The notes below the pieces were generated by a model. It did no database searches. It was not told the origin of the DNA and was given only the letters and a program-made list of their open reading frames with translations. The position numbers and the translations under genes were made by a program. This document shows, piece by piece, positions 1-64,000 of a DNA stretch of 64,000 bases. Source of the DNA: Polycladidibacter hongkongensis (GTDB taxonomy: Bacteria; Pseudomonadota; Alphaproteobacteria; Rhizobiales; Stappiaceae); the NCBI RefSeq assembly GCF_001561995.1, contig NZ_LLWC01000022.1, positions 682,001 through 746,000 on the forward strand, written 5' to 3'. The first letter of the stretch is position 1; each line of letters begins with the position of its first letter.

Positions 1-85
1 GGCCATCTTGTTGCAGCTGCTCGACACACTGCTTTAGCAACGTATCCACACCACCTTCTTCTCCAAAACAAACAACTGCCAGCAT
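1..85 (-). CDS. DUF2478 family protein, N-terminal fragment
   Basis: Only the first 28 codons lie in the window; the gene runs off the left edge. The translation begins MLAVVCFGEEGGVDTLL, which resembles the start of DUF2478 proteins, small P-loop-like proteins often found near molybdate and other metal functions. A GGGAGG ribosome site at 90-95 sits four bases before the ATG. It follows the SDR gene by about 30 bases on the same strand, so the two are probably co-transcribed. The family call rests on a short stretch and is tentative; the reading frame and start are well supported. Confidence 0.55.
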   Translation of the reverse strand, partial: MLAVVCFGEEGGVDTLLKQCVEQLQQDG

Positions 86-114
86 GGGGCCTCCCGACAA
101 ATTTTACGACACCA

Positions 115-828
115 CTACGGAGCGATCACTTTACCATCATACGCAAAGCAACATCCACTATCCGCAGGCTCTAAATGCTCCAATACCTCAACCAGCTTCT
201 TCGCACTTTGAGCAGGCGCAAATACCATCTCCGGTGCTATACGTTGTTGAAAGGGGGCAGATAGCGCGCTCGCCACAGTGCCCGGATGAAGCCCTACTAC
301 AATACTGGACTTGTGTTTGCGTCGAAGTTCAATCGCCGCACAGCGGATGAACATGTTAAGCGCCGCTTTAGCACAACGATAGCTGTACCAACCGCCAAGT
401 TGATTATCACTGATACTCCCAATTCTAGCGGACAATGCGGCGATCACACCGCGCCTTTCCCTCGGCAGGAGGGGCGCAAAGTGTTTCATTAACAACGCAG
501 GCACGACCATGTTTGCTTCGTAGATCCATTTCAGTTTCTCGGCGCTTAATTCTGCAAGTGCTTTTTCAGGCTGGCCCGCCACGCCGTGTAATGCACCAAC
601 CGCAATGATTAGAAAATCAACCTCTCCAACAGTTTGAAGCTCTTGCGCGGCCAAGGCAAGTTTACGCTCATCCTGCATATCCAATTGTCTCACTGATTGC
701 CCCGCGACCTTCGCAGCGACTGGGCGCCGATTGAACAGCACCAGCTCGACCGCCTCGTGGCGTGCAGCCAGTTCATGGGCAAGAGCATTTCCAATCGCCC
801 CGCCAGCACCGAACATAACTGCGCGCAC
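115..828 (-). CDS. SDR family oxidoreductase
   Basis: A short-chain dehydrogenase/reductase of about 237 residues. The Rossmann glycine motif FGAGGAIGNA is close to the N-terminus, followed by an NNAG-like region (IIAVGALHG) and a catalytic YSYRCAKAALN with Tyr and Lys in the usual YxxxK spacing; a preceding serine (SARIGSI) fits the catalytic triad. It therefore should reduce or oxidise a carbonyl or alcohol with NAD(P)H; the substrate cannot be told. I chose the GTG at 828 because AGGGAGG lies at 834-840; a longer frame to 888 has no ribosome site. It resembles the CsgA/C-factor-like subgroup. Likely in an operon with the following DUF2478 gene. Confidence 0.8.
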   Translation of the reverse strand: MRAVMFGAGGAIGNALAHELAARHEAVELVLFNRRPVAAKVAGQSVRQLDMQDERKLALAAQELQTVGEVDFLIIAVGALHGVAGQPEKALAELSAEKLKWIYEANMVVPALLMKHFAPLLPRERRGVIAALSARIGSISDNQLGGWYSYRCAKAALNMFIRCAAIELRRKHKSSIVVGLHPGTVASALSAPFQQRIAPEMVFAPAQSAKKLVEVLEHLEPADSGCCFAYDGKVIAP

Positions 829-1127
829 CCGCACCTCCCTTGTTAATATTAGCGACAAAACAAAGTATCGCAAAAATACTTCCAACACATTTATACGTAG
901 ATTTCTTCATCATTTATGTTTTACTTGAAACCGCAAGCGATCCGTCAAAATTAACGTGTAGTTTCCTTACAAACGGAAGCATCTGTGAAATTAAATTATT
1001 CAAAACAAGTACATATTTTAGATCAAATAACACACCACAAATAGCCACCCACCCTGGTTAGCCGATGCTTCGGCATAAACGATTATTGAATTAATATTGC
1101 CAAAAGCTTGACCATTCAGTTATTTTT

Positions 1128-1440
1128 AGTTAGGTATCTCGCAAGCGCAGCCCTTGCGCTTATAGGCGAGAAATCGCTACTCGAATGAAGCAGGCCTTCT
1201 GCTGCACATACGAGCCGAGTTAACGGGAGAACACTCTCCCAATTAAGGTAGGCGTTTGCTCTGGTCCTTACTGGGGCGCAATTTGGGTGCCTCTTGTGTT
1301 AAGGAGCACCGGCTTTATGCCTTCTATCTGTCTTGGCAGTGCCTGCATCTTGCAGGCCGACCGCGCTTTAAAGCGTGGATTGTGTACGCGTCTGCTGGGG
1401 TCATGTATGGCCTCATGCTATGAACACAAACAGGTAACCA
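1128..1440 (+). promoter_or_regulatory. Highly structured 5' leader of the BCCT gene
   Basis: No gene is visible between 829 and 1440, but the last 310 bases hold a run of stem-loops before the transporter: CTCGC+AAGCGC with their complements (1138-1170), CTCG/AGCAG (1180-1214), TTAA+GGGAGA (1220-1246), GGTGC/GCACC (1286-1310) and a perfect 7-bp stem GCCTGCA/TGCAGGC with a three-base loop (1341-1357). The left part (889-1120) is AT-rich and probably holds the promoter. Such a dense series suggests a folded untranslated leader or a small RNA. It does not match any riboswitch consensus I recognise. Confidence 0.5.
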
Positions 1441-3081
1441 ATGACGAATTCCTCTGATGTAGAAGCTATCCCTGCCCCGGAAGGCCCGACGGCAGTGATT
1501 GACACTGACTATGAAATTGGTCAGGACAACATCAACCCACAAATTGGCCGGGTAGAGCTGGATATTCATAATCCGGTATTCGCGATCTCCGGCGCTCTTC
1601 TAGTTGCGTTTGTTGCGATTACCCTCGCATTTCACGACAGTTTAGGCCCGATATTCGGGGACCTTCGCTCCTTCCTCACGAGCAATTTCGCCGGCTTTTT
1701 CCTAACCGCAGGCAATATCTTTGTTCTGGTATGTTTAGGCATTGTGCTCTCACCGCTTGGCCGCGTGCGCATCGGCGGCGCTAATGCCAGCGCAGATTAC
1801 TCCTACCTTTCATGGTTTGCGATGCTTTTTGCCGCTGGTATGGGCATCGGCCTCGTTTTCTACGGTGTATCTGAGCCAATCTCCCACTTCTCAACCTCGT
1901 TCTCGGGGTCTGATTGGGCACCGCTTGGCGGCGCAGCTGGCAATGAAGCAGAGGCAATGCGCCTTGGCATGGCCGCAACCATCTTCCACTGGGGCCTCCA
2001 CCCATGGGCAGTTTATGCGATTGTTGGGTTGTCATTGGCGCTGTTCGCTTACAACAAAGGCCTTCCGCTCACCATCCGCTCGGTATTCTATCCAATCTTT
2101 GGCGAACGCATCTGGGGCTGGCCCGGGCACCTGATCGATATTCTTGCTGTCTTTGCCACTATGTCTGGCCTAGCAACGTCCTTAGGCATTGGTGCAGAGC
2201 AAGCAAACGCTGGCCTGAACTATCTTTTCGGCATCGAGGTCACCAACACCTCACGCGTTATTCTGATTATCGCCATCACCTCCATCGCGCTGGCTTCCGT
2301 TGTCGCCGGCCTTGATGCAGGGGTAAAGCTGCTCTCAGAAATCAATATGGTTGCAGCCGCTGTTCTGCTGCTATTTGTGCTCATTGCAGGCCCTACAGCT
2401 CTTGTGGTTTCAGGCTTCTTCAACAACCTGCTGGCCTATGTTGAATACCTGCCCGCCCTGTCGAACCCGATCGGACGCACAGATACGAACTTCATGGAAG
2501 GCTGGACCTCCTTCTACTGGGCCTGGTGGATTTCCTGGTCACCTTTTGTCGGCATGTTTATTGCCCGCATCAGCCGTGGCCGCACCGTGCGTGAATTCAT
2601 TACCTGCGTGCTGCTCATTCCATCGCTGGTTTCCATCATCTGGATGACCACTTTTGGCGAAACCGCAATCACGCTGGTTGTGCATGAAGGTGTGAGCTCC
2701 ATAAAAGACGCCGCACTTGAACTGAAACTGTTCAGCATGTTGGCGGAACTGCCGTTGACCCTGTTCACCTCGATTACCGGCATCTTCTTGGTGGTGATCT
2801 TCTTTGTCACCTCCTCGGACTCTGGCTCTCTGGTCATTGATACCATGACAGCAGGCGGCAAGGTAAACACACCAACACCGCAGCGGGTATTCTGGGTGAT
2901 CATTGGCGCGCTGGCCGCCATCGCCCTGCTGCTTGGCGGCGGCTTGACCGCTTTGCAAGCTGTCTCGGTGTCAACCGGCTTCCCATTCGCAATCGTGTTG
3001 TTGCTCGCCTGTTACTCCTTGGTGACCGGGCTTTATGTGGAGCGCAAAACGCACCTGAGCGAATACGAAGGCAAGCTATAA
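1441..3081 (+). CDS. BCCT family (betaine/carnitine/choline) transporter
   Basis: A 546-residue membrane carrier of the betaine/carnitine/choline family, expected to take up a quaternary ammonium or sulfonium osmolyte with Na+ or H+. The family glycine-rich stretch MGIGLVFYGVSEP (about residue 139) and the aromatic signature WAWWISWSPFVGMF with the RISRGRTVREF loop (about residues 360-390) are plain; twelve hydrophobic segments fill residues 50-530, and the C-terminal tail is short, so a long osmosensing domain is absent. The ribosome site before the ATG is weak. It stands alone behind a folded leader and is closed by two hairpins. Exact substrate is unknown; betaine, choline or DMSP are all possible. 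Confidence 0.92.
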   Translation: MTNSSDVEAIPAPEGPTAVIDTDYEIGQDNINPQIGRVELDIHNPVFAISGALLVAFVAITLAFHDSLGPIFGDLRSFLTSNFAGFFLTAGNIFVLVCLGIVLSPLGRVRIGGANASADYSYLSWFAMLFAAGMGIGLVFYGVSEPISHFSTSFSGSDWAPLGGAAGNEAEAMRLGMAATIFHWGLHPWAVYAIVGLSLALFAYNKGLPLTIRSVFYPIFGERIWGWPGHLIDILAVFATMSGLATSLGIGAEQANAGLNYLFGIEVTNTSRVILIIAITSIALASVVAGLDAGVKLLSEINMVAAAVLLLFVLIAGPTALVVSGFFNNLLAYVEYLPALSNPIGRTDTNFMEGWTSFYWAWWISWSPFVGMFIARISRGRTVREFITCVLLIPSLVSIIWMTTFGETAITLVVHEGVSSIKDAALELKLFSMLAELPLTLFTSITGIFLVVIFFVTSSDSGSLVIDTMTAGGKVNTPTPQRVFWVIIGALAAIALLLGGGLTALQAVSVSTGFPFAIVLLLACYSLVTGLYVERKTHLSEYEGKL

Positions 3082-3090
3082 GTTAGCGGC

Positions 3091-3115
3091 ACCTGCGCTT
3101 TTATGAAGCGCAGGT
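3091..3115 (+). repeat. Perfect 10-bp inverted repeat after BCCT gene
   Basis: ACCTGCGCTT and its exact complement AAGCGCAGGT flank five bases, starting ten bases after the stop codon. There is no T-run, so it is probably an mRNA-protecting 3' hairpin just ahead of the true terminator. Confidence 0.6.
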
Positions 3116-3130
3116 CCATTCAAGCATCCA

Positions 3131-3172
3131 AGAAAGGGCGCTCTTGCAAATGCAGGAGCGCCCTTTCTTTTC
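3131..3172 (+). terminator. Rho-independent terminator of BCCT gene
   Basis: A perfect 12-bp stem (GAAAGGGCGCTC / GAGCGCCCTTTC) with a 12-base loop is followed by TTTTC. Confidence 0.85.
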
Positions 3173-3237
3173 TGCGCAGGCGTCCCAACGCATACACAGC
3201 CTTGCTATGGCTTTGTCTCGTCGCAACACGACGATCA

Positions 3238-3276
3238 ACAACAAAAGGCGGCGCTGTCAAAGCAACAGCGCCGCCT
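3238..3276 (-). terminator. Terminator of the dctPQM operon
   Basis: An 11-bp stem GGCGGCGCTGT / ACAGCGCCGCC (3247-3257 and 3265-3275); read on the minus strand it is followed by TTTTGTTGTT, as expected for the end of dctM. Confidence 0.8.
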
Positions 3277-3303
3277 CTCCTTTTCTTTAAAAGTGTGGCT
3301 AAC

Positions 3304-4578
3304 TCAGTGCACCAAGGCCAGTGTGATTTCCGGCACCAGCACAATCAAAGCCAAAGCAAACAAGAGCGCACCGTAGAGCGCCAACGCCTCGCGTGAGAAC
3401 GCCGCAACACTCGTCTTGGTGATATTGCAAACAACCAGCATCACAGTACCAACGGGGGGAGTGAGTGTACCGATAGACAGGTTGAGCACCATAACAATAC
3501 CAAAGTGATACGGATCTATACCAAAGGCCTTAATCGTTGGCAGCAACAGTGGCACAAGCACGATCAAAATCGCCGTACCCTCAATGAGCATACCGAAAAA
3601 CAGCAATGCAATATTGAGCGTGAGCAAGAACAGATACTTGTTCTCTGTAAATCCGGTGATCATCTCAGCAAATGCAGGGCCGGCCTGCTCTAGCGAGAAC
3701 ACCCATGCCAATGCCGAACTCGCCATAATCACCAGCATCACTGCCGAGGTGGATTTTCCAGTTTCGATCAAGGAATCCAGTACATTCTTCGGTGACATCC
3801 GCCGATACACAAACATGCCGATGGCCACCACGATCAACACCGCCGCTGCACCCGCTTCTGTTGGCGTGAAGATACCTGCACGAACACCACCAATCACCAC
3901 ACCAACAAGGAAGATTGCTGGCCATGCCCGCAGCAAGGTGACCACACTTTCCTTCGCAGTCGGCTTTGCCATACGCGTTGGCTTGTAGCCACGGCGCACC
4001 GAAACCACGTAGACTGTTGTCATCAGCAAAACAGCGCAGAGTATGCCCGGCACAATACCGGCCATAAACATCTTGCCAACTGACACATCCGCCATGAGCG
4101 AGAAAATAATCAGCGCAATTCCGGGGGGAATAATTGGCGTGATCAACGCACCTGCTGCAGTAACCGCAGCAGAAAACGGACGGCTATAACCGTTCTTTTC
4201 CATCTCCGGTACCATCATGCGCGCCAGCATAGCGCTGTCTGCAAGGTTAGAGGCAGAAAGGCCGCCCATCAGCGTGCTGACCATAATGTTGGTCAAGGCA
4301 AGGCCGCCCCGAATACGCCCCACAAGCAACTGCGCCAGATCAACCACACGCTCTGCAATTCCAGAGTGGGCCAGCAAAGTGCCAAGCAAGATAAAAAACG
4401 GGATCGCCAACAGCGAAGTGTTTTGCGTTGCAGTTATAAAGCGTTGGATCGCAATCTGATGCGGTAACTCGCTAAACAACAAAAAGTACGCCAGCACAGC
4501 AACCATAATACCCAGATACAAACGCATATTCAGCGCAAACAGCGCCAACATCAGGAGGATAATGACAGACCAGCTCAT
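3304..4578 (-). CDS. TRAP transporter large permease, DctM type
   Basis: The 424-residue large membrane subunit of a tripartite ATP-independent periplasmic transporter, which carries an organic acid substrate inward using the Na+ gradient. Hydrophobic segments cover nearly the whole length. Typical DctM features are the LLAIPFFILLG motif near residue 55, the IPPGIALIIFS segment near residue 150, and LTPPVGTVMLVV near the end. It overlaps the stop of dctQ by ATGA, so it is translationally coupled. Together with dctQ and dctP it forms a complete system; the GntR gene upstream is likely its regulator. Substrate not identifiable from sequence. Confidence 0.93.
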   Translation of the reverse strand: MSWSVIILLMLALFALNMRLYLGIMVAVLAYFLLFSELPHQIAIQRFITATQNTSLLAIPFFILLGTLLAHSGIAERVVDLAQLLVGRIRGGLALTNIMVSTLMGGLSASNLADSAMLARMMVPEMEKNGYSRPFSAAVTAAGALITPIIPPGIALIIFSLMADVSVGKMFMAGIVPGILCAVLLMTTVYVVSVRRGYKPTRMAKPTAKESVVTLLRAWPAIFLVGVVIGGVRAGIFTPTEAGAAAVLIVVAIGMFVYRRMSPKNVLDSLIETGKSTSAVMLVIMASSALAWVFSLEQAGPAFAEMITGFTENKYLFLLTLNIALLFFGMLIEGTAILIVLVPLLLPTIKAFGIDPYHFGIVMVLNLSIGTLTPPVGTVMLVVCNITKTSVAAFSREALALYGALLFALALIVLVPEITLALVH

Positions 4579-5045
4579 TCATCCTCTCCTTTTACAAGGG
4601 CTTTGACAGTGGTGATAAGGGATTGCAGCATGTAAACACCCATACCGAGCGAGCCAACAGCCACAGGAATATCAATCCACCAGAAGGAAATTCGCAGGAT
4701 CTGGGTGATCTTATAGGTGGTTTTTTCAGCAAGCTTCCATGCCAGATAGGCAATAAACACGAGCGCAACCAGCGAGAGGGCTTTTATAAGCACCTCCACC
4801 AAACGGCGCATCACCGTCGGCATCATGTCAGTGAAGATAGGGATAGAAAGGTTTTCACCGTCCCGCTCAGCAGCTATCGCCCCAAGCATAACAATCCAAA
4901 CCGTTAACAGCCCCATCACCTCTTCAGACCAGTGCACAGGGTCGCCGATGAAATACCGCATAAAGACAGCATACGTCGTCGCCAACACCAGCACTGTAAA
5001 TAGAGCGCACACGCTCCAATCAACAATTCTTCTAAGCCAACTCAT
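4575..5045 (-). CDS. TRAP transporter small permease, DctQ type
   Basis: A 156-residue membrane protein with four hydrophobic segments, the usual size and topology of the DctQ subunit that links DctM to the substrate-binding protein. The first helices carry the motif FMRYFIGDPVHWSEEVMGLL, typical of the family (R-F/Y-x-x-x-x-x-x-W-x-E-E). It lies between dctP and dctM; the stop overlaps the dctM start by four bases. A terminator-like hairpin lies just upstream, so it is probably made at a lower level than dctP. Confidence 0.92.
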   Translation of the reverse strand: MSWLRRIVDWSVCALFTVLVLATTYAVFMRYFIGDPVHWSEEVMGLLTVWIVMLGAIAAERDGENLSIPIFTDMMPTVMRRLVEVLIKALSLVALVFIAYLAWKLAEKTTYKITQILRISFWWIDIPVAVGSLGMGVYMLQSLITTVKALVKGEDE

Positions 5046-5071
5046 TTTGGGAGGCCCTATTCATTTACGGG

Positions 5072-5107
5072 GGGAAAAAAGAGGCGGCACAGTCTCCCGC
5101 GCCGCCT
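5072..5107 (-). terminator. Attenuating hairpin between dctP and dctQ
   Basis: On the minus strand GGCGGC ... GCCGCC (6-bp GC stem, 12-base loop, 5083-5106) is followed by CTC and then six T. It lies in the dctP-dctQ gap, a place where partial termination or mRNA protection would give more binding protein than permease. Confidence 0.65.
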
Positions 5108-5122
5108 TTACCAGACTGAGGC

Positions 5123-6100
5123 TTATTTCAGCATGTCTTGGATTTTATCAAACAGGCCTGGTGTCCACTCAGGGAACTGGCCATAGACTTTAACAGCAGC
5201 ATCACGGAACGGACCAGCTTCTGGACGGATGATTTCAACGCCAGCAGCTTTCATCTTCTCGATGATTTCCTCATCACCTTCTGCGGCAATTTTCTGGCTG
5301 TAGACACCAGCTTCATGCGCGGTAGAATGGATGATATCGAGCTGTTCTTCACTCAAGGTAGAGAAGAACTCTTCGCCACCGATGATCAAGGAAGTGTTCA
5401 AGAGGTAGCCGATCAGGCTGAGGTACTTGGCTTCCTCATGGAATTTACCGCCATACAGCACAGGAAGCGGGTTCTCAACGCCGTCGATAATGCCCTGCGT
5501 CAATGCAGTATACACCTCGCCAAGCGGCATTGGAGTTGCTGTGCCACCCATCGCTTCAATCGCACGGATCTGCATGATATTGTTAGGTGTGCGGATCTTC
5601 AGACCCTTCATGTCTTCAACCGTGCGAACCGGCTTTTTAGACAAAAGGTGACGTGCGCCGTAAAGGTAGTTTTTCATGACAACATGAATACCTTTAGCTT
5701 TCAGCGCTTCTTCCTTTTCCTTGAACCAGTCGCTCTCGTAAATCGAGAACAGTTTTTCTGGGCTGTCGGACAGGTATGGACCAAACAACACACCCAGATC
5801 TGGCTCATAGTCAGCAAGGAAGCCAACATCGGTCAGAGTAATGACCGGCACACCCAGCAGAGCCTGCTCGGTCACATCCTTCTTCGCACCCAACTGGGAG
5901 CTAGGATACAGTTTGAACTGGATTTCACCGTTACTACGCTCATCGATAAGCTTCGCCCAGTGGTTCATGACCACATCAAATGGCTCGCCCGGGTTGTTGC
6001 CATAAGCAACTTTGATTTCCAAAGGCGCTGCATTTGCAGAAAACGCTCCAACAGCTGCAATGGTAGCAGCCATAGCGGCAGTTTTAAGTAGCTTAAACAT
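5123..6100 (-). CDS. TRAP transporter substrate-binding protein, DctP type
   Basis: A periplasmic solute-binding protein of 325 residues. The ATG at 6100 has GGAGG at 6107-6111 and opens a classical signal peptide (MFKLLKTAAMAATIAAVGAF, cut after SANA). The longer frame to 6217 has no ribosome site and would bury the signal. DctP hallmarks include the arginine region KIRTPNNIMQIRAIEAMGG that normally binds the carboxylate, and GEVYTALTQGIIDGVENPL. It heads the P-Q-M set, following a GntR gene. The ligand is probably a carboxylic acid, but which one cannot be read from the sequence. Confidence 0.93.
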   Translation of the reverse strand: MFKLLKTAAMAATIAAVGAFSANAAPLEIKVAYGNNPGEPFDVVMNHWAKLIDERSNGEIQFKLYPSSQLGAKKDVTEQALLGVPVITLTDVGFLADYEPDLGVLFGPYLSDSPEKLFSIYESDWFKEKEEALKAKGIHVVMKNYLYGARHLLSKKPVRTVEDMKGLKIRTPNNIMQIRAIEAMGGTATPMPLGEVYTALTQGIIDGVENPLPVLYGGKFHEEAKYLSLIGYLLNTSLIIGGEEFFSTLSEEQLDIIHSTAHEAGVYSQKIAAEGDEEIIEKMKAAGVEIIRPEAGPFRDAAVKVYGQFPEWTPGLFDKIQDMLK

Positions 6101-6254
6101 AAGTTTCCTCCACGTGCTTCCCCAAAACGGGGGGCATAAAAAGCGCACCCAAAAGGTGCAGTGCCAAACCTCAAAGCCCAAGTTAGGTCTGGCGGTTTCC
6201 GATCTAAATCGCTGCAATCAAGTTTTCTGCATGCAGCAATCTTGGCTTGACTTC

Positions 6255-6938
6255 CTACCGACCGGGTTTGACAGGAAGCGTCTCGTCAGACCTTTTCAAA
6301 AGGTCATTCCGTGATTCCACCAAGTGGGTCCGCAAGTATGCAACCGCGGCATCTGGCTCCCCCTCGCAAATTGCGGCAACCAACTGTCGGTGCTCCGCAA
6401 CCGTGCGGGCGAAATCATAATTCTCGACCGAGTAAGTGATGATCGTCTGCGTTTGCCACAGCACCACCTCATGCCACTCACTAAACAACGGGTTCTGCGC
6501 CAACCCGACAATCTTTGCGTGCATCTCGCGATCAAGGCGCAAAAACTCCGCCAGCTTCGCAAGGCCGTGCGCTTGCCCAAGCTCCTCCATATTTGCAGCA
6601 AAATCTGCAAGCGTGCGATGAAAAGCGGGTGTCACCCTTGATTGCGCAAAGCCTTCGTTTAATGCGTTTGTTTCAAGAAGGATCCGCGCCTCAAAAACCT
6701 TTTCAATGTCTTGTTTGGAAAACTGGCGCACCATAGTGCCCTTCCGGTCCTCCCCTTCAACGAGCCCATCACGTTCCAGCATCGCCAAAGCTTCCTTCAC
6801 CGGCGTTTGGCTAATATGCAGTCGCGCCGCCAAATCAGCAGGGCGCAGTTTTTCGCCAAGTGGCAATTCTCCGCTCAAAATAAGTCGGTGAATTTCCTCG
6901 TACGCCTGCTTGGCTAGGGTGGACTTCGTTATCATCAT
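6255..6938 (-). CDS. GntR family regulator (FCD/FadR subfamily)
   Basis: 227 residues: an N-terminal winged helix-turn-helix (about residues 10-70, with LRPADLAARLHISQTPVKEAL) and an all-helical FCD ligand domain (about 80-215) carrying the Asp/His metal-binding positions (LRLDREMHAKI, AEHRQL). It precedes dctP on the same strand by about 155 bases and so is the likely substrate-responsive repressor of the TRAP operon. Position first in the operon suggests autoregulation. No convincing palindromic operator was found in front of it. Confidence 0.88.
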   Translation of the reverse strand: MMITKSTLAKQAYEEIHRLILSGELPLGEKLRPADLAARLHISQTPVKEALAMLERDGLVEGEDRKGTMVRQFSKQDIEKVFEARILLETNALNEGFAQSRVTPAFHRTLADFAANMEELGQAHGLAKLAEFLRLDREMHAKIVGLAQNPLFSEWHEVVLWQTQTIITYSVENYDFARTVAEHRQLVAAICEGEPDAAVAYLRTHLVESRNDLLKRSDETLPVKPGR

Positions 6939-7574
6939 GGCGTGAAGTATTTGTCTTGATCGTGAAAACTGTCAATGAAATAGAAAATTTTTTATCTGAA
7001 ATTTGCGCATTTCATTCACCAAAAATGCGGTCTTCAATCCTTCAGCGCTCGCCTCAACTTAAAATTTTCTCAACATTTTACCACTTCACCAACATGACGC
7101 TTATCGTAGCGGAAGAAACACTACAGACACAACATGGGGCACACGTACTAGCCCTTATCTTTCGATGAATGGTGAGGTGTTAGCCCCTAGTTTGGTTCTC
7201 TAACCTCACTCTGAAATGCCAAAAAACCGCAATAACTAGCGAATTTTTTACAGAAGCCAAAAGAGCCGCAACGAACGAAACTTTATTTTTACTGAAATAC
7301 CACTGCAAATTAAGTCGACCTCAGCTCGATATAGTTATCCACTGCCAAGCCGTAAATTGATCGAGCAAAAACATGAGCATTGCTCTATGCGCTCAAAGAA
7401 TTATTTTTTATTGAAAAGATTCGCATTTCCGCTAAGCCCTTCACGATAAGAAAATTTCGTTCACCCATTCGCAGATACACTTACAGCCTTTATAATTAAT
7501 TCAATCGATTGATTGACACAGGAACAGAACTAGGTTTATGCTTTCCTCAACTCAAAAACAGGGAAGCCCCAAAG
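6939..7574. other. AT-rich intergenic region between divergent genes
   Basis: About 635 bases with no convincing gene. A 70-codon frame from 6956 has no ribosome site or family resemblance. The region must hold the promoters for the GntR gene (leftward) and the TetR gene (rightward). The only sharp signal is the palindrome at 7501-7512, listed separately. Confidence 0.6.
7501..7512. promoter_or_regulatory. Palindromic operator candidate before TetR/CecR gene
   Basis: TCAATCGATTGA is a perfect 12-bp palindrome 62 bases before the TetR start, inside an AT-rich promoter-like stretch. TetR proteins usually bind such sites before their own gene, so autoregulation is inferred. Confidence 0.45.
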
Positions 7575-8255
7575 ATGCCAATAGACACCCAGACCCAATC
7601 AACAGAGCTAAGCAGCAGCCAGAAAACACGCCTTGCGCTGATCAACGCTGCTCTTCGCCTGTTTGGGAGCAAGGGCTATGCTGCGACCTCAACGCGCGAA
7701 ATCGCCGAGGCTGCAAGCACAAATATCTCGTCTATTGCCTATCACTTTGGCGGCAAGCAGGGACTGCACACAGCATGCGCTGAATATTTCGTGTCGCTCG
7801 CAAAAACGCACGTGAACGACACCTCCCCCGCCACCAGCGCGGCGTGGCAGTCCCTCTCCCAAGAAAACGCTGAAGAAGCGCTCATCAGCTTCGTTGGCCG
7901 CATGATCGATTTCCTGTTGGGCAGTAAAGAGGCCCCAAGCTTCGTCAGTTTTGTCCTACGTGAAGTCGGCAGCGAGTCGGACGCAATGCAGCAAATCTTT
8001 GAGGGGTTCATTGGCCCATCCATTGAGCAAGCCGCTCTAATGTATTCAAAAGCGACCGGCATCTCCCCCACTGCCGAAGAAGCGAAAATTGCAGTCATGT
8101 CCTATGTCGGGCAAGTTTTTTACTTCCGCGTTGCCCAGTTCGTCGTGCTCAACTCCCTTGGCTGGGAGGAGATCGGCCCAGAGCAACGCAAACTCATTAA
8201 AACAACACTCTTGCAGAAAGTGCGCGCGGGCATCGCCGCCGCACGGGAGGAATAA
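7575..8255 (+). CDS. TetR family regulator, CecR/YbhH-like
   Basis: 226 residues. The N-terminal helix-turn-helix (about residues 20-65) includes GSKGYAATSTREIAEAA and SSIAYHFGGKQGL, and the C-terminal half resembles the DUF1956 domain of E. coli CecR (YbhH). CecR controls the ybhGFSR ABC exporter, and here too the next genes are a YbhG-like fusion protein, a YbhF-like ATPase and a permease, with only two bases between this stop and the next start. I chose ATG 7575 (GGGA upstream) over an upstream frame to 7509 lacking a ribosome site. Likely represses this exporter operon until a toxic compound binds. Confidence 0.88.
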   Translation: MPIDTQTQSTELSSSQKTRLALINAALRLFGSKGYAATSTREIAEAASTNISSIAYHFGGKQGLHTACAEYFVSLAKTHVNDTSPATSAAWQSLSQENAEEALISFVGRMIDFLLGSKEAPSFVSFVLREVGSESDAMQQIFEGFIGPSIEQAALMYSKATGISPTAEEAKIAVMSYVGQVFYFRVAQFVVLNSLGWEEIGPEQRKLIKTTLLQKVRAGIAAAREE

Positions 8256-8257
8256 TT

Positions 8258-9202
8258 ATGTCTTTTGTCTGCTCCCTGCCGCTCATCGCCGCAATGTTTT
8301 CCAGTTGTTCGTCACCGCTCCCCCTTGCCACCGGTTATGTAGAGGGCGAATACGCCCGCTTGGCGCCCGTAGAAGCCGCTGAGATTGCACAGGTCTATGT
8401 CCGCCGTGGCGACAGTGTTAAGGCAGGAGACATTATGGCCCGCCTGCAAACAGAGGACGTCGAGATCGACTTGGTCGAAGCCGAAGCCGCTGTGAATGAA
8501 GCGCAAGCCCATCTCGACAATTTAAAGCTTGGCAAACGCCCCGAAGAAATAAACGTGCTGGAAGCAAGCATAGCGTCTGCTGCCGCACTGCTAACCGAAA
8601 AGGAACGCGTCCTCGCTCGTCAAGTCGGTTTATATAAGCGTGAGGTAATGTCCAAAGCAACATTGGACAAAGCTCAAACCGACCATGATGTGGCGTCCTC
8701 GCGCTTGGCTGAGCTTAAAGCACAGTTGGAAGTCGCCAAACTCCCGGCGCGAAAAGACCAGATTAAAGCTGCACAAAGCGCACTACAAAGAGCAAAAGCA
8801 CGCCTTGAACGCACAAAATGGCGCCTCGCGGAGCGTACAATCCACGCCCCGGCCGACGGTAAAGTCTTTGATGTAATTCACCATCGTGGCGAAATTGCCA
8901 GCCCCACCGCACCAGTTGTTTCTGTCTTACCTGAGGGCGCAGTCAAACTCACGCTCTATGTCCCTGAAGCAAGCTTTAGCAAACTGCACCTTGGCACTAC
9001 TCTCAAGGTAAACTGCTCGTCTTGTGCCGACAATCTAAGGGCAAAAGTCAGTTATGTGGCGGACGGCCCGGAATTCACTCCCCCGGTGATCTACTCGTTA
9101 GAGAACCGCCAAGAGCTTGTGTTCCTTGTCGAGGCACAGCCCCTAAACACCGCCTCGGGCTTAAAGCCCGGCCAGATCGTCGATGTTGAACTGGGGCAGT
9201 AA
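8258..9202 (+). CDS. HlyD-like membrane fusion protein, YbhG type
   Basis: 314 residues, the periplasmic adaptor of an ABC exporter. After an N-terminal hydrophobic segment ending near FSSC (a possible but non-ideal lipobox) comes a split biotinyl-lipoyl domain (VRRGDSVKAGDIMARL), a long alanine-rich coiled coil (about residues 70-195, where tandem EAAVNEAQAHL and QSALQRAKARL repeats pair) and a beta-barrel half (TIHAPADGKV onward). GGGAGGA precedes the start. Operon with TetR before and ATPase after. E. coli YbhG is the closest named relative I can suggest. Confidence 0.85.
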   Translation: MSFVCSLPLIAAMFSSCSSPLPLATGYVEGEYARLAPVEAAEIAQVYVRRGDSVKAGDIMARLQTEDVEIDLVEAEAAVNEAQAHLDNLKLGKRPEEINVLEASIASAAALLTEKERVLARQVGLYKREVMSKATLDKAQTDHDVASSRLAELKAQLEVAKLPARKDQIKAAQSALQRAKARLERTKWRLAERTIHAPADGKVFDVIHHRGEIASPTAPVVSVLPEGAVKLTLYVPEASFSKLHLGTTLKVNCSSCADNLRAKVSYVADGPEFTPPVIYSLENRQELVFLVEAQPLNTASGLKPGQIVDVELGQ

Positions 9203-9203
9203 T

Positions 9204-10130
9204 ATGAAGTCTGAACTAGTAATCGATGTCCGCGACTTGACCAAGCGATTTGGCAACAAAACCGTTGTCAATCAAGTTGCAATGCAAGTTCGGCGCGGAG
9301 AAATCGTCGGCTTTCTTGGCCCCAACGGCTCAGGAAAAACAACCAGTATCCGCATGATGTGCGGACTTCTCACCGCCAATTCTGGCGAGGGCACTGTCCT
9401 TGGCCTTGATCTGATGCGTGACCAGCTGAAGATCAAGCGCGAGGTGGGCTACATGACACAGAAGTTTTCGTTCTACGACGACCTGACCATCGAGGAAAAC
9501 CTTGCGTTTGTAGCCCGCCTCTACAAGTTAAAACCACTGCATACCTACGTAGATAAGACGCTGGAAAGCCTTGGCCTTACGTCTCGTCGCAAGCAGCTCG
9601 CAGGCTCTCTTTCTGGCGGCTGGAAGCAACGCCTCGCCTTGGCTGCCTGCACCATGCACAAGCCAAAATTACTCCTGCTGGACGAACCCACCGCGGGGGT
9701 AGATCCCAAAGCTCGCCGCGAGTTTTGGGATGAGATCCACGTGCTGGCTGCTGAGGGCATGACAGTGCTAGTCTCCACACACTATATGGACGAAGCCGAG
9801 CGCTGCCACCGCATCAGCTACATTGCCTATGGCAATATGCTCGCTCAAGGCACCGTAGAAGAAGTGGTCGCCAGCTCGGGCTTACACACCTTGTTGGTTA
9901 AAGGCGAAGATACCGACAAAGTCGCCCATACACTTGCCGATCATCCGGACATTGATCAAGTCGCCCCCTTTGGCTCAACGCTTCACGTGGTAGGACCAAA
10001 TGAAGACAAGCTAAAGAGTGCCGTCGACGAGATTTGTGCTGATTACGACCTTACAGTTGAACTTGGAGAAACCACTCTCGAAGACGTCTTTATCAAGTTC
10101 ATGTCCGACAGTAAGGACAACATGCAATGA
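9204..10130 (+). CDS. ABC transporter ATP-binding protein (drug exporter type)
   Basis: 308 residues with a full ATPase set: Walker A GPNGSGKTT (about residue 38), Q-loop MTQKFSFYDDLT, signature LSGGWKQRLALA, Walker B LLLLDEPTAGVDP and switch histidine STHYMDEAE. The W after LSGG is a common variant in CcmA/YbhF-type exporters. A C-terminal domain of about 80 residues follows. The start at 9204 begins directly after the upstream stop; the earlier frame at 9183 overlaps the fusion-protein gene. Ends in an ATGA overlap with the permease gene, so both are translationally coupled. Confidence 0.92.
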   Translation: MKSELVIDVRDLTKRFGNKTVVNQVAMQVRRGEIVGFLGPNGSGKTTSIRMMCGLLTANSGEGTVLGLDLMRDQLKIKREVGYMTQKFSFYDDLTIEENLAFVARLYKLKPLHTYVDKTLESLGLTSRRKQLAGSLSGGWKQRLALAACTMHKPKLLLLDEPTAGVDPKARREFWDEIHVLAAEGMTVLVSTHYMDEAERCHRISYIAYGNMLAQGTVEEVVASSGLHTLLVKGEDTDKVAHTLADHPDIDQVAPFGSTLHVVGPNEDKLKSAVDEICADYDLTVELGETTLEDVFIKFMSDSKDNMQ

Positions 10131-11263
10131 CCCATTTTTTCTCAATAAGTCGCTTTTATGCAATGTTCTTGAAGGAGTTCATCCAAGCCAAGCGTGATCG
10201 CATCACCTTCGCGATGATACTCGGGCTGCCGATCATACAGCTTATTCTATTTGGCTACGCGATCAACAACGACCCGCACTCACTCCCAACCGCGCTTGTT
10301 TACACCTCGAATGACCCCTATACCCGCGCCATTGTCACGGCGCTTGAGGTCTCGGATTACTACGAGTTTTCCCATGTTGGCGTCTCTGCCAGCGAAGCAA
10401 ATGATCTCATGCAAAAGGGCGAGGTGAGCTTTATTGTTACCATCCCCTCCGACATTGCAACCCGCATTCAGCGCAAGGACAAACCAACCCTCCTTGTCGC
10501 AGCAGATGCCACCGATCCCGCTGCCTCTTCCGGTGCAGTTTCCGCATTGAAAAACTTGGCAAATGAAGCGCTTGCGCGGGTTAATGGCGAAGAGCGGGCC
10601 ATCGCCCTCCAGCGCGCACAGCGCCTGCAAATCATCGTGCATCGCCGCTACAATCCGGAAGGCATTAGCCAGTACAACACTGTACCGGGGCTTTTAGGGG
10701 TAATTATGCAGATCACCATGGTGCTGATGACCGCCCTTTCACTCACTCGGGAACGAGAACGCGGAACCATGGAAAATCTGCTAGCCATGCCCGCCAATTC
10801 CGCTGAGATTATGCTGGGAAAGGTAACCCCATACCTATGCTTGGGCGCGGTGCAGATGACCATTATCTTAGGAGCAGGGCAGTTACTGTTTGATGTGCCC
10901 TTCGTAGGCTCCCTCTGGCTCATCCTGTTCTCCACCTTGATCTACGTGTTCTCCTTGGTGTTGCTGGGTTACTTTTTCTCCACCATTGCAAAATCGCAGA
11001 TGCAAGCCATGCAGTTAATGGTGCTCTCGCTCCTGCCCAGCATTCTGCTTTCCGGTTTTATGTTTCCTTTCCGAGGAATGCCTCACTGGGCCCAATACAT
11101 CGGCGAGTGCCTACCCATCACCCACTTCATCCGCATCATTCGCGGTGTGATGCTTAAAGGTGCAGACTTAAGCCAAGTTGGCAATGAACTAGCTATTCTA
11201 TTTGTTTTCGTATTCGTCTTCTCGCTCATGGCACTGTCCCGTTCCAAACGGACACTGGACTAG
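10127..11263 (+). CDS. ABC-2 type permease, YbhR/YhhJ-like
   Basis: 378 residues of ABC-2 permease: one N-terminal membrane helix (about 25-45), a large periplasmic loop (about 50-180), then five helices. The conserved segment MTALSLTRERERGTMENLLAMP (shown as two parts: MTALSLTRERERG and TMENLLAMP) marks the ABC2_membrane_3 fold, and HFIRIIRGVMLKG lies near the end. E. coli ybhGFSR has two permeases, whereas here only one is encoded, so it should work as a homodimer. A strong terminator follows. Confidence 0.9.
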   Translation: MTHFFSISRFYAMFLKEFIQAKRDRITFAMILGLPIIQLILFGYAINNDPHSLPTALVYTSNDPYTRAIVTALEVSDYYEFSHVGVSASEANDLMQKGEVSFIVTIPSDIATRIQRKDKPTLLVAADATDPAASSGAVSALKNLANEALARVNGEERAIALQRAQRLQIIVHRRYNPEGISQYNTVPGLLGVIMQITMVLMTALSLTRERERGTMENLLAMPANSAEIMLGKVTPYLCLGAVQMTIILGAGQLLFDVPFVGSLWLILFSTLIYVFSLVLLGYFFSTIAKSQMQAMQLMVLSLLPSILLSGFMFPFRGMPHWAQYIGECLPITHFIRIIRGVMLKGADLSQVGNELAILFVFVFVFSLMALSRSKRTLD

Positions 11264-11334
11264 CAACTTCCAAGCCAAACAGCGACTAGACGTCCACAGG
11301 CCCCGCCCGCAGACCAATTCCCGGGGCGCCAACT

Positions 11335-11376
11335 AAAAGCAGCAAGCGTACCTATCCGGTGCTTGCTGCTTTTTCT
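11335..11376 (+). terminator. Terminator of TetR-ABC exporter operon
   Basis: AAAAGCAGCAAGC (11335-11347) pairs perfectly with GCTTGCTGCTTTT (11361-11373), with further T on the right side. Confidence 0.85.
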
Positions 11377-11462
11377 TTTGCGCGTTTCTTTACACCGCCG
11401 CCGAGCGGCAAGCCAGCGCAACCACCTTCGACTTCAAGCGGTTTTTGGTGTGATTGTCTTAC

Positions 11463-11494
11463 AAAAAAGGCCCGGGCATGTCTGCCCGAGCCTG
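11463..11494 (-). terminator. Terminator of adhE
   Basis: GGCTCGGGCA and TGCCCGGGCC pair on the minus strand (one G-T pair) around a four-base loop, followed by six T. Confidence 0.85.
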
Positions 11495-11522
11495 TTTTGA
11501 TGGGGTGATCTCCTAAGCGTTT

Positions 11523-14198
11523 TTATGCAGGAGCCTTATCTTTTTTCGCAGCTTTTGGGTCTTCTTTAACCTCTGCAGTTGCACGAACATTCGCCTCAAC
11601 AAATTCGCGGCCATAGTAAGCATCCATTAGCAACTGAGTGATCTCGCTGATCAGCGGATAGCGTGGGTTAGCGCCAGTACACTGGTCATCGAACGCCTCA
11701 ACAGCAACCGTTTCAACTTCGGCAAGGAACTTGTCCTCTGGAATACCCAGATCCTTAAAGCCCGCTGGAATTTCCAGCTCTTTCTTGACACTTTCGATCC
11801 AAGCAATCAGTTTGGCCACTTTCTTGTCGTTGTCGTCATTTGCTGCAGTCAGACCAAGATGGTCAGCGATTTCGGCATAGCGACACTTCGCATGTGGGCG
11901 GTCATACTGCGAGAATGCAGTCTGCTTGGTTGGGTTATCGTTAGCGTTGTAGCGGATCACATTAGAGATCAGCATAGCGTTCGCCAAGCCGTGCGGCACG
12001 TGGAAGGCAGCGCCCACTTTGTGCGCGATTGAGTGGCAGACACCCAAGAAGGCATTAGCAAAAGCAACACCAGCCAGTGTCGCGCCATTGTGAACACGCT
12101 CACGAGCCACAGGAGCTTCAGCACCAAACTTGTAGCTGTCGACAAGGTTCTCTTTCAGCAGCTTCAGCGCCTGCAGAGCTTGACCGTCAGAATACTCGTT
12201 TGCCAACACAGAGACATAAGCTTCGGTTGCGTGGGTGATTGCATCAATACCACCGAACGCTGTCAGCGACTTTGGCATATTCATGACGAGGTTCGCGTCA
12301 ACAATCGCCATGTTTGGTGTCAACTCATAGTCAGCAATTGGGTACTTCATGCCAGTCGCATCGTCGGTTACCACAGCAAACGGTGTCACCTCAGATCCGG
12401 TACCAGACGTGGTTGGGATCGCAACCAGCTTCGCCTTCTGACCCATTTTCGGGAACTTGTAGATACGCTTGCGGATATCCATGAAGCGCAGTGCCAAGTC
12501 GGCAAAGTCAACATCTGGGTGCTCATACATAACCCACATGATCTTCGCAGCATCCATAGGCGAACCGCCACCAAGGGCAATGATAAGGTCTGGCTTGAAG
12601 CTATGGCAAAGATCAGCCGCTTTACGAACCTGCGTCAAGGTCGGATCAGCTTCCACATCATAGAAGACGTCGGTTTCCATGCCGAGGTTTTTCAAGATTG
12701 CCAGAGTCTCATCCGCATAGCCATTCTTGAACAAGAAGCCGTCGGTTACAACCAGCGCACGCTCTGCCCCTTTCAGATCCTCAAGAGCAACTGGCAAACA
12801 GCCGCGGCGGAAGTAGATCGATTGAGGCAGTTTGTGCCACAGCATGTTTTCAGCCCTCTTCGCAACGGTCTTACGGTTGATCAAGTGCTTAGGACCAACG
12901 TTTTCGGAGATGGAGTTACCACCCCAAGAGCCACAGCCAAGTGTCAGCGATGGCGCAAGCGAGAAGTTGTAAAGATCACCAATACCGCCATGCGCAGCAG
13001 GTGAGTTGATCAAGATACGGGCAGTTTTCATCCGCTCGCCGAATTCTTTCACACGCTCAACACAACGGTCCTGATCGGTGTAGAATACGGAGGTGTGACC
13101 AATACCACCAAGTGCGACAAGTGCTTCAGCTTTGGTGCAAGCATCATCAAAGTTTTTCGCACGGTACATAGCCAGAGTTGGCGACAGTTTCTCGTGTGCA
13201 AAAGGCTCTGCCTCAGTCACATCGCTCACTTCACCAATAAGGATCTTGGTATCCTCAGGCACGTCCACACCAGCTAGCTTGGCAATGGTGTAAGCGGATT
13301 GGCCAACGATCGCCGCGTTCAGAGCACCTTTATCATTGAGCAGAACTTTCTGCACCAGACCAAGCTCTTTGCCCTTCAGGATGTAACCTTTGTGAGTGGC
13401 AAAACGCTCTTTCACTTGCTCATAAGCATCATCAACAACGATAACAGACTGCTCGGAAGCACAGATCACGCCATTATCAAATGTTTTGGACATCAAGATA
13501 GAGGCGACAACGCGCTTCACATCTGCAAACTCGTCAACAACAACAGGTGTGTTACCAGCACCAACACCAATCGCGGGCTTACCGGAGGAGTAAGCAGCCT
13601 TCACCATGCCCGGACCACCGGTTGCTAGGATCAGGTTGATGCCGTCATGTTTCATCAGCCCTTCGGAAAGCTCAACAGAAGGCGTATCGATCCAGCCGAT
13701 AATGTCCTTTGGAGCACCAGCAGCAATCGCAGCATCCAGAACGATGCGCGCAGCTTCGTTGGTTGCGCGTTTTGCACGTGGGTGCGGGCTGAAGATGATA
13801 CCATTACGCGTTTTCAAGGAAATCAATGCCTTAAAGATCGCGGTAGAGGTCGGGTTGGTGGTAGGCACAATGCCACAAATCACTCCAGTTGGCTCTGCAA
13901 TGGTGATAGTGCCGAAGTTATCATCCTCGCACAAAATACCGCAGGTCTTTTCATCCTTGTACTTGTTGTAGATGTACTCGGAAGCAAACTGGTTTTTAAT
14001 AACCTTATCTTCCATCACACCCATGCCGGTTTCTTCAGCGGCCATGCGTGCAAGTGGAATGCGGTTGTCGGCAGCAGCCAAAGCAGCTGCGCGGAAAATT
14101 TTGTCTACTTGCTCTTGAGTATACTCGGCAAAGACTTTTTGCGCTTTGGTAACCCGTGCCACCAGGGCGTCAAGTTCGGTTAGGTTCGTGACTGGCAT
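11523..14198 (-). CDS. adhE: Bifunctional aldehyde-alcohol dehydrogenase AdhE
   Basis: 891 residues, the usual AdhE length. The N-terminal half is a CoA-acylating aldehyde dehydrogenase with catalytic Cys in FDNGVICASEQ at residue 246, the same number as in E. coli AdhE; the C-terminal half is an iron-dependent alcohol dehydrogenase with GGGSPMDAAK, GTGSEVTPF and the metal-binding histidines in GVCHSIAHKVGAAFHVPHG. It reduces acetyl-CoA to ethanol in two NADH steps and acts in fermentation, forming filaments (spirosomes). GGAGGTGGGA before ATG 14198 fixes the start. Single-gene unit with its own terminator. An FNR-like box lies 136 bases upstream. A C-terminal Lys/Ala-rich tail extends past the core. 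Confidence 0.97.
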   Translation of the reverse strand: MPVTNLTELDALVARVTKAQKVFAEYTQEQVDKIFRAAALAAADNRIPLARMAAEETGMGVMEDKVIKNQFASEYIYNKYKDEKTCGILCEDDNFGTITIAEPTGVICGIVPTTNPTSTAIFKALISLKTRNGIIFSPHPRAKRATNEAARIVLDAAIAAGAPKDIIGWIDTPSVELSEGLMKHDGINLILATGGPGMVKAAYSSGKPAIGVGAGNTPVVVDEFADVKRVVASILMSKTFDNGVICASEQSVIVVDDAYEQVKERFATHKGYILKGKELGLVQKVLLNDKGALNAAIVGQSAYTIAKLAGVDVPEDTKILIGEVSDVTEAEPFAHEKLSPTLAMYRAKNFDDACTKAEALVALGGIGHTSVFYTDQDRCVERVKEFGERMKTARILINSPAAHGGIGDLYNFSLAPSLTLGCGSWGGNSISENVGPKHLINRKTVAKRAENMLWHKLPQSIYFRRGCLPVALEDLKGAERALVVTDGFLFKNGYADETLAILKNLGMETDVFYDVEADPTLTQVRKAADLCHSFKPDLIIALGGGSPMDAAKIMWVMYEHPDVDFADLALRFMDIRKRIYKFPKMGQKAKLVAIPTTSGTGSEVTPFAVVTDDATGMKYPIADYELTPNMAIVDANLVMNMPKSLTAFGGIDAITHATEAYVSVLANEYSDGQALQALKLLKENLVDSYKFGAEAPVARERVHNGATLAGVAFANAFLGVCHSIAHKVGAAFHVPHGLANAMLISNVIRYNANDNPTKQTAFSQYDRPHAKCRYAEIADHLGLTAANDDNDKKVAKLIAWIESVKKELEIPAGFKDLGIPEDKFLAEVETVAVEAFDDQCTGANPRYPLISEITQLLMDAYYGREFVEANVRATAEVKEDPKAAKKDKAPA

Positions 14199-14244
14199 TC
14201 CCACCTCCATGTGGTCTGCATCTGATAGGAGACACTATCTATTT

Positions 14245-14281
14245 TATGACTTATTTGTCATAGAGCCTCGGAACATCCGAG
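14245..14281 (-). promoter_or_regulatory. Two hairpins in adhE leader
   Basis: Two perfect 6-bp inverted repeats lie in tandem: TATGAC/GTCATA (14245-14262) and CTCGGA/TCCGAG (14267-14281). They would be in the adhE 5' untranslated region if transcription starts near the FNR-like box. Their role is unknown; the second could be a folded mRNA leader or an operator. Confidence 0.4.
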
Positions 14282-14333
14282 ACCTAAGCTCGTTAGCTGC
14301 TAGCAATATAAGTACAATTAAGAAAACACCCTG

Positions 14334-14347
14334 ATGATCTATGTCAA
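14334..14347 (-). promoter_or_regulatory. FNR/FnrL-like box upstream of adhE
   Basis: The minus strand reads TTGACATAGATCAT, matching the FNR consensus TTGAT-N4-ATCAA at eight of ten positions. AdhE is a classical anaerobically induced enzyme, which makes the site plausible. The rest of the 14199-14758 gap is AT-rich and holds no gene that I can support. Confidence 0.5.
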
Positions 14348-14758
14348 AACAGGTAGATATATGAGAGATTAGTCATTTTACTTTTAGTTTCATAAAAACT
14401 AAAAACAAAAGCTCCGTAAGCATTTTATCTTATACTTACCTTTACTTCTTGCACTCACATGCATACCAAACAGATACCGTTAATATATCTATTTAGCATC
14501 AAAGGCTTACAAAAATTCACAACGATTGCGGCACGCAACTTCACGTAACCTAATACACGTAGATGACAAATGTAAGAGCGGGAAATTGCCGATATATCAC
14601 AATTCTAAAACGAAAATTCGAAAACAATTCTATGACATCCTGCCGGAGAATTAGTGAAATGGCCTTACAAGCATGACAAAGTTGCGCGCCAATGCCGCAG
14701 TTCGCAAACCATCGCAAACAAGAGTACATCACAAGATCAAGACTAAAAAAGGATTGCG

Positions 14759-15442
14759 CTAGCCAAATTCTGCTAGAAACGGGCACGCAGCCACGAATCG
14801 CAAATCCGCACCGCCAATAGGATGACGTAATTCCAAGACATGCGCATGAAGCTGTAGCCTATCTGCCGCGGCCAAAGCCTCTCCTTGAGCATAAAATCGG
14901 TCACCAAGGATCGGATGGCCCAACTCCAGCATATGCACCCGCAATTGGTGCGAGCGCCCCGTAACCGGTTTCAGCAGCATGACAGAGCTTTGGGCATCAC
15001 GGCTAAGCACGGTGAAATGTGTTTGCGCAGGCTTCCCCAGCTCATGGTCAACCATCTGCTTGGGGCGGTTCGGCCAATCACAACGCAAGGGCAGGTCCAC
15101 AACACCACTCTCTAGTGCCACCTGCCCCCAAACGCGGGCCAGATACTGCTTTTTTGTATACCGTCGCTCAAACTGCAGCCCAAGGTGCCGATGCGCCGCT
15201 TTATTCAACGCCATAATCATCACACCGGAGGTATCCATATCCAGACGGTGCACAGTGGTGGCCGTTGGAAAGCGTTGTTGCGCCCGCGTTTCAAGGCAGT
15301 CCTTATGCTCCGCCGCCTTGCCGGGCACACTCAGCAGCCCACTGGGCTTATTCAACACCAACAAATCTGCATCATGATAAAGCACATCTAGAAACGGCTC
15401 TTTGGGGGGCGTGTAGATAAATGCGGGTGCTTGCGAAGTCAT
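14759..15442 (-). CDS. RluA family pseudouridine synthase
   Basis: About 227 residues. The catalytic motif HRLDMDTSGVMIMA (Asp of HRLD) near residue 75 and the later GRSHQLRVHM are the RluA-family signatures; the LVLNKPSGLLSVPG motif precedes them. It converts uridine to pseudouridine in rRNA or tRNA; the short form without an S4 domain suggests the RluA/TruC side of the family. The ATG at 15442 has no clear ribosome site; an in-frame GTG at 15463 is the alternative. Confidence 0.88.
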   Translation of the reverse strand: MTSQAPAFIYTPPKEPFLDVLYHDADLLVLNKPSGLLSVPGKAAEHKDCLETRAQQRFPTATTVHRLDMDTSGVMIMALNKAAHRHLGLQFERRYTKKQYLARVWGQVALESGVVDLPLRCDWPNRPKQMVDHELGKPAQTHFTVLSRDAQSSVMLLKPVTGRSHQLRVHMLELGHPILGDRFYAQGEALAAADRLQLHAHVLELRHPIGGADLRFVAACPFLAEFG

Positions 15443-15640
15443 GTGGCCGTTATACAGCGGCACCGATTTGCGTCAACAAACCAGCACGCCCCCCAAACTG
15501 GAGACAACAACAAAAAGCAAACCCCTTCTTTGGCAGGACTTTACAAGACAAGCACAATCCCCTAGCCTATCCTTAACGTAAACGTTAATAATACTCGAGG
15601 GTCAGCTGCGATATTCAGCCACCCCGTTTAGGAGGGAAAC

Positions 15641-15922
15641 ATGAGCCTAGAAACCATCGCCGACAGCATTCGCCCTCAGGTTGAAGCCGCGGCTATTGAA
15701 GGCACGATTAAATTTGACTGTGGCGATGACGGCGTCCTTGTAATCGACGGCGAGCAGGTCAGCACTCAAGATAAGACAGCAGACTGCACGATCGGCGTCG
15801 CCCTTGAAGATCTCGAGGCGTTGATGGCTGGTGATCTCAACCCGACAATGGCGTTTATGCAAGGCAAATTTAAAATTGACGGGGACATGGGCCTCGCGAT
15901 GAAGCTGCAACAGCTCATCTAA
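15641..15922 (+). CDS. SCP2 sterol-binding domain protein
   Basis: A 93-residue single-domain protein with the SCP-2 lipid-binding fold: the pattern [13 protein letters not shown], then a [21 protein letters not shown] helix and a C-terminal [17 protein letters not shown], which is highly typical. It probably binds fatty acyl-CoA or another lipid in the cytoplasm. AGGAGGGAAAC before the ATG is an excellent ribosome site. Single gene followed by a terminator. A nearby TetR gene on the opposite strand shares the terminator region. Confidence 0.92.
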
Positions 15923-15944
15923 AACATGCTCCATAAAAGTATGT

Positions 15945-15972
15945 CAAAAGCGCAGTTTTGCTGCGCTTTTTT
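15945..15972. terminator. Bidirectional terminator after SCP2 and TetR genes
   Basis: AAAAGCGCAG and CTGCGCTTTT pair around five bases, with seven T on the plus side and an A-run on the other, so it can serve both convergent genes. Confidence 0.8.
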
Positions 15973-16610
15973 TATGCCGCAAGTCCCATCTGAACGAAAT
16001 CCAGATATTTGGCCCAGTTGGCGACATAGGCCTCCATTTCTTCTTCCGACAAAAACAGCCCATCATAAGTTATAAAACCAAACAGCATACAGCGTGTCAC
16101 CCGTGCAAGCATCGCAGCATCGGCTGCATCCGCCTCATCGCTGTTCGTATGCCGGGCAAGCAGCGCGCTGATCTGCTGCATATAGTCCTCAAAGGCATGG
16201 CGCAGTCGCCCCCGAAGGGTTTCTTCTGTCCGTGACGCCACGAGAATCTCAACCATGGCTAGAAACTCTGGCGAACGAATCTGTAGGCGCCACCAGCTCT
16301 GTGTAAGTGCGCCAAGCTGAATATTTGCTCCCCCTTGCTCCGCAATCCAGTCTTGCGTCAGTGTTACGGATTTTCGCAGAAGCCGTTCCAACACATGCTG
16401 CATAAGGTCGTTCTTCGTGGGAAAGTGATGCTGCAGTGCGCCCTGAGAGAAGGCACTACGCTCCGCAATTTTCTTAATAGATGCACGATGATAGCCTTGC
16501 TCATGCAACACAGAGATGGCAGCATTGACAATCTCGCGGCGCATCCGCCGACTTTTTTCTTCCTGCCTGGATTTTTGCTTTCCCGAACTATCGGAATTAC
16601 CCTGTTCCAT
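15972..16610 (-). CDS. TetR family regulator
   Basis: 212 residues. N-terminal helix-turn-helix (about 20-65) with HEQGYHRASIKKIAERS and GALQHHFPTKNDLMQHV; the C-terminal ligand domain is not assignable to a compound. I use ATG 16610 with a GGGGCG upstream; upstream ATGs at 16643 and 16649 lack a ribosome site. It is divergent from the LuxR-type gene at 16724 and a perfect CTACGTA palindrome lies between them, so it likely represses both genes. Confidence 0.87.
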   Translation of the reverse strand: MEQGNSDSSGKQKSRQEEKSRRMRREIVNAAISVLHEQGYHRASIKKIAERSAFSQGALQHHFPTKNDLMQHVLERLLRKSVTLTQDWIAEQGGANIQLGALTQSWWRLQIRSPEFLAMVEILVASRTEETLRGRLRHAFEDYMQQISALLARHTNSDEADAADAAMLARVTRCMLFGFITYDGLFLSEEEMEAYVANWAKYLDFVQMGLAA

Positions 16611-16665
16611 TTTCGCCCCAAAATTGTCTTGCAAAAAAACCATATGCATGTACTTTTTTCAACAG

Positions 16666-16683
16666 CTACGTAGTCATACGTAG
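16666..16683. promoter_or_regulatory. CTACGTA-N4-TACGTAG operator
   Basis: A perfect 7-bp inverted repeat with a four-base centre lies between divergent TetR and LuxR genes, 56 bases from one start and 39 from the other. A third copy of the half-site, TACGTAG, overlaps the first codons of the LuxR gene (16725-16731). This is the usual place and form of a TetR operator. Confidence 0.6.
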
Positions 16684-16721
16684 GTTTAAGTTCACGACAC
16701 GGTTTTTGGGGAGGAGAAACC

Positions 16722-17534
16722 ATGTACGTAGAAAGTCCACAGGCATCCGTGCCTGTTTCAGGGGATCTGTGTCCAACAGTCCTGATTGGTGATCAGCATC
16801 CGGCTTTTGCCAGTGCGATGGCCCATCTCTTTCGCAGCAAGTGGCCCGGCTGCACAATCATGCAAACCGCAAGCTATGACGAGCTTGAAAACTGGTGTGC
16901 AGAACATACTAACGCAGTTATTCTTGTAAATCCGCGCATGAGTGAGGCGCCGGGCCTACGCACAATTGCCCTTCTGCGTGCGACCGGTAACCCAAAACAG
17001 CTCTTTATTCTACTTGATGAAGAGAACTCCGGCCTCGCCAGTTTCTTTGAAGGACAAGGCGCAACGGCGGTACTGCCAAAGACAGCAGATTTTACAACCA
17101 TCGATCGCCTTCTTAATGGCGAACGGATCCAGCCAGAGACCGTCACAGCATCAGATACAATCGCCGCGCTCGGCTGCGAATTCTACAACGGCCTCGCCAA
17201 TCTTACTAAAAGACAAGCGACCATCCTTGGCTATCTCAAGCGCGGCAAGCTGAATAAGCAAATTGCGCATGACCTAGGCATCTCAGAGGCGACGGTAAAG
17301 CACCACGTATCTGCCTTGCTAAGCGCACTTGGCTTCTACTCGCGCTCGCAACTGGTCGCCATGATAAATGAGCTCGGCCTTTGTGTTGATAGTCAGTATG
17401 CCCGTCAACGCGCTGATAAACGCAAACGAGCTGTCAGTCGCAGGGCTGCCCATCACCGCCTTGTGCGGCAAAAGCAGGCCCTAGATAATGCAACCACCCA
17501 CGATTTACGGGCGAATTTGGCTGCTGTAGGCTAA
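16722..17534 (+). CDS. LuxR-type regulator with degenerate receiver domain
   Basis: 270 residues. The N-terminal part (about 18-130) folds like a response-regulator receiver, starting TVLIGDQHPAF and keeping Lys120 (AVLPK), but the phosphoacceptor Asp is replaced by Asn70 in VILVNPRM and the usual acidic pair is only Asp24-Gln25. A LuxR/GerE helix-turn-helix follows (about 163-215; LTKRQATILGYL, LNKQIAHDLGISEATVKHHV). The last 50 residues are a basic Arg/Lys-rich tail. It should thus be phosphorylation-independent. GGGGAGGAG precedes the start. No histidine kinase is nearby; the divergent TetR and shared palindrome suggest TetR control. Confidence 0.88.
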   Translation: MYVESPQASVPVSGDLCPTVLIGDQHPAFASAMAHLFRSKWPGCTIMQTASYDELENWCAEHTNAVILVNPRMSEAPGLRTIALLRATGNPKQLFILLDEENSGLASFFEGQGATAVLPKTADFTTIDRLLNGERIQPETVTASDTIAALGCEFYNGLANLTKRQATILGYLKRGKLNKQIAHDLGISEATVKHHVSALLSALGFYSRSQLVAMINELGLCVDSQYARQRADKRKRAVSRRAAHHRLVRQKQALDNATTHDLRANLAAVG

Positions 17535-17558
17535 TACTAACCACATAATGCGGCGCAG

Positions 17559-17990
17559 CTAAGCCTGCGCTGCACATCCTTTACACAGGCCCTTTATCTC
17601 AACTGCCGTTTGCCGCCGCACAAAGCCTGACCGCTTTGTCCACTCGGCAAATTGCTGCTCGATCTGATCATCAGCAAATTCGTCGACACTGCCGCACGCT
17701 TCACAAATCGCAAAGCACACCATTTCATGCTCAGCACAGCATGGCTGCGCGCATGCGACAAAGGCGTTCAAGCTTTCCAGCTTATGGACGAGAGATGTGT
17801 CCACCAGCTTATCCAGCGCCCGGTATACCTGCTGCGGCGCCCGCAGCCCATCGGCTCGCACCTCATCCAGAATTGCATAGGCACTCATCGGCGCGCTTGC
17901 ATGGCGCAGAACATCCCACACCAACTGCTGGTTTTTGGTAAGAGAAGGTTCAGACCGCTTCACATGTCCATGTGCTTCACACTGGCTCAT
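17559..17990 (-). CDS. zur: Fur family zinc uptake regulator Zur
   Basis: 143 residues. Winged-helix N-terminus with SAYAILDEVRADGLRAPQQVYRALDKLV, which is characteristic of Zur, then metal-site residues: His/Cys in CCAEHEMVCFAICEACGSV (CxxC) and a C-terminal GLCKGC. It binds DNA when loaded with zinc and represses uptake genes. ATG 17990 has GGAGG seven bases upstream. Third gene of znuC-znuB-zur, thirteen bases after znuB. A Zur box is present before znuC, so the operon is self-repressing. Confidence 0.93.
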   Translation of the reverse strand: MSQCEAHGHVKRSEPSLTKNQQLVWDVLRHASAPMSAYAILDEVRADGLRAPQQVYRALDKLVDTSLVHKLESLNAFVACAQPCCAEHEMVCFAICEACGSVDEFADDQIEQQFAEWTKRSGFVRRQTAVEIKGLCKGCAAQA

Positions 17991-18003
17991 TCCATTTCCT
18001 CCA

Positions 18004-18810
18004 CTACCCACGCTTGCGCCGCTCGATCAGCGCACCCAAGCTGATGCAGACCATGAAAACCAACAGGCTGCAAACCACGATAGATGGCCCCGAGGCGCTG
18101 TCAAATTGTAACGAACCCCAAAGCCCGCCAGCAACACCAACCATCCCCAGAAGCGCGGCCAAAACAGCCATTATCTCCGGTGAGCGTGAAAGCCATCGCG
18201 CCGCCGCCGCAGGAATAATCAATAGGGCCGTAATCAACAAAGCACCAACAATCTTCAGCGCCACCGCGATCACACCGGCGATCAGCAGCACAAACACCAT
18301 CTCGCTGAGCTGCGGCCGCTGGCCCTCTGCCTCGGCAATTTCGTGGTTCAACGTCGCCGCTAGTAATGGCTGCCACATGGCCCAGAGCAACACCAGCACA
18401 CCAGCACCAATAATCGCAATAACCAATATGTCGGAGTGATCAACAGCAAGCAGATCGCCGAATAGCAAAGCCATAAGATCAACCCTGGCATCATCCATAA
18501 AGCCGATCATTACCAGCCCAACTGCCAACGCACCGTGCGATAAAATCCCCAATAGTGTATCAGCAGATAGAGTGCCGCGCCGCCGCAGTGCCACCAGCAG
18601 CACCGCCACCAGTGCCACAATTGCGCCAACCCCTAGCAGCATATCCACCTGCAAAAACACCGCCAGCGCAACCCCAAGCAAGGCCGCATGCGCCATGGTA
18701 TCGCCAAAATAGGAAAGTCGCCGCCAAATAACAAAGCAACCAAGCGGCCCGGCAACAGCTGCCAGCATTAAGCCGGCAACCATCGCCCGCATGAAGAAAT
18801 CATCAAGCAT
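18004..18810 (-). CDS. znuB: Zinc ABC transporter permease ZnuB
   Basis: 268 residues of an ABC-3 family permease with eight or so membrane helices. Recognisable stretches are SYFGDTMAHAALLGVALA near residue 40 and ALKIVGALLITALLIIPAAAARWLS in the C-terminal half. ATG 18810 overlaps the znuC stop, so translation is coupled; the longer frame to 18912 lies inside znuC. Pairs with ZnuC to import Zn2+; the periplasmic ZnuA is not encoded next to it. Confidence 0.93.
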   Translation of the reverse strand: MLDDFFMRAMVAGLMLAAVAGPLGCFVIWRRLSYFGDTMAHAALLGVALAVFLQVDMLLGVGAIVALVAVLLVALRRRGTLSADTLLGILSHGALAVGLVMIGFMDDARVDLMALLFGDLLAVDHSDILVIAIIGAGVLVLLWAMWQPLLAATLNHEIAEAEGQRPQLSEMVFVLLIAGVIAVALKIVGALLITALLIIPAAAARWLSRSPEIMAVLAALLGMVGVAGGLWGSLQFDSASGPSIVVCSLLVFMVCISLGALIERRKRG

Positions 18811-19621
18811 TGCCGCGCTCCTTACTATCCTGCTCCTTGGAAGACTGGTGAGGATGGCTGTGGTTTTCACCGCAACACCCGCCAGCATCTGCGGGAACAA
18901 CACGCCCGTCATCTAGATGTTGGTGATCGTGGTTATGTTGATAAAGCGCCAACGAAGCCATCGCCTGTTCGCCGAAGATCTGCTGAAACTCCTGTGAGCC
19001 AGAAACCGTTGCAGGTGCCCCGCGACAACAAACATGCCCGTTAAGACACACAACAGAGTCCGTCTGCGCCATAACGACGTGTAAATCATGGGAAATCATT
19101 AACACGCCGCAATCAAGCTCTTCACGTAACTGCAAAATCAAATCATAGAGCGCCAGCTCACCACCATAATCCACTCCTTGCACCGGCTCATCAAGCACAA
19201 GCAAGTTTGGCGAACGCAGCAATGCACGCGCCAATAACGCACGCTGAAACTCACCGCCCGAAAGCCCTTGGACAGGTGCCTTTTCCATACCGGCGATACC
19301 CGTACGTTCCAAGGCTGCCGCTATTTGCTGGCTACTTGGTCGCTCTGTCAGGCGCATTAAACGCTCTACGCTCAGCGGCAACGTCCAGTCCAACGCCAGT
19401 TTTTGCGGCACATACCCCACTTTTAGCCGCGCAGATCTGGAAACCCGCCCTTCGTTCGCAGCCATAACCCCAAGTGCCACCCGGGCGCAGGTGCTTTTGC
19501 CTGCCCCATTTGGGCCAATCAGGCTTACAATTTCTCCGCGCTTAATATCAAAACTGACATTCCGCACCAGCCAACGGCCACTGCGATGAACACCAATATC
19601 ATCAAGGGAAACGAGTTGCAC
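18803..19621 (-). CDS. znuC: Zinc ABC transporter ATPase ZnuC with His-rich tail
   Basis: 272 residues. Walker A GPNGAGKST, signature GLSGGEFQRALLARAL, Walker B LLVLDEPVQGVDY and the ISHDLHVV switch region mark a metal-type ABC ATPase. The C-terminal tail is histidine- and cysteine-rich (HNHDHQH, GGCCGENHSHPH), a likely zinc-binding region as in other alphaproteobacterial ZnuC proteins. GTG 19621 has AGGAG seven bases upstream; the frame extends upstream without a ribosome site. First gene of znuC-znuB-zur. A Zur box lies at 19652-19664. Confidence 0.93.
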   Translation of the reverse strand: MQLVSLDDIGVHRSGRWLVRNVSFDIKRGEIVSLIGPNGAGKSTCARVALGVMAANEGRVSRSARLKVGYVPQKLALDWTLPLSVERLMRLTERPSSQQIAAALERTGIAGMEKAPVQGLSGGEFQRALLARALLRSPNLLVLDEPVQGVDYGGELALYDLILQLREELDCGVLMISHDLHVVMAQTDSVVCLNGHVCCRGAPATVSGSQEFQQIFGEQAMASLALYQHNHDHQHLDDGRVVPADAGGCCGENHSHPHQSSKEQDSKERGNA

Positions 19622-19651
19622 GATCGCACTCCTAATCGAATTGCAATCCGC

Positions 19652-19664
19652 GTTATAACATAAC
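19652..19664 (-). promoter_or_regulatory. Zur box before znuC
   Basis: The minus strand reads GTTATGTTATAAC, five of six arm positions palindromic, close to the Zur consensus GTTATAATATAAC. It lies 31 bases before the znuC GTG. Confidence 0.7.
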
Positions 19665-19707
19665 AGACCAATCTGCCAAGCGCCTTTATCAGCCCAAAGA
19701 GGCGTAG

Positions 19708-19745
19708 CAAAACAAAAGGCCCCGCCTATACACAAGACGGAGCCT
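19708..19745 (-). terminator. Terminator of uxuA operon
   Basis: AGGCTCCGTC and GGCGGGGCCT pair over ten positions on the minus strand (with G-T pairs), followed by TTTTGTTTTG. Confidence 0.75.
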
Positions 19746-19771
19746 CCAACAGTCTCTATTAGGCGAGCAAC

Positions 19772-20953
19772 TTAGCTTGCACGCAGCTGTTTTACCGCCA
19801 GCTCGACGCCGCGTAGCTCCGCTAAACCGCGCAAGCGCCCCACAGCAGGGTAACCCGGTGCCGACTTCATGGTAAGATCTGAAAGCATGGCGTGGCCATG
19901 GTCAGGCCGGAACGGGATAAGGTCCTTCCACCCCGCTTTATGGCGGCGCTCTTCCTCGTCCAACAATGCGCTGATAACACCAACCATATCAACATCACCT
20001 GTCAGGTGATCTGCCTCGTGGAAAGAGGCGGGATTATCTTCGCGTTGGGTTGCCCGCAAATGCACAAAGTGAATGCGATGCGCATAACGTTTAGCAATAC
20101 CAACCAGATCATTATCAGCGCGCACGCCAAGCGAGCCGGTGCAGTAGGTAAAGCCGTTGGCCTCATGGTCAACCGCTTTCGAGATGAACTCATAGTCCGC
20201 TTCGGTCGAGCAGATGCGCGGCAAGCCAAGCAAAGGCCGTGGCGGATCATCCGGGTGGATCGCCATGACCGCACCTTCTTCGATACAAACCGGGATCACA
20301 GCTTGCAAGAACAGCGCCAGATGCTCCCGTAACTTGTCAGCATCGATACCATCATAGGTCGCCAGCTTCTCGCGGATTTCTTTCACCGTGTAACTCTCTT
20401 CAGAGCCCGGCAACCCGGCAATAATGGTCTTGACCAGCTTATCCTTATCCGCCTCGCTCATCGCGGCATAAGCGGCCTTCGCCCGCGCGAGCTCCTCCGC
20501 GCTATATTCCGCCTCAGCGCCCTCACGCTCCAGAATATAAAGATCAAACGCGGCAAAGATGTCAGCATCAAAGCGCAAGCAGGTTGCACCCGTTGGCAAT
20601 TCAAAAGTCAGATCCGTACGCGTCCAGTCCAGCACTGGCATAAAATTGTAGCAAACCTTGGTGATGCCACACTTTACCAGATTGCGAATGCTCTGCTTGT
20701 AAGCTTCGATATGCGCTTCAAAGTCGCCGCTGCGGGTTTTGATCTCTTCGTGAACAGGAATACTCTCCACCACAGACCAGACAAGGCCAGCCGCCTCGAT
20801 CTCGTCTTTACGTTTCTGGATTTCCTCCACGCTCCACACCACGCCATTTGGAATGTGGTGCAAGGCAGAGACAACACCGGTTGCACCAGCTTGACGAATA
20901 TCACTCAACTTAACGGGATCATTAGGCCCGTACCAACGCCACGTTTGTTCCAT
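19772..20953 (-). CDS. uxuA: Mannonate dehydratase
   Basis: 393 residues, the usual length. It dehydrates D-mannonate to 2-keto-3-deoxy-D-gluconate and is a TIM-barrel metal enzyme. The start [20 protein letters not shown] with [15 protein letters not shown], the metal-binding [15 protein letters not shown], the [17 protein letters not shown] motif and the final [10 protein letters not shown] are hallmarks. AGAGAAG precedes the ATG. Last gene of the minus-strand arm (GH2, GntR, uxuA) of the hexuronate locus; UxuB and UxaC supply its substrate from the other arm. Confidence 0.96.
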
Positions 20954-20985
20954 TGCACTTCTCTTTTTATTTGGCTTATTGCCGG

Positions 20986-21753
20986 TTATTGGGTCTGGTC
21001 GCTAGACAAAGCGGCCAAGGGGTCAGTGTTAAACAGGTAGGCGTCAAAGGCCGGATCGTCGACGTCGGACAATTCCAGCAGTTTTAGCCGCACATTCTCT
21101 AAATGCTGCCACATGGCCCGTCGGGCTTGCATCGGATCGCGGCACTGCAACGCAGCAAGAATGGCTTGGTGATCGTCAAGCCAATGTCTTTGGTAGCCAC
21201 TGTCAAAAATCCGTTGATGCAGTTTCGCCCACATTTTAGATCTTTTGCGCATCTCCCAGAGATGATCGACGGCTTCCACCAGAACAGAATTTTGGCTTGC
21301 AAGCGCCACAGAACGATGGAACTCTTCGTCCGCCACATAGGCGCCGCTGCCAGTTTCCATATCGTGACGCTCTTGTTCCAGCGCCTCGCGCATACGCACG
21401 ATATCCGCCTTAGTCACCATGGTAGCCGCGAAGGCCGCAATATTGCTTTCCAGCAATTGCCGCGCCTGCAGCAGCTCAAAGGGGCCAATATCATTTTGTG
21501 GTTCCGCACTATCATCTCCCACATGAGGCAGCCGCATGACATAGGTTCCCGAGCCCTTGCGCACACTCACGATGCCCTCAACCTCCAGCATAATCATCGC
21601 ATCACGCACCAAAGAGCGGCTCACGCCCAATTGCTCGGAAATGTGCCGCTCCGTTGGCAGCCGATCCCCAATCTGGAATGAGCCGACCATCAACTCACTC
21701 CGGATCATCTCGGCCACATCCTGATAGCGACGCTTTGTCGTCTGCTCTGCCAT
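20986..21753 (-). CDS. GntR/FadR family regulator of the hexuronate locus (UxuR-like)
   Basis: 255 residues. Winged HTH (about 10-75; [26 protein letters not shown]) then an FCD effector domain (about 95-235). E. coli UxuR/ExuR belong to the same subfamily and bind TTGGTATACCAA; two such boxes lie at 23811-23822 and 23969-23980 between the two operons. Sits between the GH2 and uxuA genes, with an eleven-base gap from GH2. Most likely represses both operons until fructuronate or a relative binds. Confidence 0.88.
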
Positions 21754-21764
21754 CGCTTATGTAC

Positions 21765-23564
21765 CTAAGCCTTTCCCTTCAGCTCGCCATAAAACGCCGA
21801 GAGCAAATGGAACGCCTGCTTCTTGGTTTCCTTGTCAGAGGCGATAAGCCCCTTACGATTCCAGCCGCGCTGATACATGTTCTGCCTGCGTTCAACGCGA
21901 AAATCATAGAGAATCCAAGGAGATATCCCTTTCACAAATTCTCTTTCCCGCAAGGTCGCAATTTGCTTCTTGTAAACTTCGGCCATGTAAGCCTCACTAA
22001 AGAACCCGCTCTCCAGCTTACCCTCGCCAATATAGCCATCCGCGCCAGTCTCAGAGATAACCACCGGCTTTCCCGGGTCCGAGTTATCAAGAAACTCGAT
22101 AAGATCATCGAAATTCTCGTCGTACCAGCCGTAGTATTCATTAATGCCGATCACATTAATGTACTGCGCCAGTCGGTCCTCGATGCGGTTCTTCGCGTGG
22201 TTTACCAAGCAAGCCGCCGAGGTGAGACGCGTCGGGTCCATGCTGTTTGCCGTCTCGACCAAGGCCCGCATGAAAGCAAGCCGCTCATCCGTATCCGGGT
22301 TTTCATTCCCAACTGACCAGATAATCACACTGGCCCGGTTGCGATCTCGCCTGATCAATTCCCGTAGCTGGTTCTGCGCATCTTTCAAGGTCGCAGGATT
22401 GGCAAAATCAATCGCCCAATAAACAGGGATCTCTTCCCAAAGCAAGAAACCCAGTTCATCCGCCATTTTCGCCGCGCGCTCATCATGGGGGTAATGCGCA
22501 AACCGCATAAAGTTGCAGTTCAGTTCCTTCGCATGGCGAAAGCGGCGCTCCAGATCGCTGTCAAGCAGCACCTTGCCATGCACTTCATCATCTTCATGCA
22601 CAGAGATGCCTCGTAGGAACAAGCTCTCCCCGTTCAAGTACAACTGCTCGCCAATCTGCTTGATTTGGCGAAAGCCAATCCGGTCACGCACACGGTCTGC
22701 ACCAACCGTTGCCTCAACATCATAAAGACGGGGGCTTTCCGGCGACCACAGCTCGGGTCGGGCTTCAATAATCACACTGCCGCGCCCATCCCTCTCTAAC
22801 GGGATAGCGCAGGTAAGACCAAGCTCCGCAATCGCCACTTGAACAGGCTGCGAAGTCTCCCCGTCAACCTCAACATCAATCGCGATCTTGCTATAGCTGT
22901 CATCGCCAACCAGCGCGACATAGAGATCTTTGATGAAGGTCTTAGGTGTCCGGATCAGCGAAACATCGCGGTAAATACCGCCATAATTAAACCAGTCAGT
23001 GTTGCGCATGGGCACACGGTCACGGGTGCGGGTGTTGTTCACCACCAGCATCAACCAGTTGCGACCTGTTTTGATATACTCGCTCAGCTCAACGTTAAAC
23101 GGAGTAGACCCGCCATAGTGGTTTCCAAGGAAAGCGCCATTCAGAAACACCTTGCAATCATATTGCGCCGCACCAACGCGCAGGAACAAGCGCTCATCAG
23201 CACCAAGACCGTCAAAATCGACAGCCCGTGTATACCACGCGCTCCCTTCAAAGAAGTACCACTTCTCTTTCAGCATAGACCAGCAAGAAGGAACAGGAAC
23301 CGTTTCGCCCAAATAGGGATCATAGTCATAGGGCTCGCTGCGATCTTCCGGCGCTTCAGGCTGCAGCGTATGCCACTTTTGCCGCAATCCCGTATCTAGA
23401 AGATCAACGCAAAAGTTCCACTCACCATTCAGCAGTTCTTGCTGACGCCCTCCCATGAAGACCAGACCATCCGCATTTAAGGACTGTGTGTTAAAGGGAA
23501 CGTCGTAGTCCTCGTCATGCAAGCAGGCCAACGCGTTCTCGGCACCTTCCATTCGCTCCAGCAT
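21765..23564 (-). CDS. GH2 family beta-glucuronidase
   Basis: 599 residues, close to E. coli UidA. A jelly-roll sugar-binding domain (about 30-210), an Ig-like middle and a TIM barrel (about 310-595) in order. Catalytic acid/base Glu421 in SVGNENPD and nucleophile Glu505 in VVISETGADG follow the GH2 pattern; WFNYGGIYRDVSL is a beta-glucuronidase-like stretch. Context with uxuA, uxuB and uxaC points to release of glucuronate from beta-glucuronides; beta-galactosidase activity is less likely. No signal peptide, so it acts in the cytoplasm. Heads the minus-strand operon; start ATG 23564 has GGGG upstream, and M5 is an alternative. Confidence 0.9.
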   Translation of the reverse strand: MLERMEGAENALACLHDEDYDVPFNTQSLNADGLVFMGGRQQELLNGEWNFCVDLLDTGLRQKWHTLQPEAPEDRSEPYDYDPYLGETVPVPSCWSMLKEKWYFFEGSAWYTRAVDFDGLGADERLFLRVGAAQYDCKVFLNGAFLGNHYGGSTPFNVELSEYIKTGRNWLMLVVNNTRTRDRVPMRNTDWFNYGGIYRDVSLIRTPKTFIKDLYVALVGDDSYSKIAIDVEVDGETSQPVQVAIAELGLTCAIPLERDGRGSVIIEARPELWSPESPRLYDVEATVGADRVRDRIGFRQIKQIGEQLYLNGESLFLRGISVHEDDEVHGKVLLDSDLERRFRHAKELNCNFMRFAHYPHDERAAKMADELGFLLWEEIPVYWAIDFANPATLKDAQNQLRELIRRDRNRASVIIWSVGNENPDTDERLAFMRALVETANSMDPTRLTSAACLVNHAKNRIEDRLAQYINVIGINEYYGWYDENFDDLIEFLDNSDPGKPVVISETGADGYIGEGKLESGFFSEAYMAEVYKKQIATLREREFVKGISPWILYDFRVERRQNMYQRGWNRKGLIASDKETKKQAFHLLSAFYGELKGKA

Positions 23565-23810
23565 GGTAACCCCGTATTTTTATTTTGATTGTTTTTGTCT
23601 ACGGTTACTTCATTAGTCTCAGCAGTTTTGGCCCCTCAAGCACCCGTTTTAAGAAATGCGCGCCGCGGCTTAACCCTTTCTCATCGCCTCCCTTGCCACA
23701 ACAGTAAGGAAAGAAACTGCTAGCCGCGCCGACACATCTGGCCGACCAAAATTGCCTGACATGTGACTAATAGCCCTCAGAGTCGCCACATGTCAAACCA
23801 TTTTATTATT

Positions 23811-23822
23811 TTGGTTGACCAA
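23811..23822. promoter_or_regulatory. UxuR-type operator 1
   Basis: TTGGTTGACCAA is a perfect palindrome around TG, matching the UxuR/ExuR core TTGGTNNACCAA and the wider FadR-family pattern. Confidence 0.6.
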
Positions 23823-23968
23823 TAATGCAAAATGCGCAATATAGCAGCCGATCAACTGACGCTAGGGAAGATTGTTCAAACTGAGCTAATTCGGTGAATG
23901 CGGCACAACTGTCAAAAAAAGAAAAAGTCTGCATCACCCAAATCCTACCTAATGAAAGTGAGACCCTT

Positions 23969-23980
23969 TTGGTCGTCCAA
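23969..23980. promoter_or_regulatory. UxuR-type operator 2
   Basis: TTGGTCGTCCAA matches the same core with one mismatch and sits 51 bases before dctQ. Confidence 0.45.
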
Positions 23981-24031
23981 TTTGATTCAAATCAAGGTCG
24001 ATCATGCGCGAATAAAAACTAGGGAACCAAA

Positions 24032-24589
24032 ATGCGCAGTCTAACCCGTTTAGTGAACCTTATCCTGAGAACGGTCACCGTTTCGGTATTTGCCATTCTC
24101 GTAATCTGCGTCGTATGGCAGGTCTTCTCACGCTTCGTGCTTGGCACGCCAAGTACGGTTACCGATGAGCTCGCCCGCTTCATGTTTATGTGGGTTGGCT
24201 TGATCGGCGCCGCCTACACTCTTGGACAACGTCGCCACCTCGCCATCGATTTGCTCACTGGCTCACTCACCGGCACAAAGAAACGCCTTTCGGACTTCTT
24301 TATCCTAGCCGCGATTGCAGGCTTTGCTGGCTTCGTCATGGTCTATGGCGGCTGGGCACTGGTGACAAAAACCCTTGCATCGGGTCAGGTCTCCCCCGCC
24401 CTACGTTTTCCTATGGGCTGGGTATACGCAGCAATCCCGTTCTCCGGCGCGGTCATCCTTTTCTACTGTCTGGAATTCACCATCAGCCTGATCAATGGCA
24501 CCGGCACAGGCCCTAACGACCCACCCGTAGAGCACTCTCCCGAGGATAGCGCCATACCAGACGCCACTCTAGGCAAAGCGGACATCTAA
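24032..24589 (+). CDS. TRAP transporter small permease, DctQ type
   Basis: 185 residues with four membrane segments; FSRFVLGTPSTVTDELARFMFMW is the DctQ signature region (shown as FSRFVLGTPSTVTDELARF). The C-terminal tail of 25 residues is acidic and polar. GGGAACC precedes the start. First gene of the plus-strand operon with dctM, GH31, uxuB and uxaC, and so is probably part of an importer of glucuronate, glucuronides or related acids. No dctP gene lies beside it. Confidence 0.9.
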   Translation: MRSLTRLVNLILRTVTVSVFAILVICVVWQVFSRFVLGTPSTVTDELARFMFMWVGLIGAAYTLGQRRHLAIDLLTGSLTGTKKRLSDFFILAAIAGFAGFVMVYGGWALVTKTLASGQVSPALRFPMGWVYAAIPFSGAVILFYCLEFTISLINGTGTGPNDPPVEHSPEDSAIPDATLGKADI

Positions 24590-24601
24590 GGATTTAATTC
24601 G

Positions 24602-25909
24602 ATGGAAATTCAAGCAGCCCTCATACTCTTCGGCATTTTCGCCGTTCTCGTAACCTTTGGAGTGCCCATTTCATTCGCCATCGGTCTCGCAACCACCGCC
24701 TGTGTCACGTTCCTGATGTCATTCGATCAGGCAATCTTTGTTGTCGCCCAGCGCATGGCGACAGGACTGGACAGCTTCACCCTGCTCGCCATTCCCTTCT
24801 TCATTCTGGCAGGCAACATAATGAACCGGGGCGGTATTGCCCGGCGCCTTATCGAGATGGCCAAGGTGATCGGCGGTCAACTCCCCGGCGCATTGGCGCA
24901 CTGTAATGTACTTGCCAATATGCTCTTTGGTGCCATATCCGGCTCTGCTGTTGCATCAGCCGCTGCGGTTGGCGGCATCATGTCCCCGCTTCAGAAAAAA
25001 GAGGGTTACGATCCGGCCTACTCCGCCGCTGTAAACGCCGCCTCCTGCCCAACTGGGTTGCTCATCCCCCCAAGTTCCACACTCATTGTTTACTCACTAA
25101 TTTCCGGCGGCACATCCGTCGCAACCTTGTTTGTCGCAGGTTATCTGCCAGGTATCCTCATGGGTCTTGGTGTGATGATCGTTGCCGGCATCATCGCCGC
25201 CCGCCGCGGATATCCCGTAATTCCGCTACCCGGCGTAAAAGAAATCATCAAGAAAACAGCGGACGCTTTCTTACCTTTGATGTTGATTGTCATCATCATG
25301 GGCGGCATCATCGGCGGCATCTTCACTGCGACCGAGGCTTCCGCTGTTGCCGTTGTCTACTGCCTAATCGTTGCTTGTGTTATTTATCGAGAAGTTAAAT
25401 TCTCCGAGTTACCCAGCATCATTCTGGAAGCAGCCATAACCTCGTCTATCGTCTTGCTGCTTATCGGCTGCTCCGTCGGCATGTCCTGGGCCATGGCCTT
25501 CTCGGATATCCCCTATGTGATTTCCGAGGCGCTTAACAACGTCTCAGAAAATCCCCTCATCATCATGCTGGTGATCAACTTGGCACTGCTGGTGATCGGC
25601 ACCTTCATGGATATGACACCGGCCCTGCTGATTTTCACCCCAATTTTCCTGCCGGTCGCCACCGAGCTAGGTATGGATCCGGTCCACTTCGGCATCATGA
25701 TGACATACAACCTGTGTATCGGCATCATCACACCACCAGTGGGCAGTGCCCTGTTCATCAGTTGCTCTGTCGGCAAAGTGGCGATCCAGGACATCATCAA
25801 GCCAATGCTGCCATTCTACGCAGCTGTGATCTCCATCCTCATGCTGGTCACCTTTATCCCTGAAATTAGCTTGTTCCTGCCACGCGTTATCCTCGGATAT
25901 GGAGGTTAA
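24602..25909 (+). CDS. TRAP transporter large permease, DctM type
   Basis: 435 residues of DctM: multiple membrane helices with LLAIPFFILAGNIMNRGGIA, LIPPSSTLIVYSL and IITPPVGSALFIS in their standard places. Twelve bases after dctQ. Together they lack the usual binding protein in this locus; such a protein would be needed from elsewhere. Operon position indicates uptake of a hexuronate or oligosaccharide for the downstream enzymes. Confidence 0.92.
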   Translation: MEIQAALILFGIFAVLVTFGVPISFAIGLATTACVTFLMSFDQAIFVVAQRMATGLDSFTLLAIPFFILAGNIMNRGGIARRLIEMAKVIGGQLPGALAHCNVLANMLFGAISGSAVASAAAVGGIMSPLQKKEGYDPAYSAAVNAASCPTGLLIPPSSTLIVYSLISGGTSVATLFVAGYLPGILMGLGVMIVAGIIAARRGYPVIPLPGVKEIIKKTADAFLPLMLIVIIMGGIIGGIFTATEASAVAVVYCLIVACVIYREVKFSELPSIILEAAITSSIVLLLIGCSVGMSWAMAFSDIPYVISEALNNVSENPLIIMLVINLALLVIGTFMDMTPALLIFTPIFLPVATELGMDPVHFGIMMTYNLCIGIITPPVGSALFISCSVGKVAIQDIIKPMLPFYAAVISILMLVTFIPEISLFLPRVILGYGG

Positions 25910-25914
25910 ACCCC

Positions 25915-28314
25915 ATGAAAACGCTCAAGACTTGGAGCTATCTCGGCACAAAAAACAACCAGGTTGATCTGGAAGTCGAAGGTAAACACCTATTCTCGAT
26001 CTTTGTGCTGGAAGACAAGGTAGTCCGTATCTTGCTGCAAAAGCACAAAGCCCTGCGCCATGACCGCACTTGGTCCATTACCCCAGCAGGGCGTGACGTA
26101 CCGTGGGAGGGGCGTAGCCGCCTCTCCACTGAAGGCTTCTCCCTGCCAAACTTCGAGCTTTTGGCCCACACAAACAAACTGGTGATTACAACCGGCGAGC
26201 TGCGCCTCACCATCACCGAGCCGCTGCAGCTTCACTGGGAAGCCAAAACAGCGGCAGGAGATTGGCAACAAATCGCGCAGGACCGGCCCACCGGCGCCTA
26301 TATGCTGGCGTTGCAAGACCACCGGCACAGCCACTTTCTGCAGCGCTTTTCTGGAGATCTCTACTACGGTCTTGGCGAAAAGGCCGGCGATCTACAGCGC
26401 AATGGCCGCCGTTTCGAAATGCGCAATCTCGATGCCATGGGCTATGATGCCCAAACAACCGACCCGCTCTATAAGCACCTGCCGTTTACCCTCACACGAA
26501 CCGCCTCAGGCATATCCTACGGGCTGTTCTACGATAATCTAGCCACTTGCTGGTTTGAGCTGGGCAACGAACTGGACAACTACCACAAGCCATACCGCGC
26601 CTATCGCACCGAAGATGGTGATCTGGATTACTACTTTACGCTTGGCCCCTCCTTGCATGAAGTAACCAAACGACAGGTCTGGCTGACCGGCAAAACCGCT
26701 TTCCCCCCAAAATGGAGCATCGGCTACTCCGGCTCGACCATGCATTACACCGATGCGGATAATGCGCAGGAGCAGCTGGAAGGATTTATCGATCTTGTCC
26801 AGTCAAACGCCATCCCCTGCGATAGCTTCCAGCTTTCCTCCGGCTACACCTCCATCGGAGATAAACGCTACGTCTTTAACTGGAACTACGACAAGGTCCC
26901 AACTCCAGATCAAATGACCGGCAAATTCCAGAAAGCTGGCATTAATCTGGCTGCTAATATCAAGCCCTGCTTGCTACAAGATCACCCGCGCTATAGCGAA
27001 TGCGCAGATAAAGAGCTCTTCATTAAAGACAGCGAAACGGGCATGCCGGAACGCTCTCTTTACTGGGATGATGAGGGCTCACATCTGGACTTCACCAATC
27101 CTGACACCATCACATGGTGGAAGGAAAACGTGACCAAAGAGCTCCTCATGCGCGGCATAGGATCTACTTGGAACGACAACAACGAATACGAAATCTGGGA
27201 TTCTGCCGCAAAGTGCCGTGGCTTCGGCCAGCCGATTGACATCAGCCTAATTCGCCCGCTGCATTCCCTGCTGATGATGCGCGCCTCTGAAGAAGCGCAG
27301 GTGGAATATGCGCCTGAAGAGCGCCCTTACCTCATTTCCCGCTGTGGCAGCCCGGGATTTCAGCGCCATGTGCAAACATGGACAGGCGACAACCGCACCG
27401 GCTGGAACAACTTAAAATACAACATCAAGATGGGCCTCGGCCTCTCCATGTCTGGCATCTACAATGTAGGGCACGATGTCGGCGGTTTCTCGGGAAACCG
27501 GCCAGACCCGGAACTCTTCGTTCGCTGGGTGCAAAACGGCGTCATGCACCCCCGCTTTACCATCCACTCGTGGAACGATGATCATACCGTCAACGAACCT
27601 TGGATGTATCCCGCAGTTACCCCGTTGATCCGCAACGCCATGCGTTTGCGCCAGCAGCTGCTGCCCTATTTCTACACCCTGCTCTGGCGCGCACATGTGC
27701 ATGACGAGCCAATGATCCGGCCAACCTTCATGGATCATGAGCATGATCCAAACACGTTTGCCGAATGCGACGACTTTATGCTTGGCCGCGATATTCTCGT
27801 TGCCTCTGTTGTCGAACAGGGCCAGCGCCAACGGCACGTTTACCTGCCAGACAACCATCATGGCTGGTACGAGTTTGACACTGGAACCTACCATGCGGGT
27901 GGACAGACAATTCTCACCGATGCGCCGCTTGAGCGCTTGCCACTCTTCGTGCGTGCTGGCGCTGTTCTGCCCATGGCAAACCCCTGTGCCTACAACACCA
28001 CAGACAGCAAACTGGAACGATTGGTTGTCTACCCCTTCCAAGGAACGGGCGTGAACGAAAGCTACTGCTTCGAGGATGATGGCCGCAGCCATAAATGGCA
28101 ACAGGGCGATCACCTCACCTTAACAATGCAGCTTGTCGGCTCAGCTTCAGGCAACGCGCTCACCATCACCCGCCAAGGCAAGTGGGATGTGGCCGATGCT
28201 TCGCTTGTGGTCGAGGTTGCTGGCAAGAATCCAAACGGCATCGCCGCCCCATTGTCGGTGAACGGCACGCTCGCAGGCGCTGCACCATTTTCCTGCTCCC
28301 TCCAAGATATTTAA
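25915..28314 (+). CDS. GH31 family alpha-glycosidase
   Basis: 799 residues. N-terminal beta-sandwich (about 20-230), (beta/alpha)8 barrel (about 260-600), C-terminal beta-domains. Nucleophile Asp421 in STWNDNNEYE and acid/base Asp492 in QTWTGDNRTGW follow the GH31 pattern. The family includes alpha-glucosidases, alpha-xylosidases and others; the WNDNNE form is nearer to alpha-glucosidase. It lacks a signal peptide, so it cleaves imported oligosaccharides. GGAGG precedes the start and overlaps the dctM stop. Specificity is unknown; context suggests a glycoside that carries a uronic acid. Confidence 0.92.
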   Translation: MKTLKTWSYLGTKNNQVDLEVEGKHLFSIFVLEDKVVRILLQKHKALRHDRTWSITPAGRDVPWEGRSRLSTEGFSLPNFELLAHTNKLVITTGELRLTITEPLQLHWEAKTAAGDWQQIAQDRPTGAYMLALQDHRHSHFLQRFSGDLYYGLGEKAGDLQRNGRRFEMRNLDAMGYDAQTTDPLYKHLPFTLTRTASGISYGLFYDNLATCWFELGNELDNYHKPYRAYRTEDGDLDYYFTLGPSLHEVTKRQVWLTGKTAFPPKWSIGYSGSTMHYTDADNAQEQLEGFIDLVQSNAIPCDSFQLSSGYTSIGDKRYVFNWNYDKVPTPDQMTGKFQKAGINLAANIKPCLLQDHPRYSECADKELFIKDSETGMPERSLYWDDEGSHLDFTNPDTITWWKENVTKELLMRGIGSTWNDNNEYEIWDSAAKCRGFGQPIDISLIRPLHSLLMMRASEEAQVEYAPEERPYLISRCGSPGFQRHVQTWTGDNRTGWNNLKYNIKMGLGLSMSGIYNVGHDVGGFSGNRPDPELFVRWVQNGVMHPRFTIHSWNDDHTVNEPWMYPAVTPLIRNAMRLRQQLLPYFYTLLWRAHVHDEPMIRPTFMDHEHDPNTFAECDDFMLGRDILVASVVEQGQRQRHVYLPDNHHGWYEFDTGTYHAGGQTILTDAPLERLPLFVRAGAVLPMANPCAYNTTDSKLERLVVYPFQGTGVNESYCFEDDGRSHKWQQGDHLTLTMQLVGSASGNALTITRQGKWDVADASLVVEVAGKNPNGIAAPLSVNGTLAGAAPFSCSLQDI

Positions 28315-28326
28315 AAAGGCAGACCC

Positions 28327-29802
28327 ATGACCAACGAGTTCAAACCGCTTGATCTAGCTGCTCTACCTGAAAATGTGAAACGGCCAAGCTATGATCGCAA
28401 GGCCCTACGCCCACGCATTGTTCACATCGGCTTTGGGGCTTTTGCTCGAGCCCATATCGCAATGCACCTGCATGAAACGCTGGAGGCCCATGGCGGCGAT
28501 TGGGGAATGCGGGTAGTAGAGCTGTTCGGCACCGCTAACCTGTTTGACAAACTCGCCGCAAACGATCACCTTTACACCCTTGTCGAAACCTCCGATGAGG
28601 CAACAAACACCCGCTTGCTTGGCGCGGTTTGCGAAAACCAGCATATCGCCCGCGATGGCATAGACAAACTGGTCAATGGCCTCGCCGAGCCGCAAGTCTC
28701 CATTATCTCGCTCACCATCACCGAAAAGGGCTACTGCGTCAAAAGCGATGCGCTGGACACCGACAACCCCATAATCCAGCATGACCTGCAAAACCCGCAG
28801 GCACCAAAAACCGCCATTGGGCTCATTGTCGCAGGTCTTGCAAAACGCAAGGCAGAAGGCAACGGCCCCCTCACCGTGCTTTCCTGCGACAACCTCCCCC
28901 ACAATGGCAAACTTTGCGGTATTGCTGTGCGTCAGTTCGCCGCCCATGTAGATGCAGACCTTGCCGCTTGGATCGAGGAAAACGTAACCTTCCCCTCCAC
29001 CATGGTCGATAGGATTGTCCCCGCGCTGACGGACGAAGCCCGCGCTGAAATCAAAACAGCCCTTGGCGGCCAAACCGACTTGAACGGCATTATCTGCGAG
29101 CCTTTCCGCCAATGGGTAGTAGAGGATGACTTTAAAGCAGGTCGCCCGCAATACGAGGCAGCAGGTGCCCAGCTGGTAGCCGATGTTGAACCCTTTGAAG
29201 AAATGAAACTGCGCACCCTAAATGGCTGCCACTCGTTCCTCGCCTACCTTGGTTTCCTTGGTGGCAAAGAAACCATTTCCGATTGCATGGCAGATGATGT
29301 CTACGCCTCACATGCCCGCAAACTGATGGTGGACGAACAGCGCCCCACATTGCACGTGCCCGGCGAAGTCGATCTCATCGCCTATGCTGATATGTTGCTC
29401 AAGCGCTTTGCCAATTCCAAACTAAAACACCGCACATGGCAAATCGCCTCTGATGGCACCCAAAAAATGCCCCAGCGCTGGCTAAACTCTGTTCGCTTCC
29501 ATCTGGCCCATGGCACAGACCACCGCCACCTTATTTTGGGCGTTGGTGGCTGGATGAACTACATCCGCGCCGAACGCAACGGCGAAACCTACGAAATCCA
29601 AGACCCGATGAAAGATCGCTTGGCACAGATCGTCAAAGAACAAGGCAACGACCCGCAAGCCTATGTGAATGCTCTTCTGGCCCTTGATAACGTCTTTGCC
29701 AAAGATCTTGTGGCCAACCCGGCATTTACCGTTGCCATTCATGCCGCATACGCAGCCGTCGCCGAAAAGGGCGCCCGTCAAGCTGTCGCAGACCTAGGCT
29801 AA
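28327..29802 (+). CDS. uxuB: Fructuronate reductase (mannitol dehydrogenase family)
   Basis: 491 residues of the polyol/mannitol dehydrogenase family. N-terminal Rossmann domain (IVHIGFGAFARAH) and a C-terminal domain with MKLRTLNGCHSFLAYLG, plus TVLSCDNLPHNG. It reduces D-fructuronate to D-mannonate with NADH, between UxaC and UxuA. The E. coli UxuB is 486 residues. Operon with GH31 before and uxaC after. The alternative tagaturonate or mannitol reductase is less likely given that uxuA is present. Confidence 0.9.
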   Translation: MTNEFKPLDLAALPENVKRPSYDRKALRPRIVHIGFGAFARAHIAMHLHETLEAHGGDWGMRVVELFGTANLFDKLAANDHLYTLVETSDEATNTRLLGAVCENQHIARDGIDKLVNGLAEPQVSIISLTITEKGYCVKSDALDTDNPIIQHDLQNPQAPKTAIGLIVAGLAKRKAEGNGPLTVLSCDNLPHNGKLCGIAVRQFAAHVDADLAAWIEENVTFPSTMVDRIVPALTDEARAEIKTALGGQTDLNGIICEPFRQWVVEDDFKAGRPQYEAAGAQLVADVEPFEEMKLRTLNGCHSFLAYLGFLGGKETISDCMADDVYASHARKLMVDEQRPTLHVPGEVDLIAYADMLLKRFANSKLKHRTWQIASDGTQKMPQRWLNSVRFHLAHGTDHRHLILGVGGWMNYIRAERNGETYEIQDPMKDRLAQIVKEQGNDPQAYVNALLALDNVFAKDLVANPAFTVAIHAAYAAVAEKGARQAVADLG

Positions 29803-29815
29803 CAGGAGGCACACG

Positions 29816-31222
29816 ATGCAACCGTTTCTCGGCCCAGACTTTCTTCTTCAAAATGAACCGGCCCGCAAGCTCTACCACGAGTTTGCAGCAAGTTGCCCTA
29901 TTGTTGACTATCACAATCACCTCGACACCAAGGCAATCGCCGAGGATCATCGGTTTTCTGATATCGGCGAAGTCTGGCTCGCGGGCGATCACTACAAGTG
30001 GCGCGCCATGCGATGGGCAGGTATCGAAGAGGCCCGCATAACCGGCAAAAACACCTCGTATCACGACAAGTTCAACGCCTTTGCACAGGCCATACCCAAG
30101 TTCCTAGGCAACCCTCTTTATCACTGGACCCATCTGGAGATGTCGCGGTATTTTGGTCTAGAAGGAACTGTTCTTTCCCCAAAAACCGCAGATCATGTTT
30201 GGCAAGTGTGTAATGAAAAACTCACCCAGCCGGATTTTTCCGCCCGGGGCCTGCTTAAACAGCAAAACGTCGTCATGCTTGGCACCACAGACGACCCAGC
30301 GGACAGCCTAATCTACCACGCGCAAATCATCGAAGATGACAGCATTGATATGGTGGTGCGCCCCACCTTCCGCCCGGACAATGCGGTGAAAATCGAAAAA
30401 GATGGCTTTGCTGCCTATATCGCCCGCCTTGGCGATGCGGCCGCCATTCAGATTACCAGCTACGAAAAGCTATTGGAGGCGATGGTCTCGCGCCTTGACC
30501 ACTTCGACGCCCACGGCTGCCGCGCATCTGATCACGGTCTGGATGTTATGCGCTTTGCCCCCGTACCCGGTGCGGCCGAGCTTGAGCGTATTTTCAAGGC
30601 AGGCTTAAACGGCATCCCGCTACCACAAGAGGATATAACGGCCTATCAATCTGCCCTGCAAGTATTCTTGGGCAAGCAGTACGCCAAGCGCGGCTGGGTG
30701 ATGCAGCTACACGTCGGTGCCACGCGTAACAATCGCACCCGCCTTTTCCGTGCATTAGGGCCAGATGTTGGCGTTGATGGCATTGGCGATAGCGAGCTGG
30801 CAGGCCCGCTCAATGCGTTTCTGGATACGCTGGATCAAGAGGACATGCTGCCCCGCACCGTGCTGTACAGCTTGGATCCAAACAAAAACGAGATCATCGT
30901 TACCACCGCAGGCAACTTTCAAGATGGTACTTATGCCGGCAAAGTGCAGGCCGGTACAGGCTGGTGGCACAATGACCAGCTGGATGGCATGGAACGGCAA
31001 ATGACCGCACTGGCACAAATGGGCTTGCTCTCTCAGTTCCTTGGAATGCTGACCGACAGCCGTTCGTTCCTGTCCTTCCCGCGGCACGAGTACTTCCGCC
31101 GCCTGCTTTGTAAGATGGTCGGCGAGTGGATGGATAACGGCCACGTCCCCGCCAACTATGAGCTAACCGGCTCTTTGGTCAAAGACATCTGCTACAACAA
31201 CTCTGCCCGCTGGTTCCTTTAG
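29816..31222 (+). CDS. uxaC: Glucuronate isomerase
   Basis: 468 residues, the standard length, and clear UxaC sequence: VDYHNHLDTKAIAEDHRF (metal-binding HxH), WLAGDHYKWRAMRW, QLHVGATRNNRTRLF and GMLTDSRSFLSFPRHEYFRR. It isomerises glucuronate to fructuronate and galacturonate to tagaturonate. CAGGAGG precedes ATG 29816. Last gene of the plus-strand operon, ended by a strong terminator. Confidence 0.97.
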   Translation: MQPFLGPDFLLQNEPARKLYHEFAASCPIVDYHNHLDTKAIAEDHRFSDIGEVWLAGDHYKWRAMRWAGIEEARITGKNTSYHDKFNAFAQAIPKFLGNPLYHWTHLEMSRYFGLEGTVLSPKTADHVWQVCNEKLTQPDFSARGLLKQQNVVMLGTTDDPADSLIYHAQIIEDDSIDMVVRPTFRPDNAVKIEKDGFAAYIARLGDAAAIQITSYEKLLEAMVSRLDHFDAHGCRASDHGLDVMRFAPVPGAAELERIFKAGLNGIPLPQEDITAYQSALQVFLGKQYAKRGWVMQLHVGATRNNRTRLFRALGPDVGVDGIGDSELAGPLNAFLDTLDQEDMLPRTVLYSLDPNKNEIIVTTAGNFQDGTYAGKVQAGTGWWHNDQLDGMERQMTALAQMGLLSQFLGMLTDSRSFLSFPRHEYFRRLLCKMVGEWMDNGHVPANYELTGSLVKDICYNNSARWFL

Positions 31223-31248
31223 CGCTATTGCTAAAGCCCGCATAAACA

Positions 31249-31292
31249 AACGCCCCTGACAGCGTGAAACTTGTCAGGGGCGTTCCATTTCA
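31249..31292 (+). terminator. Terminator of uxu operon
   Basis: AACGCCCCTGACA and TGTCAGGGGCGTT pair perfectly over 13 bp around a ten-base loop, then CCATTTC. It may also serve the convergent gene. Confidence 0.8.
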
Positions 31293-31312
31293 TACGGAAA
31301 AAAGCTCTTGCC

Positions 31313-33133
31313 TTAATCTGCGGCGTACAAATCCTCAACCATGCCTGTATTGTTAGCCAGCACCTTCGCGCGGCGGATTTTCAAAGTTGGTGTCAACTCG
31401 CCATTATCTGCGGAGAAGCCGCCCGGCACCACGCTAAAGCGGCGAATATGCTCCACTTTGGAATGCAGCGCATTAACCACATCAACACCCCTTTGCAACT
31501 CGGCGCGCAATGCATGGCTTTTCAGCGCCTCCTCTTCGCTCATGCCCTCGCTCTTGGCGAAACGGGATAGAGCCATCGGATCAAGCGAAAGCAGCGCACT
31601 TAAATAGTTGCGATTGTTCCCCGCAACCACAGCGTACTCCACCATCGGCAAACCCATCAAACCCTTCTCGATGGAAGCGGGGGAGATATTCTTGCCACCA
31701 GAGGTCACGATGATCTCTTTTTTACGGCCAGTGATATAAAGATACCCGTCCTCATCAAGGCGGCCCAAATCGCCGCTATAAAGCCAGCCATCCTTGAGCA
31801 CCTCGTCAGTCGCATCAGGATCATGCGCATAGCCGGAAAAATTCGTCTCGGCGCGGCATAGAACTTCTCCATCCTCTGCGATCTTAATCTCAACGCCCGA
31901 AAGCGGCTTGCCCACCGAGCCAAATCGCACTGAACCGGGCAAGTTAATCGTTGCCCCGCCGCAATTCTCCGATTGGCCGTAAACCTCGCAAATCGTGATA
32001 TCTAGCTTGGCGAAAAACTCCATCACGACGGGCGACAACGGCGCCCCGCCGCTAATAATAATTTTCGCAGCATCCAATCCCAGTTTTTGCTTGATCTTGT
32101 CCAGAACCAAACGGTCAGCCACTTTCTTCTTCAGCAAAAGCAGCACGGGAACCCGCATTCCCTGCCGAGTGTAGAAATTGGCCTTACCGCCAACATCCAT
32201 CGCCCAAGCGGCAATCTTGGCTTTCGTCCCCGTTGCTTCGCGCAACCGCTCGCTGAGCTTGTCCATCATCTTTTCATAGATGCGCGGGACGCCAAACATC
32301 ACAGTGGGCCGAACCTCCGCCAAGTGGCTCGCCAGCTCTGTAATCGCCTTGGCGTAATACACAGAATAGCCATTATCGCTTGCCTGAATGATCGTGCCAG
32401 CCTGCTCGGCAATATGCGCAAGAGGCAGATAGGAAATATAGCGATCATTCTGGTTCAGCGCTTGCGCCTTACACAGCGCGTCGGATTCTGCCCGCAGCGC
32501 TTGGTGGCTCAGCTGCACCGCTTTGGGATTGCCCGTCGTGCCAGATGTGTAAATCTGCACTGCGATGTCTTCCGGCATAATCTCACTCAAGCGACGTTTC
32601 AGCTCGTTTTCAAGCTCTTCATCTTCCGCGCCCAGCGCCATAAAGGCATCCCAGCCCAATTGGCGCTGGCTCTCGCTCTTCTCGTCCAACCGCACCACAT
32701 GACGCAAATAGCGCGTGCTGTCTCGGCACTCTTCGATCTCATGCAGCAGCTCGCCCTGCTCAATTAGCAAGAGCTTTGCCTGCGAATGGCGCAGGATAAA
32801 GCTGATTTCCGGTACCGCCGCTGTCCAGTAAATTCCGGTTGGCATCGCGCCGATCATCATCGCGGCCATGTCCAGAATGGTCCACTCCGGGCGGTTATAA
32901 CTCAAAATACAAAGGCTATCCCCTTGATGCACCCCAAGTCGGATCAGCGCACGTGCGGCCTGTCGCACCTGCGCACCATATCTGGACCACGTGGTCGGCT
33001 CCCATTCTTGCGGTCCGCGCACATAGTAGGCAGGCTTGTCTGCCAGCTTTTTGGTGTTGCGCAAAAAGGCATGGGGGATGGACAAAAACTTGCTTGGCTT
33101 AAGCTGGCTTGATGCACCCGTTATTCCCTGCAA
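31313..33133 (-). CDS. Long-chain acyl-CoA synthetase (AMP-forming)
   Basis: 606 residues of the ANL superfamily. The AMP-binding P-loop IYTSGTTGNPKAVQLSH is near residue 195; the later CEVYGQSENCG, YSGDLGRLDEDGYLYITGRKKEIIVTSGGKN and the C-terminal lysine region complete it (longer stretch shown in parts: YSGDLGRLDEDG, YITGRKKEIIVTSG). It resembles the FadD15/long-chain type with a large N-terminal portion. Activates a fatty acid as acyl-CoA. The start is TTG at 33133, because an in-frame stop lies five codons upstream and AAGGA sits nine bases away. Single gene. Confidence 0.9.
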   Translation of the reverse strand: MQGITGASSQLKPSKFLSIPHAFLRNTKKLADKPAYYVRGPQEWEPTTWSRYGAQVRQAARALIRLGVHQGDSLCILSYNRPEWTILDMAAMMIGAMPTGIYWTAAVPEISFILRHSQAKLLLIEQGELLHEIEECRDSTRYLRHVVRLDEKSESQRQLGWDAFMALGAEDEELENELKRRLSEIMPEDIAVQIYTSGTTGNPKAVQLSHQALRAESDALCKAQALNQNDRYISYLPLAHIAEQAGTIIQASDNGYSVYYAKAITELASHLAEVRPTVMFGVPRIYEKMMDKLSERLREATGTKAKIAAWAMDVGGKANFYTRQGMRVPVLLLLKKKVADRLVLDKIKQKLGLDAAKIIISGGAPLSPVVMEFFAKLDITICEVYGQSENCGGATINLPGSVRFGSVGKPLSGVEIKIAEDGEVLCRAETNFSGYAHDPDATDEVLKDGWLYSGDLGRLDEDGYLYITGRKKEIIVTSGGKNISPASIEKGLMGLPMVEYAVVAGNNRNYLSALLSLDPMALSRFAKSEGMSEEEALKSHALRAELQRGVDVVNALHSKVEHIRRFSVVPGGFSADNGELTPTLKIRRAKVLANNTGMVEDLYAAD

Positions 33134-33414
33134 AACGATACGTCCTTATTCTTTATTGGCCGCTACGGCGCGGTGCGTTCCGCGTGATTCCGGCATATTC
33201 TCCAGCAAGGCTAAGCATAGCTTGTGCCAACCTGCATTGATCTTTAACCTGCTTAATACCCAATCTAGCTAGTGAAACTAGAAGAAATATACAAGGGCGC
33301 GTGAAAATCGCTGGATTTTGTGAAAAAAAAATCAGATGCATAAAGCTTGATCGCAGCTTGGCCCAGCCGGCTGCGCTCTCTCCAGCGCAGCAGCCGTGCA
33401 ATTTGGGGCGTATA

Positions 33415-34602
33415 ATGCAAATCTCTCGTGGCCTAACCCTACCAGATCCCGTGCGGATCAATCGCTATCAACGTCTGCCTGAGCTTGGCCCACGCATCCT
33501 GTTCTTTTCCGGGGGTTCGGCCCTAAACCAGACAGCACGCGCGCTAAAGACGTACACGCACAACTCCATTCACCTAGTCACCCCGTTTGACAGTGGCGGC
33601 TCGTCCGCTGTGCTGCGCCGTGCCTTTGGCATGCCTGCAATCGGAGATCTGCGCTCGCGTTTGATGGCACTTGCAGATGAAACCGTTTTGGGTCACCCGG
33701 AGGTCATTCGCTTGTTCACCCACCGCTTGCCCAAGCAAGAGGCGCCAGAGGAGCTCCTGCACACGCTGCTGGACATGGTGGGGCAACAGCACCCGCTTAT
33801 CAATCAAATCCCGAACCCCATGCGGGATCTGATCTGCAATCAGCTGGAGTATTTCCTAGATGCCATGCCAAAGAGCTTCGATTTACGCGGCGCCAGCATC
33901 GGCAATCTAATTCTTGCGGGCGGCTATCTGAACAACAGCTCCAAGCTGGAGCCAATTCTCTTTCTCTTCTCCAAACTGGTAAATGTCCGCGGCGCAGTTA
34001 CCCCCATCGTCAATGCTCGTTTGCATCTGGGGGCTGAGCTGCAAGATGGCCAAGTCATCATTGGTCAACACCGCATGACCGGCAAAGAAGAAGCCCCGCT
34101 GACGAGCCCGATCGCAGATTTGTTCCTAACTCGCTCGCTTGACCACGCAGAACCAACCACCATCGAGCTTTCTCCAAAAAAGCGGAGCGTGATAGATCAA
34201 GCCGATCTTATCTGCTATCCGCCGGGCAGCTTCTTCTCTTCCCTGCTGGCCAACTTGCTGCCGACCCGTGTAGGAAAAGCGATTGCCGACAACCCAAACC
34301 CTAAGGTTTACATCCCTAACCTTGGCAAGGATCCAGAGCAGCTAGGCCTTAGCCCCACCGATTGCATCCTGCGCCTTCTCAGCGCACTTCGTCGCGATGC
34401 AGGCCAAGATGTGCCCACAAACAAGTTACTCTCGTTAGTTTTATGCGACCCTGCACACGCAGCTGAATTTGACCAGGCCCAGCTTGATGCCCTTGGCATT
34501 CCCCTTATCACCACGCCTCTGCTGAAAACCGGTGACACGCCTGCATCGGCCAAGGGTTATGACGAAGACAAACTCGTTTGCGCTCTGCTTTCTCTAACTT
34601 GA
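33415..34602 (+). CDS. CofD/YvcK-like protein (GAK-system type)
   Basis: About 395 residues from ATG 33415. The N-terminal SGGSALNQTARALK region, LVTPFDSGGSSAVLRR, GNLILAGGYL, ADLICYPPGSFFSSLLANLL and YIPNLGKDPE make it a member of the CofD/YvcK fold; the best name I recall is the GAK-system CofD-like protein. In bacteria, YvcK binds UDP-sugars and affects gluconeogenesis and cell shape; CofD transfers lactyl phosphate in F420 synthesis. Here neither F420 genes nor other GAK-system genes are near, so its job is open. The upstream frame from GTG 33301 is the alternative start. Confidence 0.7.
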   Translation: MQISRGLTLPDPVRINRYQRLPELGPRILFFSGGSALNQTARALKTYTHNSIHLVTPFDSGGSSAVLRRAFGMPAIGDLRSRLMALADETVLGHPEVIRLFTHRLPKQEAPEELLHTLLDMVGQQHPLINQIPNPMRDLICNQLEYFLDAMPKSFDLRGASIGNLILAGGYLNNSSKLEPILFLFSKLVNVRGAVTPIVNARLHLGAELQDGQVIIGQHRMTGKEEAPLTSPIADLFLTRSLDHAEPTTIELSPKKRSVIDQADLICYPPGSFFSSLLANLLPTRVGKAIADNPNPKVYIPNLGKDPEQLGLSPTDCILRLLSALRRDAGQDVPTNKLLSLVLCDPAHAAEFDQAQLDALGIPLITTPLLKTGDTPASAKGYDEDKLVCALLSLT

Positions 34603-34756
34603 GCGCGAGCAATATGCCTTTGGCAACCTCTTGTTAAGCGCAAGATAAATTGGCCCCTCAGCCGTCGAGTTACCTAACCAATCAGTTACCTGATCGGGCG
34701 CAAACTGCTGAGAAAGTGCCAAAAGACGGCACGACCAGCAAACGAGCGGCACATTG

Positions 34757-36157
34757 ATGAAGAAAAACAGATTTCCCACGGCTTACACAATACTCTTTGT
34801 TCTTATCATCCTTGCTGCCGCCGCAACCTGGCTCGTTCCAGCTGGAACTTATGACCGCGTCCTAAACCCTCTGCTGGAGCGACAAGTACCCGTCCCCGGC
34901 AGTTACCATGAAATCCCACAGCAGCCCCAAGGGCTCCTAGCAATTCTGCAAGCCCCCATCGCGGGTCTCTACGATTTTCACAGCGGCGCAATCCGTGCCA
35001 TCGACATCTCAATATTCGTGCTGATGATCGGTGGCTTCCTGGGTATTGTCAGCAAAACCGGCGCGCTGGATGCGGGCCTCACCCGCGTACTTGCCAGATT
35101 GAAGGGGCGCGAAACCCTGATGATCCCCATATTGATGGCCTGCTTTGCCGCTGGGGGCACAATCTTCGGCATGGCAGAAGAAACCTTGGCGTTTTACGCG
35201 CTTATTGTGCCCATCATGTTGCGCGCTGGCTACGACAGCCTTGTAGGTGCCGCCATTCTAATTCTGGGTGCCGGTATCGGCGCGCTTGGCTCAACCATTA
35301 ATCCCTTTGCCACCGTCATAGCGTCCAATGCCGCAGGTATTCCCTTTACCCAAGGCCTGGGGCTGCGTTTCCTCATTCTCATCATCGGATTTATTATTTG
35401 CGCCGGTTGGGTGATGCGTTACGCCAGCAAGGTGCGCCGCTTTCCCGAGCTGTCGCTGGTGTTTGACCGGCGCGAGATACTTGAGCACCAGTTTCTAAAC
35501 GACAATGATCTGGAGTTGGGCCACAAGCTCTCCCTGCGTCACAAGCTTGTGCTTCTTACCTTCGCCGCCACATTTGTCCTACTCGTCATCGGCACAGCGT
35601 CCCTTGGCTGGTGGATGGGTGAAATGTCCGCGCTGTTTTTTAGTGCCGCATTGCTCATTGGCTTTATAGAACGCATGAACGAGCGGGATTTTGTTGAACA
35701 CTTCATCGAGGGGGCGAAAGAGCTGCTCGGAGTTGCGCTCATTGTTGGCCTCGCCCGCGGCATCGTTGTCGTCATGGATCAAGGCGCAATAACTGATACA
35801 CTGCTGTTCTGGGCCGCCTCTGCGCTTGATGGCCTTGGCAAAGCCGTTTTCATCAACCTGCTCTTCTTCGTAGAATTCGCCCTGTCCTTCCTGATCCCCT
35901 CCACCTCCGGTCTAGCTGTGCTCACCATGCCGATTCTGGCACCACTCGCCAGCTTCTCAAACGTACCGGCTGATCTAGTGGTAACCGCCTATCAATCCGC
36001 CAGCGGCTTGGTAAACCTCATCACCCCCACGTCGGCAGTGGTCATTGGCGGCCTCGCCATAGCCCAAGTGCCATACGTGCGCTGGCTGAAATTCATGGTT
36101 GTTCCATTTCTTGCACTGCTGGCGCTCATCCTGCTGTCACTATCGCTCAGCCTCTAG
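34757..36157 (+). CDS. YfcC family carrier (C4-dicarboxylate/basic amino acid type)
   Basis: 466 residues with about twelve membrane segments. The N-terminus (TWLVPAGTYDRV), the GIVSKTGALDAGL and FGMAEETLAFYALIVP stretches and INLITPTSAVVIGGLAIA (C-terminal half) identify the YfcC / C4-dicarboxylate anaerobic carrier-like family, some members of which move arginine, ornithine or short-chain acids. ATG 34757 is chosen over a preceding TTG codon. No ribosome site stands out. Next to PutR but convergent with it; role in proline use is possible but not shown. Confidence 0.82.
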   Translation: MKKNRFPTAYTILFVLIILAAAATWLVPAGTYDRVLNPLLERQVPVPGSYHEIPQQPQGLLAILQAPIAGLYDFHSGAIRAIDISIFVLMIGGFLGIVSKTGALDAGLTRVLARLKGRETLMIPILMACFAAGGTIFGMAEETLAFYALIVPIMLRAGYDSLVGAAILILGAGIGALGSTINPFATVIASNAAGIPFTQGLGLRFLILIIGFIICAGWVMRYASKVRRFPELSLVFDRREILEHQFLNDNDLELGHKLSLRHKLVLLTFAATFVLLVIGTASLGWWMGEMSALFFSAALLIGFIERMNERDFVEHFIEGAKELLGVALIVGLARGIVVVMDQGAITDTLLFWAASALDGLGKAVFINLLFFVEFALSFLIPSTSGLAVLTMPILAPLASFSNVPADLVVTAYQSASGLVNLITPTSAVVIGGLAIAQVPYVRWLKFMVVPFLALLALILLSLSLSL

Positions 36158-36167
36158 CAAAGCGCGC

Positions 36168-36611
36168 TCACATCCCCACATCCTTTACGGCCTCCATGCA
36201 CACGAAAGTAGAGGTGTGAGACACATGCGGGAGGCGGGACAGCTTCTCCCCAAGCACCCGCCGGTAGCTGGAAATATCTTTGGTGCGCACCTTCAGCAAA
36301 TAATCAAAACTGCTGGCAATCATATGGCACTGCTCCACCTCACGAATAGCCAGAGCTGCCTTGTTGAACTCTCCTAAGGCCTCGTCATGGGTGCTGTTCA
36401 ACGTCACTTGCACAAAGGCAATGTGCCCAGCGCCAAGCTTGGCCAGATTCAACCGCGCTTCATACCCAAGGATGACCCCCTCCTCCTCAAGCCGCTTGAT
36501 CCGCGCCTGACAAGGAGACTTGGAAAGCCCCACTTCCTCTGCCAGCGCCGCAAGGGTCACCCTTGCATTTCTCTGCAACACCTCTAGGATTTTTGTGTCA
36601 AACTTATCCAT
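36168..36611 (-). CDS. putR: Lrp/AsnC family regulator of putA
   Basis: 147 residues: a helix-turn-helix at the N-terminus (LQRNARVTLAALAEEVGLSKSPCQARIKRL in two parts: LQRNARVTLAALAEEVG, LSKSPCQARIKRLEEEG) and an RAM/AsnC ligand domain. Divergent from putA, which in many alphaproteobacteria is activated by such a PutR. The inner ATG 36611 gives typical Lrp length; a GTG at 36629 is six codons upstream. Likely senses proline and activates putA. Confidence 0.85.
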   Translation of the reverse strand: MDKFDTKILEVLQRNARVTLAALAEEVGLSKSPCQARIKRLEEEGVILGYEARLNLAKLGAGHIAFVQVTLNSTHDEALGEFNKAALAIREVEQCHMIASSFDYLLKVRTKDISSYRRVLGEKLSRLPHVSHTSTFVCMEAVKDVGM

Positions 36612-36640
36612 TTTCCTGATTTTCCTCACATTTCGTTAAA

Positions 36641-36656
36641 ATGTATACGACTACAT
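36641..36656. promoter_or_regulatory. Possible PutR site in putR-putA gap
   Basis: ATGTA-N6-TACAT lies in the AT-rich 148-base gap between putR and putA. Lrp-type proteins bind loose palindromes, so this is only suggestive. Confidence 0.25.
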
Positions 36657-36759
36657 GCAATTTACCAAGCACATTTCCTAGAATTCCTCGAAATACGGGA
36701 AGACCTCCTGAAGACTGCCTGATATTTTAATTACAACAGTTCTAGGGAGGAAACCACCA

Positions 36760-39700
36760 ATGAGCACCGCGCCATTGACACAGCTGCGTGAGAAAATCCG
36801 CGAGCATTACATCACCGATGAAACCAAGGTTCTAAAAGCACTCGCCGCCAGTCTGCCTTGGCAAGAAGACCGAGCTTTGGCAACTAAAGAAGCAACCATC
36901 GCCCTCGTGGAAGACCTCCGCCAGTCCACCTCCCCCACCTTGATGGAAAGCTTCCTTGCAGAATACGGGCTATCTACGCAAGAAGGTATCGCTCTCATGT
37001 GCCTCGCCGAAGCCCTGCTTCGCGTGCCAGACACCACCACCATTGACGAGCTGATCAGCGACAAAATTGCCCCGAGCAGTTGGGGCGAACACCTCGGCCA
37101 CTCCCCCTCAAGCCTTGTCAACGCCTCCAGCTGGGCGCTGTTCCTCACCGGCAAACTGCTGGCACCCGAGCAACAAGGCCTTGGCAACACCCTGCGCGGC
37201 ATGATGAAACGCCTTGGAGAGCCGGTTCTGCGCACCGCAGTGGCCCAAGCCATGAAAGAGCTGGGCCGCCAGTTTGTCCTTGGCCGCACCATCGAAGAGG
37301 CGCAGAAAAACGCCCGTATCGAAGAAGACAAAGGCTTCACTTACTCCTATGACATGTTGGGCGAAGCCGCCCGAACAGAAGCCGATGCAGCCCGTTATCA
37401 CCTCGCCTATTCCGATGCCATTGGCGCCATCGCCAAAAATGCCAAGGCAGAAGACATTCGCAGCAATGCAGGTATTTCAGTCAAGCTTTCTGCCCTGCAC
37501 CCGCGCTACGAATACACCCATAAAAAACAGGTAATGGAAGAGTTGGTTCCGCGCACATTGGCGCTGATGACCCTCGCTAAATCCTCCAATATCGGCTTCA
37601 ACATCGATGCCGAAGAGGCAGACCGCCTTGATCTCTCTTTGGATGTAATCGAGGCCCTGCTTGCCAACCCTGCGCTAGATGGCTGGGATGGTTTTGGTGT
37701 TGTCGTTCAAGCCTATGGACCACGTGCCAGCTTTGTTGTCGAATGGCTTTACGAGCTTGCCCGCAAACACAATCGCCGCATCATGGTGCGCCTAGTCAAA
37801 GGCGCCTACTGGGATAGCGAGATCAAACGTGCACAAACTCTGGGGCTTGAGGGCTACCCAGTGTTCACCCGTAAAGCCAACACTGACATTTCCTATCTTG
37901 CCTGCGCCACAAAGCTGCTGGCAATGACCGATCACATTTACCCGCAATTCGCTACCCATAACGCGCAGTCCGTTGCCGCCATTTTGCAGCTGGCCGAAGA
38001 CCTGCCGAAAACCAGTTTCGAGTTTCAGCGTCTGCACGGCATGGGCGAAGCGCTGCATGAAAAAGCCCGCGCCCGCTTTGGCACCCAATGTCGCATCTAC
38101 GCGCCGGTAGGGGCGCATAAGGATTTGCTTGCCTACCTCGTACGCCGTCTTTTGGAAAACGGCGCCAACAGCTCGTTTGTCCATCAAATGCGCGATCCTG
38201 CAGTCACCCCAGCAGAAATCGCCGCTGACCCCTTGCAAAACCTCGCGCAGCGCGCCGACAACCTCGCCAACACCCATATCAACGCCCCAAGCAAGCTCTA
38301 TGGCGAAGACCGCGCCAATGCCAAAGGCTGGGATTTGTCCAACCCACCAGCCCGCGCTGCTTATGAGGCCGCTCTCAGCGCTACAGCCAACAAAACATGG
38401 CAGGCAAAACCTCTGCTTGGCTGCGAGGCAAGCGCCACCTTCGCCGCTGCAACTCCAGTCATCAACCCGGCAGATCCGGGCGACCAAGTCGGCACCGTGG
38501 CCGAAGCCACCAGCGATACTGTCACCGCAGCAATGCAATGTGCGCAGGAAAATGCCGCCGCTTGGGTCGCCACTAGCCCGCGCGAGCGTGCCAACTTGCT
38601 GGTTAAGATCGCCCATGCGCTAGAAGCAGATGCAGACACTTTGTTTGCGATCCTCACCCGCGAAGCTGGCAAAACCCACATGGACGCCATTGGCGAACTG
38701 CGCGAGGCGGTTGATTTCGCGCACTATTACGCAGAGCAACTGCTGCTGAACGAGAAAAACGGCACTCTTGGCACGCCGCTTGGCGTCTCCCTGTGTATTT
38801 CGCCCTGGAATTTCCCACTGGCGATTTTCACCGGTCAAATTTTTGCGGCTTTGGCCGTTGGCAATGTTGTTCTTGCCAAGCCAGCACCACAAACACCACT
38901 TGTCGCCCACCGTGCTGTTGAGATCATGCGCGCCGCGGGCCTGCCGGATTATGCCGTGCAACTGCTCCTCGGAGGCGCTGAAGTTGGCGCGGCCCTCACC
39001 GCCCTTGCGGGTCTCGGCTCTGTCAGCTTCACCGGATCCACGGCCACAGCCCAGCGCATTAACCGCGCCATGGCACAAAACGCCAGCCCAGCTGCCCCGC
39101 TTATTGCCGAAACCGGCGGCTTGAACGCCATGATCGTCGACAGCACTGCGCTGCCAGAACAAGCCGTGCGCGACATCATCGCCTCTAGCTTCCAAAGCGC
39201 AGGCCAGCGCTGCTCGGCACTACGGATGCTGTACGTACAGGAGGATATCTACGATAGTTTCCTTACCATGCTCAAAGGCGCAATGGACGCCCTCCAGCTT
39301 GGTAACCCGCTTAAGCTCTCAACAGATGTCGGACCAGTCATCGACAAAGCTTCGCAGACCAAAATATTGGCCCACATCAAACATTGGGAGAAGCAGGGCA
39401 AACTCTTAAAGACCCTTCCGGCGCCAATCGAAGGCAGTTTCTGCCCCCCGGCTTTGATAGCACTTGATGGCATTCATCAGCTGGAAGAGGAGATTTTTGG
39501 TCCGGTCCTGCATATTGCCAAGTTCAAAAGCTCCGAATTGCAAAAAGCGATCGATGCGATCAATGGCAAGGGGTTTGGTCTTACATTTGGCCTTCACACC
39601 CGCCTGAATGGCCGCATTCGCCAGATTGAAAACAGCATCCACGCAGGCAATATCTACATCAATCGCAACCAGATTGGTGCCATTGTTGGCAGCCAGCCAT

Positions 39701-40416
39701 TTGGCGGCGAAGGTTTATCCGGCACTGGTCCAAAGGCCGGCGGACCGAGCTACCTGCATGCGCTGATGCGCTCAAAGCAAGCCGAGTTTTCGCAGGAACA
39801 AGCGGAAGCACCATTAACAGGCGAGAAGCTTTCCGGCGCACGTCTGCGCCAAATGCTTGCCGATCTAAATGCAGCGCAGTGGCAGAAAAATGAAGAGAGA
39901 TTTGCAGCGCTCGCAAACGCGCTTCCAGCAAGCAAAGGCCTTATTGAGAACATCAACGCCATGCGCGCTGAAGTCATGCCAGGCCCGACAGGCGAGACGA
40001 ACACACTCTCCATTGCCCCACGTGGTCTGACACTGTGTGCCGGCCCAACCCCGGAACATCTTGAGCAACAGGCCGCTGCCGCTCTAGCTGCAGGTAACCC
40101 TGTCGCTCTACTTGCACAAGGCGCGGAAGCTTTGGCTGCAAAACTCAAGGATCTGGGCGCACCAGTCGTCGCGATCCCATGCTGCATCACGGAGATAGAC
40201 GTGGAGAGCTTGCCGCATCTCGCCGCAATCGCATACTTCAGCGACAACGCCACTGCCCAACAACTGCGCAAGTCGCTTGCAAGCCGCGATGGAGCAATAT
40301 TGCCGCTTATTACAGATGCAGGCCAACCATGGCGCTATGTCCAAGAGCGACATGTATGCGTGGATACAACAGCAGCGGGCGGCAACGCCTCACTCATCGC
40401 CGCTGCGGCAGATTAA
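36760..40416 (+). CDS. putA: Bifunctional proline dehydrogenase / P5C dehydrogenase PutA
   Basis: 1218 residues. A proline dehydrogenase barrel (about 190-500; ISVKLSALHPRYEYTH, RLVKGAYWDSEIKRAQ, HGMGEAL) is followed by an aldehyde dehydrogenase domain (about 560-1010; catalytic Cys near 818 in QSAGQRCSALRM), then a C-terminal domain. Proline is oxidised to P5C with FAD, channelled to glutamate with NAD+. It has no ribbon-helix-helix at the N-terminus, so unlike E. coli PutA it cannot repress its own gene; the divergent PutR is the likely control. Strong GGGAGGAAACC site; own terminator. Confidence 0.96.
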   Translation: MSTAPLTQLREKIREHYITDETKVLKALAASLPWQEDRALATKEATIALVEDLRQSTSPTLMESFLAEYGLSTQEGIALMCLAEALLRVPDTTTIDELISDKIAPSSWGEHLGHSPSSLVNASSWALFLTGKLLAPEQQGLGNTLRGMMKRLGEPVLRTAVAQAMKELGRQFVLGRTIEEAQKNARIEEDKGFTYSYDMLGEAARTEADAARYHLAYSDAIGAIAKNAKAEDIRSNAGISVKLSALHPRYEYTHKKQVMEELVPRTLALMTLAKSSNIGFNIDAEEADRLDLSLDVIEALLANPALDGWDGFGVVVQAYGPRASFVVEWLYELARKHNRRIMVRLVKGAYWDSEIKRAQTLGLEGYPVFTRKANTDISYLACATKLLAMTDHIYPQFATHNAQSVAAILQLAEDLPKTSFEFQRLHGMGEALHEKARARFGTQCRIYAPVGAHKDLLAYLVRRLLENGANSSFVHQMRDPAVTPAEIAADPLQNLAQRADNLANTHINAPSKLYGEDRANAKGWDLSNPPARAAYEAALSATANKTWQAKPLLGCEASATFAAATPVINPADPGDQVGTVAEATSDTVTAAMQCAQENAAAWVATSPRERANLLVKIAHALEADADTLFAILTREAGKTHMDAIGELREAVDFAHYYAEQLLLNEKNGTLGTPLGVSLCISPWNFPLAIFTGQIFAALAVGNVVLAKPAPQTPLVAHRAVEIMRAAGLPDYAVQLLLGGAEVGAALTALAGLGSVSFTGSTATAQRINRAMAQNASPAAPLIAETGGLNAMIVDSTALPEQAVRDIIASSFQSAGQRCSALRMLYVQEDIYDSFLTMLKGAMDALQLGNPLKLSTDVGPVIDKASQTKILAHIKHWEKQGKLLKTLPAPIEGSFCPPALIALDGIHQLEEEIFGPVLHIAKFKSSELQKAIDAINGKGFGLTFGLHTRLNGRIRQIENSIHAGNIYINRNQIGAIVGSQPFGGEGLSGTGPKAGGPSYLHALMRSKQAEFSQEQAEAPLTGEKLSGARLRQMLADLNAAQWQKNEERFAALANALPASKGLIENINAMRAEVMPGPTGETNTLSIAPRGLTLCAGPTPEHLEQQAAAALAAGNPVALLAQGAEALAAKLKDLGAPVVAIPCCITEIDVESLPHLAAIAYFSDNATAQQLRKSLASRDGAILPLITDAGQPWRYVQERHVCVDTTAAGGNASLIAAAAD

Positions 40417-40424
40417 GCATCAGG

Positions 40425-40458
40425 CCCCGCAAGCTCCATGCTTGCGGGGTTTCATTTT
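40425..40458 (+). terminator. Terminator of putA
   Basis: CCCCGCAAGC and GCTTGCGGGG pair around five bases, followed by TTTCATTTTC. Confidence 0.85.
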
Positions 40459-40464
40459 CTTTGC

Positions 40465-41295
40465 CTAACGATCGATCCGGTCATGCGTAAACGCGCCACG
40501 ATCAGCTATACTCACTTTAAACCGGCGATCACCCCACCATTTGCAACGTAGCGCTGTTTCCAAAGTCTGCCTATCGTGCGGCTGCTTTGGAGAGGGGTGT
40601 TCGCGCACACGTTTAAAAATCACTTCCTGTAAAAACTCTTTACGACACATAAACGGTTGATTGGTCCATTGGAATACGCGGCTGTCAGTTCCCCAGTTAC
40701 CGGATGATGTTCGCTTAAAAAACTCAGGGTGTCGCAAGTCCGGGCGAGCTTCCACATAAGGTGCAAGTCCAAGGTGGAAATTTGCGCGTCGCTTTCCTCG
40801 CACCAAACGCCGTATCACTGTCTGTAATTCCGACCTCGCCCGATAAGGCAAGCTACTTTCTACTGCATCAATCACACTGTGATGCTTGAGATATTTCTCA
40901 ACTCCGATAAATGGCAGGCCCGGATCACGACGATCGCGCAGTGCCACCACGTCATACCCCTCATCAAGATCGCTTTGCCCTGCTTCTATTGCCCGTGCCA
41001 TTTCGATAGGATCGCTGAGTGACTGGCAATCGTTTTCCAAATAAATCACAGTGTCGCTACGAAGTGCCGCGACCGCCTCTTCCATCCCTCGGTGAATTCC
41101 GAGGTTTTGCTCAGAGCCAACAGCGCGCCACCCGAAAGATGCCGCCAGTTCTGCTTCTTCAGTTTCGTTAAATTCCTGAAAGAAAACAACAGCATCATTC
41201 ACATTTTCAAGCAAATTGCTACGCTGATGCGAGCTTAGACTCTTGCGCAATGTTTGCTGCGCCTTCCAGCTTAGAACTACAGCCCCTAAACTCAT
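40465..41295 (-). CDS. GT-A type glycosyltransferase-like protein
   Basis: 276 residues with a glycosyltransferase family 2-like opening (LGAVVLSWKAQQTL), NLGIHRGMEEAV and IYLENDCQSL, where the Glu-Asn-Asp pattern fits a metal-binding DxD position. The C-terminal half has Arg/His-rich substrate-binding region. No membrane segments. AAGGTGAA precedes the ATG. It faces away from the plus-strand glycan genes at 41426 onward; divergent promoters probably lie in the 130-base gap. The name is by fold resemblance only. Confidence 0.65.
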   Translation of the reverse strand: MSLGAVVLSWKAQQTLRKSLSSHQRSNLLENVNDAVVFFQEFNETEEAELAASFGWRAVGSEQNLGIHRGMEEAVAALRSDTVIYLENDCQSLSDPIEMARAIEAGQSDLDEGYDVVALRDRRDPGLPFIGVEKYLKHHSVIDAVESSLPYRARSELQTVIRRLVRGKRRANFHLGLAPYVEARPDLRHPEFFKRTSSGNWGTDSRVFQWTNQPFMCRKEFLQEVIFKRVREHPSPKQPHDRQTLETALRCKWWGDRRFKVSIADRGAFTHDRIDR

Positions 41296-41425
41296 TTCAC
41301 CTTTTTCCCTAACAATGCTGCTTATTCTTATCGGTTCCGCGCAGACTTCTTGCCCTTAAGTACACAATGATTTATCAGCATTCAATATTGAGGGATCACT
41401 CTGGAATTTTGGAAGGTGGGGCGCA

Positions 41426-42190
41426 ATGAGTGCAAGCTCGGCAACCGTAAATGTGGTGTGTATGAAATGGGGAACTCTGTACGGCCCCGAATACGCAAAC
41501 CGGCTATATGCCATGACCGCCCGCAACCTAAAACGGCCGTTCCGTTTTGTGTGTTTTACCGATGATCATCGAGGACTGCGCCCTGAAATCGAGGTCATGC
41601 CAATCCCACCTATTAAAATTGATAGCCCCTTTGAAAACACACCCTGGCGCAAACTTGCACTCTACCATCCTGAACTGGGGGATCTACAAGGTCCTACGCT
41701 GTTCTTCGATCTGGATTTGGTCATCACAGGGCCACTAGACCGTTTTTTTGACCAGCCCGGCGACTACATCGTTATTCATAACTGGACCCAACCAAAACGC
41801 ATCGTCGGCAACACCAGCGTCTTCCGCTTTAATGTCGGTGCGCATGCAGATCTCTACGAACTCTTTCAGTCCAAACCAACGCAGCATTGGTTTGAAAAAT
41901 ATCGGATTGAACAAACCTACCTTTCCTATGAGCTAGCCAAGCAAGACAAGCTCTCTTATTGGCCGGCCGAGTGGTGTGTTTCCTTCAAAGCTTCTTGCCT
42001 GCCTGGCGGGTGGCGCTTTCCAAAAATCTTGCTTAACCGCATTCAACCTTCAAAACTGCCAGAAGGTGCCAGCGTCTGCGTCTTTCACGGCAACCCGAAC
42101 CCGGATGATGCTCTTGAAGGTCGCTGGCCGGGCAAATGGTACAAGGGGCTTCGACCCGCCACTTGGATCAAAGATCACTGGCACGAGTAA
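41426..42190 (+). CDS. Glycosyltransferase-like protein (DLD motif)
   Basis: 254 residues. The motif FFDLDLVITGPLDRF (DLD, metal- and nucleotide-sugar-binding, about residue 93) and the start VNVVCMKWGTLYGPEYANRLYAM resemble GT8/DxD-type transferases found in surface glycan clusters. The later part has VFRFNVGAHADLYE and CVFHGNPNP, the latter similar to conserved C-terminal His. GGTGGGGCG precedes the ATG. Cytoplasmic. Substrate unknown; first gene of a five- or six-gene set reading rightward. Confidence 0.7.
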   Translation: MSASSATVNVVCMKWGTLYGPEYANRLYAMTARNLKRPFRFVCFTDDHRGLRPEIEVMPIPPIKIDSPFENTPWRKLALYHPELGDLQGPTLFFDLDLVITGPLDRFFDQPGDYIVIHNWTQPKRIVGNTSVFRFNVGAHADLYELFQSKPTQHWFEKYRIEQTYLSYELAKQDKLSYWPAEWCVSFKASCLPGGWRFPKILLNRIQPSKLPEGASVCVFHGNPNPDDALEGRWPGKWYKGLRPATWIKDHWHE

Positions 42191-42202
42191 CAATATAGCA
42201 TC

Positions 42203-43207
42203 ATGAAAGCACAACGCATTCTGCTCGTGGGGAACTTTGGCCGTAAAGGGCTCTACAGCAACTACTACAATGTGGATCACAAGCTCGCCAACGGTTTTAT
42301 CCGCTGCGGCCACAGTGTGTTGTGCTTCTCAGATCGTGATCACGCACGCGAAGCAACACCATTTAATAGTCAAAGCTTTGGCCGCAAGGCCATGGCAGCA
42401 AAACTGCTGCAAACCGCAAAAAACTACCAGCCACATATGGCGCTCTTTGGCCATTGCGATCTGTTGGATGATAGCTTTTTTCACCGCTTAAAAGAGCAGC
42501 ATCCTGCCATTCGCCTTGCAACCTTTTGCGTGGATGCCGTTTTCCGCAAAAAGACGATGGCCAGCTTTAAAGCGCGCGCCGCACATTGCCATGCCGCCTT
42601 TATCACAACCGCCGACAAAAAGCAGCTGGCGACGATTGGCATCCCGATGGATAAGCTCCACTTCATGCCAAACCCTGTAGACCCTTCGATAGAGACAAAA
42701 AGGATTTTCGAGCAACCCTTGACCTCTTTCCGTCTTGATGGTCAATTTCTGGGAACAGGCATTGGCAAACGAGAAGAGCAACTTCAATATATCCAAGACG
42801 CACTTCCCAGCAATTATCGCTTCGCTTGCGCTGGCCGAGCATTTGGTAGCAAGCGTATCGAAGGCACTGAATTTTTGCAGCGTCTTTGCGAAGCACCAGT
42901 CAGCTTGAACTTACCACTGGACGATACAGATCCACTGATGATGCCGTACCTTTATGCCTCTGACCGCATTGCCCAACTCCTCGGACAAGGCATTACCACA
43001 ATAAGCCCCAAAGCCTCCGGCCTATCAGATCTTTATGAGGATGGCATCCTAGAGTACTCGGGCCGAGAAGAAGTGATAGACCTCATGCTCCGTCTCCACT
43101 CTGATGACGCCCTTCGTCGGCGCATTGGTGCGCTAGGCTGGAAACACGCACATGATAGAACATCGTGTGCATGTGTGTCAGCTAAGCTTATAAGTCACGT
43201 GTTTTAG
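42203..43207 (+). CDS. GT-B type glycosyltransferase-like protein
   Basis: 334 residues. Two Rossmann-like halves; N-terminal half opens with ILLVGNFGRKGLYS and the C-terminal half has YASDRIAQLLGQGITTISP and ASGLSDLYEDG, like the spore-coat CgeB/GT4-like proteins that carry a glycosyl-transferase group 1 domain. It lies 12 bases after the previous gene, so likely one operon. The acceptor and donor are unknown. Confidence 0.65.
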   Translation: MKAQRILLVGNFGRKGLYSNYYNVDHKLANGFIRCGHSVLCFSDRDHAREATPFNSQSFGRKAMAAKLLQTAKNYQPHMALFGHCDLLDDSFFHRLKEQHPAIRLATFCVDAVFRKKTMASFKARAAHCHAAFITTADKKQLATIGIPMDKLHFMPNPVDPSIETKRIFEQPLTSFRLDGQFLGTGIGKREEQLQYIQDALPSNYRFACAGRAFGSKRIEGTEFLQRLCEAPVSLNLPLDDTDPLMMPYLYASDRIAQLLGQGITTISPKASGLSDLYEDGILEYSGREEVIDLMLRLHSDDALRRRIGALGWKHAHDRTSCACVSAKLISHVF

Positions 43208-43230
43208 CTGGAATAGAAGGATACAGATTT

Positions 43231-43962
43231 GTGCGAGCAATCATAAAAAAAGCAAAGAAGTACATGCAGAATAGAAGGTATAACAAAATATCTTCTCCAG
43301 AATCCTATGCCATTGGATCGGCACAATGGCTACAGGCTGTTGAAAAAAAATTTGGTGGTTACGTTGAGGGTGTTCGCCGACACAAAGTCTCAAAACGAGA
43401 CCCGCGTAGCGTTGAACAGCTGTCAGTAGGCGGAATGATAGGTGGTGATCGCATGTTCCATCACAATTACGCATCTGAGTACTCGCGCGCCCTAAGCCCG
43501 TTGTTAAAAGATCGAAGCGCCAACTTAACAATTGTTGAGATCGGCATTTTACAAGGAACAGGCCTTGCATTGTGGAAGGAACTATTTCCAAACGCTGATG
43601 TCTTGGGTCTAGACATTGATACCTCGCACTACAATAACAATCTTCCCAGATTACTAGAAAATGGTGCCTTTATTGCTGGCCAACCTGAGCTTCACTTGTT
43701 TGATCAGTTTGTTGATGGTGAAGAACGTGTTCGCGAAATCTTGAACGGCCGCAAGCCATCAATAGTGATTGACGATGGTTTTCATTCTCTCGAAACCATT
43801 GAAAATAGCGCGATGGCGTTTAAAGGTTATCTTAGCAACAGCTTTGTTTACTTTAGCGAAGACAATAAAGATGCCCACATTCCGTTACGCAAGGTGTTCC
43901 CAAACAAGTGCATCACTTCTGAGAATAGCCTATGTGTAGTTGAGGACTTTCATGAAGCTTGA
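43231..43962 (+). CDS. Class I methyltransferase-like protein
   Basis: 243 residues. The IVEIGILQGTGLALWKELFP motif (SAM-binding glycine loop, about residue 96) followed by VLGLDIDTSH and IVIDDGFHSL recalls O-methyltransferases of the CmcI/MycE-like group that act on sugars or small metabolites. The N-terminal 40 residues are basic. GTG 43231 is used; ATG 43264 is a possible inner start. The DNA is clearly AT-richer than its neighbours. Likely methylates a sugar of the surface glycan. Confidence 0.65.
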   Translation: MRAIIKKAKKYMQNRRYNKISSPESYAIGSAQWLQAVEKKFGGYVEGVRRHKVSKRDPRSVEQLSVGGMIGGDRMFHHNYASEYSRALSPLLKDRSANLTIVEIGILQGTGLALWKELFPNADVLGLDIDTSHYNNNLPRLLENGAFIAGQPELHLFDQFVDGEERVREILNGRKPSIVIDDGFHSLETIENSAMAFKGYLSNSFVYFSEDNKDAHIPLRKVFPNKCITSENSLCVVEDFHEA

Positions 43963-44872
43963 ACGCACCATCAATAGATTGTGTATTGAGAAAAAGGGTG
44001 TAGCCCCAAACCTCTCAAACCCAAGTACTTTCACTGACAAACTTCAATGGCTGAAGCTATATGATCAACGGCCTGAGCAAATAGTGTGTGTAGACAAATA
44101 TCTATGCCGTGGCTACGTCGCTGAACGTATTGGAAACAGCTTTCTTTTGGACGTGTATGGAGTTTCTGATCATATAGATCACCTTCCATTTGATGTTTTT
44201 CCAACCGTGTACGTGCTAAAAACAAACCATGATAATGGTTCCGTTCGTGTGATTCACAATAAGCACGACCTGAAGAATGCACGAAGTTTTTTAAAAAAGA
44301 GAGCGCGCAGAACATTTGGCCGTGAAAAAGGTGAATGGGCCTATGCTCATGTAAAACCATTATTTTTTGCAGAGCAATTCATGCCTGGAGACGTCATCGA
44401 TTACAAATTTCATTGTTGTAGCAATGAAGTAAAATGGGTGCGAGTCATTCATGAACGCACGGGACAATCCCCTTTAGAAATCGTTGTAGATCGAGATTAC
44501 CAACCAATGGGCATTCCCTTCGATCCACTGATGCGAACGTCTAACACCCCCCCTCCAAGGCCTGCTTCCTGGGAAACTATGATAGAAGCTGCATTAACGT
44601 TAGCTGATGGGTTTAAATTTGTGAGAGTAGATCTCTATGAGTTGGACGGCAAACCAAAGTTTGGAGAAATGACCTTCTGGCCGTTAGCAGGTGTTCTTAC
44701 CACCGAGCATGATGTCTTTTTTGGAAGCCTTCTAGATTTTGATACTGACATTAAAAAAACTCCCATGCATGATGATTTAAGTTTTTCAAGTTACCCCAAA
44801 AAAGGACTTAAAGGCATGGCCGCAAAATTAGGTTATAGAATGCTCGATTATGGAATAAAGAAAGATGCGTAG
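43952..44872 (+). CDS. TupA-like ATP-grasp protein
   Basis: 306 residues. Sequence resembles the TupA-like ATP-grasp family (first linked to teichuronopeptide synthesis): NPSTFTDKLQWLKLYDQ, CVDKYLCRGYVAERIG, VLKTNHDNGS and the C-terminal FVRVDLYELDGKPKFGEMTFWP with an acidic metal-binding FGEMTF. It should ligate an amino acid or other carboxylate to an amine or sugar acid using ATP. GAGGA before ATG 43952; it overlaps the methyltransferase stop. AT-rich. Members are common in capsule or O-antigen clusters. Confidence 0.8.
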   Translation: MKLERTINRLCIEKKGVAPNLSNPSTFTDKLQWLKLYDQRPEQIVCVDKYLCRGYVAERIGNSFLLDVYGVSDHIDHLPFDVFPTVYVLKTNHDNGSVRVIHNKHDLKNARSFLKKRARRTFGREKGEWAYAHVKPLFFAEQFMPGDVIDYKFHCCSNEVKWVRVIHERTGQSPLEIVVDRDYQPMGIPFDPLMRTSNTPPPRPASWETMIEAALTLADGFKFVRVDLYELDGKPKFGEMTFWPLAGVLTTEHDVFFGSLLDFDTDIKKTPMHDDLSFSSYPKKGLKGMAAKLGYRMLDYGIKKDA

Positions 44873-45929
44873 CGAGTTTGAATCAACGTTTACAACAGAA
44901 AAGGTTCCCGATTTACAACACAAAAAGTTAATCTGCATTAGTGTCATGTACAATGAAGAGCTACGGCTTCCCGACTTTTTGCGACATCAACGCAATTTAG
45001 GAGTAGATCATTTTTTAATTATAGACAACAATTCAACAGATAAAACAGCTGAAATTTTAGACAACTCAATAGATGTGACCCGATTTCACACAAAAGAAAG
45101 CTACAAAAACAATAGATTTCGCTGGCTTAAGATTGTCGCCGATAGACTCGCAAAAAATAAATGGGTCCTAATACTTGACGCGGACGAATTATACGTCCAT
45201 CCCTTATGGCCGGAAAGAAAGCTACCCCAGCTTTGCGAATATTGGGACAAACAAAACAAAAGCGCCATATTCTCTCCAATGATCGACATGTATTCCGACC
45301 AAGATTTAAACAACATTTCATACAAGGCGGGCGATAGCCTAATCGCTTGTTGTAGTTTTTTCGATCCAAATGGATACCGCTTTCAAGGGAAAAGCAACTC
45401 AAAAAACCAAATTCCAGGGTTTACGATAAAAGGAGGGCCACGCGAGCGTGTTTTTTACAATAAGAAAACAAACAAAAAGTGGGTAAATATTACTAAAAAC
45501 TTCCTTTTCAAATCAATTACTTACAGATCCCCTAGACTATTGTTTGCCCTACAAAATTTATTAATTAAACGCTTTGTCTGCGCAGATTCTCCTGCCATGA
45601 GTAAGGTTACGTTGTTGAAATGGAATTCAACCATAGACGCTGGCAACGGGCTACATCAACTTAAAGGAAATGTAAAACTTGCTGACGAATGGTGTAGCAT
45701 TCTCCATTTTAAATATCTTCAAGACTTTTCAGAAAAAGTTAATAGCGCGATTGCACGTAAAACTCACAACAATAACTCCGAGGAGTATGTCAGGTATAAG
45801 TCAATCGTAGATAGTGGGACAAAAAACCCCTTCTACACCAAAAGCGCCCAAAAATTTTCGAGCAGCAAAACCTTGCTCGAAAATTCACTAATGCGAACGA
45901 GCCCTCGCTTTGACAAGTTCTTTTCATAG
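44865..45929 (+). CDS. Family 2-type glycosyltransferase (Glyco_tranf_2_4)
   Basis: 354 residues. The N-terminal CISVMYNEELRLPDFLRHQRN, DHFLIIDNNSTDKT and VLILDADELYVHP motif form the typical GT2-like nucleotide-sugar site with DAD metal motif near residue 105. It overlaps the previous gene by eight bases. Distinctly AT-rich with codon use unlike the bulk of the window, a sign of transfer. Substrate unknown. Confidence 0.75.
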   Translation: MRSEFESTFTTEKVPDLQHKKLICISVMYNEELRLPDFLRHQRNLGVDHFLIIDNNSTDKTAEILDNSIDVTRFHTKESYKNNRFRWLKIVADRLAKNKWVLILDADELYVHPLWPERKLPQLCEYWDKQNKSAIFSPMIDMYSDQDLNNISYKAGDSLIACCSFFDPNGYRFQGKSNSKNQIPGFTIKGGPRERVFYNKKTNKKWVNITKNFLFKSITYRSPRLLFALQNLLIKRFVCADSPAMSKVTLLKWNSTIDAGNGLHQLKGNVKLADEWCSILHFKYLQDFSEKVNSAIARKTHNNNSEEYVRYKSIVDSGTKNPFYTKSAQKFSSSKTLLENSLMRTSPRFDKFFS

Positions 45930-46989
45930 AAATCTCTCTGTCGTCCTGCCCACATATAATAGCATCGCTTTTTTACCAACAGCGGTGGAAAGCATCCTAT
46001 GTCAGACCCATACTGACTTTGAACTAATCGTCGTGAATGATGGTTCTACCGATGCAACGCAAGCCTATCTAGATGAGATTGCTGGCTCTGATCCTCGTCT
46101 GAAGGTGATTAAACAGGAAAACGCAGGCATAGTCGCCTCACTAAACCATGGCATCACCGCCGCCAACGGTGAATTTATCGCACGCATGGACGCAGATGAC
46201 ATCGCCCATCCGGCCCGGTTGGCAAAGCAAGTTGCCTATCTAAAAGCGCACCCAAGAATAGGAGTTATTGGCACTCAAATGCGGGTTTTCTCGCAAAGCA
46301 ACAACAAAACCAAACGCTCACGCTATCCGACCCATCCTGACAAAATCGCTATGGCCTTCGCCAAGGGGCGCAATCCCGTTTGCCATCCAAGCGTTGTGAT
46401 CCGAAAACAAGTGCTGCTAGATGTTGGCGGTTACCGCTCATTTTTCACAGCCGCACAAGACTACGACCTCTGGTTACGCTTGCAAGACCGCACGCAGATT
46501 GCAAACCTCAGTGAGGTCTTGCTTGATTACCGCAGCCACGACAACAGCACCACGGTTAAGCAACACCTCGCGCAAAACAATTGCCGGGCAATCGCCAGAT
46601 ACTGCGCAGACAAGCGCAGACAAGGCCATCCAGACCCTTTGGATGAAATGGGCGGTGTAGTTGACACAGCCAAAATAAGAAACGCTGAAACCCGCAACGA
46701 GCTGGACGCGATCCTCGACACCTTACCTTTCTATCACGACGTGCTGGAAGACCCTGTCAAGCTGGCATCCGCCACTGCAGAACACCAAATCAACGTGCTG
46801 AAGCTGCTTGAAAAAGGCTACCTTGGCGGCGGTAGAAAAAACATCGCCCTTTTCTGTGAGCGTGTGTTTTTTGCCGCGCGCCAAAAAGGCAACAAACCGT
46901 TAATGCGAGCTGCATTACGGTTGCATAAGAGTTGCTCAACCACCCGACATCTAAAATTTGTAATGAAAGAAAACGCCATCTTTCTTTAA
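45910..46989 (+). CDS. Family 2 glycosyltransferase
   Basis: 359 residues with strong GT2 motifs: VVLPTYNSIAFLPTAVESIL, ELIVVNDGSTDAT, ENAGIVASLNHG and ARMDADDIAHPARL (DxDD). The second half has the QDYDLWLRL motif (ED/QDYD general base), then a helical C-terminus. TTG 45910 is the only start codon before the conserved core, so it overlaps the preceding gene by 20 bases. The base composition returns to that of the chromosome. It completes the glycan cluster. Confidence 0.85.
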   Translation: MTSSFHRNLSVVLPTYNSIAFLPTAVESILCQTHTDFELIVVNDGSTDATQAYLDEIAGSDPRLKVIKQENAGIVASLNHGITAANGEFIARMDADDIAHPARLAKQVAYLKAHPRIGVIGTQMRVFSQSNNKTKRSRYPTHPDKIAMAFAKGRNPVCHPSVVIRKQVLLDVGGYRSFFTAAQDYDLWLRLQDRTQIANLSEVLLDYRSHDNSTTVKQHLAQNNCRAIARYCADKRRQGHPDPLDEMGGVVDTAKIRNAETRNELDAILDTLPFYHDVLEDPVKLASATAEHQINVLKLLEKGYLGGGRKNIALFCERVFFAARQKGNKPLMRAALRLHKSCSTTRHLKFVMKENAIFL

Positions 46990-47032
46990 TCTACAAAAGA
47001 CGGAACACATAACTTCCCAACAACCGTGGAAC

Positions 47033-47055
47033 AATCTATAATCACCATATAGATT
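47033..47055. repeat. AATCTATA inverted repeat before AraC gene
   Basis: AATCTATA and TATAGATT are perfect 8-bp arms around seven bases, 48 bases before the AraC start. Either a weak terminator for the glycan operon or an AraC operator. Confidence 0.35.
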
Positions 47056-47102
47056 TCTTAATTAAACCAACTCTCACCTTTTGGCATCAACCGGGAGAGA
47101 GC

Positions 47103-48023
47103 ATGAGTACACAAAACTTTTCTCTACCGAACTCACCACACGACTACTACCTTCCAGATGTGTTCCTCAGTGGAGAGGCCTCGGACAATAATCTAGTCGT
47201 CCATAATCTGGCAAAAGACACGCCCGCGCATATGTCACTTGGCTTTTCTCAGCACGCGTTATCTGTAGTCTTGGCTGGCAAGAAACTTATTCAAGCTGCA
47301 ACGCAAAAACTAACAGTCACGCCGGGCTCTGCACTTCTCTATCGCGCTGGAGCACAAACGCTAACGCTCGATAGCCCAGATTATCGCTCTTACCTCGTTT
47401 TTTTCACATCAGCAGAACTCTGTGACTTTGTACAAGCACACGCTGTACAGATCTCGAGTGACAAACCGAACCAGAGCATTCTACGCATTAGCCCCGCCCC
47501 TTCCTTAAAAGCGCGCCTTGCTGCCCAGCACCAGCACGAGCAATCTTTTGGCCCCCCAAGTGTTCGCATGCGAAAACTCCTGCTAAACCAAATACTGCTC
47601 GAATTACTGGAATTTAACGGCCCGCAAGTTTTTTCCAGTCTCTATCAGGCAGCCATGCGGGATAAAGACTCACAGCTGCAAACAGTCCTGCAGGAAAACT
47701 GGCGCCATGATATCAGCATGAGCGACCTTGCGGCCAAGGCTAATATGAGCCGCGCCTCGTTTGCCCGTAGAGTTAAGCAAGTGTACGGCCTTAGCCCCGC
47801 AGAATGGATTTCAATCCGCCGTCTTGGCCTTGCGTGGCACCTGCTCGCCTTCACCGGCAAGCGCCCTTCGGAAGTGGCCGTGGAAGTCGGATACACTTCA
47901 CATTCTGCGTTCGCACAAGCCTTCAAACGACATTTCGGCATTTCCCCCTCACACGCAACAACGAGCACAACACAACAGCAATTGAGCAATTGGCAACACG
48001 ACATTTCGGTAACGGCAGATTAG
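47103..48023 (+). CDS. AraC family regulator
   Basis: 306 residues. The N-terminal 180 residues form a cupin-like ligand part (LSVVLAGKKLIQAATQ; PGSALLYRAG); the C-terminal half has the two AraC HTH units (ISMSDLAAKANMSRASFARRVKQVYGLSP and PSEVAVEVGYTSHSAFAQAFKRHFGISPS; given here in fragments: ISMSDLAAKANMSRASFAR, VAVEVGYTSHSAFAQAFKR). CGGGAGAGAG precedes the start. The esterase gene starts 32 bases after its stop and is likely co-transcribed or controlled by it. Confidence 0.9.
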   Translation: MSTQNFSLPNSPHDYYLPDVFLSGEASDNNLVVHNLAKDTPAHMSLGFSQHALSVVLAGKKLIQAATQKLTVTPGSALLYRAGAQTLTLDSPDYRSYLVFFTSAELCDFVQAHAVQISSDKPNQSILRISPAPSLKARLAAQHQHEQSFGPPSVRMRKLLLNQILLELLEFNGPQVFSSLYQAAMRDKDSQLQTVLQENWRHDISMSDLAAKANMSRASFARRVKQVYGLSPAEWISIRRLGLAWHLLAFTGKRPSEVAVEVGYTSHSAFAQAFKRHFGISPSHATTSTTQQQLSNWQHDISVTAD

Positions 48024-48055
48024 GCTTTCTTCACCAACTTATCGGGAGGAAGCAA

Positions 48056-49012
48056 ATGAAACTCAACAGACGTCAGGCGATCAGCGGTGCTGCGCTTACA
48101 CTTGCCGCGCCAACATTATTGAGCGCCCCACCCGCTAAGGCCGATGACATGCATGGCCCCCCAAAAGTCGACAAGGGCACCATCACTTATCTGCCAAATT
48201 TCAAATCGAAACACGTTTCGCCCCGGGACGTTGCAATCTGGGTGCCTGATACAACACACCACAAAGGTCCGCTGCCCGTAATCTATGCAGGTGATGGAGA
48301 AAACCTGTTTGATGCGGACGCCAGTAAATATGGCAGCGGCTGGAATCTGGATCTCATCCTTGACATGCTGGCCCATCAAGGCATCGGCCCGGCAATTGTT
48401 GTTGCCAATGCAGCAATTCATCTGGAACGCTCACGCGAATACAACTCGCCAACCATAGCGCGTTACTTCGACGCGCAGATGAAGCAAATGCTCGCTCAGT
48501 CTTGCAATGGCGAACTGCTGACAGAAGCGTATTTCGACTTCATCATAACCGAGCTAAAGCCTTACATCGACGCCAATTTCGACACCAAGCCCGACCGAGG
48601 CAACACTTACATTCTTGGGCAATCGATGGGCGGTATGCTGGCGGTAGAAGCTCTGATGGCGAGGCCCGAAGTCTTTTCCGGAGCACTTGGATTCTCGGCC
48701 CACCTGTTCTTGTTTGGCCCGCAGCAAGTGAACTATCCACCCGACACATTCGATCGCGTTGAAGCTGCACTACAACAGGCCATTGCAGAACATTTCCCGC
48801 CTCCCGGAAATGCCAAAGTGTATGTCGATCGTGGCACGGTAGATCTCGACGCCATGTATGCCCGCCCACACATCGCATTTGAAAATGCCCTTAAGGAAAA
48901 AGGGTACATAGCTGGTAAAGACTACATAGCGATCACCCAAGAAGGGGCAAGCCATTTTGATACATTCTGGAAAATAAGAGCCCCAGAAGCCCTGCGCTTT
49001 ATGCTGGGCTGA
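48056..49012 (+). CDS. Tat-exported esterase (IroE/Fes-like alpha/beta hydrolase)
   Basis: 318 residues. MKLNRRQAISGAALTLAAP is a Tat-type twin-arginine signal peptide, cleaved after AKA. The mature alpha/beta hydrolase has the nucleophile in ILGQSMGGMLA (GxSxG) and a C-terminal His in GASHFDTFW, like the putative esterase family (PF00756) which includes siderophore esterases and acyl esterases. GGGAGGA precedes ATG 48056; the longer frame to 47804 lies within the AraC gene. Substrate is unknown. It is folded in the cytoplasm and exported to the periplasm. Confidence 0.88.
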   Translation: MKLNRRQAISGAALTLAAPTLLSAPPAKADDMHGPPKVDKGTITYLPNFKSKHVSPRDVAIWVPDTTHHKGPLPVIYAGDGENLFDADASKYGSGWNLDLILDMLAHQGIGPAIVVANAAIHLERSREYNSPTIARYFDAQMKQMLAQSCNGELLTEAYFDFIITELKPYIDANFDTKPDRGNTYILGQSMGGMLAVEALMARPEVFSGALGFSAHLFLFGPQQVNYPPDTFDRVEAALQQAIAEHFPPPGNAKVYVDRGTVDLDAMYARPHIAFENALKEKGYIAGKDYIAITQEGASHFDTFWKIRAPEALRFMLG

Positions 49013-49018
49013 CCGCGA

Positions 49019-49072
49019 CTGCCCGCCCCTAAACCCCTTGGGGTGGGCAGATCCCACAGGCAAAAAGCCTGT
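49019..49072 (+). terminator. Tandem hairpins after esterase gene
   Basis: CTGCCCGCCCC pairs with GGGGTGGGCAG (49019-49050, one G-T) and a second stem ACAGGC-AAAAA-GCCTGT (49056-49072) follows. T-runs are poor, so termination is inferred. Confidence 0.5.
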
Positions 49073-49146
49073 CAGAATCTGTAAAAAGCGACAAGGCGCC
49101 GCTATAAACTAAACAGCCAAAATTCTCAGTAAAATTTTAGGAGAGA

Positions 49147-49167
49147 ATGGCTGGGGTGGTAGGATTC
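49147..49167. repeat. attL-like repeat of tRNA-Gln 3' end
   Basis: 21 bases (from ATGGCTGGGG to GTAGGATTC) identical to the 3' end of tRNA-Gln at 54115-54135, in the same orientation, but here followed by no tRNA. It marks the far end of a small integrated element of about 5 kb. The surrounding 49073-49406 holds no gene that I can support. Confidence 0.8.
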
Positions 49168-49406
49168 TCAGCCGCAACTCCGATACTTTGTAAGCCATTG
49201 AAATAATTACAATTTCAACTCAGAAATGTCTTGTGCACTACACCTATGCGGGTACATTATGTGGGGCGATTATTCAATAGAGACGTTTGGCAAAAGTTCA
49301 GAGTGTAAGTGGCTTGGTTTACTGCAGGAGAATGAAGGCTCTCTCACTGCTGGCGTGACGCCTCACTAGCCTGATTTTACAAACAGCCATTACTAATTTG
49401 TTGTGG

Positions 49407-51485
49407 CTATATTAGCGAACGGTTGTCCATTTGTTTGCTAACTTCAAGCATTGCCTCTCCAACTTCATTCAAGTTGTTTAGTGTGCAGATATCATAAATT
49501 AGATCACCGGATCTTTGCGTCAGATGCCTTACTCTTTCAAGTCCTACCCATAAGCCCTTACCTTTGAGCATTGCATACTTGAGTTGGTCTATGCTCAGCC
49601 ACCATGTTGACATCGCAAATGAAAAGATGAGATCCGCATCTTTTCCAGATTGAGCATCAATTATCTTTCTTAAGCTCACGCTTAATCCATCAAGCTTAGA
49701 GTTAAAACTACTGCAAAGCTTCTGTGCTTTAGGATCATCAATTGTAAGCTGTCGTCCGATAAACAACTCTAACAACGAGATGACCATGTCCCTGTGTTGC
49801 ATAGAACCATGATCAAACAAACTTATCCCAATTTTTTCTATTGATCGTCCACTCAACGACAGCTTTTGACCATTTCTAAAATGTAACGTCTCTTGCGTTC
49901 TTAAAGCGGCTTCATGCCTAGCCAGCTGCATTGTAAAATGCAGGAAGCTACCATCTAGATCAGCAAGTGCAGACAATGCATCTCCTTGACGAGATTTATT
50001 GGTTAAAACCTTTTTCTTGCACTCAAAAAGGAAAATGCGCTCCTCAGTTTCGACTGCAATGTCAATTTCAAGATCCGTTCCACCATCTGGATTGGGGTAA
50101 CATCCATTTACAACGGAAACAGGAGAGCCAGAATCTCGCAGTGCACTCGCTGTTACGTGCTCTAACGCCGCGCCCATTTTGTTTTCAAGTCTAGGGATAT
50201 TGCTCTCACGCATTAAAGCATACGCACGTTCGCAGATAGCACGACCCAAAGGTCCCTTTGGCTGCAACAATGCTTCACCACGAGGACCCATTAGTACCGG
50301 AAAATAGGTTGCATCTCTGTGCTTTGTATCGTGTGGTCTCAAGTAGCTCCTATTCAAATCAACACTTGGAGAACACATTACATCTAAGAGCTTTGTCGTC
50401 TCTTCATGAGAAAGACTTTCGGTTCTGATTTTTGATCGTGTGACTGGAAACAAGGCACTCTCGCTAGAAAGAGAAAGTAGACACTTCGAGAGCTCAGTCC
50501 ACCCATCCGCATTAACAATCGGCAATCGACACCCAACATTCTCCAACGCCCTGAACCAGTCAGCAAATAAATCTGGCGACGTGAGTGGCTGCCATTGCGG
50601 AAATGCAAACATCTCATCATAAACAAGAGTTTCATGTAGAGCTTGTGAAAATAAGGCTCCATCAAGGTTCAAGTATTCAAATGCGCTATACGGCTCTACA
50701 TCGACAACAGATGCAATGAGCCTACCTAGTTCTTCAATAGATTGTATATCGTTCTTGGAAGCGCTGGAACGCGCAGGAATTCGCGCATTTTTCAAACATA
50801 ACGAATAAATGAAGTGCCAAGGCAGGCTTGGCCCTCCGTGAAGATTAGACGGCTGTGTTGGCCGACGAGCGTGTATCAGCGAGCCATCTTTGATATGGCC
50901 AATCTCACCCATATAGGCCAGCAGGATGTTTGCTGCTTGCACCCCTCCAACTTTATGGATTTTTTTCTCCAGACGAACACACAACCGCTTCAGCTCCGAG
51001 GGAGCAATCTTAATGCCTGTGCCATCAACATTCATGCGAAATCCTTTACTCCGTAGAGAGCGAACAGTACCCGCAATAGCTTCTTCTCTTGACCCTTCGA
51101 TTAATTCATGCCGAAACCAATGATTGTTAATGAGCAAAGTCGCATTATCTAGCGCACATCGCCACGCACCTGCGTTTTCAAAGTGTTGGCATTTCTCAAC
51201 ACCTGTTAAGCTATCAAAGATTGCATAGAGAAGGTACCACGTTTCAACCTGAGCCTCCTCTAGGTACAATGCAATTTCCATCGATTTACGAATTCGGAAC
51301 AGGTAGCTAGACGGAAAACCATCAGCGTCTGATGCAAGAGCTGTTTTTATGGCATTTTGCGCAGTTTGGATTACGGTAGCATCGCTAGCTTCTTTAGGAA
51401 TGGGGTCAAGGTTAACTTGGTTTGCATACGGCTGAGCAAGAGAAGTAAATTTCTTGAGGCTTGAAGCAAAAGTAAAAGCAGGCAT
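49407..51485 (-). CDS. Unknown protein with PD-(D/E)XK nuclease core
   Basis: 692 residues; I recognise no family over the whole length. Residues 436-500 carry a PD-(D/E)XK-like core: Glu442 (GAALEHVTA), Asp475 (DLEIDIAVE) and the Glu488-x-Lys490 pair (LFECKKK), with beta-strand spacing typical of restriction-like nucleases. The region before is mostly helical and there are no membrane segments or signal peptide; the last 150 residues are again helical. The ribosome site is weak (GGGATG). It is the only full cargo gene of the tRNA-Gln island, a setting common for phage defence genes. Role in nucleic-acid cleavage is inferred only. Confidence 0.6.
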   Translation of the reverse strand: MPAFTFASSLKKFTSLAQPYANQVNLDPIPKEASDATVIQTAQNAIKTALASDADGFPSSYLFRIRKSMEIALYLEEAQVETWYLLYAIFDSLTGVEKCQHFENAGAWRCALDNATLLINNHWFRHELIEGSREEAIAGTVRSLRSKGFRMNVDGTGIKIAPSELKRLCVRLEKKIHKVGGVQAANILLAYMGEIGHIKDGSLIHARRPTQPSNLHGGPSLPWHFIYSLCLKNARIPARSSASKNDIQSIEELGRLIASVVDVEPYSAFEYLNLDGALFSQALHETLVYDEMFAFPQWQPLTSPDLFADWFRALENVGCRLPIVNADGWTELSKCLLSLSSESALFPVTRSKIRTESLSHEETTKLLDVMCSPSVDLNRSYLRPHDTKHRDATYFPVLMGPRGEALLQPKGPLGRAICERAYALMRESNIPRLENKMGAALEHVTASALRDSGSPVSVVNGCYPNPDGGTDLEIDIAVETEERIFLFECKKKVLTNKSRQGDALSALADLDGSFLHFTMQLARHEAALRTQETLHFRNGQKLSLSGRSIEKIGISLFDHGSMQHRDMVISLLELFIGRQLTIDDPKAQKLCSSFNSKLDGLSVSLRKIIDAQSGKDADLIFSFAMSTWWLSIDQLKYAMLKGKGLWVGLERVRHLTQRSGDLIYDICTLNNLNEVGEAMLEVSKQMDNRSLI

Positions 51486-51588
51486 TGATTACATCCCAAA
51501 TACTAGCAGCAATATCAATGGGCACCCTACAGCAAATGATCGCAAATACCAGTTTTGCAGGTTTTCTAAATATACATGTCAGCTGTTA

Positions 51589-51631
51589 GCCCTGCAGGTC
51601 GGAGACCTCAAATATCGGAGACCTGCAGGGC
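51589..51631. repeat. 12-bp inverted repeat with internal direct repeat
   Basis: GCCCTGCAGGTC (51589-51600) pairs perfectly with GACCTGCAGGGC (51620-51631). A 10-bp direct repeat TCGGAGACCT (51599-51608 and 51615-51624) runs through it. It lies in the 51486-51792 gap between the nuclease and MobC-like genes, in which I see no gene. It may be an operator, terminator or transfer-origin-like structure. Confidence 0.45.
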
Positions 51632-51792
51632 GGATGGTCTAGCAATAAGCTTAACTGCACAACGGTCATATTCGATTAGTTTTCGGTCCTTTCCCACTTA
51701 CGAGGCAATCTATGTATATGGATAAGTGAAGGAGGGTACTGAATTCTCCAAAGCAATGCCGCGTTTGGTTGAGACGCGCTGGGCTTTGATGA

Positions 51793-52084
51793 TCATCGGA
51801 AATTTGCGAGGACTTGCTCAACGACTTGGCGGGTAGCGGCAATATCCTGCGGGGTGAGCTCATCGCCTTTGGCAAGCAATGCACTCATGCTGCGTCGGAG
51901 TTCAACAACATTTGTGCGAAAATCACTGCCGTAATCCTTTTGCGCCGCTACACTTTTGATCGCACGGCGTAGGATGTGAGAGGCAGATTTGCCACGCCTC
52001 TCCGCAGCTCGTTGCAGCAGCTCCTTTTCGTGAGAGGTAACGCGAAATTTGATTGTCTTGTCCTGTGATCTGCCGCCAATAATC
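51793..52084 (-). pseudogene. MobC-like/ribbon-helix-helix protein, 5'-truncated
   Basis: About 96 codons survive. DKTIKFRVTSHEKELLQRAAERRG with ASHILRRAIKSV is like the ribbon-helix-helix N-terminus of MobC-family mobilisation proteins. (Shown in parts: KTIKFRVTSHEKELLQRA and ASHILRRAIKSV.) The IS3 element begins immediately upstream, and no start codon remains before the conserved part, so the gene is broken. It suggests that the island was once part of a mobilisable element. Confidence 0.55.
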
Positions 52085-52145
52085 TGGACCGTTTCTGGTT
52101 GGAATTTTCCATTTAAGCTCCCGTTGTCGGGAAGAGGAGAATTCG

Positions 52146-52412
52146 ATGAAAGCCTCAAAGTTTTCGGAAGCGCAAATTGCCTTTGTTTTGAAGCAGGCTG
52201 AAGATGGCATGGCGGTAGCGGAGGTCTGTCGCAAGGCCGGAGTGAGCCAGGCGACATTTTACAACTGGCGCAAGAAGTATGCTGGCCTGATGCTCTGCGA
52301 GATGAAGCGGTTGCGACAACTGGAAGCGGAAAACGGGCGTCTGAAGAAATTGGTAGCGGATCTTTCTTTGGACAAGGCAATGCTTCAGGATGTTTTGTCA
52401 AAAAAGCTTTAA
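52146..52412 (+). CDS. IS3 OrfA (transposase helix-turn-helix subunit)
   Basis: 88 residues: MKASKFSEAQIAFVLKQAED with AEVCRKAGVSQATFYNWRKKY is the IS3 OrfA helix-turn-helix, followed by a leucine-zipper-like RLRQLEAENGRLKKLVADL. It ends in TCA AAA AAG CTT TAA; the A-AAA-AAG slippery heptamer (52400-52406) is the classical site of -1 frameshifting into OrfB. AGAGGAG precedes the ATG. Confidence 0.88.
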   Translation: MKASKFSEAQIAFVLKQAEDGMAVAEVCRKAGVSQATFYNWRKKYAGLMLCEMKRLRQLEAENGRLKKLVADLSLDKAMLQDVLSKKL

Positions 52413-53239
52413 AGCCTGCTCGCAAACGGTTGCTCGTTGATGAGGTGTGCGAGGCATGGAATGTGTCAATTCGCAAAGCCTGCCAGGCTCTGAAGATTGA
52501 TCGTTCCCTGTACACCTACAAGTCAAAGCGTGGTGATCAGGCTGCTTTGAAACTGCGAATAAAAGAGATCTGTGAAACCCGTATCCGGTTTGGCTATCGG
52601 CGGGTTCATGTTCTGTTACGGCGGGAAGGCTGGGCTGTCAATCCAAAGCGCGTGCGCCGTCTTTACAATGAGTTAGGTCTGCAACTGCGCAACAAAACGC
52701 CGAAACGGCGTGTGAAGGCCAGGCTTCGAGCAGATCGCCATGATCCAACCCACACAAACCAGGTCTGGGCGATGGATTTTGTACATGATCAGCTCGCGAC
52801 CGGCCGCAAAGTCCGTATCCTGACCATCGTTGATACCTATTCCCGCTTTTCGCCCGCCACGGACCCAAGGTTTAGTTACAAAGGAGAGAACGTAGTTGAA
52901 ACGCTGGAAAGGGTCTGTAGGTAGACTGGGTATCCGCAAGTCATACGCTGTGATAACGGCAGCGAGTTTGTATCCCGCGATCTTGATCTATGGGCCTACG
53001 CGAAAGGGGTCACCCTCGACTTTTCGCGTCCAGGAAAGCCGACAGACAACGCCTTCATTGAAAGCTTTAACGGTTCTCTGCGGGTTGAGTGCTTAAATGC
53101 GCACTGGTTCATGAGCCTTGACGATGCCCGTGAAAAATTGGAGACTTGGCGTAGAGACTACAATGAGGTACGTCCTCATAGTGCTATTGGGAATAAGCCC
53201 CCGGCAGTACTCGCAAATGCTCAACAGACGATACCCTGA
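52409..53239 (+). pseudogene. IS3 OrfB transposase, interrupted by a stop codon
   Basis: The integrase-core part of the IS3 transposase, in the -1 frame relative to OrfA. The first portion (HTH_21 and start of rve domain; MDFVHDQLATGRKVR) runs to 52924, where an in-frame TAG replaces what in relatives is a CAG/Gln codon (VCR-stop-TGYPQ). The frame then continues to the TGA at 53237-53239 with DNGSEFVSRDL, DNAFIESFNG and YNEVRPHSAIGNKPP, so the catalytic DDE residues are split. A single-base nonsense change (CAG to TAG) explains it; the enzyme is presumably dead. Confidence 0.82.
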
Positions 53240-53297
53240 CTTGAGCGCAACACCCCGGAAAATCTTCCACCCGGGTGGTCCTAAAACAAGGATCCTC

Positions 53298-53969
53298 TCA
53301 AAACGGGGAGCGTAACTCTACGCCATAACTCCTCCAAAAATGGGGGGAATACCAAATGAACTTATCTGCCCGGTATTCGCAGTCACATAAACTCTGTTCA
53401 ACAGCTGCTATTTCTTTTAGGCCAAGCCCGTCTTGAACCATTAACAACCGATCTCGTTCTCTCAGCTTGACCTTATTCCCATGTGCAGCGAACAGTTTGT
53501 GCAACCAGTGCTGAACTTTTTCATTAGCTTCTTCAGAATCTATATTGAAATCAGTACGTTGCTTTGCACGCAAGGCAGCAGCATCCAGATCGCGTGTGAA
53601 CGTAATTCCGAATTCCTGTATCATCGCCACTACCTGCGCGTCCGAAAGCATACCTTGCCTATATACACGAAACACAGCATTACTGAAGGCTGTCAGCAGT
53701 GAAGCCCTCTGTTTCGCGAAATAAAACTCACGCGTATGCAAACAATGTTGTATTTTTCCCGGAGATGAATTTTTGTGTTCTTTAGGTGTTTTCGGTTTTA
53801 CACTATCAGCAATACGGTTGTTTCGATAAAATATCGGTTCTTCTATCCCGTTATATGCATTGTAATGATTATCAATACCGTATTCGGGATCTAAAAGACG
53901 TTTTTTTGGTAATCTTCGTTGCCAATAATAAACATCACCGCGACGATAAGCATGTTGCACTTTATGCAC
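53298..53969 (-). pseudogene. Integrase-like protein, C-terminally truncated
   Basis: 223 residues remain. HAYRRGDVYYWQRRLP is typical of the first domain of alphaproteobacterial tyrosine recombinases; then come helical parts (FYFAKQRASLLTAFSNAVF, GMLSDAQVVAMIQEFG) like the SAM-like core-binding region. The catalytic C-terminal domain with R-H-R-Y is absent, since the IS lies 16 bases beyond the stop. The position next to tRNA-Gln, whose end it would have recognised, supports the call. The gap 53970-54115 holds nothing else I can support. Confidence 0.6.
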
Positions 53970-54114
53970 ACGTAAAACCTCTCAGAGTTGAGAGTTGAAG
54001 TGCATAAATTCTGATGGCTTAGACCCGTTATGTACGACAGCGGTGTACTACAAGTAATCATCTGCGAAACTCTAATCGCGTAATATGCTGTCATATAACT
54101 ATTTTCAGGAGAAG

Positions 54115-54135
54115 ATGGCTGGGGTGGTAGGATTC
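54115..54135. repeat. attR-like repeat (true tRNA-Gln 3' end)
   Basis: The right copy of the 21-bp direct repeat, covering the CCA end and T-arm of the intact tRNA. Confidence 0.8.
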
Positions 54136-54190
54136 GAACCTACGATACACGGTACCAAAAACCGTTGCCTTACCACTTGGCTACACCCCA
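54116..54190 (-). tRNA. tRNA-Gln(UUG)
   Basis: 75 bases including encoded CCA. Acceptor TGGGGTG pairs with the CACCCCA end; the anticodon arm ACGGT-TTTTGGT-ACCGT gives TTG; the T-arm GTAGG-TTCGAAT-CCTAC is standard. It is the target of the island to its left. Confidence 0.97.
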
Positions 54191-54338
54191 TCGTGTCGGT
54201 GGCGCTTCTATAGCCCCTACAAACTTTCATGGCAACACCAGTTTTGCATAAATTCAAAACTTAATGTGGAAATTCACAGGGATGACCAATGACTTGCAAA
54301 TTGCAGGACGCATAAACGCCCTGGAAGACCACATAATT

Positions 54339-55457
54339 TCAGCTCCCCAACAACTGGGGAGCGACATCCTCCCAACGCTCAAAAAGGGAAAGATGTGCCA
54401 TGACACTTGAATGCGCATTAAATAGGTGTGCCCTTCGAGGGGCCTTTGAGTTCGTAGCTTCGCTAAACGCCAGTGCCGCAGCCGCGGCCGCCAGTTCTTG
54501 CAGCCTCTCCCCTCGCACCAAGACGAAGCCATCCAATCCATCCAACAGCATGCGTTGCGATATCCCCACATCGTGGCAGACAACAGGCCTTGCATGAGCG
54601 AGAGCCTCAACCAGCAATCGCGAAATCTGCCGAGAACGACAGCAGTTAACAAACACCGACGCTGCGGCTATCTCATCTCGCAGTTGTGCGTCCTCATAGG
54701 GAAAGATAGCAGTTCGCGCCCCCTCCGGCATTTGCGCACAGGCATTGCCGTAGTCAGAATACGGAACAGCTAGCACCAACTGAATCGAAGTACCCGAAAA
54801 AGCATGCGCAAGTACATGGCGCAAGTGCTGCAGATCTTGCTCCTGTCCGCATTGCACTACCACACGTTTGCAGGGCTCTTCCGGTTGTCTCACTTGGCGG
54901 TGTGCGAAGACCTCGGCCCCAAGCAAAGGCGGGTAAACACGCGTAATTGGCACCTCTTGCAAGTGTCCACAAGCTTGCAACATATTTTCTAGCCCATCGC
55001 CAAAGCACACAATCGCCGCAGCGCTTCCGTAGCAGTCAGGCACCGCCAGAGACAGCACCAACGGCCGCATTTCTTTATTCAGCTCAGGGTGTGGATCAAA
55101 CAGCTCCGGCACCGCCAAAACAACAGGAACTCCAAGCCGGAGGCGTATTTTCACAGCGCACACAGCAAGAATATTGGCGCCATGGCCTATGGAGTACACA
55201 AGACTAGGCATTATCTGCGCAACCAGCTGCCCCAGCGGTCCAACAGCAACACCATTACTGTTCGCTCCAAGCCCAAACGCCGCGATCTCTTCTGGCAGCT
55301 CGCCTGTAGCCCGCAGCTGCTCTACATCATCCAGACTGGCCCTTGCGACAATAAGAAAAACTTCGTGCCCTTCTGCAGCAAAGCCACGTGCCAACACCTT
55401 TGCACTAAAACAAGCGCTGGTTTCATCCAAACGCTCAAGCAGGATGCAAATACGCAT
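54339..55457 (-). CDS. Glycosyltransferase family 4-like protein
   Basis: 372 residues, GT-B fold. N-terminal RICILLERLDETSACFSAKVLARG and EGHEVFLIV, C-terminal SVFVNCCRSRQISRLLVEALAHARPVVCHDVG (given in parts: SVFVNCCRSRQISRLL and VEALAHARPVVCHDVG), a typical Glu-x7-Glu region reduced to one Glu. GGAGGAAGC precedes ATG 55457. Single gene next to tRNA-Gln. Product unknown, probably a surface saccharide. Confidence 0.72.
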   Translation of the reverse strand: MRICILLERLDETSACFSAKVLARGFAAEGHEVFLIVARASLDDVEQLRATGELPEEIAAFGLGANSNGVAVGPLGQLVAQIMPSLVYSIGHGANILAVCAVKIRLRLGVPVVLAVPELFDPHPELNKEMRPLVLSLAVPDCYGSAAAIVCFGDGLENMLQACGHLQEVPITRVYPPLLGAEVFAHRQVRQPEEPCKRVVVQCGQEQDLQHLRHVLAHAFSGTSIQLVLAVPYSDYGNACAQMPEGARTAIFPYEDAQLRDEIAAASVFVNCCRSRQISRLLVEALAHARPVVCHDVGISQRMLLDGLDGFVLVRGERLQELAAAAAALAFSEATNSKAPRRAHLFNAHSSVMAHLSLFERWEDVAPQLLGS

Positions 55458-55685
55458 GCTTCCTCCACCAATGCTGCCGTCAATGCCTTTTCCGCATTTA
55501 AGCAATCACCAGCAGCAGGGTAACGCTGTCTCTTGCGGCACTCAATTCTGAAAAATGCCCCCTGATTTTGCCGCGTCCCCCTTATATTTTCGCAAATACT
55601 TTTGAGTTTTTCCTTTTAAATCAGCCCAGCTCTTTCTATGTTGCCAGCCAGATTCCAATAGACGACACAACGACTAGAAACAGCA

Positions 55686-56543
55686 ATGAACAGTCAAGCA
55701 AACTTCGTACTCACCCTTTCTTGTGGCGACAGGAAAGGCATTGTTGCCGCTGTGGCAAATTGCATCGCCTCACAAAACTGTAATATCTGTGAAAGCGCCC
55801 AGTATGGCGATCCAGAAACCATGCGTTTCTTTATGCGTGTCTCCTTTACAGCCCCCCAAGGGATGACGGCTGCGCAGTTCACCTCAGGCTTTAGTCCTGT
55901 CGCCACCGCCTACGATCTGCAGTGGCAACTGCACGATCTGGCTAAAAAGCCACGCGTCCTGATACTAGTCTCCAAGATGGGCCATTGCCTGAACGATTTG
56001 CTATATCGCAATTCAGCTGGTCAATTGCCGATGGACCTTGCCGCTGTAGCCTCAAACCACACCACGTGGCAGTCTCGTGTTGCACACGAGGGTATCCCCT
56101 TCCACCATTTGCCGATCACCAAAGACACCAAACCGCAGCAAGAAGCCAAGATCTTGGATTTGGTCGAGCGCGAAGGCATTGATCTTGTTATTCTCGCCCG
56201 CTACATGCAAATCCTCTCCGATGATCTCTCGCAGAAGCTTGCTGGTAAGGTCATCAACATCCACCACTCGTTCCTTCCAAGCTTTATTGGTGCAAAGCCA
56301 TATCACCGCGCCCACACCCGCGGCGTTAAGATGGTCGGGGCCACCGCCCATTACGTCACCGCAGACCTTGATGAAGGCCCGATCATCGAGCAAGATGTCA
56401 GCCGTGTCGAGCACCACCACACAGTCGACGAGCTTGTCGCTCAAGGCCGTGACACCGAAAGCCAAGTGCTCGCGCGCGCAGTTAAATACCACCTTGAGCA
56501 TCGCATTTTGCTAAATGGCGATCGCACGGTCATCTTCAAATAG
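55686..56543 (+). CDS. purU: Formyltetrahydrofolate deformylase
   Basis: 285 residues. An ACT-like N-terminal domain (about 5-85) then a formyl-transferase-type hydrolase domain with [51 protein letters not shown]. It hydrolyses 10-formyl-THF to formate and THF, balancing the one-carbon pool. It overlaps nothing and leads straight into folD (11 bases). Ribosome site is weak. The gene pair with folD is common in alphaproteobacteria. Confidence 0.96.
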
Positions 56544-56553
56544 GAGCAAACGC

Positions 56554-57465
56554 ATGTCCACGCCCCAAATTATTGATGGCCGCGCCGTTGCCGCATCGGT
56601 TACTGACGAAATCGCGGCGAGGGCCGCCCGCCTACTGGAAGAAACAGGCAAACGTCCGGGCCTGACAGTCGTTCTTGTGGGCGAAGATCCTGCCAGCCAA
56701 GTCTATGTACGCAATAAGGAGCGCATGGCAACCAAATGTGGCTTTGATTCTAAAAAGCATGTCTTGCCAGAAAGCACAGCCGAAGCAGAGCTACTGGAAC
56801 TAGTCTCCAAGCTAAACAATGATCCAGAAGTGCACGGCATTCTCGTCCAGCTGCCTTTGCCAAAGCACATTGATGAGGGCAAAGTGCTGAACCTCATCAA
56901 GCCGGAAAAGGACGTTGATGGTTTTCACCCGATTAACGTAGGCCTCCTAAGCGCCGGCCAAACAGACAAAGCCCTTGTGCCCTGCACTCCTGCAGGCTCT
57001 ATCCTGCTGGCAAAGAAAGCACTTGGTACAGACCTATCTGGCAAGCACGCCGTTGTCATTGGCCGTTCCAACATCGTCGGCAAGCCTGTCGCCCAGTTGC
57101 TGCTGCAAGAGAACTGCACGGTCACCATCGCTCATTCGCGAACCAAGGACTTGCCCAAGCTTGTCGCCACGGCCGATATCCTGATTGCCGCTGTTGGCCG
57201 CCCGCAAATGATCAAGGCTTCCTGGGTAAAACCAGGCGCTACTGTCATTGATGTCGGTATCAATCGTATCCCGGCACCCGAAAAGGGCGAAGGAAAAACC
57301 CGCCTTGTTGGGGATGTTGATTATCAAGAGGCGCTCAATACCGCAGGTGCGATTACCCCTGTTCCAGGCGGTGTGGGCCCAATGACGATCGCATTGTTGA
57401 TGAACAACACGCTAACCGCCGCCCGCCGCCAGCTCGGCTTACCGGACGAAGCAGAGCTGCTGTAA
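56554..57465 (+). CDS. folD: Methylene-THF dehydrogenase / methenyl-THF cyclohydrolase
   Basis: 303 residues. The substrate site [28 protein letters not shown], the dinucleotide-binding [15 protein letters not shown] and final [15 protein letters not shown] are signature FolD motifs. It interconverts 5,10-methylene-THF, methenyl-THF and 10-formyl-THF with NADP+. AGGAGC lies seven bases before ATG 56554; the frame from 56515 overlaps purU. Closed by a strong terminator. Confidence 0.97.
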
Positions 57466-57479
57466 GCACTAAAAACACC

Positions 57480-57511
57480 AGAGCCGCGCCAAACGCGCGG
57501 CTCTTGTTTCT
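57480..57511 (+). terminator. Terminator of purU-folD
   Basis: AGAGCCGCGC and GCGCGGCTCT pair perfectly around five bases, then TGTTTCT. Confidence 0.85.
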
Positions 57512-57534
57512 AGAACTCCCATCATTTGACGCGA

Positions 57535-58362
57535 TTAACGCGACAATTTCTCCGCCATCACCTGAATTGTTTTTATATAAACACCCGCCTTGTTCCAATC
57601 ACGGATGACCTCATAATTCGCAGTACCTGGGCCCCAAGGTTCCCCTCGTCGCCAACCATAGGCAGACATGTAATGCGCAGTTGAGGCCAGCACATCGGGC
57701 ACAGAGTGCAACAAATCCCGGCGTCCGTCCCCATCATAATCAATCGCAAACTTTACATAGGAGGATGCAAGAAACTGCGTCTGTCCAAGCTCGCCAGCCC
57801 ATGCGCCTTTCATTTGAGAAGGAGCAAGATCCCCCTTTTGTACGATCAGTAAGGCATAATAGAGTTCATTGCGGAAAAACGCCGCCCGCCGACAATCATA
57901 GGCCAATGTTGCCAGCGCACGAATGGTGTTCATCTTACCGATGTTACGCCCGAACCCGGTCTCCAGCCCCCAAATTGCAACTATGATTTCGCGTGGCACA
58001 CCATAATCACGCTCTAGCTTTGTAAACAGCGCATCATGCCGCTTCATCAGCTTGCGCCCTTTTTTGATCATCGCATTGTTGACACGCAACTTATAAAAAT
58101 CATCAAAAGACAGCTTAAATGACTTCTGATTGCGGTCATAGCGGATCACGGTCGCATTATAGCTCACCCCGCCAAGAGCCTTGTTTAGGTTTGCAGTTTT
58201 CAGCCCCTTGCGTTGCAACTCTCCCTTGTAAGCTTGCAGCCATTTTGCGAAACCGGCTCCTGTATTGCCACAGGCTTGCGCCCCGTTCCCGGCATGTGCC
58301 CCCACCGCAGAAAAGCACAACCCTAAGGCGAAAACACTCACTTTAATCCAAGTTCCAAACAT
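57535..58362 (-). CDS. Lytic murein transglycosylase (MltB family)
   Basis: 275 residues. Signal peptide MFGTWIKVSVFALGLCF, cut near AHA. The SLT_2 / MltB fold shows AIWGLETGFGRNIG, with the catalytic Glu, then GELGQTQFLASSYVKFAIDYDGDGRRD (in parts: GELGQTQFLASSY, DYDGDGRRDLL). It cleaves the glycan strands of peptidoglycan with formation of anhydromuramyl ends. No lipobox, so it is soluble in the periplasm. GGAGGGG precedes the ATG at 58362. Single gene. Confidence 0.93.
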   Translation of the reverse strand: MFGTWIKVSVFALGLCFSAVGAHAGNGAQACGNTGAGFAKWLQAYKGELQRKGLKTANLNKALGGVSYNATVIRYDRNQKSFKLSFDDFYKLRVNNAMIKKGRKLMKRHDALFTKLERDYGVPREIIVAIWGLETGFGRNIGKMNTIRALATLAYDCRRAAFFRNELYYALLIVQKGDLAPSQMKGAWAGELGQTQFLASSYVKFAIDYDGDGRRDLLHSVPDVLASTAHYMSAYGWRRGEPWGPGTANYEVIRDWNKAGVYIKTIQVMAEKLSR

Positions 58363-58746
58363 CACCCCTCCTCACTTCGATTCTATTATGTAAGCCATGA
58401 TCTAAAATAAATCGAAGGCATGATTCTTTTATAAAAAGCCGAGCCAATGTGCATTTCATGAATAATTTTGCATCTACCGGTGATTTTCTTAGTTTTTGTC
58501 TTGCGTAATGCCAATTCATGTGGCCAACTATGTCCATTCAGCCAACACTTGGCGGAAACAGTTGTCGTTTATGCGACTATAAGTATCTATTACTGCGTTT
58601 TGGGGTAGACTACGAGGGCGCAGGTTCGGTACTAGTACCGTGGCTTTTGTTGCTAAGGCGTTGAAAAAAATACACTCATCGCTTGTGCTAACATGAGAAA
58701 ACGACACGATAAAAAACTGTGACTAGTTTACTTGGAGGACTGGGGG
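58363..58746. other. Intergenic region with palindrome before BMP gene
   Basis: About 380 AT-rich bases with no gene. Holds the promoters for the two divergent genes. The only conspicuous signal is the 14-bp palindrome at 58627-58640. Confidence 0.6.
58627..58640. promoter_or_regulatory. Perfect 14-bp palindrome before BMP gene
   Basis: CGGTACTAGTACCG, perfect and without a spacer, 107 bases before the BMP start. A regulator site is plausible; none is recognised. Confidence 0.45.
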
Positions 58747-59751
58747 ATGAACTTCCTTAAGACAATCGCAGCTGGTGCACTTGTGGCATCTTCGCTTGCA
58801 ACTTCAGCGTTTGCAGCAGACATTTCACCTGCTGTTATCTTCGACATGGGGGGCAAGCACGACAAGTCCTTCAACGAAGCGGCCTACCGTGGCGCAGAAG
58901 CATTTAAAGCCAAGACTGGCATCAAATACCGCGAATTCGAAGTTACCAACCCATCTCAGCGCGAGCAGGCACTGCGTAATTTCGCACGCCGCGGCATGAA
59001 CCCGATTGTTGGTATCGGCTTCGCTCAGGCATCTGCAATGGAAAAAGTTGCAAAAGAATTCCCTGACACAAAATTCGCAATTGTAGACTCCGTTGTTGAC
59101 CTGCCAAACGTCCGCTCTGTTGTATTTAAAGAGCAAGAAGGTTCGTATCTGGTTGGCGTTATCGCCGCTCTGGCTTCCAAAACCGGTAAAGTCGGCTTTG
59201 TTGGCGGCATGGACATTCCGCTTATCTCCGCATTCTCTTGCGGCTACAAGCAGGGCGTAAAAGCAACCGATGCCAACGCTGAAGTCTTCGAAAACATGAC
59301 CGGCACCACCCCTGCCGCATGGAACGACCCTGTAAAAGGTGGCGAGCTGGCGAAATCCCAGTTTGCACGTGGCGCAGACGTTGTTTTCCAGGCAGCTGGC
59401 GGCACCGGCGTTGGCGTTCTGCAGGCAGCAGCTGACGAAGGCAAATTCTCCATCGGCGTAGATTCCAACCAGAACTACGTGCATCCGGGCTCCGTTTTGA
59501 CCTCCATGGTTAAAGGCGTAGACGTAGCTGTTGAGGCTGTATTCACCGATGCAATGAACGACAAGTTCACCGCTGGTCTTCAGCACCTTGGCCTGAAGGA
59601 AAACGCTGTAAGCTACGCAATGGACGAGTACAACAAAGACCTCGTATCTGCTGAGATGGTAGCCGCTGCTGAAAAAGCTAAAGCTGCTATCATCGCTGGC
59701 GAGATCTCCGTACACGATTACCGCACCGACAACAGCTGCCCAGTAAAATAA
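58747..59751 (+). CDS. BMP family ABC transporter substrate-binding protein
   Basis: 334 residues, periplasmic binding protein of the BMP/Med (PnrA) family that takes purine nucleosides. Signal peptide MNFLKTIAAGALVASSLATS, cut after AFA, without lipobox Cys. FDMGGKHDKSFNEAAYRGAE, VGIGFAQASAMEKVA, GFVGGMDIPLISAF, ADVVFQAAGGTGVGVLQAA (in parts) and VSYAMDEYNKDLVS are hallmarks. GGAGG precedes ATG 58747. The codons are unusually uniform (high expression). No ATPase or permease gene is next to it in the window. Confidence 0.93.
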   Translation: MNFLKTIAAGALVASSLATSAFAADISPAVIFDMGGKHDKSFNEAAYRGAEAFKAKTGIKYREFEVTNPSQREQALRNFARRGMNPIVGIGFAQASAMEKVAKEFPDTKFAIVDSVVDLPNVRSVVFKEQEGSYLVGVIAALASKTGKVGFVGGMDIPLISAFSCGYKQGVKATDANAEVFENMTGTTPAAWNDPVKGGELAKSQFARGADVVFQAAGGTGVGVLQAAADEGKFSIGVDSNQNYVHPGSVLTSMVKGVDVAVEAVFTDAMNDKFTAGLQHLGLKENAVSYAMDEYNKDLVSAEMVAAAEKAKAAIIAGEISVHDYRTDNSCPVK

Positions 59752-59775
59752 GCAGCTGCTTGATCGAAAAATTGC

Positions 59776-59808
59776 AAAAGGCCCGCTCCGCGCGGGCCTT
59801 TTCTTTTT
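59776..59808 (+). terminator. Terminator of BMP gene
   Basis: AAAAGGCCCGC and GCGGGCCTTTT pair around five bases, then CTTTTT. Confidence 0.88.
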
Positions 59809-59854
59809 ACTCGGTAGTAGGCTAGCAGATTGTGTCCAAACAGTAACGAAGCGC

Positions 59855-61276
59855 TTAGCCTAAGGGCTCGAAGCGCCCTCCTCGCTCAACCTGCGCCAGC
59901 ACCTTTGCAAACAGCTCCAACGCGGCCTCCAGCTCGCCGGTGCGCGGCCCAATCGTCGCCAGCGAGACACGCAGGCCATCAAGTCCGCCGCGCTGCTCGG
60001 CTTTAAAATGATGAGCTCCCAGAACCCGCAGGTTCTGGCGCGCCAGCTCAGCTTCCACGACTGCACCTTGCGTATCCCTGCCAAGCGGCAACCACAGGAA
60101 TGGCTTATCGGCCCCGCCTTGCACAAACCAGTCCCCAAGTATCCTTTTGGCTAGCTTATAGCGCCGTTCCAGTTCCTCCCGCTTTGCCGCTAACACAGGC
60201 GTTAGCGTATCATCAGAAATCCAATAACTGATGATTTCCGCGCCAATGGGCGACGCCATCCAAACGCTATCTCCAACCGCATTGCGCAGGCTGCTTAAAT
60301 GCGGCTCGGCAGCGCGCGCATAGCCAATGCGCACACCGGCAGATGCCAACTTACCAACCGATGCTATACTCACAGTTTGATCTGGTAATGCTTTTCCAAA
60401 AGGAAGTCGCAGAGCTTCCGGGCCAACAAATGGCGTATAGGGATCATCTTCTATGACCAACAATTTATGCCTTGCGCAAACAGCGACCAATGCATCGACT
60501 TCCGATTGAGTCATACTATGAGTTGTTGGGTTGTGCACACTTGGCATAAGAAACACCGCCCGGACCCCTTGGCTCACACAAGCATGATCCAGCGCCGCAG
60601 GGTCCATTGCCCCAATGCGTGGCCCATCGGGTTTCTGCAATGCAATATTAACCAGTCGCCTGCCCGCGCGGGGTACAATGCTGAGCAACGATGGGTAGGT
60701 CAATTCATCTACCGCCAGCGTGTCACCTTCGTTCAGCAAGCCCAAAACGGCCGATTGCACAGCATGTTGCGCCCCGCATGTTAACACGATCTCGCTCGCA
60801 TCAACACCAAGCCCAAAATACTCGGCAAATAAGCGAGCTCCCATTTCCCGATGATGCACAAGCCCTTGCGACGGGGCGTAACTGCTCAGGCGCTGCACAT
60901 GTGGCCCCTTGGCAACACCCTTTAGTGCCAATTCTAACGGCGGATTTAAATGGGGCAAAGCAAAGTTGCGCCCCAGATCATACCCTCCTTCCGGTTCAGC
61001 CGCAGGTATCAGCGGCGAAGGAGTTTGGCGTCGCTGTGCAATAAATGTTCCCCTGCCAGTCTCCCCACGCGCTAACCCGCGACGCTCGGCCTCTTTGTAA
61101 GCCCGGGTCACAGTGCCCAAGGTGACACCAAGTTTATAGGCTAACTCCCGCTGAGGTGGCAGCCGATCACCCACCTGCAACACGCCCGCGCGAACATCTA
61201 TCTCCATCTGATTCACAATAGCCGCGTATATCGGCCCATTTTGCCCGCTCAGCTCGGGTGCCCATATTGTATCCAT
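59855..61276 (-). CDS. MocR family regulator (GntR HTH + aminotransferase domain)
   Basis: 473 residues. GntR-type winged HTH (about 30-95; RLPPQRELAYKLGVTLGTVTRAYKEAERRG in parts) fused to a PLP-dependent aminotransferase-like domain (about 120-460). The lysine of SIASVGKLASAGVRIGYAR is the PLP Schiff-base position, and FLMPSVHNPTTHSM and IEDDPYTPF are conserved aminotransferase stretches. Divergent from the LysE gene, which it likely controls. ATG 61276 starts the domain; no ribosome site stands out, and the longer frame overlaps the promoter repeats. Confidence 0.87.
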   Translation of the reverse strand: MDTIWAPELSGQNGPIYAAIVNQMEIDVRAGVLQVGDRLPPQRELAYKLGVTLGTVTRAYKEAERRGLARGETGRGTFIAQRRQTPSPLIPAAEPEGGYDLGRNFALPHLNPPLELALKGVAKGPHVQRLSSYAPSQGLVHHREMGARLFAEYFGLGVDASEIVLTCGAQHAVQSAVLGLLNEGDTLAVDELTYPSLLSIVPRAGRRLVNIALQKPDGPRIGAMDPAALDHACVSQGVRAVFLMPSVHNPTTHSMTQSEVDALVAVCARHKLLVIEDDPYTPFVGPEALRLPFGKALPDQTVSIASVGKLASAGVRIGYARAAEPHLSSLRNAVGDSVWMASPIGAEIISYWISDDTLTPVLAAKREELERRYKLAKRILGDWFVQGGADKPFLWLPLGRDTQGAVVEAELARQNLRVLGAHHFKAEQRGGLDGLRVSLATIGPRTGELEAALELFAKVLAQVERGGRFEPLG

Positions 61277-61345
61277 AACAATAAAACAATTGACCTCTAT
61301 TGTATCGAATGTAACCCTAGCCAAAATCAAATAGGAAAACAATAC
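61266..61345. promoter_or_regulatory. ATTGTAT/ACAATA repeats between MocR and LysE genes
   Basis: Within 80 bases lie ATTGTAT (61266-61272), ACAATA (61278-61283), ACAAT (61286-61290), ATTGTAT (61299-61305) and ACAATAC (61339-61345). MocR proteins often bind direct or inverted short repeats before their target. Control of both divergent genes is inferred. Confidence 0.45.
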
Positions 61346-61357
61346 TGGAGTTCTACG

Positions 61358-61951
61358 ATGGAACCGGCAAGCATTTACGGCCTAGCCATCTTCATCATTA
61401 TTATGACGGGCACCCCTGGGCCGGGAAACCTAACCTTTATGTCCCTTGGGGCTACAATGGGTTTTAGGCGCACTTTGCCTCTCGTCCTCGCGGCAATAGC
61501 CGGCGGAACATTCTTGCACTTAACTGTTGCATTTGGCTTAGGGCATATGTTTTCCCAAGGGGGTACAATAGTAACAATCATGAAGCTTGCCGGCTTTTGC
61601 TACATGGCTTGGTTGGCATGGCGCATTATCAACCTCTCTCTCACAAAGGTCAGTCTGCGCAAGCCACCAAGTTTTTGGGAATGTCTGTTTATACACCCGC
61701 TAAGCCCGAAAACTTGGGCAATGAGCCTGTCCGCCTATACAAGTTTTCTTGGCGAAAACGACTTATCGATTTGGCAAAATACCCTTGTTCTTAGCATTGG
61801 TTTCGGCCTTGGTGGCTTGGTGTTTCACAACTCATGGGCGCTCGCAGGCAACAGTCTCTTAAAGATACTGGGTGACGGACGCGCTATGCAAACAGTAACA
61901 ATCGCGCTCGCAGGCCTCATGCTCGGGGTCACCGGATACTCAATGGTATAA
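61358..61951 (+). CDS. LysE family amino acid exporter
   Basis: 197 residues with five to six hydrophobic segments. TGTPGPGNLTFMSLGATMGFRR near the N-terminus (P-G-P loop) and HPLSPKTWAMSLSAY are LysE/RhtB-family signatures. GGAG stands eight bases before ATG 61358; the frame from 61241 crosses the divergent promoter. Likely exports an amino acid that is sensed by the divergent MocR protein. Confidence 0.88.
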   Translation: MEPASIYGLAIFIIIMTGTPGPGNLTFMSLGATMGFRRTLPLVLAAIAGGTFLHLTVAFGLGHMFSQGGTIVTIMKLAGFCYMAWLAWRIINLSLTKVSLRKPPSFWECLFIHPLSPKTWAMSLSAYTSFLGENDLSIWQNTLVLSIGFGLGGLVFHNSWALAGNSLLKILGDGRAMQTVTIALAGLMLGVTGYSMV

Positions 61952-61956
61952 ACAAA

Positions 61957-61985
61957 AAAGCCCCGCAAACCATGTGCGGGGCTTT
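61957..61985. terminator. Bidirectional terminator LysE / nucleoside hydrolase
   Basis: AAAGCCCCGCA and TGCGGGGCTTT pair around seven bases; T-run is strongest on the minus strand (six T). Confidence 0.8.
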
Positions 61986-61988
61986 CAA

Positions 61989-62942
61989 TCAGGCGTTCGC
62001 CAAATTTCGCATCGCTTGCGCAAACAGGACAGATAGCCGGTTTCCATCGGCTTGATCTACAATGCCAACGGCTGGTAGCCCGACCTTATCCTCATAATCG
62101 ACTATGGTCGCACCGCGCGTGTTCTCACCACCTGTCTCGACAATCAACCCCGCAACAATTGTCCGCAAACTAATTTCGCTATCCAATAAATATGCGGCAG
62201 CAAGCGGGTCCGGCATTATACAGAAGTCTTCGTCGTACCAATCACGCCCAAGCGCTCGTCCATGCTCGCATATATCGCGTGCAAAACGCACAACAGGCAC
62301 GTCTGGCAGACCAGAGAATGCCGTGATAATAGCCGCTCCTTCTACTGCCGTTTCAAGCGATGGCTCCCATGGCACCACATGCGTGTTCAGTGGCAACGAA
62401 AAAACATCACGCGCTGCTTCAGGGTCACAATAGATGTTAAATTCAGCCGCAGCCGTGACGTTACCCCGTCCCCGGCATGATCCACCCATAACCCAGAGGC
62501 TGGCAATACCGCTGCGCACATCAGGTGCCTTTTTTAAGGCCAATGCCAAATTGGTCAGCGGGCCAAGGGTGAGTACATCCACCTTGCGCCCTTCCTCCAT
62601 TTCGTCTCGCAGCAGCCGAATAATAGCCTCTACGGCACCATCCCTAGCAATAGCGCGAGACTGGACAGGGCGTTCTATTCCTCCCAAACCATCTTTGCCA
62701 TGCACATCTTCGGCGTCTACCCGATTACCGGCAAGCGGGTCTTTGGCACCAGTGAAAACCGGAACCTCCGCATCGCACACAGCAAGCGTGTCCAAGATAT
62801 TCTGAGTAGCTTGCGCTAAATTCACATTGCCAAAACAGGTCGTAATCAATTCTGGCTTCCGCCCATGACCAATAAGCAGGAGCAAGGCAAGCGCGTCATC
62901 AGTGCCACCATCACTATCGACTATTAATTTATTATGGTTCAC
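61989..62942 (-). CDS. Nucleoside hydrolase
   Basis: 317 residues of the IunH family. The N-terminal metal site VDSDGGTDDALALLLL fits DxDxxxDDA, with FNIYCDPEAA and GGSCRGRGNVTAAAEFN as typical inner motifs. It splits ribonucleosides into base and ribose. GTG 62942 has AGGAG upstream; the longer frame overlaps the next gene. It follows the second hydrolase by ten bases, so they form an operon. Confidence 0.92.
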   Translation of the reverse strand: MNHNKLIVDSDGGTDDALALLLLIGHGRKPELITTCFGNVNLAQATQNILDTLAVCDAEVPVFTGAKDPLAGNRVDAEDVHGKDGLGGIERPVQSRAIARDGAVEAIIRLLRDEMEEGRKVDVLTLGPLTNLALALKKAPDVRSGIASLWVMGGSCRGRGNVTAAAEFNIYCDPEAARDVFSLPLNTHVVPWEPSLETAVEGAAIITAFSGLPDVPVVRFARDICEHGRALGRDWYDEDFCIMPDPLAAAYLLDSEISLRTIVAGLIVETGGENTRGATIVDYEDKVGLPAVGIVDQADGNRLSVLFAQAMRNLANA

Positions 62943-62952
62943 GCGCCTTCTC

Positions 62953-63903
62953 CTAGCTGAAAGTTTTGATAAGAGTATCAACAAACAACCCTGCATCAGC
63001 ATCAAACGCGACCTTACAATTCGGCTGTCCTCGTCCGCGCTTCCGCGTATCAATAACCGTCTGCCCAACAGTAAGCCGACCTTCGCACTCCACATCCACA
63101 TGATGCTCTTCTAGCGTAATAACCTCAGGATGGAGTAAATGAGCAATACATAGCGCATCATGAACAGGCGCAGAGTGGGCAATGTCCATGCGTTGAATCT
63201 CGTCGTGTACACCTATGCGGTGTTCGGTAAACTGCGCTGTGAGGCGTCCTGCTGCTGTACCCAAGCTACGCAGTTTTTTACAATCATCTAAAGTTACCAG
63301 CGCCTTATGCGTCGCATCTAGCGGTACCATTGTAATATCAGCAAAGCCAGCTGCAAATACAATGCGAGCCGCTTCCGGGTCCGCCCAAATGTTGAATTCC
63401 GCAGATGGCGTGGTATTTCCGTGCAAATGCGCACCGCCCATCAACACAATTCGTGGTACCCAATCCGCAAATTTTGGTTCTGCAACCAAGGCTGCTGCAA
63501 TATTTGTCAAGGGCGCGACAGGTACGAGTATAATTTCTTCGCTTGCATTACGATAGGTCTCGACCAAAAACTCAACGGCATGTCCCTGTTGTTTTTTACT
63601 GCTTGCAGGCGCCACGTCGAGATACTTCCCATGGATTTTGTCCGTCAAATCTCCATCGAAACGTGGCACTGGAAAATCGTCACGAACCAGTGGTTTTCTC
63701 TGGCCTTCAAAAACAGGAATATCGCTCCGATCAATCGCATCCAACACTCGTAATGTATTCTCAGTACAATATCGCACCTCGGCATTACCATTAACCGTCG
63801 TCACGCCAACAAGCTCAAGATCCGGATGCAAAGCTGCAAGCATCACCGCAACAGCATCATCGGTCCCTGTGTCTACATCCAAGATAAGCTTTTGTTTGCC
63901 CAT
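62953..63903 (-). CDS. Nucleoside hydrolase
   Basis: 316 residues. DVDTGTDDAVAVMLA near the N-terminus, VVTTVNGNA-like VGVTTVNGNAE, MGGAHLHGNTTPSAEFNIWADPEAA (in parts: GGAHLHGNTTPSAEFN, IWADPEAARI) and VHDALCIAHLLHP are IunH family. Active-site Asp and His are retained. AGGGGAATAGT precedes the ATG. It shares perhaps a third of its residues with the downstream copy; the pair may have different base preferences. Confidence 0.92.
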   Translation of the reverse strand: MGKQKLILDVDTGTDDAVAVMLAALHPDLELVGVTTVNGNAEVRYCTENTLRVLDAIDRSDIPVFEGQRKPLVRDDFPVPRFDGDLTDKIHGKYLDVAPASSKKQQGHAVEFLVETYRNASEEIILVPVAPLTNIAAALVAEPKFADWVPRIVLMGGAHLHGNTTPSAEFNIWADPEAARIVFAAGFADITMVPLDATHKALVTLDDCKKLRSLGTAAGRLTAQFTEHRIGVHDEIQRMDIAHSAPVHDALCIAHLLHPEVITLEEHHVDVECEGRLTVGQTVIDTRKRGRGQPNCKVAFDADAGLFVDTLIKTFS

Positions 63904-63952
63904 ACTATTCCCCTTACGCTGCTCTCATAAGAAGTTATCAAACAGTTACGGG

Positions 63953-64000
63953 TCAAGCGTATTGGTCTGAGATTGCTTGCTTAGTCACTAAGATTTTATG
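63953..64000 (-). CDS. Possible 3' end of a gene entering from the right
   Basis: The last 48 bases read on the minus strand as an open frame ending ILVTKQAISDQYA and TGA, 50 bases before the nucleoside hydrolase start. Too short to identify; it could be chance. Confidence 0.3.
   Translation of the reverse strand, partial: HKILVTKQAISDQYA

What the first reader, a model, noticed from the sequence alone, without database searches (positions are those of the whole stretch)
49407..51485. 692-residue PD-(D/E)XK protein as sole intact cargo of a tRNA island
Seen: Glu442, Asp475 and Glu488-x-Lys490 in a strand-loop-strand context; large helical regions on both sides; no recognised family. It is the only intact non-IS gene in a tRNA-Gln island. 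Known: islands at tRNA genes often carry single-gene phage-defence nucleases. Inference: this may be an undescribed single-protein defence or DNA-processing system.
Basis: partly seen in the sequence, partly recalled or inferred. Interest (0 to 1): 0.75.

Follow-up and report, generated by a model that had tools for sequence, protein, structure and literature searches.

The report
Compact Upx-like nuclease in tRNA island
A mobile DNA island in this bacterium carries one intact cargo gene, for an unclassified DNA-cutting-type protein that looks like a shortened cousin of a known bacterial anti-virus protein called Upx; its relatives sit on plasmids, in prophages and near other anti-virus genes in several bacterial phyla.

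The parts
49407..51485 (-). 692-aa Upx-like PD-(D/E)XK protein (P0001), complete gene with stop
51081..51485 (-). residues 1-135: N-terminal, mostly helical part, outside the Upx match
   Evidence: model; Upx match starts at residue 136
50190..51080 (-). residues 136-432: mostly helical module matched to Upx 735-1114
49821..50189 (-). residues 433-555: PD-(D/E)XK core (a433-451, b457-463, b472-479, b483-490, a503-531, b548-555)
50160..50162 (-). Glu442 codon
   Evidence: 28 of 28
50061..50063 (-). Asp475 codon
   Evidence: 28 of 28
50016..50024 (-). Glu488-Cys489-Lys490 codons
   Evidence: E488 and K490 28 of 28
49147..49167 (.). distal att-like repeat (copy of the tRNA-Gln 3' end)
54115..54135 (.). 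proximal att-like repeat, 3' end of tRNA-Gln
54116..54190 (-). tRNA-Gln (TTG)
53298..53969 (-). 223-aa ORF next to the tRNA with a weak DUF6538 start; probably a truncated integrase (inference)
52146..53240 (+). IS3-type remnant, right end approximate (ORF A 52146-52412; ORF B cut at 52924)
51793..52110 (-). RHH/NikA-like fragment running into the IS, right end approximate
   Evidence: sub-threshold

Best explanation
It is a stand-alone sensor-nuclease, a compact cousin of the single-protein defence system Upx, carried as the cargo of an integrated island. Shown by computation: a C-terminal PD-(D/E)XK domain with an invariant E-D-ExK set, fused to a module (136-432) that corresponds to the module in the same place in Upx. 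Inferred: the module senses something that invading phage or plasmid DNA brings or causes (DNA ends, replication forks, missing host marks or a phage protein) and holds the nuclease off until then; when triggered, metal-dependent DNA cleavage destroys the invader or kills the infected cell. It needs no partner gene.
Confidence: 0.6

Rival explanations
1. A solitary restriction-like or modification-dependent endonuclease: residues 136-432 read a DNA sequence or base modification and the C-terminus cuts, as in one-chain enzymes such as FokI or N.BspD6I.
Against: No constant methylase partner; the module before the nuclease resembles Upx far more than any other chain compared.
Confidence: 0.16
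2. A nuclease that serves the mobile element itself (maintenance of island, plasmid or prophage, or competition between elements) rather than antiphage defence.
For: Carried by plasmids (16 records), by phage contigs and by this island.
Against: The carrying elements differ widely, with no link to one element type; many loci sit near defence genes.
Confidence: 0.16
3. A DNA-repair or recombination nuclease of Hjc, UPF0102 (YraN) or NERD type with an extra domain.
For: Weak hits of the core: UPF0102 3fov E 0.066, 2eo0 0.44 and Hjc 4tkd 2.2; NERD 16.3 bits; one member annotated as YraN family.
Against: All weak and limited to the core; patchy distribution, 1 of 86 other genomes of the family.
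Confidence: 0.06

Closest known systems
Upx (PADLOC PDLC02221; 'Gao Upx'; cryo-EM entry 9wuf by name)
   Same: C-terminal PD-(D/E)XK with G-[DE]-I-D...E-C-K and the module in front of it, in the same order; one large protein without a fixed partner.
   Different: 692 residues against about 1,206-1,271; 135 residues in place of Upx's first ~730; no hit to the Upx model; 12% identity in the aligned part.
Sister family met here (L074, L075, L077, L078, L079; about 700-730 aa, one frame 844; three of five with a C-terminal SEC-C-like motif)
   Same: hhalign prob 97.8, E 1.1e-12 over 393 columns.
   Different: Own N-terminus and, in three, a SEC-C tail; neighbours not scanned; uncharacterised.
NERD (PF08378), UPF0102/YraN, Hjc, DpnII
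   Same: PD-(D/E)XK-type core.
   Different: Weak hits in the window protein or in few members, core only where seen.
CARF/Can2-type, Lamassu LmuA and Shedu SduA nucleases
   Same: Fold of the nuclease half.
   Different: Their sensor parts are not in the aligned stretch; PADLOC CARF_PDDEXK and Csx1 match only residues 436-510.

Membership tests
PD-(D/E)XK superfamily | a-b-b-b-a-b core | tested here: met
PD-(D/E)XK superfamily | conserved D and E-x-K plus helix E | tested here: met
   E442, D475, E488, K490 28 of 28; 11 of 12 for E488 and K490 in the earlier A1, where L012 is cut by an IS
PD-(D/E)XK superfamily | metal-dependent nuclease activity | not testable with these tools
   needs biochemistry
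Upx | match to the Upx profile PDLC02221 | tested here: not met
   Upx is not among the 13 and 14 families hit by 28 members at E up to 0.1 and 10; the 1259-aa protein of L098 hits it at 3.1e-26
Upx | about 1,200-1,270 residues with the large N-terminal half | tested here: not met
   692 aa; the 28 rows of A6 are 578-725 aa
Upx | C-terminal half: module plus nuclease in the same order | tested here: met
Upx | anti-phage activity | not testable with these tools
   needs phage challenge
NERD (PF08378) | score above the gathering score of 22.1 bits | tested here: not met
   16.3 bits; 3 of 28 members at E up to 0.1, best 0.013
UPF0102/YraN | Pfam match | tested here: not met
   1 of 28 members, best E 0.015
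CARF nucleases (Can2/Csx1 type) | CARF domain | tested here: inconclusive
   PADLOC hits lie in residues 436-510 only; no CARF-only test was run
Shedu and Lamassu nucleases | their sensor domains beside the nuclease | tested here: inconclusive
   LmuA rows span 430-643; SduA rows span 305-643

The most novel reading that the evidence does not exclude
The window protein defines one branch of a three-branch superfamily (compact form, SEC-C form, Upx) that shares an unnamed module fused to a PD-(D/E)XK nuclease: a widespread class of one-gene immune sensor-nucleases of which only Upx has been noticed, the compact form being the minimal working unit.
Probability: 0.4. Interest if true: 0.78.

Novelty: new variant of a known kind. 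Interest (0 to 1): 0.62.

Why it matters
Upx is listed among defence systems, but no paper on its mechanism or structure turned up in the library searched (most subscription papers are not held). A natural relative of about half the length would help to show which part senses and which part cuts, in a protein that should be easier to handle. The 28-row alignment gives ready mutants (E442, D475, E488, K490 for catalysis; W108, G148, P222, N378 for the rest), and the family adds a candidate defence gene, found in five phyla, that the PADLOC 2023 models miss.

Tried and rejected
Empty or weak: searches of PDB sequences gave nothing significant. BFVD fold search: no match with E below 0.001. Phage records: none. 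First genome-contig scan with the single protein: none. Scattered family hits were judged chance or core-only: DpnII in 1 of 28 members (2.7e-4), KR in 1 (0.005); PADLOC PDC-M29B in 4 of 28 (best 3.4e-4), CARF_PDDEXK and Csx1 in 2 each; PHROGs best 0.0092. NCBIfam was run on the window protein only. A constant partner gene was sought and not found; two-locus recurrences (integrase, Y-family polymerase, ParA, phage genes and others) were not taken as partners. Two neighbours with an R-N-K-x-x-H motif (L069, L098) were considered as HEPN partners, but share only 27 residues (E 0.003) and have no Pfam match. The other hits are shorter or weaker, mostly over the nuclease core, and were not counted as homologues; in those calls and only 2-3 candidates a genome were scored. 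Rows dropped before the 28-row count: L012 (split by an IS), L082, L102, L103, L073 (fragments or cut by contig ends), and copies: L070/L087, L069/L080/L090, L072/L089, L085/L093 are identical proteins, L091/L092 near-identical by score; one of each kept. L076 was left out of the sister family for its shorter frame. Three viral scans were made; the one with a Upx-like query found nothing.

Full report
Observation. The ORF is on the minus strand, 51485 down to 49407, 692 codons, intact. tRNA-Gln(TTG) lies at 54116-54190 on the minus strand. A 33-bp repeat at 91% identity, with an exact 21-bp core, links 49147-49167 to 54115-54135 at the tRNA 3' end, so the island is about 4,968 bp. Its G+C is 46%, the gene 44%, the window 52%, the two flanks measured 48% and 52%, so composition alone says little. 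Besides the gene it holds an integrase-like ORF that looks truncated, an IS3-type remnant and an RHH/NikA-like fragment.

Family. Searches of Pfam, NCBIfam and PADLOC with the window protein gave only sub-threshold or core-only hits. tblastn found 16 of 72,556 plasmid records, the best 36.9% over 90% of the protein in Rhizobium jaguaris, and 0 of 50,697 phage records. Genome searches: 2 of 87 genomes of the same family including its own; 2 of 397 of the order including its own. Profile searches of class and phylum gave 32 of 385 and 43 of 398 genomes at E up to 0.001; besides the own genome only G637 and G1110 match over the full length, G1010 is cut by a contig end, and the others are shorter or weaker matches, mostly over the core. 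IMG/VR gave 4 loci. A collection of 84,980 species genomes gave 20 loci, one of them a 55-residue piece, in Pseudomonadota, Verrucomicrobia, Holophagaceae, Myxococcales and Bacteroidetes. These scans start from short patterns and are lower bounds. The Xanthomonas plasmid protein is 60% identical to a Gluconobacter one (best segment), while the window protein is 24% identical to the latter. The window's genome is alphaproteobacterial like Gluconobacter, inferred because G047 of its family carries the same protein as Roseibium sediminis contig L090. This is consistent with horizontal movement; no tree was built.

Sister family. Five proteins met through (L074, L075, L077, L078, L079) align with A6 over 393 columns (prob 97.8, E 1.1e-12) and with the Upx set (E 9.3e-7). 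Three of the five end in a SEC-C-like motif (translations), found by Pfam in the one scanned, L079.

Setting. Among 430 ORFs within 8 kb, no family recurs in more than two loci except transposases. Of 31 distinct loci, 24 hand-picked neighbours in 19 loci were scanned with PADLOC, and 13 loci are counted as having a defence gene: L004 Dsr1 (97 bp upstream), L005 BilD, L007 type II methylase, L009 AbiEii, L010 HmaB/HmaC, L011 GajB, L072 SIR2 and pAgo, L091 CBASS effector, L094 pAgo, L096 type I REase, L098 Upx, L100 AbiH, L101 ThsB. L012 (caspase model) and L095 (kinase models) were left out as less specific; L006, L086, L088 and L097 gave none. Pfam adds AbiGi at L101, PIN_12 at L085, HNH at L097, portal and terminase at L081, and a tail-fibre gene at L083. 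No background set was run. L071 and L099 stand among ordinary genes as judged by eye.

Literature (passages only). Upx as a defence system: PMC12629846, a table of PMC10855318 that files it under nucleic acid degradation, 'Gao Upx' in PMC13249269, upx with qatABCD on ICEs/IMEs in PMC12824646. 'upx' in PMC12691588 is an unrelated capsule locus. The source paper (Gao et al. 2020) is recalled and not held. Six accessions of homologues are in no held paper. No paper on the Upx structure was found.

Conclusion. A family of compact Upx-like sensor-nucleases, with the window protein as a divergent member (best relative 37%). The nuclease fold is close to certain, kinship with the C-terminal half of Upx likely (about 0.85), antiviral function an inference (about 0.6).

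Noticed in passing
L074:2416-4521, L075:8910-11093, L077:3176-5710, L078:8243-10447, L079:9299-11452: A second uncharacterised family of about 700-730 aa (one frame 844) with a PD-(D/E)XK-like core and, in three of five, a C-terminal SEC-C-like motif; sister to the window family and related to Upx.
   Followed up: partly
L098:9992-12100 and 17562-21341: A compact homologue and a Upx-like protein lie in the same Chitinophagaceae locus, 5.5 kb apart.
   Followed up: partly
L012:9593-12927: In Shewanella baltica plasmid pS18501 the homologue is split by an IS3-type element.
   Followed up: no
L081:5824-10769 and L082:1-3556: Homologue directly beside portal and terminase genes of two related phage contigs with a gpP-like terminase, a place where P2-like phages often carry accessory genes (the last point is recalled).
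   Followed up: partly
L006:5334-9650: A 1438-aa protein with no Pfam or PADLOC match lies about 210 bp upstream of the R. phaseoli homologue, same strand.
   Followed up: partly
window 54339-55505 and 44865-46989: A glycosyltransferase gene right of the island by Pfam, and glycosyltransferase-like ORFs to its left by eye.
   Followed up: no
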